Assembly: GCA_945860225.1 (NCBI GenBank)
Contig: CAMAPT010000002.1
Span: 1 to 64,000 of the forward strand
Source of the DNA: Chitinophaga pinensis
GTDB taxonomy: Bacteria > Bacteroidota > Bacteroidia > B-17B0 > Aurantibacillaceae
Reading direction: 5' to 3'
DNA length: 64,000 nt
The notes below the pieces were generated by a model that was not told the DNA's origin, searched no databases, and saw only the letters and a list, made by a program, of their open reading frames with translations. Made by a program: the position numbers and the translations under genes. Shown piece after piece: positions 1-64,000 of this stretch (position 1 is its first letter; each line of letters opens with the position of its first letter).

Positions 1-65
1 GTGAAATGTTAACGCCAAATCAAACTCATTTACAGCAGGAAATACAAATCAAAAAATGGAAGAAA

Positions 66-103
66 AAAACCTCGAAAGTTTTACTTCCGAGGTCTATTTA
101 AAT
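66..103 (-). terminator. Rho-independent terminator after rpsP
   Basis: Read on the minus strand, a CCTCGGAAGT stem pairs imperfectly with ACTTTCGAGG across a short loop and is followed by a run of seven T. It lies about 60 bases downstream of the rpsP stop. I see no gene in the remaining bases 1-65. Confidence 0.8.
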
Positions 104-164
104 GTAATTTTACAATCTAACCCGTGTCAACTTTTTTCAGGACTAGACAGCTTTAATTTAATGA

Positions 165-671
165 TTAAGCTTCTGTATTTTCTGAATTAGTATCAGCTTC
201 TGATGTTTCTTCTACTGCAGTTTTTGAAGCAATTTTAGCTGCTTTTGCAATTTTAGCCGCTGTTTCAGCTTTTAATTTATCTTCTTCTGCTTTCTTAGCA
301 TTAGTAGATAAATTATCCTTCTTAGAGTTGATTTTAGATGATTTTTGGTCTACCCATTTAGCAAAACGTTCTTCAACTTGAGCCTCTGTTAAGGCACCTT
401 TTTTAACGCCATCTAATAAGTGTTTTTTCATTAAAATACCTTTGTAAGAAAGGATAGCTCTACAAGTATCTGTAGGTACAGCTCCATTTAGGTACCATTT
501 TAATGTAGATTCAAAATTTAAATCAATAGTTGCAGGGTTCGTATTAGGGTTATAAATCCCTAATTTTTCAATAAAAGCTCCATCTCTTGGTGCACGACCA
601 TCTGCTGCTACAATGTGGAAAAACGCTGAGTCTTTCTTACCATGTCTTTGTAGTCTAATCTTTACTGCCAT
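165..671 (-). CDS. rpsP: 30S ribosomal protein S16
   Basis: Small-subunit ribosomal protein that binds 16S rRNA during assembly of the 30S body. The first ~85 residues match bS16: an N-terminal [10 protein letters not shown] segment, then a [19 protein letters not shown] motif. The remaining ~80 residues form a Lys/Ala/Glu-rich, low-complexity tail, so the protein (168 aa) is about twice the length of E. coli S16. Long charged tails on S16 are common in Bacteroidota. It ends in its own terminator. No rimM partner is visible to the left within the short stretch available. Confidence 0.97.
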
Positions 672-859
672 TTTTATTATTTTTAAAGTTTGGGAGGCAA
701 ATATCGATATTTTTATTTAATTAACATCATTTTTTTGTAAATTATTTTTATAAATGCTTAAATATCATTTAATTGACTATTTTTACAACCGTTATTTTTT
801 AGTTGCATCAACCAAGATGAGATCTACTAAATAATAACTAAAAACAATAAAATCTAAAT

Positions 860-1687
860 ATGAAATTACAAGAAAGAGGTATCCTATTGATTCCAATTGA
901 TTTTACAGAACAATCGTTATTAGCTATTAAGCAGGCTTATAATTTAGCTAAGTATACTCATTCTAAAATTGTGTTGTTACATACTTATGAAAAAGTTGGC
1001 CAGGAACGTTTAGAAGATTTAAAGGCTTTAACTACAAAAACGGAAACAGAAAGTGGTGTTCCCACAGAATTTATGAATGTGAAAGGCAATATTTATTCAG
1101 AAGTTCCAAAAATTTCTGAAGAAATTAAGGCTACTTTGGTTATCGTTGGTTTAGAAAGCCATATGAAAGCCAAAAATATTGTAGGAGCGAGTGCATCCAA
1201 GATGATTAGAGAATGTATCTGTCCGGTAATTTCAATTAGAGGGAAAGATCATAAAGATGGATGTGAAAATATTTTATTACCGTTAGATTTATCTCGTGAA
1301 TCTCGTGAGAAAGTTGATGTAGCTATTCAGTTTGCTAAATATTTTGGAGCTTCTATCCGTATTTTAGCCGTTTTTAGCTTATCAGACGCCGCTTACGAAA
1401 ATCAGTTATTAGCTTATTCGCATCAAGTAAAACAATATATTAAGTCGAAAGGGATTTCCTGTTCAAATAAATCAATGGCGAGTGATCATCTCGCTGAAAC
1501 GATAGTAGAGTACGCTAATAAAATAGAGTCGGATCTTATTATCATTATGAATAAACCTAATTTAAGTATTAAAGAATTTTTCAGTGGTACCGAAGCTCAA
1601 AAAGTTGTGGATGTTAGTAATTTACCTGTAATGACTATTAATCCGAGTAAAAAAGAAAGTTTGATGAGTTTTGGTACAGGTTTTTAA
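860..1687 (+). CDS. Universal stress protein, tandem UspA domains
   Basis: Cytoplasmic protein of 275 aa with two UspA-like alpha/beta domains (about residues 7-145 and 150-265). The first has the typical opening ILIPIDFTEQS and helix-strand pattern, the second opens ILLPLDLSRES. The usual ATP-binding G-x2-G-x9-G-S/T loop is only partly recognisable (VGASASKMIRE in domain 1), so nucleotide binding is uncertain. It is monocistronic with its own terminator and is separated from rpsP by a divergent ~190-bp gap. Family members respond to starvation and redox stress; the specific role here cannot be read from sequence. Confidence 0.9.
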   Translation: MKLQERGILLIPIDFTEQSLLAIKQAYNLAKYTHSKIVLLHTYEKVGQERLEDLKALTTKTETESGVPTEFMNVKGNIYSEVPKISEEIKATLVIVGLESHMKAKNIVGASASKMIRECICPVISIRGKDHKDGCENILLPLDLSRESREKVDVAIQFAKYFGASIRILAVFSLSDAAYENQLLAYSHQVKQYIKSKGISCSNKSMASDHLAETIVEYANKIESDLIIIMNKPNLSIKEFFSGTEAQKVVDVSNLPVMTINPSKKESLMSFGTGF

Positions 1688-1710
1688 GGTACATATCAAT
1701 CATACATAAT

Positions 1711-1738
1711 AAAAAGCCCTGTCAATCAGGGTTTTTTT
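1711..1738 (+). terminator. Rho-independent terminator after the usp gene
   Basis: A perfect AAAAAGCCCTG / CAGGGTTTTTTT hairpin with a five-base loop, starting 24 bases after the stop codon. The A-run and T-run could make it work in both directions. Confidence 0.9.
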
Positions 1739-1794
1739 ATGTGATAGTCTTTCTTTTTAATTAAACACTTAATTGTATATTAGCCATTCAAACT

Positions 1795-2535
1795 ATGAAC
1801 TTGTTTTTTCATTTAGGTAGGTATTTTATATTGATTAAGCGGGTATTTAGTAAACCCGAAAAATCTTCTGTGTATTTCAAAAGAATTGTCTCCGAAATAG
1901 ATAATATTGGTATAAGTTCATTGCCTATTATAGCCATTATTTCATTTTTTATGGGTGGAGTAATTACCATCCAATCAGCTTTTGGATTTACAAGTCCTCT
2001 AGTTCCATTATATGCTGTCGGTTTTGCTGCCAGAGAATCCATGTTATTAGAATTTTCGCCTACTATTGTCTGCTTAATATTAGCCGGTAAAATAGGTTCA
2101 AATATTGCCTCTGAAATAGGAACAATGAGAATTACCGAACAAATTGATGCATTGGAAATCATGGGAATCAATTCATCAGGGTATTTGATATTACCCAAAA
2201 TTGCTGCGGGAATGCTGATAATGCCTTTTCTAATTGCTATCAGTATGTTTTTAGGAATATTTGGAGGTTATGTTATGGGTATTGCAACAGGAGCTTGCAC
2301 ATCTTATGAGTATATCTTTGGTATTCAAACATTTTTTCAACCCTGGAAATTATATTATTCGTTTACTAAAGTGGTTACATTTGCCTTTTTAATTACGTCT
2401 ATATCTGCTTACTTTGGTTATTATACAAAAGGAGGTGCTTTGGAAGTGGGTAAGAGTAGTACTTCCGCTGTTGTTTATAGTAGTATTTTTATTTTAATTT
2501 TTAATTTTCTTCTGACTCAATTGTTCTTAACATGA
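1795..2535 (+). CDS. mlaE: MlaE-type ABC transporter permease
   Basis: Inner-membrane permease (246 aa) of the MlaFEDB-type lipid transporter that moves phospholipid between inner and outer membranes. About five or six hydrophobic segments are present, and the family core is clear: the segment ESMLLEFSPTIVCLILAGKIGS followed by SEIGTMRITEQIDALEIMGI is diagnostic for MlaE. Its stop overlaps the start of the ATPase gene by 4 bases, so the two are translationally coupled. The MCE substrate-binding subunit is not adjacent; a candidate lies at 44957-45940, as is usual in Bacteroidota. Confidence 0.93.
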   Translation: MNLFFHLGRYFILIKRVFSKPEKSSVYFKRIVSEIDNIGISSLPIIAIISFFMGGVITIQSAFGFTSPLVPLYAVGFAARESMLLEFSPTIVCLILAGKIGSNIASEIGTMRITEQIDALEIMGINSSGYLILPKIAAGMLIMPFLIAISMFLGIFGGYVMGIATGACTSYEYIFGIQTFFQPWKLYYSFTKVVTFAFLITSISAYFGYYTKGGALEVGKSSTSAVVYSSIFILIFNFLLTQLFLT

Positions 2536-3296
2536 TTGAAATTAAAAACATATCAAAAAGTTTTGGAACAACAAAGGTCATTGATAATGTGTCTTTTACT
2601 TTTGAGCAAGGTAAAACCAATTTAATTATTGGAGAAAGTGGAAGCGGTAAAACAACTATGTTAAAATTGATGGTTGGTCTGCACGAAATAGATCAAGGTG
2701 AAATTTTATATGACGGTTTAAATTTTCCCTTACTAGGCGTAAAGCAAAAACAAGAAGTTAGAAAAAAAATAGGGATGTTATTTCAAGGAGGAGCTTTGTT
2801 TGACTCTCTCACGCTGGAAGAAAATGTGAGGTTTCCGCTTGATATGTTTACAAAAATGACCAAAGAAGAAAAATTAGAAAGGGTTAATTTTTGTTTAGAG
2901 AAAGTACAACTAACCAATAAAAATAATTTATATCCAGGTGAATTATCTGGAGGAATGAAGAAGAGAGCGGCTTTGGCGAGGGCGATAGCCAATAATCCTA
3001 AATATTTATTTTGCGATGAGCCAAATTCAGGGTTAGATCCAAAAACATCGATTGTGATCGATAATTTGATTCAGAGTTTAACGCAAGAGTTTAATATAAC
3101 AACCATTGTCATTACTCATGATATGAATTCTGTGGTTGAAATCGGACAAAACATATTATACGTTTACAAAGGAAAACATTGGTGGACAGGTAATAGTCAA
3201 GATATTTTAAAGACAACCAATCCCGAGTTAGTAGATTTCGTCTTTGCATCCGGATTTATGAAAGAAGTATTTAATGCTGTTAAGAAAAAACAGTAA
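2532..3296 (+). CDS. mlaF: MlaF-type ABC transporter ATP-binding protein
   Basis: Cytoplasmic ATPase (254 aa) that powers the MlaE permease. Walker A GESGSGKTT (about residues 37-45), a Q-loop in MLFQGG, the ABC signature LSGGMKKR, Walker B YLFCDEPNSGLDP and the switch histidine in VITHD are all present. The LSGGM variant and the PNSGLDP D-loop are typical of the Mla/Ttg2A branch rather than generic importers. It follows mlaE with a 4-base overlap. No STAS-domain (MlaB) gene is present here. Confidence 0.95.
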   Translation: MIEIKNISKSFGTTKVIDNVSFTFEQGKTNLIIGESGSGKTTMLKLMVGLHEIDQGEILYDGLNFPLLGVKQKQEVRKKIGMLFQGGALFDSLTLEENVRFPLDMFTKMTKEEKLERVNFCLEKVQLTNKNNLYPGELSGGMKKRAALARAIANNPKYLFCDEPNSGLDPKTSIVIDNLIQSLTQEFNITTIVITHDMNSVVEIGQNILYVYKGKHWWTGNSQDILKTTNPELVDFVFASGFMKEVFNAVKKKQ

Positions 3297-3360
3297 CTAA
3301 GGAATTTATATAAACGCAAACTTACTTCATGAAGCTGTAAGTTTTAACCCAAAAATAATA

Positions 3361-4542
3361 TTGAAAACACAAAAAAACACATCGCACGATTTTGAAATGA
3401 AAGCTACAACTTTTCATGGCTTAGAAGATGTATTGGCAAATGAATTATTAAAATTAGGTGCACGAGATATTATTCCGTTTAAGAGGGGCGTATCATTTAC
3501 AGGTGATAAAGGGTTTATGTATAAGGCAAATTTATGTTTAAGAACAGCTCTTAAAATATTGGTTCCTATTTATTCTTTCAGGGCAGATAATGAACATGAA
3601 TTATATGATAAAATGAAAGAATATGAATGGGAAACATTGTTAAATGTAGATGATACATTGGCTATTAATGCTACGATTAATTCTGATGAGTTTAATCATT
3701 CATTGTATGTTTCCCAAAAAACAAAAGATGCAATTTGTGATCGTTTTGTAGATAAATTTGATGTAAGACCCAATGTTGATTTGGATAGGCCAACCATTAG
3801 AATTTACGTTCATATATTCAGAAATCAAGTCAATGTGAGTCTTGATAGTAGTGGAGACTCTTTATTTAAAAGAGGCTATAGGGTAGATATTGATACTGCT
3901 CCAATGAAAGAAGTATTGGCCGCAGGTATGGTTCTATTATCTAATTGGCAACCTCATTTACCTCTTATTGATGGGATGTGTGGAAGTGGAACTTTGGGAA
4001 TAGAAGCCGCTTTGTTTGCCAATAATATACCGCCAGGTGTTTTTAGAGAAGAATATGGCTTTATGAAATGGCATGATTTTGATAAAAATTTGTGGGACAC
4101 AATTTATGAAAGCAGTATAAATCGAATCAAAGATGATATGCCTAATATTATTTCTAGCGATATAGATATTGTACCTTTAGAAATGGCTAAACGGAATGGT
4201 GTGGTGGCAAAAGTAGATGATATGATAACCTATCAGCATATGTCTTTTTTTGATTTGATGCCCACTAAGCCGCATGGCACCATTTTACTAAATCCCCCTT
4301 ATGATGAACGCATAAAAATGGAAGATACTAACGCATTTTATAAACAAATTGGCGACAAGTTAAAAAAAGATTTTGGAGGTTGGACAGCTTGGATTATTTC
4401 GTCTAATTTGGATGCTATTAAATCAATTGGATTACATCCAAGCAAAAAAATGACACTTTATAATGCATCATTGGAATGTAAATTACTAAAGTATGAATTA
4501 TACAGTGGTTCTAAAAAAGCATCTAAACAACAACCATTGTAA
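3361..4542 (+). CDS. THUMP-domain class I SAM-dependent RNA methyltransferase
   Basis: Probable rRNA N2-guanine methyltransferase of the RlmL/Ycb family (393 aa from a TTG start at 3361; an ATG at 3397 would give 381 aa and fits the family N-terminus ATTFHGLEDVLANEL better). An N-terminal ferredoxin-like/THUMP region covers about residues 15-165. The C-terminal methyltransferase domain contains the SAM loop DGMCGSGTLGIEAAL and the catalytic NPPYDERI motif. It ends three bases before the convergent crtD gene. The modified base cannot be assigned from sequence alone. Confidence 0.9.
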   Translation: MKTQKNTSHDFEMKATTFHGLEDVLANELLKLGARDIIPFKRGVSFTGDKGFMYKANLCLRTALKILVPIYSFRADNEHELYDKMKEYEWETLLNVDDTLAINATINSDEFNHSLYVSQKTKDAICDRFVDKFDVRPNVDLDRPTIRIYVHIFRNQVNVSLDSSGDSLFKRGYRVDIDTAPMKEVLAAGMVLLSNWQPHLPLIDGMCGSGTLGIEAALFANNIPPGVFREEYGFMKWHDFDKNLWDTIYESSINRIKDDMPNIISSDIDIVPLEMAKRNGVVAKVDDMITYQHMSFFDLMPTKPHGTILLNPPYDERIKMEDTNAFYKQIGDKLKKDFGGWTAWIISSNLDAIKSIGLHPSKKMTLYNASLECKLLKYELYSGSKKASKQQPL

Positions 4543-4545
4543 AAA

Positions 4546-6015
4546 TTATTGGTTTTTGCTTCCAATCATTTCACTCACAATTTTGGCACTTAATAAACCT
4601 AAAGGAATACCGCCTCCAGGATGCACGCTGCCTCCACAAAAGTATAAGTTTTTTATTTTGCTGCTTTCATTAGCGTGGCGCAAGAATGCAGCGTATTTGT
4701 TATTAGATGAATTGCCATATAATGAACCACCAAACGAACTCGTTCGTTGTTCAATTAAATAGGGGTCTAATATTTCTTCTACTTCAATATATTGTTCGAT
4801 ATCAGTTTTTAATAGCCGGTTAATTTTTGCTACGATTTGTTTTCGCATTTCGTCAATATAATCAACCGGTTTACTTGATTCGTTATGGGGTACATTAATC
4901 ATCACAAACCAATTTTCGCATCCTTCGGGCGCATCTTGAGGTGTTATTTTGGATGTAATGTTAATGTAAATGGTAGGATCGTGGTAAGCTGTTTTATGTT
5001 TAAAGAAAGTTGTAAACTCTTCTTCTCCATTTTTACTGAATAAAATATTGTGAAGATCTAACTCAGCAAACTGTTTATTTATTCCCCAATAAAATATAAG
5101 TCCCGATAATGATTTTTCTTGTTTTAATAGTTTATTAGGATAATATTTTGGATCTAGTAGTTTTGAGTAGACATGATGGATATCAGATCCGCTCACTACA
5201 ATATCCGCTTTTAAATCGCCATTAGAAGTAGATACGCCAATCACCTTGTCATTGTCGGTCTTTATTTTTGTGACTTTTGTATTTAGCTTAAACTCTACTC
5301 CTAAATTTAAACTTAATTGATAGAGGTGTTTTGTTATATCGTGCATCCCATTTTTAGCGGCAAATGCACCCATATTATGTTCAAGATGCGCAATAATATT
5401 AATTAATGCAGGTGCTTGAAAGGGGTTTGAACCATTGTAAGTGGCAAAACGATTGAATAATTGAACAGTTTTTGGATTTTTGAAGCGTTTGGTATTTACT
5501 TCATTCATGGTTTTGTTTAAGTGTAATTTTCTGATATTTACTAATGCTTTTAATGTTTTTAAATTCAAAAAATTTGACAATTTGTGCAAGGATTGATGCA
5601 TAAACAAATCGCTTGTTAGTTCATAGGCGGTGGCACTATCTTTTAATTGTTCTAAAACGGATTGTTTTGTTTCACCCAATTTGTTTTCAACCTCAGTCGC
5701 AAATTTGTTTTTATCTGCATAAGCGCATAAAAACGTTCCGTCTTCGTACAGATAGTTGCAAATTTTATTTAGATGAATGTAGTCGAATTTTATATTTTGT
5801 TGGCTGATAGCGGTAAGGTCTTCGATTAAATGAGGCATGGTTAATACAGATGGACCTAAATCAAAGCGGTATCTTCCAATTTTTTTTCCATGAAGTTTAC
5901 CCCCCACATAATTGTTAGCCTCTAGCACGGTTACCTCATATCCAGCAGCTCCGAGTCTTACGGCCGATGCTAAACCGGCTACTCCTGATCCGATAATGAC
6001 AATATGTTTTTTCAT
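4546..6015 (-). CDS. crtD: Carotenoid 3,4-desaturase / phytoene desaturase family (CrtD-like)
   Basis: FAD-dependent carotenoid desaturase of 489 aa. The N-terminal dinucleotide fold reads VIIGSGVAGLASAVRLG...VTVLEANNYVGG. It is followed by the RFDLGPSVLTMPHL segment, and the C-terminal FAD-binding region contains CGGSVHPGGGIPLGL. It is transcribed divergently from crtI across an 89-bp shared promoter region. Two desaturases of this family side by side in Bacteroidota are usually CrtI plus CrtD (1-hydroxycarotenoid 3,4-desaturase). The RFDLGPS...TMP block resembles CrtD more than CrtI, so I favour CrtD. The exact substrate is inferred, not shown. Confidence 0.82.
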   Translation of the reverse strand: MKKHIVIIGSGVAGLASAVRLGAAGYEVTVLEANNYVGGKLHGKKIGRYRFDLGPSVLTMPHLIEDLTAISQQNIKFDYIHLNKICNYLYEDGTFLCAYADKNKFATEVENKLGETKQSVLEQLKDSATAYELTSDLFMHQSLHKLSNFLNLKTLKALVNIRKLHLNKTMNEVNTKRFKNPKTVQLFNRFATYNGSNPFQAPALINIIAHLEHNMGAFAAKNGMHDITKHLYQLSLNLGVEFKLNTKVTKIKTDNDKVIGVSTSNGDLKADIVVSGSDIHHVYSKLLDPKYYPNKLLKQEKSLSGLIFYWGINKQFAELDLHNILFSKNGEEEFTTFFKHKTAYHDPTIYINITSKITPQDAPEGCENWFVMINVPHNESSKPVDYIDEMRKQIVAKINRLLKTDIEQYIEVEEILDPYLIEQRTSSFGGSLYGNSSNNKYAAFLRHANESSKIKNLYFCGGSVHPGGGIPLGLLSAKIVSEMIGSKNQ

Positions 6016-6036
6016 GGTTATCTGTTTTAATAATAT

Positions 6037-6078
6037 TTGTTTAACGTGTTCTTGTTTAATTTATGTAAGTTTAAACAA
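6037..6078. promoter_or_regulatory. Cluster of TTGTTTAA boxes in the crtD/crtI divergent promoter region
   Basis: The 89-bp gap holds three exact copies of an 8-mer: TTGTTTAA at 6037 and 6052 (direct, 15 bases apart start to start) and its reverse complement TTAAACAA at 6071. A -7-like TAAGTTTA (6066-6073) overlaps the third box. A further exact TTAAACAA lies at 7587-7594 in front of crtB. The same 8-mer occurs three times in the sigma-factor promoter at 10739-10787. I infer an operator for a shared regulator; no candidate regulator gene other than the sigma factor is in the window. Confidence 0.55.
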
Positions 6079-6104
6079 TGTTTACGTGTTTTTGTTAAAG
6101 AGTT

Positions 6105-7580
6105 ATGTCAAAAAAAGTTACAATTATTGGTTCTGGTTTTTCCGGACTTTCGGCTGCTTGTTACTTAGCAAAACAAGGATGTGAAGTTACTGTTTTAGAA
6201 AAGCATGACAGGGTAGGCGGAAGAGCCCGTCAATTTGAGAGTCAAGGTTTTTCTTATGACATGGGCCCAAGCTGGTATTGGATGCCTGATGTGTTTGAAA
6301 AGTTTTTTGCTGATTTTGGTAAGAAAGTGTCTGACTATTATGAGCTCGATCGATTATCTCCATCTTACAGAATTATTTATAAGGATGGTCCTCTCGATAT
6401 TCCGAGTGATTTGAATGAACTGTATGATGTGTTTGAGCGCATTGAGCCGGGAAGTGGACCAAAGCTTAAACAATTTTTAAAAGAGGCCGAATACAAGTAT
6501 AATATCGGTATGAATGATTTGGTGTATAAGCCGGGCTTGTCACTCACTGAGTTTATGAATACTCAATTTTTGAAGGGCGTATTTAAACTTGATGTTTTCA
6601 ATTCTATCTCCTCTCACATTCGCAAATCATTCTCTAATCCCAAATTGATTCAATTATTAGAGTTTCCTGTTTTGTTTTTGGGTGCCTTACCCGAAAATAC
6701 GCCAGCACTTTACAGTTTGATGAATTATGCGGATATAGTTGGTGGAACGTGGTATCCAAAGGGAGGTATGGTTCAAGTTGTAAATGGCATGCATCAGTTG
6801 GCTCTCGAATTAGGTGTGAAATTTGAGTTGAATGTTGATGTATCTAAAATTAATGTTGCTAATTCTTTGGCTAGAGAGGTTGTTTCAAAGTCTATACATA
6901 AAGAATTTGACGTATTAGTTTCTAGTGCCGATTATCATTTCACAGAACAAACATTGTTAGAAGAGCCCTATAGGAACTACTCAAAAAAATATTGGGAAAC
7001 TAGAAAATTAGCGCCGTCGAGTTTAATTTTTTATATAGGTGTCAATAAAAAATTACCAAATTTATTGCATCATACTTTGTTTTTTGATGAGGATTTTGAG
7101 ACTCATTCCAAAGAAATATACACCGACCCAAAGTGGCCTACAAACCCACTCATTTATTTGAGCGCTACTTCTCAAACGGATGCAACTGTTGCTCCTGAGG
7201 GATGCGAAAATTTAATGGTATTGATACCTATTGCTCCAGGATTGAAAGATGATTCAGCAACCAACGATCGCTATTTTGATATGGTGATTGCTCGAATCGA
7301 AAAACAATTAGGCGTATCATTTAAGGAAAATGTCGTATTTAGAAGAGATTTTGCCACTAGCGATTTTATTAAAGATTATAATTCTTTAAAAGGAAATGCT
7401 TATGGTTTAGCTAATACCCTTAGTCAAACAGCTATTCTTAAACCTAAGTTGATAAATAAGAAAGTACGTAATTTGTTTTACACCGGACAGTTAACCGTTC
7501 CTGGTCCTGGCGTTCCGCCTTGCCTCATTTCAGGAAAACTTGTAGCAGAACAAGTACAAAAGTACATGAAACAAAATTGA
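6105..7580 (+). CDS. crtI: Phytoene desaturase
   Basis: FAD-dependent CrtI-type phytoene desaturase (491 aa) that introduces double bases into phytoene on the way to lycopene-type carotenoids. The Rossmann motif TIIGSGFSGLSAACYLA...VTVLEKHDRVGGRA, the family segment FSYDMGPSWYWMPDVFE and the C-terminal block FYTGQLTVPGPGVPPCLISGK are all present. It leads the crtI-crtB-idi strand; crtB starts 77 bases later. Its promoter region is shared with the divergent crtD and contains the TTGTTTAA boxes. Confidence 0.95.
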   Translation: MSKKVTIIGSGFSGLSAACYLAKQGCEVTVLEKHDRVGGRARQFESQGFSYDMGPSWYWMPDVFEKFFADFGKKVSDYYELDRLSPSYRIIYKDGPLDIPSDLNELYDVFERIEPGSGPKLKQFLKEAEYKYNIGMNDLVYKPGLSLTEFMNTQFLKGVFKLDVFNSISSHIRKSFSNPKLIQLLEFPVLFLGALPENTPALYSLMNYADIVGGTWYPKGGMVQVVNGMHQLALELGVKFELNVDVSKINVANSLAREVVSKSIHKEFDVLVSSADYHFTEQTLLEEPYRNYSKKYWETRKLAPSSLIFYIGVNKKLPNLLHHTLFFDEDFETHSKEIYTDPKWPTNPLIYLSATSQTDATVAPEGCENLMVLIPIAPGLKDDSATNDRYFDMVIARIEKQLGVSFKENVVFRRDFATSDFIKDYNSLKGNAYGLANTLSQTAILKPKLINKKVRNLFYTGQLTVPGPGVPPCLISGKLVAEQVQKYMKQN

Positions 7581-7657
7581 GTGTGATTAAACAAAACCAA
7601 AAATAAAATGTTTATCATTTAGTAATTAAAGTTAACTTAGTAATTTAACGAAGATTT

Positions 7658-8494
7658 ATGAAACAATTATTTGATAATGTCAGTTTACGAACCAGTAAAA
7701 TGGTTACCAATAGTTATAGCACTTCGTTTTCGTTGGGTATTAAATTTTTGCATCGCGATTTTCAAGATCCTATTTATGGTATTTATGGATTTGTAAGGTT
7801 TGCCGATGAAATAGTAGATACATTTCATGACTTTAACAAAAAAGAACTTTTAGATGAATTTAGACATGATACCTATAAATCAATTGAAAGAGGTATTAGT
7901 TTAAATCCGGTTTTAAATAGTTTTCAAAAGGTTGTTAATGATTTTCAAATAGATTTAAAACTTATTGATACTTTTCTAAAAAGTATGGAAATGGATTTGA
8001 ACAAAAAAGCCTATGATGCTGAAGGCTATAAAGAATACATTTTGGGAAGTGCAGAAGTTGTGGGATTAATGTGTTTGAAAGTTTTTGTGAAGGGCGATCA
8101 GAAAATGTATGAAGATTTAACCCCTTATGCGATGGCTCTTGGATCGGCATTTCAGAAAATTAATTTTTTAAGAGATTTACATGCCGATTATTTAGGTATG
8201 GGCCGTGTGTATTTTCCAAATGTTGAACTTTCTAAATTGGATACTCAAACCAAAACAGCTTTGGAGAATGATATTGAAATTGATTTTAATAAAGGTTTAG
8301 AAGGGATTAAATTATTACCTAAAGATTCTCGTTTCGGAGTTTATGTCGCGTATATTTATTACAGACAATTATTCAAAAAAATAAAATCATTAAAACCAGA
8401 AAGAATTTTAGAAGAACGAATTCGTATTCCTGACACACAAAAAGTGGCATTGTTTGCCAGTTCATACCTCCGTCATAGTTTCAATCTTTTGTAG
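7658..8494 (+). CDS. crtB: Phytoene/squalene synthase family protein
   Basis: Condenses two geranylgeranyl diphosphates to phytoene, the first committed carotenoid step. The protein is 278 aa, normal for CrtB. Both Asp-rich regions are visible: DEIVDTFHD (about residues 50-58) and the second-site segment NFLRDLHADYLGMGRVYFP (about 168-186). The IYGFVRFADEIVD context is typical of the Bacteroidota enzymes. It sits between crtI and idi, so phytoene or a very close analogue is the expected product rather than squalene. Confidence 0.93.
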   Translation: MKQLFDNVSLRTSKMVTNSYSTSFSLGIKFLHRDFQDPIYGIYGFVRFADEIVDTFHDFNKKELLDEFRHDTYKSIERGISLNPVLNSFQKVVNDFQIDLKLIDTFLKSMEMDLNKKAYDAEGYKEYILGSAEVVGLMCLKVFVKGDQKMYEDLTPYAMALGSAFQKINFLRDLHADYLGMGRVYFPNVELSKLDTQTKTALENDIEIDFNKGLEGIKLLPKDSRFGVYVAYIYYRQLFKKIKSLKPERILEERIRIPDTQKVALFASSYLRHSFNLL

Positions 8495-8519
8495 TTTTTA
8501 ATTTATATAGATTTAAGTT

Positions 8520-9023
8520 ATGACGAAAGAGTTTGTAGTATTAGTTGACGAAAATGATAATGATATTGGAGTAATGGAAAAACTACAAGCTCATCAGGAG
8601 GGATTATTGCACCGCGCTTTTTCTGTTTTTTTGTTTAATGACAAACAAGAGCTGTTAATGCAACAGCGTGCTTTATCAAAATACCACAGCGCAGGTTTAT
8701 GGACCAATACATGTTGTTCTCATCCCCGACCCAATGAAACGATTAAGGATGCTGCTAACCGTAGATTATTTGAAGAGATGGGAATGAGTTGTGATTTAAA
8801 GATTAAAACTAATTTTATATACAAAACCAATTTTGATAACGGTTTGACAGAGCATGAATTGGATTATATCTTAATTGGTTATACAAATCAAGATCCAATC
8901 GTTAACAAAGACGAAGTAGAACATTTTAGATGGCAATCATTACCTGATTTAAAAAATGATGTGGCCGTGAATCCTAATAATTATACCTCATGGTTTAAAA
9001 TAGCCATTGAAAAAGTGTTCTAA
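8520..9023 (+). CDS. idi: Isopentenyl-diphosphate delta-isomerase, type 1
   Basis: Interconverts IPP and DMAPP and so supplies isoprenoid precursors. It is a 167-aa Nudix-fold enzyme. The active-site Cys block SAGLWTNTCCSHPRPNE and the Nudix-like helix AANRRLFEEMGM, with its metal-binding glutamates, are intact, as is the downstream ELDYILIG. It lies 25 bases after crtB, consistent with one transcript feeding the carotenoid pathway. After it, 9024-9290 shows no gene or clear terminator. Confidence 0.96.
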   Translation: MTKEFVVLVDENDNDIGVMEKLQAHQEGLLHRAFSVFLFNDKQELLMQQRALSKYHSAGLWTNTCCSHPRPNETIKDAANRRLFEEMGMSCDLKIKTNFIYKTNFDNGLTEHELDYILIGYTNQDPIVNKDEVEHFRWQSLPDLKNDVAVNPNNYTSWFKIAIEKVF

Positions 9024-9290
9024 CACGTTTCCTATTTTTTTTAATTACCATTCGGTATTACCATGTTTGGTCATTTGAGTTTAACTCAATCTTATGCATT
9101 TTTTTGATTTCGTTGAGTACTTTGCAGTTGTGCTGTAAGCAACATGGTTATTTCATGTTTTATATCTCATTCCTCAAAATAGTCCTCTTAATTTTTTCTT
9201 CAATACTCTATTTATACTTTATATTTATTTTTAGGAACATAAATTATTTATTGTTCTTTTGATTAAATGTTAATGTGATGAATTGAATGC

Positions 9291-10175
9291 ATGGAACGAA
9301 AAGAATTTATCAAATCATTATTAGGAATTACTACTATGACAACATTAGGGAGTTTTACAACGCTGGCAACTACTTTTAAAGAACAGGAAAGTATAATGCC
9401 CGTTTTATTCATTGGTCATGGATCGCCGATGAATGCCATTGAAGATAATGAATTTTCTAAAGGATGGAAGGCAATAGCAGCTTCTCTGCCAAAACCCAAA
9501 GCAATTTTATGTATTTCGGCACATTGGGAAACTAAAGGAACTTTTGTAACGGCAATGGATAAACCTAAAACAATTCATGATTTTGGAGGTTTCCCTCAGT
9601 CCTTATTTGATGTTCAATACCCTGCACCGGGTAGCAAATGGTTAGCTAAAGCAACACAGCAAGCTATGACTCAAGTAAGCGTTGATTTTGATGAAAGCTG
9701 GGGCTTAGATCATGGAGCGTGGAGTGTTTTAACCCAATTATTTCCAAATGCTGATATTCCGGTAATTCAATTAAGTTTAGATTATACAAAAAACGCTTTG
9801 TATCATTACGAGATAGCTTTGCAGCTTTCAGAGCTTAGAAAAAAAGGTGTTTTGATTATAGGGAGTGGAAATATGGTGCATAATTTCCAGCATGCTAGAT
9901 TTTATGGAGATTTTAATAGGCATTTTGGTCACGACTGGGCTTTGGAAGCTAATGATGTGTTCAAAAAGTTGATTAGTAATAATGATACTAAATCTTTAAT
10001 TAATTATAGCGGTTATAGCAAAGCACTTCAATTATCAGCTCCTACTCCCGAACATTATTTGCCTATGTTATATGCCTTAGCTTTACGCCGAGAAACAGAA
10101 AGTATTTCTTTTTTTAACGATGCGGTTGTTGGAGGTTCTTTTTCTATGACATCTTTTAAAATTAATCCATCCTAA
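9291..10175 (+). CDS. 4,5-DOPA extradiol dioxygenase family protein (LigB superfamily)
   Basis: Class III extradiol ring-cleavage dioxygenase homologue (294 aa), of the YgiD/DODA branch. Family metal and active-site histidines are seen in FIGHGSPMNAIE, ISAHWETKG and GLDHGAWSVL. The GNMVHNF motif also fits. The first ~30 residues (MERKEFIKSLLGITTMTT...) look like a short export or lipoprotein-like leader, which is unusual for this cytoplasmic enzyme but common in Bacteroidota copies. The physiological substrate is unknown; proximity to the carotenoid genes may be coincidental. Confidence 0.88.
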   Translation: MERKEFIKSLLGITTMTTLGSFTTLATTFKEQESIMPVLFIGHGSPMNAIEDNEFSKGWKAIAASLPKPKAILCISAHWETKGTFVTAMDKPKTIHDFGGFPQSLFDVQYPAPGSKWLAKATQQAMTQVSVDFDESWGLDHGAWSVLTQLFPNADIPVIQLSLDYTKNALYHYEIALQLSELRKKGVLIIGSGNMVHNFQHARFYGDFNRHFGHDWALEANDVFKKLISNNDTKSLINYSGYSKALQLSAPTPEHYLPMLYALALRRETESISFFNDAVVGGSFSMTSFKINPS

Positions 10176-10194
10176 AGAAAAAATGGTTTAATAA

Positions 10195-10701
10195 TCAATT
10201 AGTCGATTTTTCGATAGCTAACATTAATTGTTTACGAGCTAAAAAAATTCTGCTTTTAACGGTTCCTAATGGTAATTGCATTTCTTGGGCTATTTCTTCG
10301 TATTTGAAACCATTATAATATCTCGTGAAAGGAATTTTATATTGGTCATCGAGGTTTTCAATTTTATGAAGAATGTCTTTAGCTGCCAATCTTGATTCAG
10401 TAATATCCTGATGATTATTTTTAAAAGCACGAGCCATTGCTAAATCGGCATTGGTTTGTATAATTTGTTTTGTTTTTACCGCTCTTCTGTATGAATTGAT
10501 GAATGTGTTTTTCATGATGGTAAATAACCAAGCCTTTAAGTTTGTACTATCTTCAAACTTTTCTCTGTAAGTAATAGCTTTAACGTAGGTATCCTGAACC
10601 AAATCCAACGCATCATCATTGTTATGAGTTAAACTTAATGCAAAATTTTTAAGCGATTGCTTTTCCTTTAAAATGCGGGTATTAAATTCTATAGCTGTCA
10701 T
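10195..10701 (-). CDS. RNA polymerase sigma factor, ECF (sigma-70 family)
   Basis: ECF-type sigma factor of 168 aa from the ATG at 10701. An upstream in-frame ATG at 10773 would add 24 residues, but it lies inside the promoter and box region, so I reject it. Region 2 (DDALDLVQDTYVKAI...FTIMKNTFINSYRR) and region 4 (YKIPFTRYYNGFKYEEIAQEMQLPLGTVKSRIFLARKQL) are both clear. No anti-sigma gene is adjacent. In this phylum such a sigma often accompanies carotenoid clusters with a MerR-type light-responsive regulator. Here only the sigma is present, and it shares promoter boxes with crtD/crtI. Confidence 0.9.
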   Translation of the reverse strand: MTAIEFNTRILKEKQSLKNFALSLTHNNDDALDLVQDTYVKAITYREKFEDSTNLKAWLFTIMKNTFINSYRRAVKTKQIIQTNADLAMARAFKNNHQDITESRLAAKDILHKIENLDDQYKIPFTRYYNGFKYEEIAQEMQLPLGTVKSRIFLARKQLMLAIEKSTN

Positions 10702-10738
10702 GGCTTTTATTTTTATGTTTAACCTTTTGTTATTTTCT

Positions 10739-10787
10739 TTAAACAAAATTAGGTATTGTTTAATTGTTGTCAAAATTAATTAAACAA
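10739..10787 (-). promoter_or_regulatory. Sigma-factor promoter with three overlapping TTGTTTAA boxes
   Basis: Read on the minus strand, TTTG (10774-10771), a 19-base spacer and TAATTTTG (10751-10744) make an exact Bacteroidota TTTG-N19-TAnnTTTG promoter. Three exact copies of TTGTTTAA or its complement lie at 10739-10746, 10756-10763 and 10780-10787. One overlaps the -7 element, one is in the spacer and one is just upstream of -33. This is the arrangement expected of a repressor or autoregulatory operator. The rest of the gap to lysS (10788-11028) shows nothing else I can name. Confidence 0.65.
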
Positions 10788-11028
10788 AATATTTTAAATT
10801 TATGTTAATTGCCTGATTATCATAGCTTTAAATATATTCAGGGTTTTGTGAAATATATCACCATTTTCAGCAAAAATAATTCTGATATAACTATTTAAAG
10901 GTGAGTTACCTCATAGTTTGCTGATGAAGTTGCCTATTGTGTATTTAATAAATTGTGAATGATAGATATTATACTTAGTATTTTAAATTCGGAGTATTTA
11001 TTTAACTTCGGGCAAAATTTACGTAAAC

Positions 11029-12567
11029 ATGTTTCAACAATTAAGCGAACAAGAAGAATTAAGGAGAGAAAAATTAGCAGAGCTAAAAAAACTGGGAATT
11101 AATCCATATCCTGCTGAAGAATTTAAAGTAAATGTTACTGCAAAAGATATAAAGGAAAATTACGAACGTGATAAATTAAATTATAAAGATATTCGGTTTG
11201 CCGGTCGTATTATGAGTGTGCGAGACATGGGTAAAGCGGCTTTTGCTGTTTTGCAAGACAGTACAGATCGTATTCAGGTTTATGTTCGTCGTGATGATAT
11301 TTGTCCTGCAGAGGATGATAAAACATTGTATGACATTGTTTGGAAAAAATTAATTGATTTAGGAGATATTATCGGAATTGAGGGCTATGTTTTTACTACA
11401 AAAACAGGTGAAATTTCTATTCATGTCACTTCTTTAAAACTATTGAGTAAATCTTTAAAACCTTTGCCAGTTGTAAAAACAGATGCTGATGGTAAAGCGT
11501 TTGATGAAGTAACAGATCCTGAATTTCGTTACCGTCAACGTTACGTTGATTTAATCATTAATCCTAGTGTTAAAAAAACATTTGAGCAACGCACAAAAAT
11601 CATCAACAGTATTCGTCAATTTTTGAATGATGGAGGAGCTTTAGAAGTAGATACGCCTGTATTGCAATCTATTCCGGGTGGTGCTACTGCCCGTCCGTTT
11701 TTAACGCATCATAATGCGTTGGATATTCCTTTGTATATGCGTATTGCGAATGAATTATATTTAAAACGTTTGATAGTTGGGGGCTTTGATTGGGTATATG
11801 AATTTAGCCGAAATTTCCGAAACGAAGGAATGGACAGAACACATAATCCTGAATTCACGATTTTGGAGTTTTATGTAGCGTATCGCGATTACTTCTGGAT
11901 GATGAAAACGACGGAAACATTATTAGAAAAAATTGCTACAGAATTACACGGCACCACTCAGTTAACCGTTGGCGATAAAATCATTAATTTTTCAGCACCA
12001 TTCAAACGTATTTCTATTTTCGATGCCATTAAAGAGAATACGGGTATTGATGTTAGTAAAATGGACGAGGAGCAATTGAGAGAAGTATGTAAACAATTGC
12101 ATTTAGAAATTGATCAAACCATGGGCAAAGCCAAATTGATTGATACAATCTTTGGAGAAAAATGTGAAGGAAACTACATACAACCGACATTTATTACGGA
12201 TTATCCGGTAGAAATGAGTCCATTAACCAAAAAACATCGCTCGCACGAAGGCTTGGTGGAGCGCTTCGAATTAATGATTAATGGTAAAGAAATTGCTAAT
12301 GCTTACTCCGAATTAAACGACCCTCTTGATCAACGTGAGCGTTTTGAAGAACAGGTTAAATTAATGGAAAGAGGAGATGACGAGGCCATGTTTATTGATT
12401 ACGATTTTTTAAGAGCTTTGGAATACGGTATGCCACCAACGGCTGGTATTGGTATAGGTATAGATAGATTGTGTATGTTGATGACTAATCAATCGTCTAT
12501 ACAAGATGTATTGTTGTTCCCAACCATGAGACCTGAAGTGCAAACTGTGACTACCGAAGAAGTATAA
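11029..12567 (+). CDS. lysS: Lysyl-tRNA synthetase, class II
   Basis: Charges tRNA-Lys. At 512 aa it is normal length. It has an N-terminal OB-fold anticodon-binding domain (about residues 55-150, IRFAGRIMSVRDMGKAAFAVL) and a class II catalytic core with motif 2 EFSRNFRNEGMDRTHNPEF and motif 3 GIGIGIDRLCML. The LysS-type signatures ERFELMINGKEIANAYSELNDP and TDYPVEMSPL are present. A small lipoprotein gene follows 8 bases later. Confidence 0.98.
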   Translation: MFQQLSEQEELRREKLAELKKLGINPYPAEEFKVNVTAKDIKENYERDKLNYKDIRFAGRIMSVRDMGKAAFAVLQDSTDRIQVYVRRDDICPAEDDKTLYDIVWKKLIDLGDIIGIEGYVFTTKTGEISIHVTSLKLLSKSLKPLPVVKTDADGKAFDEVTDPEFRYRQRYVDLIINPSVKKTFEQRTKIINSIRQFLNDGGALEVDTPVLQSIPGGATARPFLTHHNALDIPLYMRIANELYLKRLIVGGFDWVYEFSRNFRNEGMDRTHNPEFTILEFYVAYRDYFWMMKTTETLLEKIATELHGTTQLTVGDKIINFSAPFKRISIFDAIKENTGIDVSKMDEEQLREVCKQLHLEIDQTMGKAKLIDTIFGEKCEGNYIQPTFITDYPVEMSPLTKKHRSHEGLVERFELMINGKEIANAYSELNDPLDQRERFEEQVKLMERGDDEAMFIDYDFLRALEYGMPPTAGIGIGIDRLCMLMTNQSSIQDVLLFPTMRPEVQTVTTEEV

Positions 12568-12575
12568 AAATAATC

Positions 12576-13109
12576 ATGCGTAAATTAATATATAGTAGTT
12601 TGATGTTGATAGCTGTTGGTTTATTTTCTTGTCAAGAAAATAAATCGGCAGATCAACAAAAGCCCCGCATCTTTCCTGAATATAATCAGGCATTAGATGA
12701 AATTATTAAGAGTAGGGAGGGGGTTATACGCGGAATTGATTTAAATAGCAAAGCATTTGTTATTACAAAAACCGAAACAAAAGCACCTTCGGAAGTAGCA
12801 CAAGATTATTTGTATTTTGAATATACCATTGATAGTGTGATTAATTATTCTATTTCATACAATTTGCAAAAAGACAGTTTGGATGAGGTGGAGGTGCAAA
12901 TAAATTGTAATGATTTAGATTTAAGTTCAAAAATTTACACTGATTTAAAAAATTATTACGAGAAAAAATTACCAAATCCTACAGAAGACAAAGGCTTTGT
13001 TGTATACAATTGTTTCGAAGGCCAGCGTAAGCCATTTGTGGTTTCTCTCACAGATAATAGCTCTCCCAACAAAGGCATTATTAATTTGGTTATCTACAGA
13101 GATAAGTAG
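12576..13109 (+). CDS. Hypothetical lipoprotein
   Basis: A 177-aa protein of unknown function. The N-terminus has a lysine, a hydrophobic stretch and a lipobox ending in LFSC at residue 19, so it should be lipidated and exported. The mature part is charged, without transmembrane segments or a domain I recognise. It starts 8 bases after lysS and is probably cotranscribed with it. The next 270 bases hold no gene apart from cassette-like sequence near 13282-13338. Confidence 0.75.
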   Translation: MRKLIYSSLMLIAVGLFSCQENKSADQQKPRIFPEYNQALDEIIKSREGVIRGIDLNSKAFVITKTETKAPSEVAQDYLYFEYTIDSVINYSISYNLQKDSLDEVEVQINCNDLDLSSKIYTDLKNYYEKKLPNPTEDKGFVVYNCFEGQRKPFVVSLTDNSSPNKGIINLVIYRDK

Positions 13110-13281
13110 TTAATGTATTTCGGTATATGAGCGGATTCTCTGTCGCACACTCATAGTTTAATTATAACGTTCTATTCTCAGGTTTTACTTAACTGTAATT
13201 TCTGATTTTATACCGTATAGTGCATAATCAATGTTTATGAAAAAGTTGGTACATTAGGATAATGCTGATTTATGGGACCAA

Positions 13282-13338
13282 GCTAACAAGTGACTGTTAG
13301 GCTTAAGAGAGGTGGTGAGGATTATAAGTAAGTTATGC
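13282..13338. repeat. Weak attC-like segment left of the Mrr gene
   Basis: The segment starts with GCTAAC (13282-13287), contains a CTAACA...TGTTAG hairpin and ends in GTTATGC (13332-13338), which resembles an integron R' core site. The internal stem is poor. It is listed because the Mrr gene has a comparable GCTAAC...GTTAAC element on its other side. This is inference only. Confidence 0.25.
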
Positions 13339-13382
13339 GGCAGCTTAAGGACGAACGAACAAATAATAACGAATAAAAAAAT

Positions 13383-14294
13383 ATGATTCCAGACTATCAA
13401 TCAATAATGTTGCCTTTACTTGAATTCATTTCAGACGGTAAAGAATATAAAATGAGATTCGTTACAGACGAACTTGCTATAAAATTCGGTGTTACAGAAG
13501 AGGAACAAAAAGAATTATTGCCAAGCGGTGTTGCACCAATATTTTATAATAGGACAGCATGGGCAAAAACTTATTTGAAAAAAGCTGGTCTAATTGATAG
13601 CCCCAAACAAGGGATTGTTCTTATTTCAAAGCGAGGACTTGATGTATTAAAGAAAAAACCAAGTTCAATTAATGTCAAGTTCTTAAAACAATTTTCTGAA
13701 TTCGTAGAATTTCAAACCTCAAAACGAGAAGACGAAATCGAAACAGAAAATAATGACGAGCAATCGACACAGACTCCAGAAGAACTATTAGAAACAGCAT
13801 ATCAGAAAATAAGAAAATCCTTAGCATCGGAACTAATAAACAAAGTTGTTGAACTATCTCCTGCTTTTTTTGAAAAACTTGTCGTTGAACTTTTAGTTAA
13901 AATGGGGTATGGTGGTTCAATCAAAGACGCTGGAAAAGCAATGGGCAAGAGTGGTGACGAAGGTATTGATGGAACAATAAAAGAAGACAAACTAGGACTT
14001 GATATTATTTATATTCAAGCAAAACGTTGGAAACCGGGCAATGTTGTTGGTCGACCTGAACTTCAAAAATTTGTTGGCGCATTAGCTGGTCAGGGTGCTA
14101 AAAAAGGAATTTTTATTACTACTTCGAATTTCACAAAAGAAGCAATTGAATACACTCCAAGAAATGAAACTAAAATTGTTTTAATTGACGGACATCAATT
14201 GGCTCAACTAATGATTGATTATAACCTCGGTTGCACTGCGCAACAAACTTATGAAGTTAAAAAAATAGACAGTGACTATTTTGGAGAAGAGTAA
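13383..14294 (+). CDS. mrr: Mrr-type restriction endonuclease
   Basis: Cytoplasmic nuclease of 303 aa, likely a type IV enzyme that cuts modified foreign DNA. An N-terminal winged-helix domain (about residues 5-95, Mrr_N type) is followed by an acidic linker (112-135) and a C-terminal Mrr_cat PD-(D/E)XK domain (about 150-285). The catalytic Asp lies in DEGIDG (D196), with IQAKRW (Q212-x-K214). The domain continues into GAKKGIFITTSNFT. There is no methyltransferase or specificity partner. It sits alone between 270 bp and 228 bp of non-coding sequence with cassette-like ends, which suggests acquisition as a single-gene module. Confidence 0.92.
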   Translation: MIPDYQSIMLPLLEFISDGKEYKMRFVTDELAIKFGVTEEEQKELLPSGVAPIFYNRTAWAKTYLKKAGLIDSPKQGIVLISKRGLDVLKKKPSSINVKFLKQFSEFVEFQTSKREDEIETENNDEQSTQTPEELLETAYQKIRKSLASELINKVVELSPAFFEKLVVELLVKMGYGGSIKDAGKAMGKSGDEGIDGTIKEDKLGLDIIYIQAKRWKPGNVVGRPELQKFVGALAGQGAKKGIFITTSNFTKEAIEYTPRNETKIVLIDGHQLAQLMIDYNLGCTAQQTYEVKKIDSDYFGEE

Positions 14295-14321
14295 AACATA
14301 AAGATAAACAGAAGGCCGACT

Positions 14322-14381
14322 TGCTAACAACGTAAAAGTGCCATAGCTCTATCGCTGGCGTCTATTTTTAAACCGTTAACA
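14322..14381. repeat. Possible attC-like site right of the Mrr gene
   Basis: TGCTAAC (14322-14328) and GTTAAC (14375-14380) bracket about 45 bases that can fold with a GCCAtAGC...GCTGGC central stem. The outer arms pair loosely. Size and layout resemble a short integron attC, but the core boxes deviate from consensus. No integrase is nearby. Confidence 0.3.
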
Positions 14382-14465
14382 TACATTGGTTAAAAACGAT
14401 AGAACTGAAAAAATAAATTAGACATGTATGAATAAATCAACCTAAAGATTTTTTTCAACTTGTTT

Positions 14466-14494
14466 TTTGTTTTTGCAAAATTTTTATAAATTTG
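14466..14494 (+). promoter_or_regulatory. Bacteroidota-type promoter of the hsp20 gene
   Basis: TTTG at 14466-14469, 17 bases, then an exact TAnnTTTG box (TAAATTTG, 14487-14494). It lies 28 bases upstream of the ATG. Spacing is two bases shorter than the common 19. Confidence 0.5.
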
Positions 14495-14522
14495 ATTAAA
14501 CCAAAAAAAACTTTTTTAAGCT

Positions 14523-14963
14523 ATGACACTAGTAACATTGAACAACAAAACAGAAAAAACAAATTTAGGTTTAACTCCTTTATTCAATGAGGTATTTGGA
14601 GAGTTCATTAACGGTGGAACTACCTTAACAAACTTCTACAATAAACAAGTTCCTGTAAATGTGATTCAAAATGAAACAGGTTACTATTTAGAGTTTGCAG
14701 TACCGGGATTTGAAAAAACAGATTTTACTTTAAACTGGGAAAACAATGTGTTAACTGTAGCAGGAACAAAAACAGAAACACTTACTGAAAAAAATTATAC
14801 AAAACGTGAATTTTCTTTACCTAGTTTTGAAAGAACATTTGTTTTACCTGAAAACATTAACGAAGATGGTATTTCAGCAGAATGGAAAAACGGTATTTTA
14901 TATGTTACTCTTCCAACTTATGAGTTAGTAAAAACTACTGTTAAAACAATTACTGTTCTTTAA
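14523..14963 (+). CDS. Small heat shock protein, Hsp20/alpha-crystallin family
   Basis: ATP-independent holdase chaperone of 146 aa. The alpha-crystallin domain runs from about residue 40 to 130: PVNVIQNETGYYLEFAVPGF, then TLNWENNVLTVAG, then WKNGILYVTLP, which contains the conserved G-x-L core motif. The N-terminal arm LTPLFNEVFGEF is the usual short hydrophobic region. A promoter-like sequence precedes it and a terminator follows, so it is monocistronic. Confidence 0.95.
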   Translation: MTLVTLNNKTEKTNLGLTPLFNEVFGEFINGGTTLTNFYNKQVPVNVIQNETGYYLEFAVPGFEKTDFTLNWENNVLTVAGTKTETLTEKNYTKREFSLPSFERTFVLPENINEDGISAEWKNGILYVTLPTYELVKTTVKTITVL

Positions 14964-14987
14964 TTAGAATATCAAAACGATTCATTA

Positions 14988-15025
14988 AGAGAGATTGTCT
15001 TGTTAGGCAATCTCTTTTTATTTTT
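14988..15025 (+). terminator. Rho-independent terminator after hsp20
   Basis: An AGAGATTG / CAATCTCT stem around a ten-base loop, followed by TTTTTATTTTT, starts about 25 bases after the hsp20 stop. Confidence 0.85.
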
Positions 15026-15115
15026 ATCGCCACTCACTTTTTCTTTGAGGCAATGCGTAGGTCAATTATTTTGCCTAAAATTGCAACAAAATTACCATCA
15101 AATTGTAGTTATATT

Positions 15116-17554
15116 ATGCATACAAAATCTATTTTATATATTATAGCATGCTTTTTCAGCATGGCGTCTTTTGCTCAGGTTAATGGTGTTATCAGAGGAA
15201 ACGTGAGAGATAAAAATTTACAAGAAGTCATTATTGGTTCGGTAATTTCTGTAGATGGAACCACTAATGGCACAACCACCGATGCGGAAGGGAATTTTAA
15301 ATTGATATTGCCAGTAGGGACGTATAATTTAAAGGCATCTTATTTAGGTTACACAACTTTAATTAAGTATAATATTTCTGTAACATCCGGGAACGCACAA
15401 ACGGTTAATTTTGAGTTGGAAACTGCTCCTTCTGATTTGAGCGAAGTAACCGTAACCTTTGAAAAAGGTAAATCGGCGGTAGCCACCGATATGATTACGC
15501 CACTATCTGTACAACAACTAACAACCGAGGAAATAAAAAGTAATCCCGGTGGTAGTTTTGATGTGTCGCGGGTTGTTCAAACCTTACCCGGCGTTGGAGG
15601 TTCGGGTGGTGGAGCTGCTAGAAATGATATTATTATAAGAGGAGGTGCACCTAATGAAAATGTATATTACGTAGACGGTATCGAAATTCCGGTATTAAAT
15701 CATTTTCAAACGCAGGGTAGTTCGGGTGGAGCCCAAGGAATTTTGAATGTATCGTTCATCGAAGATGTTAAACTAACTTCATCAGCATTTGATGCCAAAT
15801 ATGATAATGCCTTGGCATCAACATTTGTTATTAAGCAACGTCAAGGAAATCCTGAAAAAGTTTCGGGTAATGTGCGATTGAGTTTTACTGAAGCCGTTGC
15901 AACATTAGAAGGCCCATTAGGTAAAAAAACAGATTATTTAATCTCTGGTCGTAAGTCTTATTTAGACTATTTGTTCAAGCTAATTGATTTACCTATACGA
16001 CCAAATTTTTACGATTTTCAGTATAAGGTAACACATAAAATAAATGAAAAAACAACTTTAACGGCTCTAGGAATAGGAGCCATTGATAATTTTTCGTTTG
16101 GTGAAACTAGAGAATCATCACCCGAAAACGAATATTTCCGAAGATCGCTTCCCATTATCAATCAATGGAATTACACGACTGGGTTTACTCTAAAAAGATT
16201 GATTAATAAAGGGTATATGAATGTGGCATTAAGTCGCAATATGTTCAATAATCAACTCGATCGATTTGAAGATGCTCAATACGATGATGAGACAAAGAGA
16301 AATTTTAAATTACGTTCACAAGAAATAGAAAATAAATTACGTATAGACGTTAACAAATTCATTAATGGATGGAAAATTTCATACGGTGCCGTTGGTCAAT
16401 ATGTAAAGTATAATACCAATTTATTCAACAAGTTATCTAGCCCCTTATTTGATAATTCAGGAAATACTCTTTTTCCTGGTGTGGTGATTAAATTTAAGAG
16501 CGACATGGAATTTTTTAAATATGGCGCATTTGGTCAAGTAGCAAAAAATATTCTTAATCAAAAATTATTAGTATCGTTTGGAGTTCGAACAGATATGAAT
16601 ACGTTTATGAAAGACGGTTTAAATCCATTAAATACCTTGTCTCCGCGATTGTCCTTAGCTTATCATCTTACTCCAAAGTTTGATATAACTTGTTCTTTAG
16701 GATCTTATTATAAAACACCATCCTATACAAGTTTGGGTTATAAAGATGCAAATGGAGAATTTGTAAATAAATCTTTAAAATATATTCAATCCAATCATTA
16801 TGTTTTAGGAACTCAATTTTTACCAAATGAAGCGTTAAGATTTACGTTAGAAGGTTTTTATAAACAATATAACCGTTACCCTGTCTCTTTGGCAAATGGC
16901 ACATCATTAGCTAATCAGGGAGCAGATTTTGGATCGGTAGGAAGTGAGGCGGTCGAAAGCACTGGTAAAGGAGAAACGTATGGTTTTGAATTTTTTGTAC
17001 AACAAAAATTAGTTAAAAAAATATTTTACGTATTTAGTTATACCTACGTCAGAAGTGTATATTCTGGACTTGACAATAAACTTATTGCGTCTTCATGGGA
17101 CAACCAACATTTAGTTTCGACTACTTTAGGCTATTTATTCGGAAAAAATTGGCAGTTAGGTTTAAAATACCGATTCGCTGGCGGAACACCATATACACCG
17201 TTTGATTTACAATCCTCTCAACAAAATTTTGCCCTATTGGGAACAGGAGCGCTTGATTATGCCAAAATTAACAGTAAACGTTTATTTGATTTTCATCAGT
17301 TAGATTTTAGATTAGATAAAAAAATCAATTATAAAAAAACTAGTATCAATATCTTTATCGATTTCCAGAATATATTAATGATTACGCAAGACAGCGCACC
17401 TTATTATACCTTTAAACGTAAGGATGATAATTCTGGTTTTGAAACGACAGATGGCGCTCCTTTAAAGTTAGATGGATCAAATGGAATTCCGGTAATTTTG
17501 AATAATACCAGTAAAACCGTGACTCCTTCTATAGGATTTACCTTTGAGTTCTAA
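15116..17554 (+). CDS. TonB-dependent receptor with CarboxypepD_reg-like N-terminal domain
   Basis: Outer-membrane receptor for a ligand that cannot be named from sequence. I place the start at ATG 15116, where a normal signal peptide begins (MHTKSILYIIACFF...SFAQ); an upstream in-frame ATG at 15053 adds 21 non-signal residues. After the signal comes a CarboxypepD_reg-like domain (VIRGNVRDKNLQEV...), then a plug domain with TLPGVGG and IIIRGGAPNENVYYVDGIEIP, then a ~600-residue beta-barrel ending in GFTFEF with a terminal aromatic. No SusD-like partner is present; acs follows 140 bases later with its own promoter. Confidence 0.93.
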   Translation: MHTKSILYIIACFFSMASFAQVNGVIRGNVRDKNLQEVIIGSVISVDGTTNGTTTDAEGNFKLILPVGTYNLKASYLGYTTLIKYNISVTSGNAQTVNFELETAPSDLSEVTVTFEKGKSAVATDMITPLSVQQLTTEEIKSNPGGSFDVSRVVQTLPGVGGSGGGAARNDIIIRGGAPNENVYYVDGIEIPVLNHFQTQGSSGGAQGILNVSFIEDVKLTSSAFDAKYDNALASTFVIKQRQGNPEKVSGNVRLSFTEAVATLEGPLGKKTDYLISGRKSYLDYLFKLIDLPIRPNFYDFQYKVTHKINEKTTLTALGIGAIDNFSFGETRESSPENEYFRRSLPIINQWNYTTGFTLKRLINKGYMNVALSRNMFNNQLDRFEDAQYDDETKRNFKLRSQEIENKLRIDVNKFINGWKISYGAVGQYVKYNTNLFNKLSSPLFDNSGNTLFPGVVIKFKSDMEFFKYGAFGQVAKNILNQKLLVSFGVRTDMNTFMKDGLNPLNTLSPRLSLAYHLTPKFDITCSLGSYYKTPSYTSLGYKDANGEFVNKSLKYIQSNHYVLGTQFLPNEALRFTLEGFYKQYNRYPVSLANGTSLANQGADFGSVGSEAVESTGKGETYGFEFFVQQKLVKKIFYVFSYTYVRSVYSGLDNKLIASSWDNQHLVSTTLGYLFGKNWQLGLKYRFAGGTPYTPFDLQSSQQNFALLGTGALDYAKINSKRLFDFHQLDFRLDKKINYKKTSINIFIDFQNILMITQDSAPYYTFKRKDDNSGFETTDGAPLKLDGSNGIPVILNNTSKTVTPSIGFTFEF

Positions 17555-17664
17555 TAATAGGTCATCATTTTCTTTCAGTTAAGGTTTTTGTTGTATTATA
17601 CTATTTTTTGACTAAAGAGCTTTTCATTGAAGAGCTGTTTTATCAAACTAAGTTCATTATATCG

Positions 17665-17672
17665 TATTTTTG
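17665..17672 (+). promoter_or_regulatory. -7 box of the acs promoter
   Basis: An exact TAnnTTTG element (TATTTTTG) lies 21 bases before the preferred acs ATG at 17694. A convincing -33 TTTG is not seen at the usual spacing. Confidence 0.4.
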
Positions 17673-17693
17673 TTGATATCAAACATACAGGTT

Positions 17694-19607
17694 ATGAGTT
17701 ATTCCTATCAAATCAAAACACAAGAAGCCTATGAATTAGCTTATCGTGAAAGTGTACAGTATCCTGAAGTTTTTTGGGAACGCATTGCAAGCACTTTCAC
17801 TTGGCAAAAAAAATGGGATAAAGTTTTAGATTGGAATTTTGACCAACCTTCCGTTAAATGGTTTGAAGGAGGAAAATTAAACATTACCGAAAACTGTTTA
17901 GATCGGCATTTGCAAAAGTATGGCAATATTCCTGCCATTATTTGGGAACCTAATCATCCAAGTGAGTCACATCGTGTACTTACTTATAATGAATTACATG
18001 TTAAGGTCACACAATTTGCCAATGTGCTAAAAAATAATGGAGTTCAAAAAGGAGACCGCGTATGTATATATATGGGGATGATTCCTGAGCTGACTATAGC
18101 GATGTTGGCCTGTGCACGAATAGGAGCAATTCATTCAATTATTTTTGGTGGTTTTTCGGCACAAGCTATTGCAGACAGATTAGAAGACGCTAAGGCCGAA
18201 TTTATAATTACATGCGATGGCGCTTATCGTGGAGCAAAAGAAGTTCCTTTAAAGGCGGTTGTTGACGAGGCTTTAGTTGGCAATACCATCATAAAGCGAG
18301 TTATTGTTTATAATCGTTTAAATATGCCCGTGAGCATGGTTGCTGATAGGGATGTATATTGGGAGGAGGAAGTACGTAAAGTTGAGATGCAAGGAAATCC
18401 TGATTGTCCGGCTGAGGTAATGGATGCAGAGGATATGTTGTTTGTTTTATACACCTCTGGTTCTACAGGTAAACCAAAAGGTGTGGTGCATACCATTGGT
18501 GGATATATGGTTTGGGCTAATTATACCTTTGTCAATGTTTTTCAGTACCAACCGGGTCAGATTCATTTTTGTACCGCAGATATAGGTTGGATAACAGGAC
18601 ATAGTTATATAGTTTATGGCCCGTTGAGTGCCGGAGCAACAACTTTAATGTTTGAAGGAATACCTACCTGGCCTGATGCCGGAAGATTTTGGGATATTGT
18701 AGATAAATTTAAAGTCGATATTTTGTACACAGCTCCAACAGCCATCAGAAGTTTAATGGGGTTTGGATTGGAATATGTTAAAGATAAAGATTTAAGTTCT
18801 TTAAAAGTTTTAGGTTCAGTAGGAGAACCGATTAACGAAGAGGCATGGCATTGGTTTTATAATAATATTGGCAAAGAAAAATGTCCGGTTGTGGATACAT
18901 GGTGGCAAACCGAAACAGGTGGTGTATTAATATCCAACTTGGCGGGGGTTACTCCCGGAAAACCATCGTTTGCCACTCTACCATTGCCTGGCGTGCAACC
19001 TTGTTTGGTAGATGAACACGGTAAGGAAATTTTAGATAATCATGTAAGCGGTAATTTATGCATTCGTTTTCCATGGCCCGGAATGATACGTACAACTTAC
19101 AACAATCATGAACGATGTCGTCAGGCTTATTTTTCAACCTATGAAAACTTATATTTTACCGGAGATGGTTGTGTGCGAGATGAATATGGGAATTATAGAA
19201 TTACAGGGCGTGTTGATGATGTATTAAATGTCAGTGGACATCGCATTGGAACAGCTGAGGTAGAGAATGCGATTAATAGTCACACCGGTGTTATTGAAAG
19301 TGCAGTGGTAGGTTATCCTCATGAAATTAAAGGACAAGGTATTTATGCTTATGTCATTTATAATGGAACACCTGAAGATATAGAATTGAGTAAACAAGCC
19401 ATTCATCAAACCGTTTCTCGAATGATTGGACCAATAGCCAAACCCGATAAAATTCAGTTTGTTCCGGGTTTACCAAAAACACGTAGTGGAAAAATAATGA
19501 GACGTATATTAAGAAAAATAGCTGAAGGAGAAACTTCTAATTTTGGTGATACGAGTACATTACTTGATCCAACTTTGGTAGATAGTATTCGAGCAGGCAA
19601 AATTTAG
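17694..19607 (+). CDS. acs: Acetyl-coenzyme A synthetase
   Basis: Converts acetate, ATP and CoA to acetyl-CoA through acetyl-AMP. From ATG 17694 it has 637 aa, normal for AcsA; an earlier in-frame start at 17670 would overlap the -7 box. The ACAS_N region is followed by the AMP-binding P-loop YTSGSTGKPKGVVH, the acetate pocket DIGWITGHSYIVYGPL, the TWWQTETGG motif and the C-terminal PKTRSGKIMRR with the lysine usually controlled by acetylation. The spacer downstream has no strong terminator. Confidence 0.97.
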   Translation: MSYSYQIKTQEAYELAYRESVQYPEVFWERIASTFTWQKKWDKVLDWNFDQPSVKWFEGGKLNITENCLDRHLQKYGNIPAIIWEPNHPSESHRVLTYNELHVKVTQFANVLKNNGVQKGDRVCIYMGMIPELTIAMLACARIGAIHSIIFGGFSAQAIADRLEDAKAEFIITCDGAYRGAKEVPLKAVVDEALVGNTIIKRVIVYNRLNMPVSMVADRDVYWEEEVRKVEMQGNPDCPAEVMDAEDMLFVLYTSGSTGKPKGVVHTIGGYMVWANYTFVNVFQYQPGQIHFCTADIGWITGHSYIVYGPLSAGATTLMFEGIPTWPDAGRFWDIVDKFKVDILYTAPTAIRSLMGFGLEYVKDKDLSSLKVLGSVGEPINEEAWHWFYNNIGKEKCPVVDTWWQTETGGVLISNLAGVTPGKPSFATLPLPGVQPCLVDEHGKEILDNHVSGNLCIRFPWPGMIRTTYNNHERCRQAYFSTYENLYFTGDGCVRDEYGNYRITGRVDDVLNVSGHRIGTAEVENAINSHTGVIESAVVGYPHEIKGQGIYAYVIYNGTPEDIELSKQAIHQTVSRMIGPIAKPDKIQFVPGLPKTRSGKIMRRILRKIAEGETSNFGDTSTLLDPTLVDSIRAGKI

Positions 19608-19654
19608 TATCAGTCTTTGGGCATCAATAAGCTTCGGTTTTTATAGAAAATACC

Positions 19655-20218
19655 TTAAAAGTGAACAGATAGGCCAAAAGATGAAACACCAGTAGATAAG
19701 TCAAGGAACAAGCCGTTTCTTTTATTAAGATGGTATTCTGAGCCTATATGTAAATCAAGAAACAATGCTCCCATACCTTCGTCAATATCTTTATTGCCAT
19801 CATAGTCATTTTCCCAAACTGTTTTTCTATAAGCAAAACCGAGCGAACCAGCTAAATAAAAATCCCATTTGGAACCTGCTTTTAAAAATTGGTCAAAGTA
19901 ATAAGTGCCTTTAGCTCCAATAGGAATCACTGTTTGTCGGTAAGTGTATTCCTTGTAAGGATTGTATGTGTTACCCCAATAATGGTAACTTTCATAACTA
20001 TAAAAATTTAGAAAAGGAGCGAGTGTCCAATTGGAAGCAATGTCAAATTCATAATCTACATGAACAACGGGTATTGAATGACCAATATAACCGTAATAAC
20101 CATTACCTATTCCTACATTGAGTGTTTGACCAAATTTTTCAGAAGTAACAGTTTCTTGTCCATGCCCTTTTATCATTAAAATAATTAAAGCTATGGTTGT
20201 TAAATATTTTAGTATCAT
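19655..20218 (-). CDS. Hypothetical outer-membrane beta-barrel protein
   Basis: A 187-aa exported protein of unknown function. A signal peptide (residues 1-20, ending GHGQ) is followed by alternating hydrophobic/polar strands rich in Tyr, Phe and Gly, ending SSFGLSVHF with a terminal Phe, as in small 8-strand outer-membrane barrels. It sits downstream of the coiled-coil lipoprotein on the same strand with a 49-base gap. Confidence 0.7.
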   Translation of the reverse strand: MILKYLTTIALIILMIKGHGQETVTSEKFGQTLNVGIGNGYYGYIGHSIPVVHVDYEFDIASNWTLAPFLNFYSYESYHYWGNTYNPYKEYTYRQTVIPIGAKGTYYFDQFLKAGSKWDFYLAGSLGFAYRKTVWENDYDGNKDIDEGMGALFLDLHIGSEYHLNKRNGLFLDLSTGVSSFGLSVHF

Positions 20219-20267
20219 TTTTGGTTTCAGTATTTTAGATTAGAAAGAGGGGTGTTTTTTGAAAAAA

Positions 20268-20717
20268 TTAGTTCACGTTATCTTCTTTAAAATTTTTTAT
20301 AGCCTTCTTTAAATCCTCTGAATCATGATTGAATTCAGCCTTGAATTTTTCCCAATTTTCTTTACCTTCTTCCCTATAATGATTTAAATTTTGCTTCAAT
20401 TCGTTATTTCTTTGTTCTAGTTTAGCGATAGAATTTTTGTATGTAAGTTTCATGTTTTCATTAAGTTGATCAATTTGCGCTTTTAGAATAGCTATTTGAC
20501 GTTCGTTTTCGCGAATTTTAGCTTCTGATTCAGCTTTATATTTCAACCACTCTTGATTTGTTTTTTCAGCTTTTTCTTTTGTTTGTTCTAAATGTTGTTC
20601 GGCTTCTTTCACTTCTTGTTTAGCATCTTCCACTTTTTTTTCTGAAGGACGACAAGCAACAAATGAAAATGGGATAAACGAAATGATGAATGCTTTTTTA
20701 ATAATATTCTTTTTCAT
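20268..20717 (-). CDS. Small coiled-coil lipoprotein
   Basis: A 149-aa exported protein. The signal sequence ends in the lipobox-like FVAC (Cys 22). Almost all of the mature chain is one predicted coiled coil rich in Lys, Glu and Gln (about residues 28-140), with heptad-like spacing of Leu/Ile. No enzymatic motif is seen. The layout resembles Braun-type or YtxH-like stress lipoproteins, but I cannot assign a family. Confidence 0.7.
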   Translation of the reverse strand: MKKNIIKKAFIISFIPFSFVACRPSEKKVEDAKQEVKEAEQHLEQTKEKAEKTNQEWLKYKAESEAKIRENERQIAILKAQIDQLNENMKLTYKNSIAKLEQRNNELKQNLNHYREEGKENWEKFKAEFNHDSEDLKKAIKNFKEDNVN

Positions 20718-20762
20718 GTTTTTTTTATTAAATGTGATTGTTTTTTTCTCAATTTAAAAATA

Positions 20763-20924
20763 CTATGACACGTCTTTTTTACCTTTTATTACTCTTAAAA
20801 GAACGGCAATGATGGCGATGATTAATAATATATGAATAAGCCCCCCATAGTCGCCATAGCTCATAAATCCTACTACCCAAATAATTACAAGAAAGACGGC
20901 AAAATAATATAGCAGATTGTTCAT
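20763..20924 (-). CDS. Small membrane protein, lmo0937 (DUF5670) type
   Basis: A 53-aa ORF beginning MNNLLYYFAVFLVIIWVV and ending KGKKDVS. It has two hydrophobic segments separated by GFMSYGDYGGLIH. The G-x5-G-G-L-I-H turn and the terminal Lys-rich tail match the short lmo0937-type membrane proteins that Bacteroidota often keep beside stress and envelope genes. It lies between the coiled-coil lipoprotein and the ClC gene on the same strand. Function is unknown. Confidence 0.8.
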   Translation of the reverse strand: MNNLLYYFAVFLVIIWVVGFMSYGDYGGLIHILLIIAIIAVLLRVIKGKKDVS

Positions 20925-21022
20925 ACTCTCGTTTTTAAAATATAATTTAAAACGAAGCTAATGAGATGAGAAAACGTTTGATAGGGAATTACGCAATTAA
21001 AAAGATGAAATGTATCACCAAA

Positions 21023-22342
21023 TTACCTAAGGTTAATGTTTTCAGACGCTTTGTGAGATTTTGAAACAGCCAATTGTTGAGATTGATATATACCTGAGTG
21101 TCCACTGAAATAATAGGCCGTAAAACAGGCAATTGCAAAATATAGGGCATTTTCGCTTCCAAACAATTCAATGCCCATGATGGTGCTAGCAAGAGGTGTG
21201 TTGGTCGCTCCTGCAAATACGGCAATAAACCCTAATCCGGCAAATAAATCAACGGGAGACCCGCTTATAACTGCCAGAGTGTTTCCTAAAGTAGCTCCAA
21301 TGAAAAACAGAGGCGTTACTTCTCCCCCTTTAAATCCCATACCTAAAGTGATAGCTGTTAGCAGTAATTTCCAAAACCAACTTAAAGCATCAATGTTTGT
21401 TGAATGAAACGCATTTACAATACTGATTCCATCACTATTTTGAGAGGTGACGCCTAGGCCCATATAGTCGGTTGTTCCAAGCAAATAACTAATTCCTAGA
21501 ATTAGTATAGATCCAATGACCGGTATTAGCCATTGTTTTTTGATAAAAGAGATTGTTTTGTTTTTAATTAAGTGAGATAGTTGAGAAAAAAGATAAGAGG
21601 TTAATCCAAATAGTATTCCTGCAAAAGCTACTTTTAGCAGCATCACGATATCAAAATGTGTATTAAAAAATAAATTTGAATTGTTAGGTAAGTCATTGAT
21701 TATATAATGAGTGTGAGTAATTCCAGTAGCCGAGCACGAAATATCTGCTACTATACTAGCTATTAAACATGGAATTAAGGCATCATATTTTATTTTTCCA
21801 ATAGTTAAAACTTCAAGCGCAAATATAGCACCGGTAATAGGAGTTCCGAAAACGGCTCCAAATCCAGCAGCAATTCCACACAATAATAAGATACGTGTGT
21901 CATTTTTTTTCAGTTTAAACCATTTCGCAAACGAAGAAGATAGGCTGCTGCCTATTTGAACGGCAGTTCCTTCGCGTCCTGCAGAACCACCAACTAAATG
22001 AGTAAGAACTGTTGTCAATAAAATGAGTGGAGCCATTCGTAAGGGAACTCCGCTGTTTGGTTGATGAATTTCATTTAATATCAAATTGTTTCCTGCACCG
22101 GCATTTTTGCCAAAAAATTTATAAAGCCCATAAATGATAACACCGGCTAATGGTAAAAGGTAAATGAACCAAGGGTATTGCCAACGAGTTTTTGTAACGA
22201 ATTCTAATAACCATAAAAACAATGCCACCAACAATCCGATAAATATAGATATTGGAACGATAAAGGCTGACAACCTTAATAGTTGTTGAGCGATTTCCAA
22301 CTGTTCTATATGAAATTTAGTTTTTTTCATTTTGAATATCAT
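21023..22342 (-). CDS. ClC-family anion channel/antiporter
   Basis: Inner-membrane ClC protein of 439 aa (ATG 22342; a second ATG at 22330 gives 435 aa) with about ten hydrophobic helices and no CBS domains. The gating-glutamate motif is [13 protein letters not shown]. The C-terminal selectivity region [19 protein letters not shown] is clear. In place of the classical GSGIP there is a GAGNN-type segment ([14 protein letters not shown]), which with GREGT is reminiscent of fluoride-exporting ClC proteins; that substrate is inference. It is 39 bases downstream of the Crp/Fnr regulator, probably cotranscribed. Confidence 0.88.
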
Positions 22343-22381
22343 ATCTTTTTACAGATATATTCTTATTCTCAAAGTGGTTTT

Positions 22382-23020
22382 CTATGAATTGAATGTACTT
22401 AACAGCTTGATTTCATTACGATACAAAATGAGTTTTTTATCGTTTTCGAGTTGTTTTAATAATCTGGAAATCACTACTCGGCTTGTTCCCATTTCTTCTG
22501 CAATTTGATTATGAGACAAATGAATAGATGTTTTTCCATAAACATTTGCCTTGTTTTTTAGGTAGTTAATCAAGCGTTCATCTAGTTTATGAAAGGCAAT
22601 ACTTTCAAGTGATTTCAATAATTCGTTAAATCTTTGAGTGAAACTATTGAAAATATAACTTTTCCAGCTAGGATATTTAATTAACCATTCATCTAATTTT
22701 TCATGGGGTATCGGAATCAATTCAACATTATCTTCGGCAATAGCTTTGATTTCACTTTTTTTAGCTTCCATACAACAGGTATAAGCCATTGCGCAACTTT
22801 CATTAGAACTTAGATAATACAATAAAATTTCGCGGTTTTCTTCATCTCTTTTCATTACCCTTATAGTACCACTAAGAATAAGAGGCATCGATTTAATGTT
22901 TTTGCCATAATCCATAATGATATCACCTTCCTTAAAATTTAGAATTTGACCTATAGAAATGATTTCCTGAATTAATTTTGGTTCTAAGAACCCAATTAAT
23001 TTATCTTTCAAATTTTCCAT
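22382..23020 (-). CDS. Crp/Fnr-family transcriptional regulator
   Basis: DNA-binding regulator of 212 aa. The N-terminal cyclic-nucleotide-binding fold covers about residues 15-125 (FKEGDIIMDYG, then LSGTIRVMKRDEENREILLYYLSSNE). The C-terminal HTH_Crp reads LSHNQIAEEMGTSRVVISRLLKQLE. A CAMAYTCCMEAKKSE stretch has three Cys, but no clear FNR-type Fe-S spacing. It could control the downstream ClC gene. Confidence 0.93.
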   Translation of the reverse strand: MENLKDKLIGFLEPKLIQEIISIGQILNFKEGDIIMDYGKNIKSMPLILSGTIRVMKRDEENREILLYYLSSNESCAMAYTCCMEAKKSEIKAIAEDNVELIPIPHEKLDEWLIKYPSWKSYIFNSFTQRFNELLKSLESIAFHKLDERLINYLKNKANVYGKTSIHLSHNQIAEEMGTSRVVISRLLKQLENDKKLILYRNEIKLLSTFNS

Positions 23021-23054
23021 ATCGTATTTTTAAAGTGCATAGATTAAATAGATA

Positions 23055-23528
23055 TTATTCATGATGGTATTTTTCATTTTTTAGTATGCTGAATCCTCTG
23101 TATAGTTGTTCACAAAAAAATAATCGTATCATTTGATGCGAAAATGTCATATTAGACATGGATAGCGTGTAGCTACTTTTTTCTAAAATAGATTTATCGA
23201 TGCCAAAAGGTCCTCCAATTAAAAATACAATTCGTTTGCAGCCAGAAACCATTCTTTTGTTTAAAAATTCAGAGAATTCGATAGATGTAAATTGTTTCCC
23301 ATGTTCATCCAAGCAGACTAAAAAATCGGATGGTTCTAATAATTTGATGATTTCTGCAGCTTCAGCTTTTTTTTGTTCTTCAAATGGTTTTTGACGAACG
23401 GATTTTGGCATCACAATCGTTTCTGTTTGAAAAGAAATATAATTTTTTAGCCTTTCTGTATAATTTTTTATCCCTTCAATCAGATAAGAATCTGTTGTTT
23501 TTTCTATTTGAATTAAGATAATTTTCAT
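23055..23528 (-). CDS. rlmH: 23S rRNA (pseudouridine1915-N3)-methyltransferase
   Basis: SPOUT-class methyltransferase that modifies pseudouridine 1915 in helix 69 of 23S rRNA. It is 157 aa, the normal length. The SAM-binding knot motifs are present: FLIGGPFGID followed by LSMSNMTFSHQMIRLFFCEQLYRGFSI and the terminal KYHHE, which carries the catalytic histidine region. It is 34 bases upstream of the Crp/Fnr gene on the same strand. Confidence 0.97.
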   Translation of the reverse strand: MKIILIQIEKTTDSYLIEGIKNYTERLKNYISFQTETIVMPKSVRQKPFEEQKKAEAAEIIKLLEPSDFLVCLDEHGKQFTSIEFSEFLNKRMVSGCKRIVFLIGGPFGIDKSILEKSSYTLSMSNMTFSHQMIRLFFCEQLYRGFSILKNEKYHHE

Positions 23529-23667
23529 GGTTTGATATTTGATTCGGCTTGAAATTTAAGAGTCCGTTCTTGATAAGTATAAATCTGTCTATTTCGACTT
23601 CGCTCAATTATGACAGTTAATGTATCGTATAAAAGAATCTAAATAGGTACTTAATTTATTCCTAAAA

Positions 23668-23700
23668 TTAACCCCCTCTATTTTTTGTAGAGGGGGTTTT
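23668..23700 (-). terminator. Hairpin terminator downstream of rny
   Basis: An AACCCCCTCTA / TAGAGGGGGTT stem with a short T-rich loop lies about 30 bases past the rny stop. The T-tract is better on the plus strand (GTTTTG) than on the minus strand (TTAATTTT), so termination of rny may be partial. Confidence 0.65.
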
Positions 23701-23728
23701 GTAAATTATTCAACTAGGTTCTTAATTT

Positions 23729-25270
23729 TTATTTAGCGTAAGCTGTTGCTCTTATTTCCCTTATTACTGTTACTTTTACCTGACCAGGATAAGTCATTTC
23801 AGTTTGGATTTTTTGTGAAATGTCAAATGCCAACTGTTCGGATTGTTTATCATCTACTTTGTCAGCAGAAACTAATACTCGAACCTCTCGTCCGGCTTGA
23901 ATAGCGTAAGTTTTTTCCACCCCATCATATCCTAAAGCTAAAGCTTCCAAATCTTTTAATCGTTTCATATACTGTTCGGCAACTTCACGTCTTGCTCCTG
24001 GTCTTGCTCCACTTATGGCGTCACATACCTGAACAATTGGAGCGTATAGTGTGTTCATTTCTATTTCATCGTGATGAGCTCCAATAGCATTACATACTTC
24101 TGGTTTTTCTTTGTATTTTTCTGCTAATTTCATACCCAAAATTGCATGAGGTAATTCAGGTTCTTCGTCAGGAACCTTTCCGATATCATGTAATAAACCG
24201 GCACGTTTTGCAACTTTAGGATTTAAGCCCATTTCACCTGCCATGATGGCGCATAGATTGGCAACTTCTCTACTATGTTGAAGTAAATTTTGTCCGTAAG
24301 AAGAACGGTATTTCATTCGTCCTACCATTCTAATCAATTCAGGATGAAGACCATGAATACCAAGATCGATACAAGTTCGTTTCCCTGTTTCCACAATCTC
24401 TTCATCAATCATTTTTTTAGTTTTCTCAACAATTTCTTCGATTCGAGCAGGGTGAATTCGCCCATCTGTTACTAATTGATGAAGTGACAATCGACAAATT
24501 TCACGACGAATCGAATCGAAACATGATAATGTGATAGCATCAGGGGTGTCATCTACAATAATTTCTACACCTGTAGCCGCTTCTAAAGCCCTGATATTTC
24601 TACCTTCTCGGCCAATAATTCTACCTTTAATTTCATCACTTTCGATATGGAAAACAGTAACTGAGTTTTCTATAGCTGTTTCTGTTGCTAAACGTTGTAT
24701 CGATTGAATAATGATTTTCTTTGCTTCTCTATTGGCATTAATTTTGGCTTCATCCAACGTGTCTTTAATAAAAGCCATGGCTTCAGTTTTAGCTTCTGCT
24801 TTTACACTTTCAATTAATTGAGCTTTTGCTTCTTCGGCACTTAAACCCGAAACTTTTTCCAACATTTCAACTTGTTTACGATGCGATTTCTCAATTTCAT
24901 CATTTTTCTTTTTGTATAATTCAAGTTGACTATTTAATTGAACTTTTTGATTTTCAAGTTCTTTATCTTTTTTAGAGAACTCTTCTATTTTTTTAGCTAA
25001 TTCACTTTCACGTTGTTTCGATTTATTTTCAAGAACTGCTAATTGTTGATTCCGTTCATTGACGTTTTTATCGTGTTCGCCTTTTAATTGCAAGAATTTT
25101 TCTTTGGCTTGCAATATTTTTTCTTGTTTTAGACTTTCTGCTTTTACTTCTGCTTCTTTAATTAAATTTTCTTTGGCCTGAACGCTACTTTGGTTCAAAC
25201 GTGAATTGGCAATCATGAAGCCTGCCACAACACCGGCAATTAATGCAAGTATAATTATGAGTATATCCAT
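23729..25270 (-). CDS. rny: Ribonuclease Y
   Basis: Membrane-anchored endoribonuclease that starts mRNA decay. The 513 aa comprise an N-terminal transmembrane segment (about residues 2-22), a long coiled coil (about 30-190), a KH domain with [19 protein letters not shown], and an HD domain with [12 protein letters not shown] and GAHHDE. The C-terminal [12 protein letters not shown] is typical. It lies downstream of zapA on the same strand but beyond a terminator, so it may have its own promoter in 25271-25348. Confidence 0.97.
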
Positions 25271-25348
25271 ATATGTTTTAAATGTCGCAAGTTGTTAATA
25301 TTAAATTAATACCATTTGGTGCGACTATCCAAACAGTTATTAATAAAA

Positions 25349-25389
25349 AACGCGCAAGCCTTGATATTCTTCAAAGTTTGCGCGTTAAT
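25349..25389 (-). terminator. Rho-independent terminator between zapA and rny
   Basis: On the minus strand an AACGCGCAA stem pairs with TTGCGCGTT around a ~20-base loop and is followed by TTTTTTATT. It begins about 27 bases after the zapA stop. Confidence 0.8.
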
Positions 25390-25415
25390 AATGGTCTTTA
25401 TATAAGACGTTTATG

Positions 25416-25724
25416 TTATTCTCCTGTTTGGTTTATATTATCTTTATGCTGAGTCAACATTTCTTCAACATCTTCTAATACCAATTTCAGAGTGCTTAAC
25501 TCATGTTCTGCTTGGTTTTTTTGTTTTTCCAATTGGCTTACCAATTGTAATGTTACCATTGCCAAAACATCTTTTTTATCTTTTATCCCGTAGTTTACTT
25601 CAAACTCCGAAATTTTTTGATTTATTAGTTCAACTGCCCGTTTAACGTTAATTTCGTCTTCACTTTTAACTTTAAGCGTATACGAACCGCTGGCAATTTC
25701 AACTTTTACACTTACATTGCTCAT
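25416..25724 (-). CDS. zapA: Cell division protein ZapA
   Basis: FtsZ-ring-associated protein of 102 aa. The N-terminal globular part (VKVEIASGSYTLKVKSEDEINVKRAVELINQKI) and the C-terminal coiled coil fit ZapA. It is 14 bases downstream of the long coiled-coil gene and almost certainly cotranslated with it. It acts at midcell, where ZapA bundles FtsZ; the upstream gene is a good candidate for its partner. Confidence 0.93.
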   Translation of the reverse strand: MSNVSVKVEIASGSYTLKVKSEDEINVKRAVELINQKISEFEVNYGIKDKKDVLAMVTLQLVSQLEKQKNQAEHELSTLKLVLEDVEEMLTQHKDNINQTGE

Positions 25725-25738
25725 TAAACCAAGCTATT

Positions 25739-28471
25739 TTAAGCACTCAAAAGAGCTATACATTTATCAATTTCACGCACCAACTCGTTAATCTGTTTTT
25801 TCACAAGAGATTTATCAGATCCATTGTTACTAGAACCGCCCGCTAAGATAACGTTTTTTCTATGACTATCCAATTCAGTTGTATCAATATCATGATGATC
25901 GATATGTTGAGAAATGGTAGCAACGGTATCATTCATTTTGAGAAGTTGGTTAGCCATTTCCTCTTTACTATTCAATAATTCTTCTTTTTCGTTCAGTAAG
26001 CTAAGTCTTTCTGAATTTAATATGTCAATTTGTTTGAATAATCGATCAATAAAGGCGTCTTGTTCATCAGCTTTTGTAGAAGATCTTAGGTTTTTGATTT
26101 CAGTTTCGTAACCAGAAATGCTGCTATTTAATTGATGAACTTCGGTATTTAGTGATTCAACTGAAGATTGATAAGACACTAGTTGGTTTTCTAAATCTTT
26201 TTTAACTGATAAAAGTTGATCGTATTCATCTTGAAGAGTTAATGATGATTCGTTGATAGATTCTGCAACTTTTAATTCACCACGAACATTTTCTAATTCT
26301 GCTTTCAATAAATTGAATTCAGTTTGTAGCGCCACATGATTAGCCGACAAAGTAGTCATTTCATAATTTTTTTCATTCAATAAATCTTTTAAATCTTGAG
26401 ATTTACCTTCCGAAATGGTCTTTAATTCATCTAACTCAGTACGGGTTAATTTAAGTTCTTCTTCACAAGCTTCTAATTTGTCAGCTGTTGTATCAATTTC
26501 ATTAATTAGCGATGTGTTTTCTGCTAATAGTTTATTAAACTCAACAGTTTTACTTTCTAATTCTTGATGATGAGCAACTTGAACTTCGTTTTTGAAATTT
26601 TCAAAATCTTCTTTTTCCTTTTTATAGGTAATTAATAATTCATCAATTTGATTTTGAAGTTCGTAATACGAATGATTTAAGCTTTTTAACTGGTTGATTT
26701 TATCTTCTAATGAACTAGTTAGTTCCGCATTTTTCGATTCCTTTTCTGCAACAATAAATTCAAATTCAGAAATTTTAGCATTTAAAATACTGACTTGTTC
26801 ATCAATTTGAAGAAGTTGATTGGATTTTTGAGCATCAAAATCTTGTGATAATAGGTTAAAGACATCAATTTGCTTGCTAATTTCTTGTGCTTTTAATTCT
26901 ATATCCTTATTTAAAGATTCAATTTTAGAGTTTTGTTCATCTATATGATAAACCATTTCTCTAATTTTTTCTTTGAAATACTCGTTTTCTAAAACGGTTT
27001 TATTCAAATCGTCAGATAATTGAGCGTTTTTTGTAGAGTATTCTAGAGATGTATTGATTAGTTTTTCCTCATATTCCTCTTTTAAGATGTCTATTGAAGA
27101 CGTTGAAACGGAAGAATAATTCGACAACTCTGTCTCATAATAAGATTTTAATTCGTTCGTTTTCTCGTTATTGGCTTCAGTCAATGAGGTGATGGTCGCA
27201 TTAAGTTCTGCTTCAAACGATTCTTTATGAGATGATAATTCCGAATTCAAATCAGAAATTCTTGTTTCGTATTCTTCTTTTAATGAATTTAAAATATCTG
27301 ATGAGCTAGTTACTTTATTTAATAGTTCTGCTTCATAAAACGATCTTAATTCATTTTCTTTTTCAATGTGCTCTTTAGTTAAAGATTCAATTGTAGAATT
27401 TAATTCTGTTTCAAACGAATTTTGTTTTGTGGTTAACTCTGAAGTTAAATCGGCAATTTTAGTTTCGAATTCTTCTTTCAACGAATCTAATAGGGAACTT
27501 GAAGAACTAGAAGTATTTAAAAGTTGAGCTTCGTAAAATGACTTTATTTCATTCTCCTTTTCCGTGAAAGATTGTGTTAAAGTCTCAATAGTCGATGATA
27601 ACTCAGCTTCAAATTGCTGTTTTTTTTGTGTTAACTCGTTATTTAATAATTCTATTTGTGATTCGAAAGAGCGAATTAGTTCAGATTTTTCAACATTGAA
27701 AGTCGTTGTTAACGAAGTAATTTGACTTTCGTAGCTAGATGTAATTTCTGATTTTTCATAATTCCATTGCTCGGTCAATTCGCTAATTTGTGTTTCGTAT
27801 TGATTGGTAAGAACAGAAATTGTTTCTTCGCTTGTTCCGGATAATGAAGTTATACGGGTTTCTGATTCATGTTTCAAATTTTCCAATTGACTACCAAATT
27901 CAGTTTTCAATTGTTCAATTTGAGCTTCATAAGAAGACACCGTTTCCTTATAAGTTACATCGTAAGTGTTGGTTAAGTCATTTATTTTCGCTTCCAATTC
28001 GTTACGAATTCCTATTTGTTGATAAGATGTATTTGATTTTAATTCTTCTAATTGAGATTCATAAGTTGCTTTAAGTGTAGAAATCTCATTTTGTGATGAA
28101 GTTTGTAGTTCGTTGATTTTTAATTCATATTCCGATGTCGAATTTGATAATTCTCCCGTTAACTCATCAATTTTTGCTAACAAGGTGTTAATCTCATCTT
28201 GTTTTTCTTGCAATTGTTCACGAATGGAATTGCGTAATTCTCTAAAAGAGGTTACTTCGCTTTTATAATTTGAATTGTCTCTTTCTAATACAAGTAATTT
28301 TGTATTTAATACATCAATAGACACTTGTAAGCGCTTGTACTCTTCATCACGTTGTATGAGTTGATTACGGTAATCGCTCAACGAACGTTTGATCTCGTTG
28401 TACTCTTTACGAAGTGCCATATCGCTATCTAGCACTTGTTGCAATTCCGATTTTATATTTTCCTCGTTCAT
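25739..28471 (-). CDS. Giant coiled-coil protein upstream of zapA (enlarged ZapB-like candidate)
   Basis: A 910-aa cytoplasmic protein that is nearly all coiled coil: no signal peptide, no transmembrane segment, very rich in Glu, Ser, Leu, Lys and Asn. Residues about 291-488 hold three tandem 66-aa repeats (LSSTIETLTQ..., LNSTIESLTK..., LNATITSLTE...), and 66 equals six hendecads. The C-terminus VKKQINELVREIDKCIALLSA resembles the end of the short (~100 aa) coiled-coil protein that normally precedes zapA in Bacteroidota. I therefore infer an expanded division-ring partner rather than an unrelated filament protein. It starts in a clean 211-bp divergent gap with the M23 gene. Confidence 0.7.
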   Translation of the reverse strand: MNEENIKSELQQVLDSDMALRKEYNEIKRSLSDYRNQLIQRDEEYKRLQVSIDVLNTKLLVLERDNSNYKSEVTSFRELRNSIREQLQEKQDEINTLLAKIDELTGELSNSTSEYELKINELQTSSQNEISTLKATYESQLEELKSNTSYQQIGIRNELEAKINDLTNTYDVTYKETVSSYEAQIEQLKTEFGSQLENLKHESETRITSLSGTSEETISVLTNQYETQISELTEQWNYEKSEITSSYESQITSLTTTFNVEKSELIRSFESQIELLNNELTQKKQQFEAELSSTIETLTQSFTEKENEIKSFYEAQLLNTSSSSSSLLDSLKEEFETKIADLTSELTTKQNSFETELNSTIESLTKEHIEKENELRSFYEAELLNKVTSSSDILNSLKEEYETRISDLNSELSSHKESFEAELNATITSLTEANNEKTNELKSYYETELSNYSSVSTSSIDILKEEYEEKLINTSLEYSTKNAQLSDDLNKTVLENEYFKEKIREMVYHIDEQNSKIESLNKDIELKAQEISKQIDVFNLLSQDFDAQKSNQLLQIDEQVSILNAKISEFEFIVAEKESKNAELTSSLEDKINQLKSLNHSYYELQNQIDELLITYKKEKEDFENFKNEVQVAHHQELESKTVEFNKLLAENTSLINEIDTTADKLEACEEELKLTRTELDELKTISEGKSQDLKDLLNEKNYEMTTLSANHVALQTEFNLLKAELENVRGELKVAESINESSLTLQDEYDQLLSVKKDLENQLVSYQSSVESLNTEVHQLNSSISGYETEIKNLRSSTKADEQDAFIDRLFKQIDILNSERLSLLNEKEELLNSKEEMANQLLKMNDTVATISQHIDHHDIDTTELDSHRKNVILAGGSSNNGSDKSLVKKQINELVREIDKCIALLSA
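27008..27601 (-). repeat. Three tandem 198-bp coding repeats inside the coiled-coil gene
   Basis: Each unit encodes 66 residues running from L(S/N)(S/A)TI through ENE(I/L)(K/R)S(F/Y)YE and LKEE(F/Y)E to SFE(T/A)E. Units 1 (27601-27404) and 2 (27403-27206) are very similar, while unit 3 (27205-27008) has diverged and loses the pattern at its end. Such repeats can change copy number by recombination. Confidence 0.8.
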
Positions 28472-28681
28472 ATTTTAAATAGTAGTTGTTTTTAAGGTCA
28501 TGCGTGTATCTCTTTTGGTATTACGTTATTTGTTGACAATCCAACACAGACACCACAAAACTTCAATAAACAGTTTAATGTTGGTTAAAAATATAGTTTA
28601 TATCAACTCATTTTACCATTGTAGATAACTTTACATCAACATTTTATTGTTAATTAAGTGATTAAGTTTTAATCTTTTTTT

Positions 28682-30343
28682 ATGTTCAAAATCATACTAC
28701 AAATTACCTCCATTTTCTTATTGCTTATCACATCTGTAGTGGCGCAAAATAATGCTTTCAATTTTATTTATCCACTCGATAGAAGTCCTGTGGTTACTGG
28801 TAATTATGGTGAAATTAGGCCCAACCATTTTCATGCAGGTTTAGATTTTACAACAGACCCATCTAAAAATCTACCCATTAAAAGTGTTGCCGATGGTTTT
28901 GTGAGTCGTATTAAAATTAGCAGTGGTGGCTACGGAAAGGTTTTATATATCACGCATCCTAATGGATATGTTTCGGTTTATGCGCATCAAAAACGATATG
29001 CTTCTAAAATTGATGCTTATGTTAAACAACAACAGTTGATTCAACAAAAAAATGACATTGAATTACATCTTGCTCCTCAAGAATTGTCTGTTAAAAAAGG
29101 TGAAGTTATCGGATATACCGGAAATTCTGGCAGTTCAACAGGGCCTCATTTGCATTTTGAAATTAGAGACGAAAAAACGGAAGTTCCCATTAATCCGTTG
29201 TTAATTTATAATGTGAAAGATGATGTAAAGCCTGTTTTGACGAATGTCGTTTTTTATAATACAGAAGATACTACTAACGTAGAATCTAAAATTACCCTGC
29301 CAATACTTGATAAACAAGGAAAATTGCATGCTAAGAAAAATAAATTGACACTTTCATTCAACACTTTGGCTGTCGGATTTTCAGGATTTGATATTTCTAA
29401 TTTAACATCTAATAAGAACAATATTTATGAAGCTAAATTGCTGCTGGACAACAGACTTATTTATCATCACCAATTAGACCAAATTAGTTTTGATCATGGT
29501 CGATTTGTTAATTTTTTTAGTGAAAAAATGAATGGTAGTAAAATTCAAAAATGTTTCGCTCCTACGTGTCACTCTATCGGTATTTATAAAACATTGATAG
29601 GTGGTGGAAAGATCGAATTAAAAGATACATTATTTCATCAACTAGAGTTGCAAGTAGCAGACGAAAAAGGAAATAAAAACAGCATTGTTTTTTTTGTAAA
29701 AACAACAAAATTAAATGGCTATGCTAAAAAAGGTAAAATGCCTTCGGTGTCTTGTCATCAAGATTTTGAATTAAAACAATCGAGTATAGAAGTTTCAATT
29801 TCTGCCGGTACCTTGGTCAATGATGCGTACATTAACTATCCTGCTAATACTCCTAAAATACAATCAAGCGGTGTGCGATTTGGAAATAAGGCAATACCAT
29901 TAATGAAACCGTTTAAAATTGCCTTGAAATTGGATGATGTTATTAATGATAAGGCTTCGAAGTTGGTAATGACAGTGAATGGTGATGTTATAGGTGGAAA
30001 ATTTGAAAATCAGTGGTTGAGAGCAGAATCTAAATTTTTTGGAGCATTTAATTTTGCCTATGACACGGTGCCTCCAAAAATTATATTTCCGGAGAATAAA
30101 AATATTAAAAAATCTTTAGCAGCTAATGTTTTAACTATGTTAGTTAGTGATAATTTGAGTGGAATAGGGGATTATCATGTATACGTAAATGATGTTTGGC
30201 ATATTGCAGAGTATGACGCTAAATCTAATACGATTACTTGTTCTTTTTCTGAAAGTGTTTCTGCTGGCTCAGTTCATGTCAGAGTTGATGTATTTGATAA
30301 AGTGTTTAATAAATCAACGTTAAACATTAGTTTAAACAGATAA
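28682..30343 (+). CDS. M23-family metallopeptidase, exported
   Basis: Periplasmic or surface peptidoglycan-hydrolase-type protein of 553 aa. The signal peptide is residues 1-21 (ending SVVAQ). The LytM/M23 domain is near the N-terminus (about 35-180), with NHFHAGLDF supplying the first His and Asp and GPHLHFEIRD supplying the HxH pair, so the zinc site is complete. The rest (about 190-553) is beta-rich and ends without a T9SS motif. Unlike most M23 proteins the catalytic domain leads, as is usual for the Bacteroidota members. Confidence 0.92.
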   Translation: MFKIILQITSIFLLLITSVVAQNNAFNFIYPLDRSPVVTGNYGEIRPNHFHAGLDFTTDPSKNLPIKSVADGFVSRIKISSGGYGKVLYITHPNGYVSVYAHQKRYASKIDAYVKQQQLIQQKNDIELHLAPQELSVKKGEVIGYTGNSGSSTGPHLHFEIRDEKTEVPINPLLIYNVKDDVKPVLTNVVFYNTEDTTNVESKITLPILDKQGKLHAKKNKLTLSFNTLAVGFSGFDISNLTSNKNNIYEAKLLLDNRLIYHHQLDQISFDHGRFVNFFSEKMNGSKIQKCFAPTCHSIGIYKTLIGGGKIELKDTLFHQLELQVADEKGNKNSIVFFVKTTKLNGYAKKGKMPSVSCHQDFELKQSSIEVSISAGTLVNDAYINYPANTPKIQSSGVRFGNKAIPLMKPFKIALKLDDVINDKASKLVMTVNGDVIGGKFENQWLRAESKFFGAFNFAYDTVPPKIIFPENKNIKKSLAANVLTMLVSDNLSGIGDYHVYVNDVWHIAEYDAKSNTITCSFSESVSAGSVHVRVDVFDKVFNKSTLNISLNR

Positions 30344-30359
30344 TGAGCCTTTTATTGTT

Positions 30360-31049
30360 TCAAAAAAGTTGGTTGGTGGGTAAACTCCAATCAATTGGCG
30401 TTTGATCATTTTGTATTAAATAGTTATTTGTTTTCGAAAAATGTTTACAGCCAAAAAAAGCACCTCGAGCCAAAGGAGATGGGTGGGCAGCTTCTAGTAC
30501 TAAATGGTTTTCAGTGTCAATTAATTCTTTTTTTGTTTTGGCAAAGTTGCCCCATAATAAAAATACACAATGTTTTTTTTGGCTTGAGATGATGTGAATG
30601 ATATAATCCGTGAAAAATTCCCACCCTTTTTTTTGATGACTACCTGGTTGCCCTTCCCTTACTGTTAAAGTTGAATTTAATAATAAAACGCCTTGTTGAG
30701 TCCAATTGGATAGGTTTCCATTGTTAGGAATTGTAATACCTAAATCATGATATAACTCTTTATATATGTTCTTGAGAGATGGGGGGATTTTTACACCATC
30801 ATTCACAGAAAAGCATAAGCCATCGGCTTGATTTTTGCCATGATAAGGATCTTGTCCAAGTATAATAACTTTTACATTTTCAAAGGAGGTTGATTTTAAG
30901 GCATGATAAATGTTTTCAGATTGTGGATAAACAGTATGAGATTGATATTCTTCACATATAAAAGATGTTAAATCGTTGAAGTGTGGTTTTTCGAATTCGT
31001 CGCAAAGAATTGCATCCCAGGAATTGTTTAATGATGGCTTAATTATCAT
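30360..31049 (-). CDS. ung: Uracil-DNA glycosylase
   Basis: Removes uracil from DNA in base-excision repair. The 229-aa protein has the family-1 water-activating loop VIILGQDPYHGKNQADGLCFSV with the catalytic Asp, and the leucine-intercalation loop AAHPSPLARGAFFGCKHF. It converges on the M23 gene (16-base gap) and is divergent from nrdB, so dUTP/uracil control and nucleotide reduction sit next to each other. Confidence 0.98.
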   Translation of the reverse strand: MIIKPSLNNSWDAILCDEFEKPHFNDLTSFICEEYQSHTVYPQSENIYHALKSTSFENVKVIILGQDPYHGKNQADGLCFSVNDGVKIPPSLKNIYKELYHDLGITIPNNGNLSNWTQQGVLLLNSTLTVREGQPGSHQKKGWEFFTDYIIHIISSQKKHCVFLLWGNFAKTKKELIDTENHLVLEAAHPSPLARGAFFGCKHFSKTNNYLIQNDQTPIDWSLPTNQLF

Positions 31050-31447
31050 GTCGTTACGAACGTTTTTTTGTACTTATTAGCAAGTGGCATTTGATTTTTA
31101 AAGGTATGATTAATACCATTTCTGCAAGGTAGTTTAGAGGTTATTTTAACAAGTAAAATTAGATTTTTTGTTCAAAAACATAGGAACAGTTTTCATTGTT
31201 AATTATTTTTTGAATGATATCAAAATTTTATTACGCTTATTTTTCATTATTTCTCAATTCATTTATAATCAATGAGTTTGCTAGGTTATTAACTTTTAGT
31301 TGTGAAGTGGATATGTTTAAAAAAATCACAGAATGTTAATTTCATTTTTTTAAAATCCAGTCAATTTTAATGAGTTTTGTAGAACTATTTTTTTGACCAA
31401 ATAATACAGTTTGACGCAAAAGAAAATTTAGATACAGTTTATAAGTT
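31050..31447. other. Intergenic region between ung and nrdB, no gene seen
   Basis: Nearly 400 bases of AT-rich divergent spacer. A TTGACC...TACAGTTTG stretch near 31396-31413 is a loose promoter-like match (one base too long between TA and TTTG). I find no convincing NrdR box, hairpin or small ORF. Confidence 0.4.
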
Positions 31448-32419
31448 ATGGTAGAGCCAATTTTAGTAGAAAATAAAGACAGATTTGTGTTGTTTCCAAT
31501 TAAGTACAACGATATTTGGGAGTTTTATAAAAAATCGGAGGCTAGTTTTTGGACAGCTGAAGAGATTGACTTATCCAATGATATTAGTGATTGGAACAAT
31601 AAGTTAAATGATAACGAACGTCACTTTATTAAGCATGTGTTAGCTTTTTTTGCGGCTAGCGATGGTATTGTGAATGAAAATTTAGCCATTAATTTTTTGA
31701 ATGAGGTACAATATCCAGAAGCGCGTTGTTTTTATGGTTTTCAAATTATGATGGAAAACATCCATTCAGAAACATATTCTTTATTAATTGATTCTTATAT
31801 CAAGGATCCAATTGAAAAAGATAAATTGTTTCACGCTGTAGATACTGTTCCTTGTGTGGGGAAAAAAGCTGATTGGGCTTTGCGTTGGATTAGTAATGGT
31901 AATTTTGCTGAGAGATTAATTGCGTTTGCTGCGGTTGAAGGTATCTTTTTTTCTGGTTCATTCTGTTCTATATTTTGGTTAAAAAAACGTGGATTAATGC
32001 CAGGCTTGAGCTTTAGTAATGAATTGATTTCTCGTGATGAAGGATTGCATTGTGATTTTGCTTGTATGCTATACACGCGTCATGTGAAAAATAAATTACC
32101 TAAGGAGCAAGTAACTCAAATAATTACGGATGCAGTAGTTATTGAGAAGGAATTTGTATCGGATGCGATTCCTGTGCGTTTAATAGGAATGAATGCTGAT
32201 TTAATGTGTCAGTATATCGAGTTTTGTGCTGATCGTTTATTAGTAGCTTTAGGTTGTGATAAATTTTATAATGCATCTAATCCGTTTGATTTTATGGAAA
32301 TGATTTCTTTACAAGGAAAAACCAATTTCTTTGAAAAGCGTGTCGCAGAATACCAAAAATCAGGCGTTATGGGTAACAAAGAGGAAAATAATGTATTTAA
32401 CCTAGACGAAGATTTTTAG
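31448..32419 (+). CDS. nrdB: Ribonucleoside-diphosphate reductase, beta subunit
   Basis: Class Ia R2 subunit (323 aa) housing the di-iron centre and tyrosyl radical. The metal ligands and radical Tyr are recognisable in [18 protein letters not shown] and [15 protein letters not shown], and the C-terminus ends NVFNLDEDF, the tail that docks into NrdA. nrdA follows after 245 bases, in which I see no terminator, so separate promoters or a long leader are possible. Confidence 0.97.
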
Positions 32420-32664
32420 GATTTAAGTTTTTTTTCAGGAAGCTGAGTAAATTAGAATTTAGAAAATATCTCTTTATATCTATAAAGATGTTTATTCAAT
32501 TTTAAATTCACATTAAGGCTTTCGCAGGTCATTATTAATTCGAAGAATTAACCATTACTTTGTCAATAACAATTAAAGCTCGTCTCCAAAAAAATACGTA
32601 AAAGTCATAACTTGTAGATTGTAAAAAAGAAAATATTTTAAAAGAAATAAAAAAATAAAAGGCA

Positions 32665-35076
32665 ATGTTTGTAATTAAAAGAGATGGTACACAAGAGTCT
32701 GTGAAGTTTGACAAAATCACGGCCCGTGTTCAAAAGCTGAGTTATGGATTGGATGCGCATTATGTTGATCCGATTCAGGTAGCTAAAAAAGTAATTGATG
32801 GCGTATATGATGGTGTTAATACGGTTGATTTAGATAATTTAGCTGCAGAAACAGCTGCTTCTCTAACAACAAAGCATCCTGATTATGCTTTGCTAGCTTC
32901 TCGTATTGCAGTGAGTAATTTACATAAAAATACGATTAAGTCATTTTCTAAAACAATAGAGATATTATATAACTACATTGATCCCAAAACCAATCAAAGA
33001 GCTTCATTAATTGCCGATGATGTGTATGAGATTGTTATGAAAAATGCTCAAATCCTTGATTCGTCTATCATTTACGACAGAGATTTTGGATATGATTATT
33101 TTGGTTTTAAAACATTAGAGCGTTCTTATTTATTAAGAACTTATGGTAAGGTTACTGAGCGTCCTCAGCACATGTTGATGCGTGTATCTATCGGAATTCA
33201 TAAAGAAGATATCGCTGCTGCTATTGAAACTTATAACTTAATGAGTGAACGTTGGTTTACCCATGCCACACCTACTTTATTTAATGCCGGTACTCCAAAA
33301 CCACAAATGAGTTCTTGCTTTTTGTTACAAACCAAAGAAGATAGTATCGATGGAATTTATGACACATTAAAACAGTGTGCTCGAATTTCTCAATCAGCTG
33401 GTGGTATTGGTTTAGCTATTCACAAGGTTCGTGCAACAGGTTCTTATATTAAAGGAACTAATGGTACTTCCAATGGTATATTACCGATGTTGAAAGTATT
33501 TAATGAAACGGCTCGTTATGTTGATCAAGGCGGTGGTAAACGTAAAGGTTCTATTGCGGTTTATTTAGAGCCATGGCATGCTGATGTTTTCGAATTTTTA
33601 GAAATTCGTAAAAACCATGGTAAAGAAGAAATGCGTGCACGTGATTTATTTACAGCACTATGGATTCCTGATTTATTTATGAAACGAGTAGAAGCTGAAG
33701 GTACATGGAGTTTAATGTGTCCTAACGAGTGTCCAGGATTATATACGTCTTATGGTGCTGAGTTTGAGGCATTATATACTAAATACGAAGCTGAAGGTAA
33801 ATTCCGTAAACAAATTCCAGCTCGCGAATTGTGGGCAGCTATCATCGATTCTCAAATCGAGACCGGTAATCCATACATGTTATACAAAGATGCTTGTAAT
33901 TTAAAATCAAATCAATCTCATTTAGGTACCATTCAATCATCTAACCTATGTACGGAAATTGTTGAGTACACTAGCCCTGATGAGGTTGCTGTATGTAACT
34001 TAGCGTCTATTGCATTACCTCGTTTTGTTGATGAAAAAGAAGGTACGTTTGACCACCAAAAATTATTTGATGTAACGTATACAATTACTAAAAACTTAAA
34101 TAAAGTAATCGATCGTAATTACTATCCAATTCCAGAGGCTCGTAATTCAAATATGCGCCATCGTCCTATCGGATTGGGGGTTCAGGGATTGGCTGATGCT
34201 TTTATTTTGATGCGTTATCCTTTTGAGAGTGAGGAAGCTAAAAAATTAAACGCGGAAATTTTTGAAACTATTTATTACGCTTCAATGACAGCTTCTAAAG
34301 ATTTAGCTATCAAAGAAGGATATTATGAATCTTATCCAGGTTCTCCATTATCAAAAGGTATTATGCAATTTGATATGTGGGGTGTAACACCAAGCCCACG
34401 TTGGGAATGGGACGTATTAAAAGAAGAAGTGAAAAAACATGGCGTGCGTAACTCATTGTTATTAGCCCCAATGCCAACGGCTTCTACATCACAAATTTTG
34501 GGTAATAATGAGTGTTTTGAACCATATACATCAAATATTTATAGTCGTCGAGTGTTATCTGGTGAGTTTGCGGTAGTTAATAAACATTTATTGCGAGATT
34601 TAGTGAAATTAGGTTTATGGAATGATAGTTTGAAAAATAAAATTATTGCTTCTAATGGATCTGTTCAAAATATACCTGAGGTTCCTCAAAATATAAAAGA
34701 TATTTACAAGACTGTTTGGGAAATTAAACAACGCACCATTATTGATATGGCGGCTGATAGAGGTGCTTTTATTTGTCAATCTCAATCGCTTAATTTGTTT
34801 ATACAAGATGCTAATTTTGCAAAGTTATCTTCGGCGCATTTTTATGCATGGAAAAAAGGGTTAAAAACAGGTATGTATTATTTACGTACAAAAGCTGCGG
34901 CTGATGCTATTAAATTTACAGTCGACCAGGCTGCTTTAACAGTTCCTATTTTAGGAAATGAAGATGCTTTATTAGTAGAGCGTGGGCAGACACATGTTTT
35001 AACGTTTGAAGAACAACAAGCTCAGTTATCTTGCAGCATCGATAATCCTGAAGGATGTGAAGCTTGCGGTAGTTAA
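32665..35076 (+). CDS. nrdA: Ribonucleoside-diphosphate reductase, alpha subunit
   Basis: Large catalytic subunit (803 aa) that reduces ribonucleotides. The N-terminal ATP-cone ([20 protein letters not shown], about residues 3-90) gives overall activity control. Active-site segments [42 protein letters not shown] and [20 protein letters not shown] are intact. The terminal CEACGS holds the redox-shuttle cysteine pair. It is followed by a strong terminator. Confidence 0.98.
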
Positions 35077-35120
35077 TTTGATGAGTATGTCTTAGGTTTT
35101 TGCTTACGTCATATTATTAT

Positions 35121-35166
35121 TAAACTAAAAAATCCTCTCTGATTTCAGGGAGGATTTTTAGTTTTT
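35121..35166. terminator. Strong bidirectional terminator after nrdA
   Basis: A long stem, AAACTAAAAAATCCTCTCT paired with AGGGAGGATTTTTAGTTT around a short loop, with A and T runs on both sides. It serves nrdA and could also end transcripts from the minus-strand sorting-domain fragment. Confidence 0.9.
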
Positions 35167-35176
35167 GAAATAGATT

Positions 35177-35437
35177 TTATTCCAACACTATTTTCTTGGT
35201 TTCGATGGTTACGCCTTGTGCATTTATAATATTGACAAAATATATACCATGACCACCCCAACTGCTCATATCTACATAAAATTGCTTTTGGGTAATTGCA
35301 GACTGAAATACTTGCTGGCCAAGAGCATTACTAATTTTAATTTGATGTCCATTTAAATTGGCAAAGTTGCCATTATTTATTTCTGTTTGGGGATTTGAAA
35401 CCGTTTTTACCGAAATATTACTAACAAAGCTATAATT
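35177..35437 (-). pseudogene. Truncated T9SS C-terminal sorting domain
   Basis: An open frame of 86 codons on the minus strand without a usable start. It reads as a type A sorting domain: SNPQTEINNGNF, then KISNALGQQVFQS, then GIYFVNIINAQG, ending in the basic tail TIETKKIVLE. Upstream it is stopped by an in-frame TAA (35438-35440) inside the 162-bp repeat. So the body of the secreted protein is missing and only the tail remains. The most likely history is disruption by the neighbouring cassettes. Confidence 0.75.
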
Positions 35438-35537
35438 TTATTAGACATTTGCAAAGCAAAAATAAACGTCTTTCGCGCGAGCGACTGCTTTTGCAAATGC
35501 CGAAGCCGAATGCCCAAATAGAATAAACCGTGTGTTA
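35376..35537. repeat. 162-bp direct repeat, copy 1
   Basis: Nearly identical to 36221-36382 and the same length, with roughly a dozen substitutions and no indel. Its left part is coding sequence of the truncated sorting domain. Its right part contains ATTTGCAAA...TTTGCAAAT arms and ends in AATAAACCGTGTGTTA. The last three bases double as the stop codon of the toxin gene. Confidence 0.92.
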
Positions 35538-35855
35538 TGTGCCCGTTTGTTTTTTAAGGATATCCAGCAGTTTTTTTGGATCTTGCCGATTGTCCCAAAA
35601 TGCAGTGATAATAAGAAGGTCTTTATTGAATTTATAGAATATACTAAAGTGTCCTAATGCTGAAACATAAGTTTCCAGAAAGTCTGCTTTTTTAAATAAT
35701 TTAGGATTGCTTTGGATTACGTTAATTTGTTCAGCCGTCAACTTAATTAATTTTTCCGCATAAGTTGTAGTACCGTTTCGTTTAACCCAATACTTTAAAA
35801 TTTCCCGACGTTGTTGAGCAGCAGTCTGGGTCCAAACTACAGTTCTTTTAGCCAT
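35535..35855 (-). CDS. Type II toxin, RelE/ParE family
   Basis: A 106-aa basic protein with the RelE/ParE fold: N-terminal VVWTQTAAQQRREILKYWVKRNG, a central EQINVIQSNPKLF and the C-terminal strands FSIFYKF...LLIITAFWDNRQDPKKL. Members either cut mRNA at the ribosome or poison gyrase; which applies cannot be told. It is downstream of the antitoxin with a 19-base overlap. Its stop codon lies on the cassette boundary GTTATGTGCC. Confidence 0.9.
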   Translation of the reverse strand: MAKRTVVWTQTAAQQRREILKYWVKRNGTTTYAEKLIKLTAEQINVIQSNPKLFKKADFLETYVSALGHFSIFYKFNKDLLIITAFWDNRQDPKKLLDILKKQTGT

Positions 35856-36079
35856 TTCAAGTCAGATTTGTCAAGTTGAGATTGAGGGATCAAGTTTTTT
35901 TCTTTGATGTCCCTTTCGCTGAGTTTTAACATTACAATTTGCTCATCGGTCAGCTTAACAGTTTCTAGGTCTACAGGACTGTTTTTAACTAATTGAAAAA
36001 GTGCGGTTAAATAGTCCTTGTTTGAAATAGTAAGTAGTTTTTCAATTATTCCGTTTCTAATATGGTCAGTTGTTGTCAT
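35837..36079 (-). CDS. Antitoxin of the RelE/ParE-type pair
   Basis: An 80-aa acidic protein from ATG 36079. The open frame runs further upstream to 36205, but the extra hydrophobic residues make no sense for an antitoxin. It is predicted helical (VKLTDEQIVMLKLSERDI, then LDKSDLKWLKEL). It overlaps the toxin start by 19 bases in the typical antitoxin-first order. No DNA-binding fold is obvious, so autoregulation is uncertain. Confidence 0.8.
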   Translation of the reverse strand: MTTTDHIRNGIIEKLLTISNKDYLTALFQLVKNSPVDLETVKLTDEQIVMLKLSERDIKEKNLIPQSQLDKSDLKWLKEL

Positions 36080-36200
36080 TGTCAGCGAATTTGAGAATAA
36101 AGTTAAAGAAAAGGCATTGATTTTCAAAATCGCAAAAAATGTTGCTAAAATTTGAAAAATTATCTTTGTAAGATTGCAAATACGATCGTTGTCCACAAAT

Positions 36201-36387
36201 GGCACATAACGTTTTCGCGGTTTATTTCTGTTTGGGGATTTGAAACATTGTCTACCGAAATATTACTAACAAAGCTATAATTTTATTAGACATTTGCAAA
36301 GCATAAATAATTTTCTTTCGCGGGAGCGACTGCTTTTGCAAATGCCGAAGCCGAATGCCCAAATAGAATAAACCGTGTGTTAGTGCC
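36201..36387. repeat. attC-like cassette junction: long imperfect hairpin
   Basis: The element starts GGCACATAAC and ends GTTAGTGCC. Inside, GGTTTATTTCTGTTTGGGG pairs with the complement of GCCCAAATAGAATAAACC, and further in GACATTTGCAAAGC pairs with GCTTTTGCAAATGCC around a ~30-base loop. Outer boxes ending in TAAC and starting with GTTA plus nested stems are the layout of integron attC sites. At 187 bp it is longer than typical attC and has an unpaired ~50-base bulge on one side. Confidence 0.55.
36221..36382. repeat. 162-bp direct repeat, copy 2
   Basis: Partner of 35376-35537 at a distance of 845 bp; the segment between copies is the toxin-antitoxin module. The sorting-domain reading frame (YSFVSNISV...VSNPQTEIN) is preserved in this copy too, although it leads nowhere here. 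Confidence 0.92.
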
Positions 36388-36394
36388 TAGTGCT

Positions 36395-37231
36395 TTATTT
36401 ATTTGGTTTCAAAAAGTCCACAACAATTTGGTCTATAAGTTTGGGTTTTTCACTAAAGACTTCGTGTGTCGTGTTTGGTAAGATGCAGAATTGTCCATTT
36501 TTTAATGCTCTATACATTTCTAAGCCGTGTTCAATAGTGTACATATCGTTGTCACCAAAAACTAACAGTACATTTTGATTTATTAAATTGAAAGTTGATT
36601 TCGGAAAATACTCAGTTTCAAACCACATTCTTTTTGCTTCGGTAATATATCTTTTCCAATCGTCTTGTGGCGATAATGCTTTGTAATGAGTGACCCAATC
36701 TTTTAGATTGGTTTCAACCCATTCTAAATTACAAAGTTTATTTTCTGTAAAATCAATTTCTTCTTTTTTCATTCCGTCAGCTCTATAATTAGGTCCAACA
36801 GCAATTACTTTTTTAATTTTGTCAGGTCTGTCTTTTGCTAATAATAGAGCAGCAATACCTCCGTCACTCCAACCTATTACATTTAGGCTGTCTAATTTTA
36901 AAAGGTCAATCATTTTTGAATAATAAGTTGCCATCAATTGATAACTCATTATACTGTCGGCGTGTTCTGAGCGCCCTAGTCCGGGAGCATCAGGAATTAT
37001 GAGTTTATATTTTTTTGATAGTTCGAGTATATTATTTTTAAAATCTGAGATGTCGCCAAACCCACCGTGAAGCAAAAGGAGCGGAGCTCCTTTTCCATAT
37101 TCTTCATAGTAGATTTTTGTGCCTCTAATTGATAAATATTTTCCATTGTTTGAACCGTAATTAATTTGCGAACTACAAATGTTTTGAAAAAATAGAGTAA
37201 TAAAAATTAAATGACAACTGATACGAAGCAT
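36395..37231 (-). CDS. Secreted alpha/beta hydrolase
   Basis: An exported 278-aa hydrolase of unknown substrate. The N-terminal signal peptide is about residues 1-21 (ending CSSQ). The fold is clear: oxyanion HGGFGD, GLGRSEH, the nucleophile elbow GWSDGG with Ser, an acid in VFGDND and the catalytic His in NTTHEVF. Many lineages of this family are esterases or haloperoxidase-like. It lies inside the second cassette, with a 54-aa membrane ORF upstream on the same strand, and its stop is just inside the cassette boundary. Confidence 0.9.
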   Translation of the reverse strand: MLRISCHLIFITLFFQNICSSQINYGSNNGKYLSIRGTKIYYEEYGKGAPLLLLHGGFGDISDFKNNILELSKKYKLIIPDAPGLGRSEHADSIMSYQLMATYYSKMIDLLKLDSLNVIGWSDGGIAALLLAKDRPDKIKKVIAVGPNYRADGMKKEEIDFTENKLCNLEWVETNLKDWVTHYKALSPQDDWKRYITEAKRMWFETEYFPKSTFNLINQNVLLVFGDNDMYTIEHGLEMYRALKNGQFCILPNTTHEVFSEKPKLIDQIVVDFLKPNK

Positions 37232-37262
37232 AATGAATTATTTAAAAATGATTCTCTGATTA

Positions 37263-37427
37263 TTATTTCAGAAGTAACCAATACATAACTGTCCATATTG
37301 CTATAAAGAATAAACCAAGGTAAACAGTGTTTAAGTTTTTCTTAATGTCTTTTTTGATTATTAGTCTAAACAAAAACCAACCTATAAATAGGATAATAAA
37401 AACTAATGGGATAATAAGTCTTAGCAT
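37263..37427 (-). CDS. Small two-helix membrane protein in the second cassette
   Basis: A 54-aa ORF starting MLRLIIPLVFIILFIGW and ending YWLLLK. Two hydrophobic helices are joined by a basic loop (IIKKDIKKN). It is 31 bases upstream of the hydrolase gene on the same strand and lies within the same inverted-boundary module. No family recognised. Confidence 0.6.
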   Translation of the reverse strand: MLRLIIPLVFIILFIGWFLFRLIIKKDIKKNLNTVYLGLFFIAIWTVMYWLLLK

Positions 37428-37492
37428 AATTAATTTTTTGTCAAAGGTATAAAATTATATATAGTATTCTAGTTTTCGTGTCTACAAGCATT

Positions 37493-37520
37493 GGCACTAA
37501 CACGTCGCTATACGCAATTG
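37493..37520. repeat. Right boundary of the second cassette
   Basis: GGCACTAAC (37493-37501) is the exact reverse complement of GTTAGTGCC at 36379-36387. It is followed within 10 bases by ATACGCAATTGCGTAT, a 16-base perfect palindrome (about 37511-37526). This looks like the left half of another attC-like site. A clear right half is not found in the next 150 bases. Confidence 0.5.
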
Positions 37521-37727
37521 CGTATATATTCACTATATGTTTTTATTTTAACTATTTGAAGATGAATGAGTTAAAATTTAATTTGAATAGGCTATTTTAG
37601 AATTACTATTTTTTAACTCTTTGGTAATCATATCTTCAAATATTGATATTAATTTAGTTTTCTTTTTTAAATTAACAATTGATCCAAAGGGCTTTTTAAC
37701 TGATAAAATCCATGAAATAATCGAAAA

Positions 37728-37835
37728 TTAAAAGAATGCCCTTACTTGTGCACCGCCTATAGAGATAATTTTTCCGTTGGCTGATTTTCTGCCGTCATAG
37801 TTAATGCTGATTTGAATAGTTTGTGTTTGTTTAAT
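37728..37835 (-). pseudogene. Short C-terminal gene remnant
   Basis: A 35-codon open segment with no start codon, bounded upstream by an in-frame TGA. It reads ISINYDGRKSANGKIISIG and ends GGAQVRAFF. The Gly/Asn/Asp-rich texture looks coding rather than random, unlike the AT-rich surroundings (37521-37727), where I see no gene. The parent family is not recognised. Confidence 0.3.
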
Positions 37836-37883
37836 TCATTATTTACAACATGGTTTAATAAAAAATGATGTTAAAATAGTTAA

Positions 37884-38306
37884 TTAATCAATTGTTGCAA
37901 TTACTTTTAACTCAATAGCAATGGGTGTTGGTAAACAATTAATTTCTATTGTTGTGCGGCAAGGAGGATTTTCTTTAAAATACTCAGCCCACAATTTGTT
38001 GTAAGTCGGAAAATCGTCTTTCATATTGGTTAAAAATACTTGTACATCTACGATTTTGTCCCAGCTACTTCCGGCATCTTCCAAAATGTATTTAATATTA
38101 CGAAATACGCTATGGCATTGTGTTGCAATGTCGTATGATGTGATAGTTCCATTTTCATCGAGTTCTACTCCCGGAATTTTTTTTGTGCCGCGTTCACGCG
38201 GGCCAACACCACTTAAAAATAATAAGTTCCCAACACGACGAGCGTGAGGGTATAAACCTACCGGTTCTGGTGCTTTTGATGATTCGATTGAATTTTCTGT
38301 ACTCAT
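37884..38306 (-). CDS. RidA-family deaminase, 2-aminomuconate deaminase-like
   Basis: A 140-aa protein from ATG 38306; the frame stays open to 38396, but that overlaps thiL and lacks family similarity. YPHARRVGNLLFLSGVGPRERG and the C-terminal PCRTTIEINCLPTPIAIELKVIA carry the RidA/YjgF core. The first motif resembles 2-aminomuconate deaminase of kynurenine degradation more than RidA itself. The aldehyde dehydrogenase two genes upstream would supply its substrate, which supports that reading. It is 31 bases downstream of thiL. Confidence 0.85.
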   Translation of the reverse strand: MSTENSIESSKAPEPVGLYPHARRVGNLLFLSGVGPRERGTKKIPGVELDENGTITSYDIATQCHSVFRNIKYILEDAGSSWDKIVDVQVFLTNMKDDFPTYNKLWAEYFKENPPCRTTIEINCLPTPIAIELKVIATID

Positions 38307-38337
38307 AATGGTGTTTAGATTAATGTTTTGAAATAAA

Positions 38338-39378
38338 TTATTTAAATGAATTCCACCCTTGTGCAGTAATAGGGTGAGAGGTACCTGCTTTTGCAATTAA
38401 ATTTACACCACTTGATTTTGGAGTCATGTGGCCTATAATTGTAATATCCGGCTGATTCTTAATTTTTTCATAATCAGTCATGGGAACTGTAAATAATAGC
38501 TCGTAATCTTCGCCTCCGCTCAAAACGCAAACGGTGGGGTCTAAATTAAATTCGCGAGCTCTGTCAAATGTTTGAGGATCTAAAGGAATTTTTTCTTCGT
38601 ATAACTCACAGCCCAAATCAGATTGAGTGGTAATATGAATAATTTCAGAAGCTAGTCCATCGCTAATATCAATCATACTGGTCGGTTTAACCCCAATATT
38701 TTTTAATAGTTCTACAATGTCAACTCTAGCTTCAGGTTTTAGTTGGCGTTCCAAAATATAATCATTTCCTTCTAAATCGGGCTGAATATTCGGATTGTCT
38801 TTAAATACAAATTTTTCTCTTTCTAAAATTTGTAATCCCATATAAGCACCACCTAAATCGCCACTTACACATAATAAATCTTTTTCTTTAGCTCCGTTAC
38901 GATATACAATGTCTTCTTTTTTTGCTTCACCAATCACAGTAATACTGATGATTAAGCCACTTGTTGATGAAGTTGAGTCTCCGCCTATCAAATCGATGTT
39001 GTATTTTTTACAAGCAAACAACATTCCACCATAAAGTTCTTCTAATGCTTCTACCGAAAAACGGTTTGATGCGGCTATGCTCACAGTTACTTGCTTTGGC
39101 AACGCATTCATGGCGCAAATGTCTGATAAATTAACGATGACGGATTTATAACCAAGATGTTTTAAAGGCACATAGGTTAAATCAAAATGAACACCTTCAA
39201 CCAACATATCCGTTGAAATTAAGGTATGTTTTTCATTGTCATATTTTATAACAGCAGCATCATCTCCAATACCTTTAATGGTTGAATTATTATATGTTTC
39301 AACATGCTCTGTTAGGTGTTTAATTAATCCAAACTCTCCTAAGGATGTTAATTCTGTTCTTTCTTTATTTTCTAGCAT
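38338..39378 (-). CDS. thiL: Thiamine-monophosphate kinase
   Basis: Phosphorylates thiamine monophosphate to the active cofactor. It is 346 aa, normal length. Characteristic segments are GEFGLIKHL, GIGDDAAVI, STDMLVEGVHFDLTYVPLKHLGYKSV, NLSDICAMNALP and GGDS followed later by SGGEDYELLF. It lies between the RidA and aldehyde dehydrogenase genes on the same strand. No TPP riboswitch is visible upstream. Confidence 0.97.
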   Translation of the reverse strand: MLENKERTELTSLGEFGLIKHLTEHVETYNNSTIKGIGDDAAVIKYDNEKHTLISTDMLVEGVHFDLTYVPLKHLGYKSVIVNLSDICAMNALPKQVTVSIAASNRFSVEALEELYGGMLFACKKYNIDLIGGDSTSSTSGLIISITVIGEAKKEDIVYRNGAKEKDLLCVSGDLGGAYMGLQILEREKFVFKDNPNIQPDLEGNDYILERQLKPEARVDIVELLKNIGVKPTSMIDISDGLASEIIHITTQSDLGCELYEEKIPLDPQTFDRAREFNLDPTVCVLSGGEDYELLFTVPMTDYEKIKNQPDITIIGHMTPKSSGVNLIAKAGTSHPITAQGWNSFK

Positions 39379-39471
39379 TTTATATGATAACGAATTTAAT
39401 ACGAATATGCGAATCTGTTTTTTTTACAATTAGTATGTAGCGATTTGGAAATTCGTATTTATTGGTAATTA

Positions 39472-40917
39472 CTATTTCAATTTAACACACACATTTTTAG
39501 GTTCTGTAAAGAAATCAAGTGCTTCGAAGCCTCCTTCTCTACCAACTCCTGATGATTTAACGCCACCAAATGGAGTTCTTAAATCACGCAACAACCAACA
39601 GTTAATCCAAACAATACCGGTATGTAAATTCATAGCCACTCGGTTAGCTTTGGTAATGTCTTGTGTCCATACGGTAGAAGCTAAACCGTATTGAGTAGAA
39701 TTTGCATACATTAATACTTCTTCTTCTTTTTCAAATGGCATAATGGTTACAACTGGCCCAAATATTTCTTCTTGGTTGGTGCGGCAATCATAACTTAAGT
39801 TTTCAATAATAGTTGGTGCAATATAATAGCCATTATTAAATTCTCCGCCAACTTTTACTTCTTTACCACCACATAATACTTTACCACCCTCTTGTTTAGC
39901 TAATTCTACATACGAAAGAATTTTTTCCATGTGTGGTTTAGATACAACTGCACCAATTTTGGTTTTTTCATCAAGTGGAGCGCCAACAACAAGGGCTTCA
40001 GTTTTGGCTACAAAATCGGCTTTAAATTTTTCGTAGATTGATTTTTCGATAAAAATACGAGAGCCACATAAGCAAATTTGCCCTTGATTAGCAAACGATG
40101 ATAACATGGTAGTAGAGAGCATTTTATCGTAATCGCAATCAGCAAATATGATATTTGGATTTTTACCTCCAAGTTCTAAAGATAATTTTTTAAACATAGG
40201 TGCCGCAACGCTGGCAATATGAGCTCCGGTTTTTGTGCCTCCCGTAAATGAAATTAATGGCACATCTTTACTTCCTACAATAGAGTTGCCAATTTTAGGA
40301 CCTAAACCATGAACAATGTTTAATACACCTTTTGGTAAGCCCGCTTTAATACAAATTTCAGATAGTAAATAAGCAGTCATAGGAGTTACCTCAGAAGGCT
40401 TTGCAACAACGGTACAACCAGCGGCCAAAGCAGGAGCTATTTTCCAACTGAATAAATACAATGGTAAATTCCAAGGTGAAATACAGCCTGCAACTCCAAC
40501 AGGTTGACGTAACGTGTAATTGATAGCCGTATCTTCCATGCTATGAGAATGCGCCGCATAATGCAAAATACCAGTTCCGTAAAAATGGAAATTAGCAGCC
40601 GCTCTAGGTATATCTACAGTTTTAGCTAAATGTAATGGTTTTCCGTTGTCAATACTTTCTGCCAAGGCCAATTCATCTAATTGTTCTTCAATTAACGAGG
40701 CAATTTTTAAAAGGTATTTAGAACGGTTTTCTTTTGGAGTAATGCTCCAAGAAGAAAACGCTGCTTTAGCTGCCTGAATAGCCTGTTCAGCATCGCGTTC
40801 ATCGCTGTCTGGTATATGCGAATAAACAGTTCCGCGTGACGGATCGTAATTATCGATGTATTGGTTAGATATAGGATTTACTAACTCACCGTTGATGTAA
40901 TTTTTTAGTTTAAACAT
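39472..40917 (-). CDS. Aldehyde dehydrogenase, probably 2-aminomuconic 6-semialdehyde dehydrogenase type
   Basis: NAD(P)-dependent aldehyde dehydrogenase of 481 aa. The catalytic Glu is in LELGGKNPN and the catalytic Cys in NQGQICLCGSRIF; ISPWNLPLYLFSWKIAPALAAG and the coenzyme loop SFTGGTKTG are intact. The NLPLYLFSWK context matches the hydroxymuconic/aminomuconic semialdehyde dehydrogenase subgroup (ALDH8-like). The aminomuconate-deaminase-like RidA gene nearby supports a role in kynurenine or aromatic catabolism. Substrate is inferred. Confidence 0.88.
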   Translation of the reverse strand: MFKLKNYINGELVNPISNQYIDNYDPSRGTVYSHIPDSDERDAEQAIQAAKAAFSSWSITPKENRSKYLLKIASLIEEQLDELALAESIDNGKPLHLAKTVDIPRAAANFHFYGTGILHYAAHSHSMEDTAINYTLRQPVGVAGCISPWNLPLYLFSWKIAPALAAGCTVVAKPSEVTPMTAYLLSEICIKAGLPKGVLNIVHGLGPKIGNSIVGSKDVPLISFTGGTKTGAHIASVAAPMFKKLSLELGGKNPNIIFADCDYDKMLSTTMLSSFANQGQICLCGSRIFIEKSIYEKFKADFVAKTEALVVGAPLDEKTKIGAVVSKPHMEKILSYVELAKQEGGKVLCGGKEVKVGGEFNNGYYIAPTIIENLSYDCRTNQEEIFGPVVTIMPFEKEEEVLMYANSTQYGLASTVWTQDITKANRVAMNLHTGIVWINCWLLRDLRTPFGGVKSSGVGREGGFEALDFFTEPKNVCVKLK

Positions 40918-41096
40918 AATTCAAATTAAGTTCACTAAATTAATGAAATTGATGCAATAATTTTCTAAAAAAACGGTAGCTATCATTTTTTGCAATTCTC
41001 TGAAATTCACTTTTATTCCCTATTTTTATAAGTGCATAGGAATTAAGAATAATTTAATATGCAACTTGCTCCGATTTATAATTCGAATAAAAAAAC

Positions 41097-41858
41097 ATGC
41101 AAAAAATTAAATACGACATAAGAAAGCATATATCATGGTTTAACGTATTATTCATTGTTTTTTTTATTTGCAAATCAATCTATAGTCAAGATGTATTGCC
41201 CGATATTCGCCCTGAAATTAATAATGAGTTTGTATCCAAAAAATCAGATTCAATCAAACAATATCATTATCCATCACATTCGTCAAAAAAAAAGATTTTT
41301 TCGCCTGAAAGTATCAATACAGATCATTTACATACTAATATCGTTTCTATAAACGCTATGGCTATGGCTAATGGGGACCTAACATTATTTTATGATAAAC
41401 TCTTTTATGATGGAAAATTTGCAATTACTTTTTTGGGCGGATATAATTTTAATGTTCAAATGAGTAGATTGAATGCCTATATATCAAATTCAAAATACAA
41501 TGCTAAGAAAGATTATGATATAGGAGGTGGATTTTATTTTGCACCAAATCATACGAAACGTCATTATTATTTTATGGGATTATTGGGTAAATACATGTCG
41601 TATCATTTTACCGATATCACAGGTATATCTAATAATCAAAAACAGTTTCAGGAGAAAAAGGCTCACCAGTTGGCTATCCTATTTTCAAATGGTTGGATTT
41701 TTAATATTGCCTCTACGGTACATTTTAAAGTAATTTGTGCCGTTGGTAAACAAATGAATTCAATTCAATTAAAGTCGACAAGTAAGGTTACTAACAATGT
41801 AGATTATTCACATTTTCCTAAATTGTATTTAGGATATTGTATCGGGTATCGTTTTTAA
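41097..41858 (+). CDS. Hypothetical exported protein, barrel-like
   Basis: A 253-aa protein with an N-terminal signal segment (hydrophobic FNVLFIVFFICKSIYSQ). The mature part has alternating strands (GDLTLFYDKLF, KFAITFLGGYNF, GGGFYFAPNH) ending GYCIGYRF with a terminal Phe, suggesting an outer-membrane barrel. Layout and the y-x-L/K-LF strand motif are shared with the next gene 12 bases downstream, so the two may be diverged tandem copies. Function unknown. Confidence 0.7.
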   Translation: MQKIKYDIRKHISWFNVLFIVFFICKSIYSQDVLPDIRPEINNEFVSKKSDSIKQYHYPSHSSKKKIFSPESINTDHLHTNIVSINAMAMANGDLTLFYDKLFYDGKFAITFLGGYNFNVQMSRLNAYISNSKYNAKKDYDIGGGFYFAPNHTKRHYYFMGLLGKYMSYHFTDITGISNNQKQFQEKKAHQLAILFSNGWIFNIASTVHFKVICAVGKQMNSIQLKSTSKVTNNVDYSHFPKLYLGYCIGYRF

Positions 41859-41870
41859 GCATTTCATAAA

Positions 41871-42569
41871 ATGAAACAAGTTTATTTTTTTATATGTTGC
41901 TTTTTTGTGTTTTGTGCATCAAGTGTTCAATCTCAAATAAATTATCAGTCAGGTTTTACGGATGCGGTTGAAAAAACTCCGGATTTCTTGTCAAATTCAA
42001 CTAAAGTTCATACTGAAAGCGTTTATAAAATACCTCAAAAGTCAACACTTCTTGAGGAATGGAAAGAACAAGAATCTATGCTATCGAATCATATTATCGG
42101 TTTTTATATTCATCAATTACTATGGGGGCGTTTTACGATTTCTTATGAACGTTTATTTGCCGATAAAACTATAGGGATAAAAATACCTATTAGTTTAACT
42201 TACGATCCTTATGCGCGTTCAAAATCTAATTCATTTTCGGGTAATACGAATCCGTATGAATATCAAAAAAAAGGATTCATTATAGGTATGGATATTAATT
42301 CTTATCATGATTTAAAACCGAGTTTGAAATATTATTTTGGTCCGAGAATCAGATATGGTAAAGACATGTTATTAGGCGGAATCGAAGGCTTTACGTTTCA
42401 GATCCAAAATGGATTATTTAAAAGCATCGGTAAAAGAATGATTACTTCGGTAGGTGCGGGCTTTGGTTTTTTTAAATTATCAGAAGCATATGCTATTAGA
42501 AATGCATTTAATCAACAACAAGTTTATCCGTGGGCGTCCATTTCTTTACGGTTGGGGTTTAGATTATAA
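41871..42569 (+). CDS. Hypothetical exported protein, barrel-like
   Basis: A 232-aa protein with a signal peptide (residues 1-21, ending SVQSQ). The segment GRFTISYERLFADKTIGIKIPIS parallels GDLTLFYDKLFYDGKFAITF of the previous gene, and the end ASISLRLGFRL fits a beta-barrel strand. The last 46 bases overlap the 3' end of the convergent deaminase-family gene. Function unknown. Confidence 0.7.
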   Translation: MKQVYFFICCFFVFCASSVQSQINYQSGFTDAVEKTPDFLSNSTKVHTESVYKIPQKSTLLEEWKEQESMLSNHIIGFYIHQLLWGRFTISYERLFADKTIGIKIPISLTYDPYARSKSNSFSGNTNPYEYQKKGFIIGMDINSYHDLKPSLKYYFGPRIRYGKDMLLGGIEGFTFQIQNGLFKSIGKRMITSVGAGFGFFKLSEAYAIRNAFNQQQVYPWASISLRLGFRL

Positions 42570-43402
42570 CGTTCCTCATAACCTACATTTCCTTGAAGTC
42601 CTCCGCAGTGAATGATTAAAATAGGTTGATTTTTATCTAACAAGTTTTTTTTCATTAAATCAAACACTGCAAAAAATAACTTGCTGGTATAAACATAATC
42701 TAAAGGAATAGCATAAATTTCTTCAAACCAACTTTTGAATTCTAGCAATTCCACTGTATGTTTCGCGTAACCACCAAAATGATATTGATTTAATATTTGA
42801 GTTTGTAGATGGTTTGTAACCGCCTCAAATTTTAATACGTTGATAACTAAGAGTTGTTGCGATAGTAATAATGATTTTGAAATTCCTTTGTAAGTAGTGC
42901 CAGTTCCGTGGGCACAAAAAATGATGCGGAAATAGGAAGTTTCATTAGTCAAAATATCTTTACAGCCTTTTTGACCCAATTCGTTGTCACCTCCTTCGGG
43001 TATAATATAGGCATTAGGGTATAATTCCTGAAGTTTTTGAAGATAAGTAGAGTTATGTTTTTGTTTGTATAACTCTCTTGATACAAATTGTAATTCCATG
43101 CCATGTTTTGTCGTCAAATGAAGCGTTGGATTAATGGCTGATTTTTCTTCGCCCCTGATAATTCCAATTGATTTTAATCCATTGAGTTTACAAGCAACAG
43201 CCGTTGCAGCAATATGATTAGAATAAGAACCACCAAAGGTAATGATTGTGTCTTTTTGTTGATTTTTCGCTTCCTGTAAATTATATTTTAGCTTAAACCA
43301 TTTGTTGCCTGAAATTTCGGGATGAATTAAATCCAATCTTAAAACACCGATTTGATAATCGTTATATGAAATGCCATTGATGATAGGTTCGTAGTGTAAC
43401 AT
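42524..43402 (-). CDS. PLP-dependent D-cysteine desulfhydrase / ACC deaminase family enzyme
   Basis: Fold-type II PLP enzyme (292 aa). The PLP-lysine lies in EISGNKWFKLKYNL, followed by TFGGSYSNHIAATA, the substrate/cofactor loop. PEGGDNELGQKGCKDI and a later GTGTTYKG phosphate cup complete the family pattern. Such proteins are usually annotated as 1-aminocyclopropane-1-carboxylate deaminase, but most desulfurate D-cysteine. It is cotranscribed with the porin gene 6 bases upstream and overlaps the convergent gene at its 3' end. Confidence 0.88.
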   Translation of the reverse strand: MLHYEPIINGISYNDYQIGVLRLDLIHPEISGNKWFKLKYNLQEAKNQQKDTIITFGGSYSNHIAATAVACKLNGLKSIGIIRGEEKSAINPTLHLTTKHGMELQFVSRELYKQKHNSTYLQKLQELYPNAYIIPEGGDNELGQKGCKDILTNETSYFRIIFCAHGTGTTYKGISKSLLLSQQLLVINVLKFEAVTNHLQTQILNQYHFGGYAKHTVELLEFKSWFEEIYAIPLDYVYTSKLFFAVFDLMKKNLLDKNQPILIIHCGGLQGNVGYEERYNLNPNRKEMDAHG

Positions 43403-43408
43403 GATTTT

Positions 43409-44569
43409 TTAAAACCAAGCATCTAGGCAAAAAATAAATTCGATTCTTTGGTTGGAGTAATTTCCATTATATAAAATATTGGCTTTTTCAGAGTTGAGTT
43501 GTCGGCTTTCAAAACTTAGAGCCATCGATTTAAAGGGTTTGTATTCTATTCCGGCAGTTACTCCCCAAGTATATGTTCCCATGTTTGAGCCTAGACTTAA
43601 TATTTCATCTTTGTCGCTAAACCATTCAGTTCTCTCATAAAATGCCAATTTATTTAAAGTCTGATGTTTTAATACAATTAACGCACTATTCATAGTGGCT
43701 GTCTTAAAGTTATTTTCAGCTACCAATTTACTGTTACTTTGCCTGCCATAATTGAGTTCCGCTCCGGCTGTCCATTTGTTTTTTTGATAATTTAAATAAC
43801 AATTATGATAATAACGTTGATGTTTAAGCCTGACAGAATCGATTGTTTCATCACCTGTTATAAAATTATAGGTCAATGTCAAATACTGATTGGGCGCAAA
43901 CACAATAGATGAACCGAACAGTTTATTTTTATTGGTTTCTATAATTGAATTAAAACTATTAAACGATTGAATTTGTATATTCAAATTAGGCTTAATGACA
44001 TAGGTTAATTTAGCACCCGAAAAAAAATAAGGTTCGTAAACATTAGCAAGAGACATGCTTGAAGTAATATTTTCTCTGGGTTGCGTACTTTCCAGGCCAA
44101 TGTGTGACCTGAAGATACCGGCATCTAACCATATATTTTTAAACAATTCAACACCGGCATTTGCTTCTTGAATCATATTGAATTTTTGAGGCCAGGTGCT
44201 TTCTGCAATGTCTCCATAGTGTAAATTTATATTACTTCTAAATTTTTGTGATTGATATTTCATTGAAATCATCGCCATATTTAACCCGAATTGTTGATTT
44301 CTTGCTGCCATAGTTGCATGTTTAACGAAATCAGCTTGGTTATCTTCGGTGTAAAAAGAGTAATAAGAACTCAAATACGCACCAATCTCAAGCCTTGATT
44401 CGTTGGTATTATTTTCAGTTTGTATTTTTTTGTTTTCAAATAACAAATTTGAGTCATTTTTTAGTTGAATAGTTAATTTCGGATGGTTAAGTTCCTCATT
44501 TTGAGCATCTAATAGATTAGTGAAAATGATGCAAAGAAAAATTATTGTATATTTAACCTTCTGTTTCAT
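43409..44569 (-). CDS. Outer-membrane porin, BBP2/OmpL-like
   Basis: A 386-aa outer-membrane protein. The signal peptide is residues 1-22 (ending LLDAQ). Strand motifs such as RLEIGAYLSSYYSFY, IWLDAGIFRSHIGLES, NVYEPYFFSGAKLTY and a terminal RIEFIFCLDAWF with a closing Phe match the putative beta-barrel porin-2 family. The substrate is unknown. It heads the two-gene minus-strand unit with the PLP enzyme and is divergent from the DUF5522-type gene. Confidence 0.8.
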   Translation of the reverse strand: MKQKVKYTIIFLCIIFTNLLDAQNEELNHPKLTIQLKNDSNLLFENKKIQTENNTNESRLEIGAYLSSYYSFYTEDNQADFVKHATMAARNQQFGLNMAMISMKYQSQKFRSNINLHYGDIAESTWPQKFNMIQEANAGVELFKNIWLDAGIFRSHIGLESTQPRENITSSMSLANVYEPYFFSGAKLTYVIKPNLNIQIQSFNSFNSIIETNKNKLFGSSIVFAPNQYLTLTYNFITGDETIDSVRLKHQRYYHNCYLNYQKNKWTAGAELNYGRQSNSKLVAENNFKTATMNSALIVLKHQTLNKLAFYERTEWFSDKDEILSLGSNMGTYTWGVTAGIEYKPFKSMALSFESRQLNSEKANILYNGNYSNQRIEFIFCLDAWF

Positions 44570-44591
44570 TAAGCAATATTACTCATTATTT

Positions 44592-44762
44592 GTGTTTAGC
44601 AAAAAACTAGATCCTGAAGATTACTATCAAAGTCCCGAGGGATATATCATTTTCACCGAAAAGTACCATTTAAAACGGGGGTATTGTTGCAAAAATGGTT
44701 GCAAACATTGTCCGTATGGTTATAACAAAAAAACAGGTAAGTTCGACGCTGATAAAAAGTGA
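44592..44762 (+). CDS. DUF5522-type Cys-rich small protein
   Basis: A 56-aa protein of unknown function. The core EDYYQSPEGYIIFTEKYHL is followed by a Cys cluster RGYCCKNGCKHCPYGY (C-C-x3-C-x2-C), a probable metal site typical of this family. I choose the GTG at 44592 because it gives the family length. The ATG at 44520 would add 24 hydrophobic residues and overlap the start of the divergent porin gene. Confidence 0.72.
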   Translation: MFSKKLDPEDYYQSPEGYIIFTEKYHLKRGYCCKNGCKHCPYGYNKKTGKFDADKK

Positions 44763-44956
44763 TTGAAAATCAGTTTTTTCAAGGCGTTTTAAAATACATA
44801 ACCTGTTAAAAAATTGGATGTTTAAAACTCATATTTCAACTGTTTCAGTATAATAATTATCTGTATATTAGGCCTTTAAAATTTAATTAACGAATAGTTA
44901 TTATGTTTGCATTTAGCAAAATGACTATTCTTAAAGAAATAATTGACTGATAGGAT

Positions 44957-45940
44957 ATGCAAATTTCAAAAGAATTAAAGATAGGCGTTGTCGTTACTGC
45001 ATCCATTGGTTTTTTTATTTGGGGTATCAATTTTTTAAAAGGACGTGATTTATTCAGTCATAAATATGAATTATATGCTGTTTATCCAAAAATTGATGGC
45101 TTAATAGAAGCCAATCCCTTATTGATTAACGGTTTTAAAATTGGTCAAATCAATAAGATTTCACTAATTCAAGATAAGAAAGGACAGTACGGAGTATTGG
45201 TTAAATTTTTAATAACAGAAGACGTCCAAATACCTAAAAAATCTATTGCAAAAGCTATAAGTTCTGATTTACTTGGTTCAAAGGCAGTTGAAATAATTTA
45301 TAGTAAGGAAACCGAATTTGTGAAATCGGGCGATACATTGATAGCAGAAACAGAAGAGGGATTAAAAACATCCGTTAGCAAACAATTAGCCCCATTACAA
45401 CAAAAAATTGAAGGCTTGTTATCATCTGTAGATTCTGTGATGACGGTTGTTCAGGTAGTTTTGAATGATAAAACACGCGACAATCTTCATAAGTCTTTTG
45501 AAAGCATCAAAAAAGCGATTCAAAGCTTAGAGCAAACTGCTTATAAAATGGATGATTTAATGGCTTCAGAAAAAAATAAAATATCTTCCATTTTAACCAA
45601 ATTTAATAGTTTGGCTGGTATGCTCGAAAAAAATACGGGTAAAATTGATCATATAATTGGTAACTTCAGTAATTTGACGGACAGTTTGTCTAAATCAGAG
45701 TTGAAAAGTGCTATTTCAGAGGCTGATAAAACATTATCAGAATTAAACAAGTTAATGACTCAAATTAACGCTGGTCAAGGTACATTCGGAAAATTGATTA
45801 AAAACGATTCCTTGTACAATAATTTAAATCAATCAACCGAAGATTTAGATAAACTTTTAAATGATTTACGCATCAATCCGGAGCGTTATATTCATTTTTC
45901 TGTATTTGGTCGAAAAGATAAAAATAAACCTAAACTTTAA
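44957..45940 (+). CDS. mlaD: MCE/MlaD-family protein
   Basis: A 327-aa membrane-anchored periplasmic protein. One N-terminal transmembrane helix (IGVVVTASIGFFIWGINFL, about residues 9-27) is followed by a single MCE domain (about 38-115, YPKIDGLIEANPLLINGFKIGQI) and a long helical C-terminal part. It most likely forms the lipid-binding ring for the MlaE-MlaF pair at 1.8-3.3 kb; genes for these parts are normally separated in Bacteroidota. It starts a five-gene strand with the Fe-S proteins. Confidence 0.9.
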   Translation: MQISKELKIGVVVTASIGFFIWGINFLKGRDLFSHKYELYAVYPKIDGLIEANPLLINGFKIGQINKISLIQDKKGQYGVLVKFLITEDVQIPKKSIAKAISSDLLGSKAVEIIYSKETEFVKSGDTLIAETEEGLKTSVSKQLAPLQQKIEGLLSSVDSVMTVVQVVLNDKTRDNLHKSFESIKKAIQSLEQTAYKMDDLMASEKNKISSILTKFNSLAGMLEKNTGKIDHIIGNFSNLTDSLSKSELKSAISEADKTLSELNKLMTQINAGQGTFGKLIKNDSLYNNLNQSTEDLDKLLNDLRINPERYIHFSVFGRKDKNKPKL

Positions 45941-45947
45941 TTAGCTC

Positions 45948-47273
45948 ATGATTTCATCCATTATTTTTATTGTGTTTTTAATTACCGGAAGTGCATTTTT
46001 TTATATAAATGCACGAAAAATTCGTCGTAATATTCTTTTGGGTAAAGATGTTACCATCAATGATAACGCATCAGAACGGTTTAAAACGATGTTGTTGGTA
46101 GCATTTGGACAAAAGAAAATGTTCACTCGCCCAATTCCCGCTTTACTGCATCTTTTCTTGTATGCTGCTTTTGTTATTACACAAATTGAATTATTAGAAA
46201 TTATAGTTGATGGTGTAACAGGTCAACATAGGGTATTTAGAGCTTCATTAGGAGGTTTCTACACATTCATAGTTAGTTTTATAGAAATTTTATCAGTGTT
46301 GGCTTTTGTCGGAACTTTGGCTTTTTTAGCTAGAAGAAATTTGTTAAAAGTACCACGTTTAGTAAAAAATGAATTAAATGGCTGGCCAAAATTAGATGCG
46401 AATATTATTTTAATAATGGAGATTGTTTTGATTTGTTTTATCTTTATGATGAATGGAGCAGACGAAGTTCTGTATACTAGAGGTCAGTCTCACGCTGAAA
46501 ATATAGGCGATAATTCATTAAGCTTTACAGTAAGTAGTTATTTAGGACCATTAATTTATGGAAGTATGCCTACTCCTGGTTTACATGTCATTGAGCGTAT
46601 CGGATGGTGGGGACATATCCTGATGGTTTTTGGTTTTTTAAATTATCTACCATTTTCCAAGCATTTACATATATTATTGGCATTTCCAAACACCTATTAT
46701 TCTAATCTGAAAGCTAAAGGACAATTTCATAATTTATTTGAAGTAACCGACGTCGTTAAGCCTAATTTCGATTCATCCTATCAATCGGTTTTGGATCCTA
46801 ATGCAGTTATAAAGTTTGGAGCAAAGGATGTAACTGATTTAACTTGGAAGCAATTATTGGATGCCTATTCTTGCACCGAATGCGGTCGTTGTACATCTTC
46901 CTGCCCTCAAAATATGACAGGTAAAGCTTTGTCTCCTCGAAAAATTATGATGGATACAAGAGACCGATTAGTTGAAGTTGGAAAAAATATTGATAAAAAT
47001 GGGGGTACTTTTGTAGATGATGGAAAATCATTATTAGGTGACTATATTAAAACGGAAGAGATTTGGGCTTGCAATACTTGTAATGCATGCGTGCAAGAAT
47101 GCCCTGTTAATATAGACCCTTTATCAATCATCTTGTCTTTGCGTCAACAATTAGTGTTAGAACAAAGTTCGGCACCTAATGAATTAAACGGAATGTTTTC
47201 AAACCTTGAAAATAATGGCGCGCCTTGGCAATTTAGTCCTTCAGATAGGGCCAATTGGATAAATGAAAATTAA
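45948..47273 (+). CDS. Membrane-bound 4Fe-4S electron-transfer protein (HdrD/NarI-like architecture)
   Basis: A 441-aa protein with about five N-terminal helices (to ~residue 240) and a C-terminal double 4Fe-4S domain: CTECGRCTSSCP and CNTCNACVQECP. The likely function is membrane redox transfer together with the CCG-domain protein encoded two genes later. The donor and acceptor are unknown. It follows mlaD by 7 bases. Confidence 0.87.
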   Translation: MISSIIFIVFLITGSAFFYINARKIRRNILLGKDVTINDNASERFKTMLLVAFGQKKMFTRPIPALLHLFLYAAFVITQIELLEIIVDGVTGQHRVFRASLGGFYTFIVSFIEILSVLAFVGTLAFLARRNLLKVPRLVKNELNGWPKLDANIILIMEIVLICFIFMMNGADEVLYTRGQSHAENIGDNSLSFTVSSYLGPLIYGSMPTPGLHVIERIGWWGHILMVFGFLNYLPFSKHLHILLAFPNTYYSNLKAKGQFHNLFEVTDVVKPNFDSSYQSVLDPNAVIKFGAKDVTDLTWKQLLDAYSCTECGRCTSSCPQNMTGKALSPRKIMMDTRDRLVEVGKNIDKNGGTFVDDGKSLLGDYIKTEEIWACNTCNACVQECPVNIDPLSIILSLRQQLVLEQSSAPNELNGMFSNLENNGAPWQFSPSDRANWINEN

Positions 47274-47293
47274 TAACAACTTAATATTTAACT

Positions 47294-47716
47294 ATGAGTA
47301 CAAAATTTAACTTGGTTGAAAAAGAAGAAAACGGACAAAAAATAAGCCCGATTTTGCCCGAAAATGTCAAAAATTATTTAATTGATATTGATGGAACGAT
47401 TTGCGATGATATTCCTAATGAGGAACCAGAAAGAATGGAAACTGCAGCATTATATCCCGAGGCATTGGTAACATTAAATAAGTGGTACGATGAAGGGCAT
47501 GTTATTACATTTTTTACATCTCGAACCGAAGCACATAGAGAAGTGACTGAACGTTGGTTAAAAGTTAATGGATTTAAATATCACGGATTATTAATGTGTA
47601 AGCCTCGTGGTGGAAATTATCATTGGATAGATAATCACATGGTAAGAGCTACAAGATATGAAGGCAGATTTACAGATTTAGTAGAAAGAAAAGCAACTGT
47701 TCAGGTTTTTGAATAA
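47294..47716 (+). CDS. HAD-superfamily small phosphatase-like protein
   Basis: A 140-aa cap-less HAD protein. Motif I is LIDIDGTICDD (nucleophile and general acid Asp), motif II FFTSR, motif III includes CKPRGG with the Lys, and an acidic WIDNH stands at motif IV. Databases sometimes label this group phosphoheptose isomerase, which the sequence does not support. It is translated between the two Fe-S genes (20- and 24-base gaps), so a role linked to that system is plausible but unknown. Confidence 0.8.
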   Translation: MSTKFNLVEKEENGQKISPILPENVKNYLIDIDGTICDDIPNEEPERMETAALYPEALVTLNKWYDEGHVITFFTSRTEAHREVTERWLKVNGFKYHGLLMCKPRGGNYHWIDNHMVRATRYEGRFTDLVERKATVQVFE

Positions 47717-47740
47717 TTCTTATTTTAATAATTAAGCAAT

Positions 47741-48529
47741 ATGACTTCTATAAAAGTGCCAACCATGCAGGAAAAAATAGCCAATGGCGAAACCCCAGAC
47801 ATATTGTTTTGGGTAGGCTGTTCTGGTAGTTTTGATGATAGGGCTAAAAAAATAACTAAAGCAATAGTTCGTATATTAAATCATGTAGGTGCTAATTTTG
47901 CAGTATTAGGAGTTGAGGAATCTTGTACAGGAGATCCGGCAAAACGCTCAGGTAATGAATTTTTATTTCAAATGCAGGCAATGCAAAATATTACCATTCT
48001 TAATGGTTACGATGTTAAAAAAATTGTAACCGGATGCCCACATTGCTTTAATACCATTAAAAATGAGTACCCTGAATTAGGAGGGAAATATGAAGTGATT
48101 CATCACACCGAATTAGTTCAGCAATTAATAAATGAGGGAAAATTAAAAGTGCAAGGAGGTGAATTTAAGGGTAAGAAAATTGTTTTTCATGATCCTTGTT
48201 ATTTAGGTCGAGCTAACGACGTCTATGAAGCGCCTAGAGATGTGATTTCTAAATTAGACACTGAATTGGTAGAAATGAAACGTAGCAAGGCGAATGGATT
48301 GTGTTGTGGGGCAGGAGGAGCTCAAATGTTTAAAGAGGCTGAAAAAGGAACCAAAGAAGTAAATGTTGAGAGAGCAGAAGAAGCATTATCTCACAATCCG
48401 GATGTAATTGCCGTTGGTTGTCCGTTTTGCAATACGATGATGACTGATGGCGTTAAGCATTTTAATCAAGAAGATAAAACTAAGGTTTTAGATGTAGCTG
48501 AATTAATTGCTAATGCAAACGATTTGTAA
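47741..48529 (+). CDS. CCG-domain (Fe-S) protein, HdrB/LutA-like
   Basis: A 262-aa soluble protein with two cysteine-rich CCG-type domains. Cysteines are seen in WVGCSGSFDD, ESCTGDPAKR, TGCPHCF, then FHDPCYLGRAND, GLCCGAGGAQMF and GCPFCNTMM. Related proteins bind a non-cubane 4Fe-4S cluster and handle disulfide or lactate electrons. Together with the upstream membrane Fe-S protein it would make a two-subunit heterodisulfide-reductase-like module. Confidence 0.9.
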   Translation: MTSIKVPTMQEKIANGETPDILFWVGCSGSFDDRAKKITKAIVRILNHVGANFAVLGVEESCTGDPAKRSGNEFLFQMQAMQNITILNGYDVKKIVTGCPHCFNTIKNEYPELGGKYEVIHHTELVQQLINEGKLKVQGGEFKGKKIVFHDPCYLGRANDVYEAPRDVISKLDTELVEMKRSKANGLCCGAGGAQMFKEAEKGTKEVNVERAEEALSHNPDVIAVGCPFCNTMMTDGVKHFNQEDKTKVLDVAELIANANDL

Positions 48530-48537
48530 TTCGCAGA

Positions 48538-49563
48538 ATGAGACATGTAATTATTTTAAGCTTAGGGTTATTCTTGCTGTTTTCTTGTAATTATCAAAAA
48601 GATACGGTTTTAGAGAATGATACCAAACGTTCAGATTCTCTTTTAAAGATTATCAACTCTCCTGAATTGGCAAATCTTAATAAAAAAATTCTCGATTCGC
48701 CGGATGACGCTAGTTTGTATAATGAAAGGGCTAAAATTTATTTAAAGTACAGGCAATTAGAAGATGCTATTAATGATGCTAAGCGTTCTTTGAGAATTGA
48801 TTCTACCAATGCAACGTATTATTTGACCGAGGCTGATGTTTTTTTTGCGGCTAATGAAACCCGAAATGCCAAAGAAGTTCTTGAAAAGGTAGTAAAAAAA
48901 TTTCCTGAAAATACAGATGGTTTATTAAAATTGGGAGAACTGTATTATTTTGTGAAACAATACGAAAATGCGTTTTCCAAAATCAATCAGGCCTTAAAGG
49001 TTAACGAAAATTTAGCTAAAGGATATTATTTAAAAGGAAATATTTATAAAGAAATTGGTGATACCGCTAAAGCAATTTCTAGTCTTGAAACGGCTATAGA
49101 ACAAGACAATACGAATTACGGTGTGTTTTTAGACTTAGGGCTTATTTATGCAGCCAAAAAAAGCACCCTGGCATTTGAGTATTATGATAATGCGATAAAA
49201 ATCAATCCTTTAAATTCGGAGGCATTATATGCTAAAGCCAAATTATTTCAAGATTTAGGTCAGATGAATGATGCTGAACTATTATATAACAGAATTTTAA
49301 AAAATGATTCCACACATATTTTTTCATTATATAATTTAGGGGCCATCACCTTCGGTATTCATAAAGAGCCTCAAAAAGCAGTAGATTATTTTAGTAAGGC
49401 TATTCAGGCGGACGCTAAATATGCAGAGGCTTATTTTGCCAGAGGTGTTTGTTATCAGGAATTGAAAAATAATAGTATCGCAGTGGCAGATTATAAGATG
49501 TGTCTTAAGCTGAAACCGAATTATGAGCCTGCTATACTTAGTTTAAATTCTTTAGGTAAGTAG
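48538..49563 (+). CDS. TPR-repeat lipoprotein
   Basis: A 341-aa lipoprotein. The signal ends in the lipobox LLFSC (Cys 17). About seven TPR units follow from residue ~50 to 335, for example SLYNERAKIYLKYRQLEDAI and AEAYFARGVCYQELKNNSIAV. It should act as a protein-interaction scaffold at the envelope. It is the last gene of the mlaD strand, 8 bases after the CCG gene. Confidence 0.88.
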   Translation: MRHVIILSLGLFLLFSCNYQKDTVLENDTKRSDSLLKIINSPELANLNKKILDSPDDASLYNERAKIYLKYRQLEDAINDAKRSLRIDSTNATYYLTEADVFFAANETRNAKEVLEKVVKKFPENTDGLLKLGELYYFVKQYENAFSKINQALKVNENLAKGYYLKGNIYKEIGDTAKAISSLETAIEQDNTNYGVFLDLGLIYAAKKSTLAFEYYDNAIKINPLNSEALYAKAKLFQDLGQMNDAELLYNRILKNDSTHIFSLYNLGAITFGIHKEPQKAVDYFSKAIQADAKYAEAYFARGVCYQELKNNSIAVADYKMCLKLKPNYEPAILSLNSLGK

Positions 49564-49725
49564 ATTATTCCATAAATAAAATGCTGATAGGTGTAGTGGA
49601 AAATTTTTAAAGCTATTATTGATACTAACCACAAAGATCTAATATAGTATAACTGTTTATACAAATACCATAAACTGCCATTATGCCGACCGCTTTTAGT
49701 GTTATAGGTTTACATTTTCGTAAGT

Positions 49726-50520
49726 TTAGATTTTTTTATCATTTTTTTCTGCCGTAGTACTCTTGATTAATGGTTTTCCTTGTACTGCTTGAATAAGTGT
49801 TATCGAAGCTAATAATCCATAAACAAAAGAAAGTCCAATTGTTAATTTTGTGTTTTTAAAAACATAGTTTGAAAGAATCGGTAGTGCTTGTAAAGCGTGC
49901 ATACCAATAAAATGTGAAACTCTCAAATCACCTACTGTTTTGCTCCAACCAACAATGAACCAATTTGAGTTGTCGTTTAAAGCCCCAACACTATGGTTAA
50001 GTCTTGAACCCATTGCAAAACCTTCAAATGAAAATATTACAAAAATGATGATGCCAAACCGAATAGCCCATAAGTAATAATTTGGTAGGCTTGGAAAATC
50101 GTATTTAAAAAATAATATTCCTACGTACGCTGTATATAAAGTGACGGCAGTAGCTGCTAATGCCATTAATGAATATAAAACGGAATAAACAGGTGTAGAT
50201 AAATTGTAATGAGATAGTTGTCCTTTACTGGCTTGAAAAGCTATATAAATAATTTCAAATCCTAATAAAATAATAATTGACCAATTGAACAAATTTATAT
50301 TGAAATTTGGTAAATAATAGCAATACCAAGCCATTGCCCAGGTAAATGAAAATGTTGAAAAAGCAAATTTGAAAGGTTTGTACCAAGCGTTCACATTGTA
50401 CACCTTAGTATTTGTGAATTTAGTAAGAACAATAAAAACTAAAGATACAACAAGGCAAAGCAAGCCATAATAGAATAAGGTTTCATTTCTTGTTTTTATG
50501 TTTTGAATAAAGTCTATCAT
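49726..50520 (-). CDS. Hypothetical polytopic membrane protein
   Basis: A 264-aa inner-membrane protein with about seven hydrophobic helices and short loops. A conserved-looking loop reads GSRLNHSVGALNDN, and a helix contains VSHFIGMHALQALPIL with two His that could bind a cofactor, but I recognise no family. It is monocistronic: a 163-base gap separates it from the converging TPR gene, and 214 bases from the nuclease gene. Confidence 0.75.
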   Translation of the reverse strand: MIDFIQNIKTRNETLFYYGLLCLVVSLVFIVLTKFTNTKVYNVNAWYKPFKFAFSTFSFTWAMAWYCYYLPNFNINLFNWSIIILLGFEIIYIAFQASKGQLSHYNLSTPVYSVLYSLMALAATAVTLYTAYVGILFFKYDFPSLPNYYLWAIRFGIIIFVIFSFEGFAMGSRLNHSVGALNDNSNWFIVGWSKTVGDLRVSHFIGMHALQALPILSNYVFKNTKLTIGLSFVYGLLASITLIQAVQGKPLIKSTTAEKNDKKI

Positions 50521-50734
50521 TTTTTATTATTTGCTAAATTCGTTTTAATTTTCAATATCAATTTGTCAGACGTTATTCTTGGTAAATTACTCAAATCCGA
50601 ATTCATAAATTCGACAATCTTTTGCCCTTTCCGTTTATGAATAATTCAATTTCTGTTAATATTTCTTTGTTTTTTGCGTGGGACCATTAGCTAATCTAGT
50701 TTGTTATCGCCAAGACAGCCTGTGTAGTAAATGA

Positions 50735-51706
50735 TTATTTTTTTGTCTGTTTTTTATGTGTGCCACAATACCCCTTTTTATCAATTGATTTATTTTCGCA
50801 ACGTGTGCCTTTTTTTGTTAAGGCCTTGCATTGTTCAGATAATTGAATGTCTTTTGGGTGTAGTGTGCTTTTTTCTGTCTGTTTTTCCCATAACCAACAA
50901 GTTATACAATGTGTATGTTCTATTAATTCTTCTTGTTCATTTGGTAAAAGTGGAAAAAAATCAAGATGAGTCATTTTCTCAACACTATCAATAGATACAG
51001 AATAATGTTCTAAAGGTTCTGTTAAATTCGTGTTTGGCATAATAAACCCAATTCCTTTAATATCAGGTTTAGTATAATCTAAGATGATTTTATAAAAATA
51101 ATTTGGCACAGATACACTATTAGTGCCAATGGATGTGAGATGTGGATTTAATATGGGACCAGTAATAATATAAAGACTATTGTATTCATTTGCCCAGTCT
51201 CTCGTTAATTCTTCTAATTGTTTCCATTTTCCTCTATTAAATTTTGGAGTTTGCGGACTCATATTACTGTAATAAAAAGATTCGTCCATGGCTTGTTGAG
51301 ACCAACTCATGTCTGCTGCTGGTGCAAGATGTCCTCTATCAAAACCCGATTTAGCGTAATCTTCGTTGTTTGCCGTTAAGTTGGCTATAAGTGGATCTGG
51401 AATAAATTTATTAGTTCGTTTACAGCCTTTAATAGTCTCTTCTTTTGTTAATTCGTATGCCACCCAATTAGCCTGTTTGTGCGCTTTGTTAAAAGAAAGG
51501 GTGTAACCAAGATGAGAAATAATTAATTCATACTGGTGTGTTTGTGGTATTTCTAATCCTTTAATGATGCATGAAGGGTGGTTAATGCTCGATATACTAT
51601 CATGCGAGATGTGATTGATAGTTGTTTTAGAAGCAGCCTGATGTGATGTTTGACTATAGGTTAAACTAAACTGAAATATGCAGAGCAGTAAAATAATTTT
51701 TTTCAT
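50735..51706 (-). CDS. Exported DNA/RNA non-specific endonuclease with C-terminal Cys/His module
   Basis: Beta-beta-alpha-Me nuclease (NUC1 family) of 323 aa from ATG 51706; the frame extends to 51730 but the signal peptide starts here (MKKIILLLCIFQFSLTYSQ). The catalytic motif DRGHLAPAADM carries the His, and SNMSPQTPKFNRGKW the metal-binding Asn. After the nuclease domain come a Cys pair (HCITCW) and a short C-x9-C-x10-C-x2-H module near the end (CKALTKKGTRC...CGTH), probably zinc-binding. Confidence 0.9.
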   Translation of the reverse strand: MKKIILLLCIFQFSLTYSQTSHQAASKTTINHISHDSISSINHPSCIIKGLEIPQTHQYELIISHLGYTLSFNKAHKQANWVAYELTKEETIKGCKRTNKFIPDPLIANLTANNEDYAKSGFDRGHLAPAADMSWSQQAMDESFYYSNMSPQTPKFNRGKWKQLEELTRDWANEYNSLYIITGPILNPHLTSIGTNSVSVPNYFYKIILDYTKPDIKGIGFIMPNTNLTEPLEHYSVSIDSVEKMTHLDFFPLLPNEQEELIEHTHCITCWLWEKQTEKSTLHPKDIQLSEQCKALTKKGTRCENKSIDKKGYCGTHKKQTKK

Positions 51707-51843
51707 TTTGGTTGTATATAAAGCAAACATGCATAAATCGCTTTTTAACGATGTAATTCATGATTTTTTTTAAAGAAAGAGATATCTGAATACACAAACA
51801 TTTTTAAAACCTAATGCTATAAATTTGGCGCTAAAAACAATTT

Positions 51844-51877
51844 AAAAAGGCTTGATTTTTTTAATTAATCAAGCCTT
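51844..51877 (-). terminator. Rho-independent terminator after the T9SS cargo gene
   Basis: An AAAGGCTTGATT / AATCAAGCCTTT stem, 10 bases past the stop on the minus strand, followed by TTTTAAA. It could also stop transcripts arriving from the other side. Confidence 0.8.
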
Positions 51878-51886
51878 TGGGTAGTA

Positions 51887-54808
51887 TTAATTTAAATAAA
51901 CTTTTTTGGTGATGGTTTCTTTTTCACTCGTTACTTTTATAATAATAACCTGATGGTGTAAATCTTTTAAATCTAGATATATTAGGTTTTCCGTTCCTAT
52001 TATGTCTCTGTCATCTGTAATTTTTTGCCCCATAATATTGTAAGCACTAACTACATATTTGGTTGATTTTAGAGAGTTGGTTTTGACAAAAACACCATTC
52101 GTTCCATCTTGGCCAATCAGCACTTTATCATCTTGAATTGTATTTTTGTTAATCCCTGTTACTAATTGATTTCCACAAATAGTTAATTCAAAACGAGGCG
52201 TACTTGTTGTATCATTAATTTCACAAACATATCCACCAGTTTTTAAATCATGTGTAATGTTGAGTAATTTATCTTTTAAACTTACACAAGTATTAGGAGG
52301 CAATTGATCTATATCCATTGGAGATATTGTATATTGACCTGTGCCTGATACTTTCACTAATACAGGGATCACTAAGTCAGATGCTTGAGGATAAGGCAAA
52401 CTATTAATAGCATAATCTTTATTCTCATTATTAGTCGCAATAGTTGTGTATTGACTGTAAGTTGGGCCATATCCTGCATATCCTGGTGTTGAATAACGTT
52501 TGAAAGCATCAAATTTATGATCAAATGTTGTAGTCGCATCTTCATGAAAACGAATGTAAGTGTTATCATAATCGCCATACCAACCATTTATTTTTAATTG
52601 AAATACAGTTCCTAAGGTTGATTTAGCGGTATTTTTTCTTAAAAGGCTAGAGTTACTAGCTATTTTATCACTTTCATGAAAGGTAACAGAGCTGATACCG
52701 CTTGAATAAAAGCCCTGACCAGCCGGAATAATATCTGAAGGAATACCTCCATTAAATGAGGTATAAGTGCTTGAATTAGCATTGTATACATCTATAGCTC
52801 CAAGACCTGCATTACTTGATTGTAAAGCATTCAAAGAAATTGGTGAGGCATAAGGGTTAGACATAAATCCTGTGCCAGAAGACACGTTTCCGGTTACAAC
52901 AGGGCCTGTATTAGTTTGAGTAATATCAATGGCAGTAGTTAAACTATTTCCAATAAATACCCAATAGCCAGTCCCTGGTGTTAAATCTGAAGCAGAAGTT
53001 AGTTCTGTATAATTGCCATTTCCATTAGGATCACTTTGTATAGAAACAAAATGCCCGCCTGTAGAACTTTCATCATATGTGCACCCACTACAAGTCATCG
53101 CGAAAGCTGTTGAACTTCCACTACCACCGTCCCATGCAGATACTTTTAAACCACTAATACCTGCTGGGCCTATAGTATTCCAACCAGCAGAGCCTCCAGG
53201 GATATAGGTTTCAATATTTAAGCTTCCCGTAAAGCCGCCACTTGCTCCAACAATCCCTACACGAGCTTTTTGGCTGCTACTAGACTTTAATGTCACAATT
53301 GCTGAACCTAAATCGATTGTTCCGGCTGTCGGTGTTAATTCATCATATATATTCAATGCGTTTCCTATGGTTAGTGCAGTTCCCGAACGGTTAAGGCTTA
53401 ATTTGCTCAATGATTTACTATTCGCATCTGTTTGGGTCATGTTTAAGCTTCCTGAAATGGCGCCAGATCCTCCAATTGTAATGCTAGATGACGAGGAACC
53501 TGTTATAAAACCTGAACCGAAGTTTAAAGCTCCATTTAAAGTTAAATTTTTACTGTTTAAGTTGAGAGTTCCTAAAGTATGAGTAAAATTATTGTCTATA
53601 GTTAAATTACTTGTCCTAGTTAAAGAAGCTGCTGAGCGGTTTATTGTTAAGGACGATAAGGTAGTAATATTGTCTAAAAGCGTACTAGGCAAATTTCCAG
53701 AACCACTTATAGATAGGCTTGATGCTGCTGATGCGTTAAATGTTCCGGAATTTGTGATGTCTCCATTTAAGGTTAAATTCCCTCCATTTAAACTAAATGT
53801 ACCTGCAGATATTATAAAAGAGTTTGCAATTGTTAAATCGTTTCCTAAGGTTAAGGTTTTTGCAGTACGACTGTAACTTAGTACGCTTAAATTGGCATTA
53901 GAAGAATTAAACAATAAGTTACCGGTTAATGTCCCTGAGGCTCCTGATGCAATATTTAATGTAGAAGTAGAAGAGCCTGCGAAAAAGCCATTACCCAGAG
54001 CTGTTGTTAATGAATTTACCGATAAGTTAATGCCATGAATAGCTAATGTACCTGATGTATTATTAAAAACGGAATTAGCCATACTACCTGCAGCGTTACC
54101 GATTAGTAGGGAGGTGCCTAGAGAAAATGTATTAGCAGATCCAATGGTGAGATTTCGTAATTGTTGTTTGGCTACTGTAAATTTCAATGAAGAAGAAGCT
54201 GTCCCACTTAATGTTAAATTTGCAGATGTCCCGCCAGTTAACGTTCCAAGACAGTTTATATCTCCTGCTGCATTTAAACGTATGGTATTAATATTTAAAG
54301 CAACTCCAGAATTAATAACTAAATTGCCATTTACGGTTATGTTACCAGCACAAGATGCATTAAATGCAATAATTAGATTATTATATATGCAAGTTTGAAC
54401 AGATGAAGAACTTGTGTTATGAATAACGGTACCTCCAGATAAAATGCTTACAAGGCGCAATGGACTGGCATTAGATGAACTGATGGTTATTGTCCCGGTG
54501 TTAGTTATGTCAACGTTATTTACAGTACTATTAATTTTGAAAGAAGAGCCTATTGTAAAATTAATGCCATCATCAACACGAATTTCATCTTCAATAATCC
54601 AATCGGATGTCAATGATGGTGTTGGATTATTAGCAACATGAAAAATATTTCCACTAAAAAAATCCGCGGGTGCATTTCCGGTTCCATCTGTATTGTCACC
54701 CCAACTCGATTCTAAAGAAATGTCGTCAACACCGTTGTAATAATAATCAGTTTGAGAAAGAAGATTTAAACTAAAAAAGGTAATTAAAATAAACAATGCG
54801 TTTTTCAT
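51887..54808 (-). CDS. T9SS-exported surface protein with Ser/Thr/Asn-rich repeats
   Basis: A 973-aa secreted protein. The signal peptide is residues 1-18 (ending LLSQ). A long beta-helix-like region (about 20-560) is built from short repeats of the kind LTLNGDITNSGTF and NLTIDNNFTHTLG. A further ~300-residue beta-rich region follows (about 560-870). It ends in a type A sorting domain: VVSAYNIMGQKITD, then YLDLKDLHHQVIIIKVTS, then ETITKKVYLN. So it crosses the outer membrane by type IX secretion. Adhesin or surface-layer roles are common for such proteins but not shown. Confidence 0.85.
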   Translation of the reverse strand: MKNALFILITFFSLNLLSQTDYYYNGVDDISLESSWGDNTDGTGNAPADFFSGNIFHVANNPTPSLTSDWIIEDEIRVDDGINFTIGSSFKINSTVNNVDITNTGTITISSSNASPLRLVSILSGGTVIHNTSSSSVQTCIYNNLIIAFNASCAGNITVNGNLVINSGVALNINTIRLNAAGDINCLGTLTGGTSANLTLSGTASSSLKFTVAKQQLRNLTIGSANTFSLGTSLLIGNAAGSMANSVFNNTSGTLAIHGINLSVNSLTTALGNGFFAGSSTSTLNIASGASGTLTGNLLFNSSNANLSVLSYSRTAKTLTLGNDLTIANSFIISAGTFSLNGGNLTLNGDITNSGTFNASAASSLSISGSGNLPSTLLDNITTLSSLTINRSAASLTRTSNLTIDNNFTHTLGTLNLNSKNLTLNGALNFGSGFITGSSSSSITIGGSGAISGSLNMTQTDANSKSLSKLSLNRSGTALTIGNALNIYDELTPTAGTIDLGSAIVTLKSSSSQKARVGIVGASGGFTGSLNIETYIPGGSAGWNTIGPAGISGLKVSAWDGGSGSSTAFAMTCSGCTYDESSTGGHFVSIQSDPNGNGNYTELTSASDLTPGTGYWVFIGNSLTTAIDITQTNTGPVVTGNVSSGTGFMSNPYASPISLNALQSSNAGLGAIDVYNANSSTYTSFNGGIPSDIIPAGQGFYSSGISSVTFHESDKIASNSSLLRKNTAKSTLGTVFQLKINGWYGDYDNTYIRFHEDATTTFDHKFDAFKRYSTPGYAGYGPTYSQYTTIATNNENKDYAINSLPYPQASDLVIPVLVKVSGTGQYTISPMDIDQLPPNTCVSLKDKLLNITHDLKTGGYVCEINDTTSTPRFELTICGNQLVTGINKNTIQDDKVLIGQDGTNGVFVKTNSLKSTKYVVSAYNIMGQKITDDRDIIGTENLIYLDLKDLHHQVIIIKVTSEKETITKKVYLN

Positions 54809-55197
54809 GCGCTAATGATTTTTAAATGAATATTTACTTGCAGATTTATAATTTTTCGATTGTTTTGATCAATTTCAATAAACTAAAAATTAATATTTTA
54901 CAATTTATGGTATTATACAACAATAATAAAACTAACAACAATAATTAAACTATAAATAGCATATTCAAAGTTAGCAAATAATGTGTGTAATTCATAAAAA
55001 ACATGTTTGTTAACACATATTAAGTTGTTAAATCTGTTTGCTGCAAAATCTAACTTTATTCTATTAAATGTAAAAAATGTTGGCTAAGTTTTATGGTTTA
55101 TTGAAAAAAAACGTCATTTTTGTCAACTTAAAAGTTATAACTTATTCAGTTTATAAATTAAGCTCAAGTGTTTGTTTCGATTGTTTTCGAAAAGTAT
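54809..55197. other. Intergenic region between the T9SS gene and tRNA-Leu, no gene seen
   Basis: About 390 AT-rich bases. They hold the divergent start region of the T9SS gene and presumably the tRNA promoter, but no box matches the TTTG-N19-TAnnTTTG pattern exactly. A TGTTTGTTAACACA stretch near 55013 is partly palindromic. No small ORF or structured RNA recognised. Confidence 0.35.
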
Positions 55198-55278
55198 GCC
55201 CAGGTGTTGGAATGGTATACAAGTACGCTTGAGGTGCGTATGCTGCAAGGCATGGGAGTTCGAGTCTCCTCCTGGGTA
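55198..55278 (+). tRNA. tRNA-Leu (anticodon GAG)
   Basis: A complete cloverleaf: acceptor arms GCCCAGG and CCTGGGT (one G-T pair) with discriminator A, D arm TTG...CAA with GG, anticodon arm TACGC-TTGAGGT-GCGTA with GAG at 55231-55233, a long type II variable arm, and the TTCGAGT T-loop. CCA is not encoded. The GAG anticodon reads CUC and CUU leucine codons. Confidence 0.97.
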
Positions 55279-55287
55279 CAAAAAGCA

Positions 55288-55317
55288 AAAGCCGCTAATT
55301 TTCAGCGGCTTTTTGTT
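55288..55317 (+). terminator. Rho-independent terminator after tRNA-Leu
   Basis: An AAAGCCGCT / AGCGGCTTT stem around a seven-base loop followed by TTTTTG, ten bases after the tRNA. Confidence 0.9.
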
Positions 55318-55390
55318 CTCTAATCGAACTTGCATCATAAACTAGGGTAAATTCTAAAAAAAATAATGGTCAAGGTACTATTTTAAATAA

Positions 55391-56098
55391 TCAAGCTGCT
55401 AATTTTTTATAAAGCATACGTTTTGCAATGGGCAAAAAAGTTTCGTCGTTAGGGAGCTTCGTATTTGCTTTAAATACATACACGGGCGGATTAGGCAACT
55501 CGGGATTTGAGTGAATAATATCTAGTTTTAATTTGTCTAAATGATTAGACAATGACAACGTGTAAGTTGAAAAATATTGAGTATTTAAGCCATAAACATC
55601 TTGTTGCAACAGCTTTACTTTCGAAAAACTGTAATTGTAAACAATGACTTGTTGCGATTGAAATGGAAATAAAATAAAATAACCTTCTGTTTTGTAAATA
55701 GGCAAAATGCCTATATGGTCGGATAAAATATGTTGTTCGGCAAAATCAAATATATTTTTACCAATGCCTAATTCGTTTTTAAATAATGGTTCGGTAAAGT
55801 CGATGATTTGCTTTAATTCATTTAATGATTCGTCGTCTATTACCGATTTATACTGGAGCTTAAAATTAGTGAAATCAATTCCATTAAGGGTTTTCTTAAA
55901 ATTATTTTCAAGATTAGTTGTATTGTTCTTTAAAGTGATTAAATTTTGATAATGCGAGATTAACTCAGCAAAATCAGGATACAATTTTTGTTCTTTAAAA
56001 TGCTTTTTTACATCTTGTAAATAAGCTAAAACCATATATTTTTTATACTCGAAGTCCATTAAATCTTCGGTTAACCAATTTTCTGAGAGTGTTGCCAT
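55391..56098 (-). CDS. Conserved hypothetical cytoplasmic protein
   Basis: A 235-aa protein from ATG 56098 (MATLSENWLTEDLMDFEYKKY); the open frame continues to 56164 but the added residues are hydrophobic and atypical. It has no signal peptide or transmembrane segment. Helix-rich N-terminal half, beta-rich C-terminal half. It resembles unannotated Bacteroidota proteins in texture, but I can name no domain. It sits alone between tRNA-Leu and the PhnA-domain gene. Confidence 0.75.
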   Translation of the reverse strand: MATLSENWLTEDLMDFEYKKYMVLAYLQDVKKHFKEQKLYPDFAELISHYQNLITLKNNTTNLENNFKKTLNGIDFTNFKLQYKSVIDDESLNELKQIIDFTEPLFKNELGIGKNIFDFAEQHILSDHIGILPIYKTEGYFILFPFQSQQVIVYNYSFSKVKLLQQDVYGLNTQYFSTYTLSLSNHLDKLKLDIIHSNPELPNPPVYVFKANTKLPNDETFLPIAKRMLYKKLAA

Positions 56099-56202
56099 AT
56101 TTTTTTTACGGCGATTGCCACAAATAAGTTGCATGAGCCAAAAAATAAAAAGGGAAACAAACATTGTTTGTTTCCCAATCAGTTAAATATGTTGTTATAG
56201 GT

Positions 56203-56412
56203 TTAGGCTTTTTTCAAAAATTCCGTTCTCAATACAATCCCACTTCCATTAATTCTACAATCCACTTCATCTGGGTCGTCTGTCAATTTTATTTTTTTTA
56301 CTACAGTTCCTCTTTTTAAAACGAGTGATGAACCTTTTACTTTTAAGTCCTTTATCAACGTTACGCTATCGCCGTCGTTTAATAAAGCCCCATTACTGTC
56401 TTTTACTTCCAT
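56203..56412 (-). CDS. PhnA-domain protein
   Basis: A 69-aa protein consisting of a PhnA-type beta-barrel only: [25 protein letters not shown], then [12 protein letters not shown] and [17 protein letters not shown]. The N-terminal zinc ribbon of full-length PhnA/YjdM is absent. Despite the family name it has no shown link to phosphonate use. Function unknown. Confidence 0.9.
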
Positions 56413-56560
56413 GCTATTTTTAATTAAATATCTGCAAAGGTATTTTTTTTATGGATTTATTTTTTGGTACTTGAGTAAGAGGCGGTAATTTAGAATGAGT
56501 TTATTTAAAACAAACATGGTTTAAATGCTTCAAATGAAAGATAAATGATGTGTTTTAGGA

Positions 56561-57277
56561 TTATCTTAAATCAAATAAATTGTTTACCCCAATATATCGG
56601 TTAACGGTAAAGCCCTCTGCATAATCGCAATGAATAGCTCTTCCAAAAATGCGAGATTTTGCTTTTACGGATTCAATAAAACTTTGTCCTGAAATGGGGG
56701 TTTCCGGCTCATTTGAATTTGGATTGTAAAATTGAGATGAATAGGCCATGATTGATTCCATTTTTCGGTCAATGAAAGGCGTAATATCTACTACAAAATC
56801 AGGTTCGATAAAGTTATCCTGTATGTAATGATAAACTGATTGTGGTCGCCAAGCAACCTGACTATCTGATTTATCGAAGGTTTCAATTTTTGATAATCCA
56901 CTATAAAAACACGCATCCAAACATAATTTGGCAGCACGTCCATGATCGGGATGTCTGTCTGATATGGCATTACACAAAACAATTTCTGGCTGATATTTTC
57001 TGATTACCTGAATAATGGGTAATAAGTTAGATTGATTATTTTCGAAAAATCCATCTGCCAAATCTAATTGTTCTCGCATACTCACTCCTAGTATTGCGGC
57101 AGCTTTTGTTGCCTCATCTGTTCTAAGTGCAGCATTGCCTCTAGTTCCCAATTCTCCTTTTGTTAAATCCAAAATGCCAACTGTTTTTCCTAAAGCAATA
57201 TGTCTTAAAATAGTACCTGATGCCGACAATTCAACATCATCCGGATGGACTCCTATTGCTAAAATATCTAATTTCAT
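56561..57277 (-). CDS. bshB1: Bacillithiol biosynthesis deacetylase BshB1
   Basis: Zn-dependent deacetylase (238 aa) that converts GlcNAc-malate to GlcN-malate in bacillithiol synthesis. The LmbE-fold metal motif GVHPDDVELSASGT is at the N-terminus, DLTKGELGTRG follows, and the second metal motif SDRHPDHGRAAKL is intact. It is monocistronic. A hexanucleotide repeat lies directly before its ATG. Confidence 0.95.
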   Translation of the reverse strand: MKLDILAIGVHPDDVELSASGTILRHIALGKTVGILDLTKGELGTRGNAALRTDEATKAAAILGVSMREQLDLADGFFENNQSNLLPIIQVIRKYQPEIVLCNAISDRHPDHGRAAKLCLDACFYSGLSKIETFDKSDSQVAWRPQSVYHYIQDNFIEPDFVVDITPFIDRKMESIMAYSSQFYNPNSNEPETPISGQSFIESVKAKSRIFGRAIHCDYAEGFTVNRYIGVNNLFDLR

Positions 57278-57280
57278 GTT

Positions 57281-57308
57281 TTAAACTTAAACTTAAACTT
57301 AAACTTAA
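57281..57308. repeat. Hexanucleotide tandem repeat in front of bshB1
   Basis: Four full TTAAAC units plus a partial (TTAA), beginning three bases upstream of the bshB1 start codon, so in the 5' leader. Copy number could vary by slipped-strand mispairing. Confidence 0.85.
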
Positions 57309-57532
57309 ATTTTATGGACTTAATTATTAACTTAAATAATTGTTTTTAAAGTTAATTTAATTTTTGGTAATTGTGGCTGGATTTTATAGCGTAAACTTTG
57401 ATAGGATGTAAGAAAAAATTTAGTAATAAATGAACCATTTACGTACATCTGGCATTTTTGATAAGTAAAAACATAATAATTTGTTGTTTTATTCGTTAGT
57501 AACACATTGCATTATTAATTTATTTTTTGCCT

Positions 57533-57718
57533 ATGAATAAAATTTCTACTCTTGTTTCTTTATCGTTAAAACAAACATCCAATAAGCTAAAAGACACGAT
57601 GCTTTTGGAAATTTGTACCCCGTCAGATTCGACTGTGCAAACTATCTTGAATTATTCGAAAACACTTTCGGTTAAAAAATCTAAAACGATTGGGTTTATT
57701 GAGTTCATGTCATCCTAG
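57533..57718 (+). CDS. Small conserved hypothetical protein
   Basis: A 61-aa protein from ATG 57533 (MNKISTLVSLSLKQTSNK). The central TPSDSTVQTILNYSKTLSVKKSK looks like a conserved Bacteroidota pattern, which I recall only as an uncharacterised small protein. It is soluble and helix-rich. It stands alone with 255 bases upstream, where apart from the hexanucleotide repeat I see nothing, and 124 bases before the E2 gene. Confidence 0.65.
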   Translation: MNKISTLVSLSLKQTSNKLKDTMLLEICTPSDSTVQTILNYSKTLSVKKSKTIGFIEFMSS

Positions 57719-57789
57719 TGGTTTATTAAATAAGCCTTACTTGTAACAACGTATCCGATGGCCATATAAATAATACTTCTTTAATAAAA

Positions 57790-57820
57790 TTTGTGTAATT
57801 GCGATATTCCTTTATTTTTG
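57790..57820 (+). promoter_or_regulatory. Exact Bacteroidota promoter of the E2 gene
   Basis: TTTG (57790-57793), exactly 19 bases, then TATTTTTG (57813-57820), matching TTTG-N19-TAnnTTTG in every fixed position. The ATG follows 22 bases later. Confidence 0.75.
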
Positions 57821-57842
57821 TGACTTACATTATTTAACGACG

Positions 57843-59210
57843 ATGGCTCAATTTGAATTAACAATGCCCAAAATGGGAGAAAGTGTTGCAGAAGCAACCA
57901 TCATAAAATGGACTAAAAACGAAGGAGACTTCATAAAAATTGATGAAACGGTGTTGGAAATAGCAACCGACAAAGTTGATTCTGAAATCCCTTCCCCTTT
58001 TGAAGGAAAATTAGTTAAGAAGCTATTTAATGAAAACGATGTTGTACAAGTTGGTTCTGTTGTGGCAATTATATCATCAGATTCGGCTGCGGAAGTTGAA
58101 ACAACTGCCCCTGCAAGTGTAGCTCCCAAACAATCTGAAGAGGTTGCCCCTTTAACAACTGCCACGCAATCTGGCTCCAAAGAGGTCGTATCTTCAGATA
58201 GATTTTATTCGCCTTTAGTTAAAAGTATTGCTAAAGAAGAAGGTATTTCTTTGGCAGAATTGGATTCAATAAAAGGAACAGGTCAGGATGGAAGAGTAAC
58301 TAAATCTGATATTTTGGCTTATTTGCCAAATAGAAATAATGTAATTTCTAAGTCGGCAACCCAAGATGTTAAAAAGGATAATTTAAGTGTTCCGGTAGCA
58401 GAAAAAAATACTTCATCTAATAATCAGGCTAAATCAACCATTGGTGTCCCTGATCATACAATATTGGTTCAGCGTCCTGCAGTATCTGTTAATGGAGGAG
58501 ATGAGATTATTGAAATGGATCGAATGCGTAAAATCATTTCCGATAATATGGTAATGAGTAAACACGTATCGCCACACGTAACCTCTTTTGTTGAAGCTGA
58601 TGTAACCAATATTGTGCAGTGGAGAGATAGAGTTAAGAAAGATTTTGAAAAACGTGAAGGTGAGAAAATAACATTTACTCCTTTGTTTATTGAGTGTGTA
58701 GCGAAAGCAATAAAAGATTTTCCAATGATTAACGTATCAGTTGATCAAACAGGTTCAAAAATAATCAAGCGTAAAAATATTAATATAGGTATGGCTACCG
58801 CTTTGCCTACAGGTAATTTGATTGTGCCCGTCATAAAAAATGCAGATCAAAAGAATTTAATTGGTATTACTAAAGATGTGAATGATTTGGCCACAAGAGC
58901 TCGTGCCAATAAATTAAATCCTGACGAAATTCAGGGTGGAACTTTTACCTTAACCAATGTTGGTGGATTTGGAAATGTAATGGGAACACCTATTATTTTG
59001 CAACCTCAGGTAGCCATTTTAGCAGTTGGTGCCATCAAAAAGAAACCCGCTGTTATTGAAACACCTCAAGGTGATGTTATTGCCATCAGACATTTCATGT
59101 TTTTGTCCTTATCGTATGACCATAGGGTAGTGGACGGCTCTCTAGGCGGTTCTTTTTTAAGGAAAGTGGCTGACTACATGGAGCAATGGGACACTACTAG
59201 AAATTCTTAA
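57843..59210 (+). CDS. 2-oxoacid dehydrogenase E2 (dihydrolipoamide acyltransferase)
   Basis: E2 core of a pyruvate-, 2-oxoglutarate- or branched-chain-type complex (455 aa). A lipoyl domain (about residues 3-78, lipoylated Lys in EIATDKVDSE), a Ser/Thr/Pro-rich linker, a peripheral-subunit-binding domain (about 118-155, SPLVKSIAKEEGISLAELDSI) and a catalytic domain with SYDHRVVDGSLGG are present. E1 and E3 genes are not nearby. The single lipoyl domain and sequence style suggest the branched-chain type (BkdB), but I cannot exclude others. It has its own promoter and terminator. Confidence 0.92.
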   Translation: MAQFELTMPKMGESVAEATIIKWTKNEGDFIKIDETVLEIATDKVDSEIPSPFEGKLVKKLFNENDVVQVGSVVAIISSDSAAEVETTAPASVAPKQSEEVAPLTTATQSGSKEVVSSDRFYSPLVKSIAKEEGISLAELDSIKGTGQDGRVTKSDILAYLPNRNNVISKSATQDVKKDNLSVPVAEKNTSSNNQAKSTIGVPDHTILVQRPAVSVNGGDEIIEMDRMRKIISDNMVMSKHVSPHVTSFVEADVTNIVQWRDRVKKDFEKREGEKITFTPLFIECVAKAIKDFPMINVSVDQTGSKIIKRKNINIGMATALPTGNLIVPVIKNADQKNLIGITKDVNDLATRARANKLNPDEIQGGTFTLTNVGGFGNVMGTPIILQPQVAILAVGAIKKKPAVIETPQGDVIAIRHFMFLSLSYDHRVVDGSLGGSFLRKVADYMEQWDTTRNS

Positions 59211-59237
59211 ATACCATTATGCTTTAAATAATCGTTA

Positions 59238-59264
59238 AAATCCCGCTTTAAGCGGGATTTTTTG
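59238..59264 (+). terminator. Rho-independent terminator after the E2 gene
   Basis: A perfect AAATCCCGCTT / AAGCGGGATTT hairpin followed by TTT, starting 27 bases after the stop. Confidence 0.9.
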
Positions 59265-59297
59265 CAATTCGTCGAATTGTTAATTCAAATATTATCT

Positions 59298-59305
59298 TAT
59301 TTTTG
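59298..59305 (+). promoter_or_regulatory. -7 box upstream of the TPR/PD40 gene
   Basis: An exact TAnnTTTG box (TATTTTTG) 19 bases before the ATG at 59325. A weak -33 ATTG (59276-59279) is 18 bases upstream. The box supports 59325, not the earlier in-frame ATG at 59262, as the start. Confidence 0.5.
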
Positions 59306-59324
59306 TTCTCTTTACACAATTTCA

Positions 59325-62033
59325 ATGAAGAGACGTTGTTTGTTTATTATTGCCCTATTAACATGCGTCCATTTTTTAAAGGCGCAATTGCCTAATGGTA
59401 CGTATTCGGATTATTTTAGGGAAGGTAATTTTTTGATGGGAGAAGAAAATTATGATATGGCTTTGAAAAATTATTTAGAGGCCTACAAAATTGATTCAAC
59501 TTCAGCCAATATCAATTACAAAATTGGATTATGTTATCTGAATTCGTCATTGCATAAAGAAATGGCTGAAGCTTATTTGGCCAAATCCTTAAAAAATATC
59601 TCTAAAAATTATAATCCTGATGAGGTTGCAGAGCAAGCCGCTTCACCTCTAGCAGTGATGTATTATGCCAAAGCGCTTCATATTAATTACAAATTTGACG
59701 AGGCAGTAACACAATATAATTTTTTCGAAAATCTTTACGCCAAGAAAAAAGAAACTAAGGAGGAAGTTGCTTTTTTAAAGTCACAAACGGTATATTCTAA
59801 GGAAGTAGTTTCTAAACCTATAACCATGAATATGGAAAACATGGGCGATAGCATTAATAGCTCTTTTCCGGAATATAGTCCGGTTTTAAGTCCGGATGAA
59901 TCGATGTTGATATATACAACGAGAAGAAATACCAGTACAGGAGGAGAAAAAACAGTTGACGGACAGTATTATGAAGACATTGTGGTGTCTTATAAAAATG
60001 AAAGTGGAAAATGGTCAGCCCCAAAATCTATTTCAGAATTAATAAACACTAGTGGGCACGAGGGCTCTGTTAATTTGTCGGCTGATGGACAGACCTTAAT
60101 TCTTTATAAAGATGATGGAGGTAACGGAAATGTATATTTTAGTTCCTGGAATGGAAAAGAATGGGGGTTTATACAAAGTTTTGGTTCCGATGTGAACACA
60201 AAATATTGGGAGTCTCATGCATGTTTAACAGCTGATAAAAATACTTTGTATTTTGTATCTGACCGACCTGGAGGATATGGAGGAAGAGATATTTATCGTT
60301 GTGTTAAACTTCCTAATGGTGCCTGGAGTAAGGCACAGAACGTTGGACCGACCATTAATACAAAATACGATGAGGACGGCCCTTTTATGCACCCGGATGG
60401 TGTTACGATGATTTTTGCCTCAAAGGGTCATAAATCAATGGGGGGATTTGATTTATTTACTACCAAAATAGGAGAAGATAATCGTTTTTCTGAACCACAA
60501 GGTATGCCTTATCCAATTAACACAACTGATGATGACGTGTTTTTTGTTCTATCGCCAGATGGTAAACGTGGTTATTTATCTTCTGAAAATGGTAAAGGTG
60601 GTTTTGGAGAAAAAGACATTTATAAAGTTATTTTAAGCGAATCAGAAGAGAAGCCTTTAGCATTATATAAAGGTAAAATATTGGAAGTTAAGCACAAGCA
60701 TCGCTTCACATTCAAACAGATACCTCTAGAAACTTCACTTTTGAGTGAGGCTGATGAATTTGATGTTCGAATGAATAATAAAGAGGCTTTATCCAAGAAG
60801 AAACCGTTAATATTTGATGGATTTGTTCATTTGAGTGATAACAACCAACCTGCTAAGTCTTTAAAATTAATTTTATTAGATAGTTTAGGGAATAAAAAAG
60901 ATTCTGTTGTAACTGATAAAAATGGGTACTTTAAATTTAATTTCAGTTTTAATTCGTTAGATATGGTAAAAAATTATCTAGTTGATGCTGAGGATACAGA
61001 TGGTGTATTATTACAAAAGAATAAATACCATTTAGTTAAAAATGAAAAATTGGTAACGGCAAGTGAAGCAATAGATAATATAAAATTAGAGAATGATTTA
61101 GAGGTATTTGTGACTAATAAGGAAACTGGTCAGTTAATAGGAATATATAGACCAAAGCCAAATGGAGAATATGCAGCCATCTTAGATCCAAGTAAAAATT
61201 ATAATTTTTCTTATAAAACCAATGGTCGCGAATATTATAATGAGGATGTATTTGTTCCAAATGAACATAAATTCCTTGAATTCTCGATGGAACCTGTCGT
61301 TTTATTACCAAGTGGTAAAATGAAGCCCAAAGGACATGCTTTAAATACCATTGTATTAAACAATAGGAAAGAGCAAGCTCCTGTTCCTCATGCAAAAGTT
61401 ACATTATTGATGCTAGGAGAAAAAGATATCCATTTTGAAGTAGATGGTAATGGCGTTAAAGAAGGTTTTCCATTGGTGAATAATGAATTATATACCATTT
61501 TAGCTGAAGCTAATGGAAAAAAATCGACGATTAGTTCATTTAACACCGTAGGTATAAAAGGCAGTAAAACGTTTACGCAATTGTTGTATTTAGATAACGA
61601 ACCGGTGTTTACAAAAACAACAAAAAATATTGTGGATGGTGAAACATTTCATCCGGAGGTTGCTTGTGGCTCACCGATAAACTATAAATATAATTTCGAA
61701 TATAATGCTAATGAGGTTGAAGATGCTAAAGATTGGAATGTGTTAATTGATGGAATTGTAAGCAAAACAAAACAATGTAATCCTATTGTGAAAATTATGT
61801 CAAGCGCCTCTTATGTACCTACTCAAAAGTTTGCTAATAATCAAGTGTTAGCTTCTACAAGAGCAGATAATATGGAGGAAAAAATGAAAGCTGCAGTAAA
61901 TGCAAAAGGAGGAGATGCTAAAAAAATTATATTTACAAAAGTTTCAGCAGTAAGAGGGCCTGTATACGAATTTGATAAAGAGAATACTGATAAATACGCC
62001 CCTTATCAGTATGTGCATGTGATTGCTCGATAA
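59325..62033 (+). CDS. TPR/PD40 envelope protein with decayed OmpA-like C-terminus
   Basis: A 902-aa exported protein of PorE-like layout. The signal peptide is residues 1-20 (ending FLKAQ). TPR repeats (about 25-150) are followed by WD40-like PD40 repeats (about 185-445; SSFPEYSPVLSPDESMLIY, DGPFMHPDGVTMIFASKGH, DVFFVLSPDGKRGYLSSENG), a carboxypeptidase-regulatory-like region (about 510-580) and a C-terminal ~90-residue segment shaped like an OmpA domain. In the last, the GHTD motif is replaced by SSAS, so peptidoglycan binding is doubtful. Relation to T9SS PorE is inferred. Confidence 0.85.
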   Translation: MKRRCLFIIALLTCVHFLKAQLPNGTYSDYFREGNFLMGEENYDMALKNYLEAYKIDSTSANINYKIGLCYLNSSLHKEMAEAYLAKSLKNISKNYNPDEVAEQAASPLAVMYYAKALHINYKFDEAVTQYNFFENLYAKKKETKEEVAFLKSQTVYSKEVVSKPITMNMENMGDSINSSFPEYSPVLSPDESMLIYTTRRNTSTGGEKTVDGQYYEDIVVSYKNESGKWSAPKSISELINTSGHEGSVNLSADGQTLILYKDDGGNGNVYFSSWNGKEWGFIQSFGSDVNTKYWESHACLTADKNTLYFVSDRPGGYGGRDIYRCVKLPNGAWSKAQNVGPTINTKYDEDGPFMHPDGVTMIFASKGHKSMGGFDLFTTKIGEDNRFSEPQGMPYPINTTDDDVFFVLSPDGKRGYLSSENGKGGFGEKDIYKVILSESEEKPLALYKGKILEVKHKHRFTFKQIPLETSLLSEADEFDVRMNNKEALSKKKPLIFDGFVHLSDNNQPAKSLKLILLDSLGNKKDSVVTDKNGYFKFNFSFNSLDMVKNYLVDAEDTDGVLLQKNKYHLVKNEKLVTASEAIDNIKLENDLEVFVTNKETGQLIGIYRPKPNGEYAAILDPSKNYNFSYKTNGREYYNEDVFVPNEHKFLEFSMEPVVLLPSGKMKPKGHALNTIVLNNRKEQAPVPHAKVTLLMLGEKDIHFEVDGNGVKEGFPLVNNELYTILAEANGKKSTISSFNTVGIKGSKTFTQLLYLDNEPVFTKTTKNIVDGETFHPEVACGSPINYKYNFEYNANEVEDAKDWNVLIDGIVSKTKQCNPIVKIMSSASYVPTQKFANNQVLASTRADNMEEKMKAAVNAKGGDAKKIIFTKVSAVRGPVYEFDKENTDKYAPYQYVHVIAR

Positions 62034-62052
62034 CTATTTAAAAATAAACAAA

Positions 62053-62085
62053 AAAACACCGAACTTTTTAAATTCGGTGTTTTTG
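62053..62085 (+). terminator. Rho-independent terminator after the TPR/PD40 gene
   Basis: An AAACACCGAA / TTCGGTGTTT stem around an eight- or nine-base loop, followed by TTTG, 20 bases past the stop. Confidence 0.9.
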
Positions 62086-62105
62086 TTTTAATACCTTTGC
62101 AATCT

Positions 62106-62846
62106 ATGCAGAATGAGTGGTTTTCTTCTTGGTTTGACACACCTTATTATCATACGCTTTATAAAAACAGAGACGATCGAGAGGCGTGTACTTTTATAGA
62201 TTATTTAACTCAGTTTTTACAATTAAGTCCTCATGCTATGTGTTGGGATTTATGTTGTGGAAAAGGGAGGCATAGTATCTATTTAAATAAAAAAGGATAC
62301 AATGTTATAGGAACCGATTTATCAGACCAAAGTATTAAAGAAGCCAACAAGCAGGCTAACGAAACACTTCAATTTCATGAGCATGATATGAGAAATATGT
62401 TTCGATTGAATCATTTCGATGCCGTATTAAACTTATTTACGAGTTTTGGTTATTTTGATAATAAGGAAGACGATTTAAAAGTTTTTTCATCTGTACAAAA
62501 ATCATTAAAAAATGATGGATTATTTGTATTGGATTTTCTGAATGCAACTTATGTTCGTAATAATTTGGTTGAAAATGATTTGAAAGAAATAGATGGAATC
62601 ACCTTTCATATTGCTAAAACAATTGAAAATAATATGGTTGTGAAAAAAATTAATTTTTCAGATCGAGGTGAGCATTTTTCGTTTGAGGAACGTGTTCATT
62701 TATATGATAAAATGTATTTTGAAGCTTTAGCTAAACAATCTGGTTTAGAAATGACTCATACATTTGGTAATTACCATTTGGAGAAGTTTGATGAGCGTGT
62801 TTCTCCACGTTTAATTCTTGTTTTCAAAAAAACGAATCATTTATGA
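62106..62846 (+). CDS. Class I SAM-dependent methyltransferase
   Basis: A 246-aa methyltransferase from ATG 62106; a TTG in frame at 62097 is inside a -7-like TACCTTTG box (62092-62099). The SAM loop is WDLCCGKGRHSIYLNKKG, the acidic loop GTDLSDQSI and the later VLNLFTSFGYFDN motif. The substrate is unknown. Its stop overlaps the ZIP gene start (ATGA), so the two are translationally coupled. Confidence 0.88.
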   Translation: MQNEWFSSWFDTPYYHTLYKNRDDREACTFIDYLTQFLQLSPHAMCWDLCCGKGRHSIYLNKKGYNVIGTDLSDQSIKEANKQANETLQFHEHDMRNMFRLNHFDAVLNLFTSFGYFDNKEDDLKVFSSVQKSLKNDGLFVLDFLNATYVRNNLVENDLKEIDGITFHIAKTIENNMVVKKINFSDRGEHFSFEERVHLYDKMYFEALAKQSGLEMTHTFGNYHLEKFDERVSPRLILVFKKTNHL

Positions 62847-63589
62847 GTCTGTGGCTTTTAACATTTTGGCTTTCTATTCCGGTTTTGGGCACTGGCATAG
62901 CATTTCTATCTTTAAAAATTCAAGCAAAAAATTTACGATTTTTATTGGCTTTTAGTGCGGCCTATCTATTTGCTATTTCGGTAACTCATTTGTTGCCAGA
63001 ATGTTATGAAAATAGTGATTACAAGTTAATAGGACTATTTATAATAGTTGGTTTTTTTATACAAATCGTTATTGAATATTTTAGTGCCGGTATCGAACAC
63101 GGACATGTGCATGCTCATTCTGATTCTTGTAAAAAGCATTTGCCTTATGGCATGATTACAGGTTTATATTTACACTCTTTGCTTGAAGGTTTGCCCATTT
63201 ATCAAAGTGGCATTATAGAAACGCATACACAAGCTGTATTATCTACCCAACAATCTTTAGTGTTTGGTATAGCCATTCATAATATACCCATTGCTATTGC
63301 TTTTGTAACCTTGTTAATTGAACATAAAACTTCGAAAATAAAAACCATTTTTTTACTGATTGGATTTTCATTGATGGCTCCAATGGGATGTTTGATTAGT
63401 TACGTTTTAAACTCAATAGGGATTCAAAATTATGATGGATTTCTGAAATTTTCATTTGCAGTAGTAATTGGTATTTTTCTTCATATATCTACGGCTATTA
63501 TGTTTGAAACAGGAGAAAATCATCGTTATAATTTAGCAAAAATTATATCGATGATTGCAGGCGTTTGTATGGCATCCTTAATAAGTTGA
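62843..63589 (+). CDS. ZIP-family metal transporter
   Basis: Inner-membrane divalent-cation importer (248 aa) with about eight helices. The metal-binding motifs are VTHLLPECYE, YLHSLLEGLPIY (the HS..EG pattern on helix IV-type) and IHNIPIAIAF. A His-rich loop GIEHGHVHAHSDS (about residues 84-97) between helices III and IV is the usual cytoplasmic metal sensor. Zinc is likely but not proven. It overlaps the methyltransferase gene by 4 bases. Confidence 0.92.
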   Translation: MSLWLLTFWLSIPVLGTGIAFLSLKIQAKNLRFLLAFSAAYLFAISVTHLLPECYENSDYKLIGLFIIVGFFIQIVIEYFSAGIEHGHVHAHSDSCKKHLPYGMITGLYLHSLLEGLPIYQSGIIETHTQAVLSTQQSLVFGIAIHNIPIAIAFVTLLIEHKTSKIKTIFLLIGFSLMAPMGCLISYVLNSIGIQNYDGFLKFSFAVVIGIFLHISTAIMFETGENHRYNLAKIISMIAGVCMASLIS

Positions 63590-63627
63590 AAATAATAAAT
63601 TTTTTACCCTGAACTAGCAGCGGCGAT

Positions 63628-64000
63628 ATGTTTACCCAATCAGCTATCGTGAACCCACTAGCACACAACGACACGTTATTCGTTGATGTGATTGTGCCTT
63701 TGTCGGTTGCTAATAAATACACTTACAGAGTTCCAAAGGAATTAAATGATTGGGTGGCCATAGGTAAACGTGTTATTGTGCAGTTTGGGAAAACGAAATT
63801 TTATACGGCCATCATTTGTTCCATTCATCCCAATCCTCCAAAAAATTATGAAGCTAAATACATAGATTCTGTGTTGGATGATGAACCGATAATTACATCT
63901 TCGCAACTCCAATTATGGGATTGGATTTCACATTATTATTTGTGTAATCCGGGGGATGTAATGAATGCCGCACTACCAAGTGGATTAAAATTAAGTAGCT
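63628..64000 (+). CDS. priA: Primosomal protein N' (PriA), 5' part
   Basis: The first 124 codons of a gene that runs off the window. LFVDVIVPLSVANKYTYRVP, then IGKRVIVQFGKTKFYTAII, then LWDWISHYYLCNPGDVMNAALPSGLK match the PriA N-terminal 3'-DNA-binding domain, which recognises stalled forks. I choose ATG 63628. It starts 38 bases after the ZIP gene. The helicase domain is not in view. Confidence 0.9.
   Translation, partial: MFTQSAIVNPLAHNDTLFVDVIVPLSVANKYTYRVPKELNDWVAIGKRVIVQFGKTKFYTAIICSIHPNPPKNYEAKYIDSVLDDEPIITSSQLQLWDWISHYYLCNPGDVMNAALPSGLKLSS

Follow-up and report, generated by a model that had tools for sequence, protein, structure and literature searches.

A long coiled-coil protein encoded upstream of zapA in one order of Bacteroidia shares its C-terminal tail with a short zapA-neighbour family

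In the window (the whole 64,000-nucleotide stretch of DNA that was analysed), zapA is preceded by a gene encoding a 910-aa coiled-coil protein, the tail of which is homologous over ~35 residues to that of an unnamed 90–115 aa zapA-neighbour gene. With moderate confidence, the long gene is regarded as a short ZapA partner (ZapB/ZauP-like) that expanded five- to ninefold in a single order of uncultured Bacteroidia and would now serve as a long tether or spacer scaffold of the Z-ring.

Gene order and the shared C-terminal tail

The 910-aa open reading frame (ORF), zapA and rny are transcribed in this order from the minus strand, and a gap of 14 nt separates the ORF from zapA (Table 1). The preliminary description of a 910-codon gene placed 14 bases before zapA is thus confirmed by the ORF coordinates and by the Pfam match of ZapA (PF05164, E = 1e-13). 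According to the whole-genome search, zapA is present in a single copy, and neither a second zapA nor a second short zapA-neighbour gene was found in the genome.

Across Bacteroidia, the same slot is occupied in the order M23 peptidase, coiled-coil gene, zapA and rny. Of 86 loci at which an M23 homologue was identified, 83 (51 short-form and 32 long-form loci) have it in divergent orientation immediately beside the coiled-coil gene. Since this neighbour is common to both forms, the long gene is a positional orthologue of the short one and no newcomer. Other arrangements were also observed at this position. In the genus g3 loci L056 and L097, the M23 position is taken by an apparent housekeeping sigma factor gene, recognised by its sequence (MRQLKITKSITNRESASLDKYLQEI...). 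At L196, L200, L219, L226, L238, L243, L250 and L254, which belong to several other families, an apparent pheT gene, called from its C-terminal sequence, is located ~300 bp upstream of zapA and precedes the short coiled-coil gene.

Table 1. Coordinates of the genes and protein segments discussed in the text (positions in the window).
Feature	Position	Strand	Evidence
Expanded zapA-neighbour gene, 910-aa heptad/hendecad coiled coil	25739..28471	-	ORF, ATG start; no Pfam/NCBIfam match above cut-off
N-terminal block, residues 1–95, heptad; best-conserved part	28187..28471	-	dN/dS ~0.02–0.05; many invariant columns
Hendecad rod, residues 100–470, hydrophobic period 11/3	27062..28174	-	Fourier power 7.2 vs 1.4
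Two extra 66-residue units = 132 residues (~331–462), 12 hendecads	27086..27481	-	Alignment; only this genome among aligned congeners
Extra heptad, residues ~829–835, 7-aa duplication within LLNEKEELLNSKEE	25967..25987	-	Alignment with 15 congeners
Low-confidence linker, residues ~857–887, with conserved LDxHRKNVILA block	25811..25903	-	AlphaFold2 pLDDT <50 across most of 854–884
Conserved C-terminal tail, residues 879–910 (INELVREIDKCIALLSA), candidate ZapA-docking segment	25742..25837	-	Tail profile E = 2.3e-12; hhalign 98.4%
zapA, 102 aa	25416..25724	-	Pfam PF05164, 51.8 bits vs cut-off 23.8
rny (RNase Y), conserved neighbour downstream	23729..25270	-	Named by sequence and conserved context; basis of tree
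M23-family peptidase gene, divergent, upstream neighbour of short and long forms alike	28682..30343	+	Pfam PF01551, E = 8e-23

The 910-aa protein ends in KKQINELVREIDKCIALLSA. This ending had been said to resemble that of a short zapA-neighbour protein, and the proposed HMM search of the C-terminal residues showed the similarity to be significant. A profile was constructed from the C-terminal 38 residues of 99 short proteins encoded next to zapA, all from outside the order to which the window belongs. It matched the 910-aa ORF at residues 879–909 (E = 2.3e-12), the next-best ORF in the window giving E = 7.3, whereas the best value among the decoys (500 shuffles, reversed sequences and long proteins minus their tails) was E = 0.3. 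The match cannot be put down to coiled-coil bias, given that no sequence of the order entered the profile and that decoys equal in composition did not match. It was also the only tail-profile match in the whole genome, so that no short ZapB-like gene stands beside a second zapA elsewhere.

Profile–profile comparison in hhalign additionally aligned residues 851–909 with the C-terminal half of the short-family profile (98.4% probability, E = 4e-15). Between the N-terminal halves of the short and long forms, no homology was seen, since the hhalign alignment is confined to the C-terminal half of the short form. The C-terminal (K)INELVREIDKCIALL tail is present in all 74 long forms that were collected. 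The 910-aa protein lies outside the length of the short family (~90–115 aa) and shares its tail and its position; the same slot and a statistically real common C-terminus uphold the earlier proposal that the gene is an expanded form of the short zapA neighbour.

Distribution and origin of the long form

Long upstream proteins (at least 400 aa) numbered 74 different sequences of 412–910 aa, that of the window being the longest, and all of them belong to one order, which is represented by a single family (that of the window) and by metagenome-assembled genomes only. In this family, each complete locus has a long gene of 415–910 aa before zapA, a few contigs cutting the gene, and no sampled locus outside the order carries the long form. 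The named relatives outside the order and 60 genomes of ~40 other families have the short form (~80–145 aa, mostly 92–114 aa), so that the short counterpart of about 100 aa anticipated in the preliminary description is found class-wide. The length survey that it had proposed supports the expansion itself but not its being peculiar to this genome, as the long form is order-wide. The wrong or a cut upstream ORF had been picked at a few loci (e.g., L035, L053, L137, L190 and L252), and zapA was not obtained at L155 and L182; these loci were excluded as evidence.

A profile search detected the short family in 342 of the 395 Bacteroidia genomes of good quality; among the matches listed, no open frame exceeded 182 codons. 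Four members of the family were compared with Pfam and NCBIfam, and none of them scored above a cut-off. In the open-access literature, neither a paper on a ZapA partner of Bacteroidota nor a description of the long form or the short Bacteroidia family was found. Judging by sequence and gene order, this is a candidate ZapA-partner family, unnamed and present in most Bacteroidia, that merits a family model of its own.

In the tree constructed for RNase Y, all long forms fall into one clade (support 99), which splits into a group with proteins of 415–561 aa and a group with proteins of ~540–910 aa; L058 (665 aa) branches beside both of these groups. The simplest reading would be a single origin of the long form, followed by further change in length.

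Periodicity, predicted structure and selection

The hydrophobic period of the protein is 3.5 in residues 1–100, 11/3 in residues 100–470 and ~3.54 in residues 470–860. In the hendecad zone, the Fourier power at 11/3 is 7.2, whereas shuffled sequences reach 1.4 at their 99th percentile, and the same period was noted in 61 of 64 relatives. Not a single proline occurs among the 910 residues. The AlphaFold2 program, run on one chain (pTM 0.24; such a model is silent on the oligomer), predicts helices at residues 4–310, 332–467, 485–670, 687–797 and 801–856, with a separate tail helix at 888–909 and breaks near 311–331, 468–484, 671–686 and 857–887. According to the alignments, the LDxHRKNVILA block within the last of these breaks is conserved. 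A continuous coiled coil had been described previously; the coiled coil stands, but it is continuous only approximately, given the changes of period and the predicted helix breaks.

Relative to most congeners, of which L052 with 773 aa is one example, the protein encoded in the window is longer by exactly 132 residues in the hendecad zone and one heptad near residue 829. Within residues 280–470, self-identity is 0.57 at an offset of 66 and 0.53 at an offset of 132. Among the rod indels of up to 24 aa between sister pairs, 23 of 35 keep the helical phase (7, 11, 14, 18, 21 or 22 residues; p = 4e-7 against a uniform null, an approximate value in that each sequence was counted once and some pairs may share tree branches).

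The dN/dS ratio is ~0.07–0.26 for the whole gene, ~0.12–0.14 against the closest relatives and ~0.02–0.05 for the N-terminal block in the congener pairs where it could be estimated. The gene is under purifying selection, which, together with the phase-keeping indels, argues that the coiled coil is genuine and maintained; its length drifts, and the phase and both ends are kept. The internal 66-residue repeats might point to an artefact of assembly or gene calling, or to a repeat-expansion pseudogene. This explanation is extremely improbable: the repeat copies have diverged and no recent tandem repeats occur in the gene at the DNA level, dN/dS is far below 1, and the 74 different long proteins come from independent assemblies. 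The existence of the long relatives refutes the artefact reading.

Apparent loss of zapA in genus g4 and the proposed role of the rod

In four genomes of genus g4, which sits inside the long clade, zapA was not found with Pfam, nor with a profile constructed from the ZapA proteins of the family itself (best E = 0.37). FtsZ was detected in three of these genomes; the completeness of the fourth is 85%. The rny locus is assembled in two of the four (completeness 89% and 96%), and there a rod gene encoding 727 and 672 aa, respectively, is located before rny. The N-terminal block of these proteins is recognisable at E = 1e-5 to 1e-4 and the LDxHRK block at E = 0.003; their tails, which read SVNELNTQLTTLFNEKLN and SVNDLNTQLNQILNEKLS, have lost the EIDKC signature and give no match to the tail profile. 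Since the tail motif is lost where zapA is undetected and the rod is kept, the tail is likely to be the ZapA-docking segment, and the persistence of the rod and N-terminal block without a detectable zapA suggests a ZapA-independent role for the rod. The loss of the tail lends indirect support to the coupling with ZapA put forward in the preliminary description, which makes no provision for a role of the rod apart from ZapA. In the simplest reading of these sequences, the tail would be there for ZapA and the remainder of the protein for something else. The g4 case comprises two assembled loci of one genus, i.e., one evolutionary event.

The fact that the rod outlasts zapA in g4 is also consistent with a protein that has no role in division, namely, a structural protein the gene of which lies in one operon with zapA and rny for historical reasons and the tail of which binds a target other than ZapA; rny, too, adjoins the rod gene and still does so in g4. 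This explanation is nevertheless considered improbable: the tail motif is absent exactly where zapA is absent, the pairing of a coiled-coil gene with zapA is conserved class-wide, and a coiled-coil gene before zapA is a known arrangement (PMC7641849; PMC7858052).

In both assembled g4 loci (L273:7531-7725 and L274:7681-7881), the position of zapA is taken by an ORF of 64–66 codons, which overlaps the rod gene at its end and may encode a membrane segment (MKNS..KYIL..); it may be a chance ORF or a small replacement gene. In addition, in family f38 (G123, G156, G183 and G208), zapA is very weak or absent, the tail gene was not detected, and RNase Y is present. This family may be another instance in which the two genes were lost or diverged together.

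The ZapA partners known so far are short coiled-coil proteins; they condense the Z-ring and connect it with the chromosome. In beta- and gammaproteobacteria, the coiled-coil gene zapB precedes zapA (PMC7641849). In the zauP–zapA operon of Caulobacter, ZauP forms a complex with ZapA and connects it to a terminus-binding protein (PMC7858052), and both MatP–ZapB–ZapA and ZapT–ZauP–ZapA couple the Z-ring with the terminus of the chromosome (PMC7858052; PMC12754632). ZapB (PF06005) is the best or near-best Pfam match of some short forms of Bacteroidia, at 26.8 bits at most against a cut-off of 31.5, and the profile of the short family matches PDB 2jee (E = 3e-5). However, the EIDKCIALL tail of the Bacteroidia family lies outside the region matched in 2jee, ZapB is 81 aa long versus 910 aa, and the long form has no Pfam match to PF06005. 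ZauP, likened here by its description, is likewise a coiled-coil partner that shares an operon with zapA, but it is short.

Heptad and hendecad coiled coils are combined in the Scy/FilP group as well, in which the proteins range from <200 to >1000 residues (PMC9858780), and the protein described here resembles that group in its hendecad segments and in large length variation within one group. Together with the retention of the rod in the genus without detectable zapA and a sub-threshold match to intermediate filament rods, this resemblance fits a rod that is mainly a self-assembling cytoskeletal scaffold (Scy/FilP- or crescentin-like), which would polymerise near midcell or the envelope, the binding of the tail to ZapA only recruiting it. 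Such a scaffold is rather unlikely, if a serious alternative. The N-terminal DivIVA-like motif (GYDxxEVD) of the Scy/FilP proteins is absent from the 910-aa translation, which also has no DivIVA match in Pfam and is linked to zapA through its gene position and its tail; the match to the filament rod (PF00038) reaches 22.1 bits, below the cut-off of 40, and coiled coils cross-match widely. An SMC identity was also rejected (NCBIfam score of 45.7 bits, cut-off 567), and the matches to SMC, Rad50, apolipoprotein and keratin rods in Pfam, NCBIfam and PDB are sub-threshold coiled-coil cross-matches. In the arms of Smc, the constraint on coiled-coil length is periodic and not absolute (PMC5344682); in contrast to bacterial Smc, the 910-aa protein has neither ATPase heads nor a hinge.

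For the preferred reading, that of a tether or spacer at the Z-ring, the following mechanism can be proposed. The protein would form a parallel dimeric rod (the oligomeric state is assumed), ~125 nm long given full helicity of residues 4–856 and a rise of 0.1485 nm per residue. The C-terminal tail helix, carried on a flexible linker, would dock on ZapA at the Z-ring, and the rod, in an assumed orientation, would point inward from it. The highly conserved N-terminal block may bind a second partner, e.g., a chromosome-terminus factor, on the pattern of MatP with ZapB and ZapT with ZauP, or another copy of itself. As the length of the rod is free to drift if the helical phase is kept, the protein would work as a spacer and scaffold and not as a fixed ruler.

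More tentatively, and with considerable doubt, a small ZapA partner may have become, throughout the order, a rod as long as ~125 nm, which either builds up a thick inward layer of the Z-ring or connects the ring with something far away, for instance the terminus of the chromosome; in one genus, such a layer may have been released from ZapA and may work alone. A ZapA partner that has grown up to ninefold by whole coiled-coil repeats with its tail retained would be a new variation on ZapA partners. The natural length series of ~100, 415, 550, 750 and 910 aa could be used to probe the role of distance or thickness in the division ring, and the short candidate ZapA-binding motif, present in most Bacteroidia, is open to tests in culturable species.
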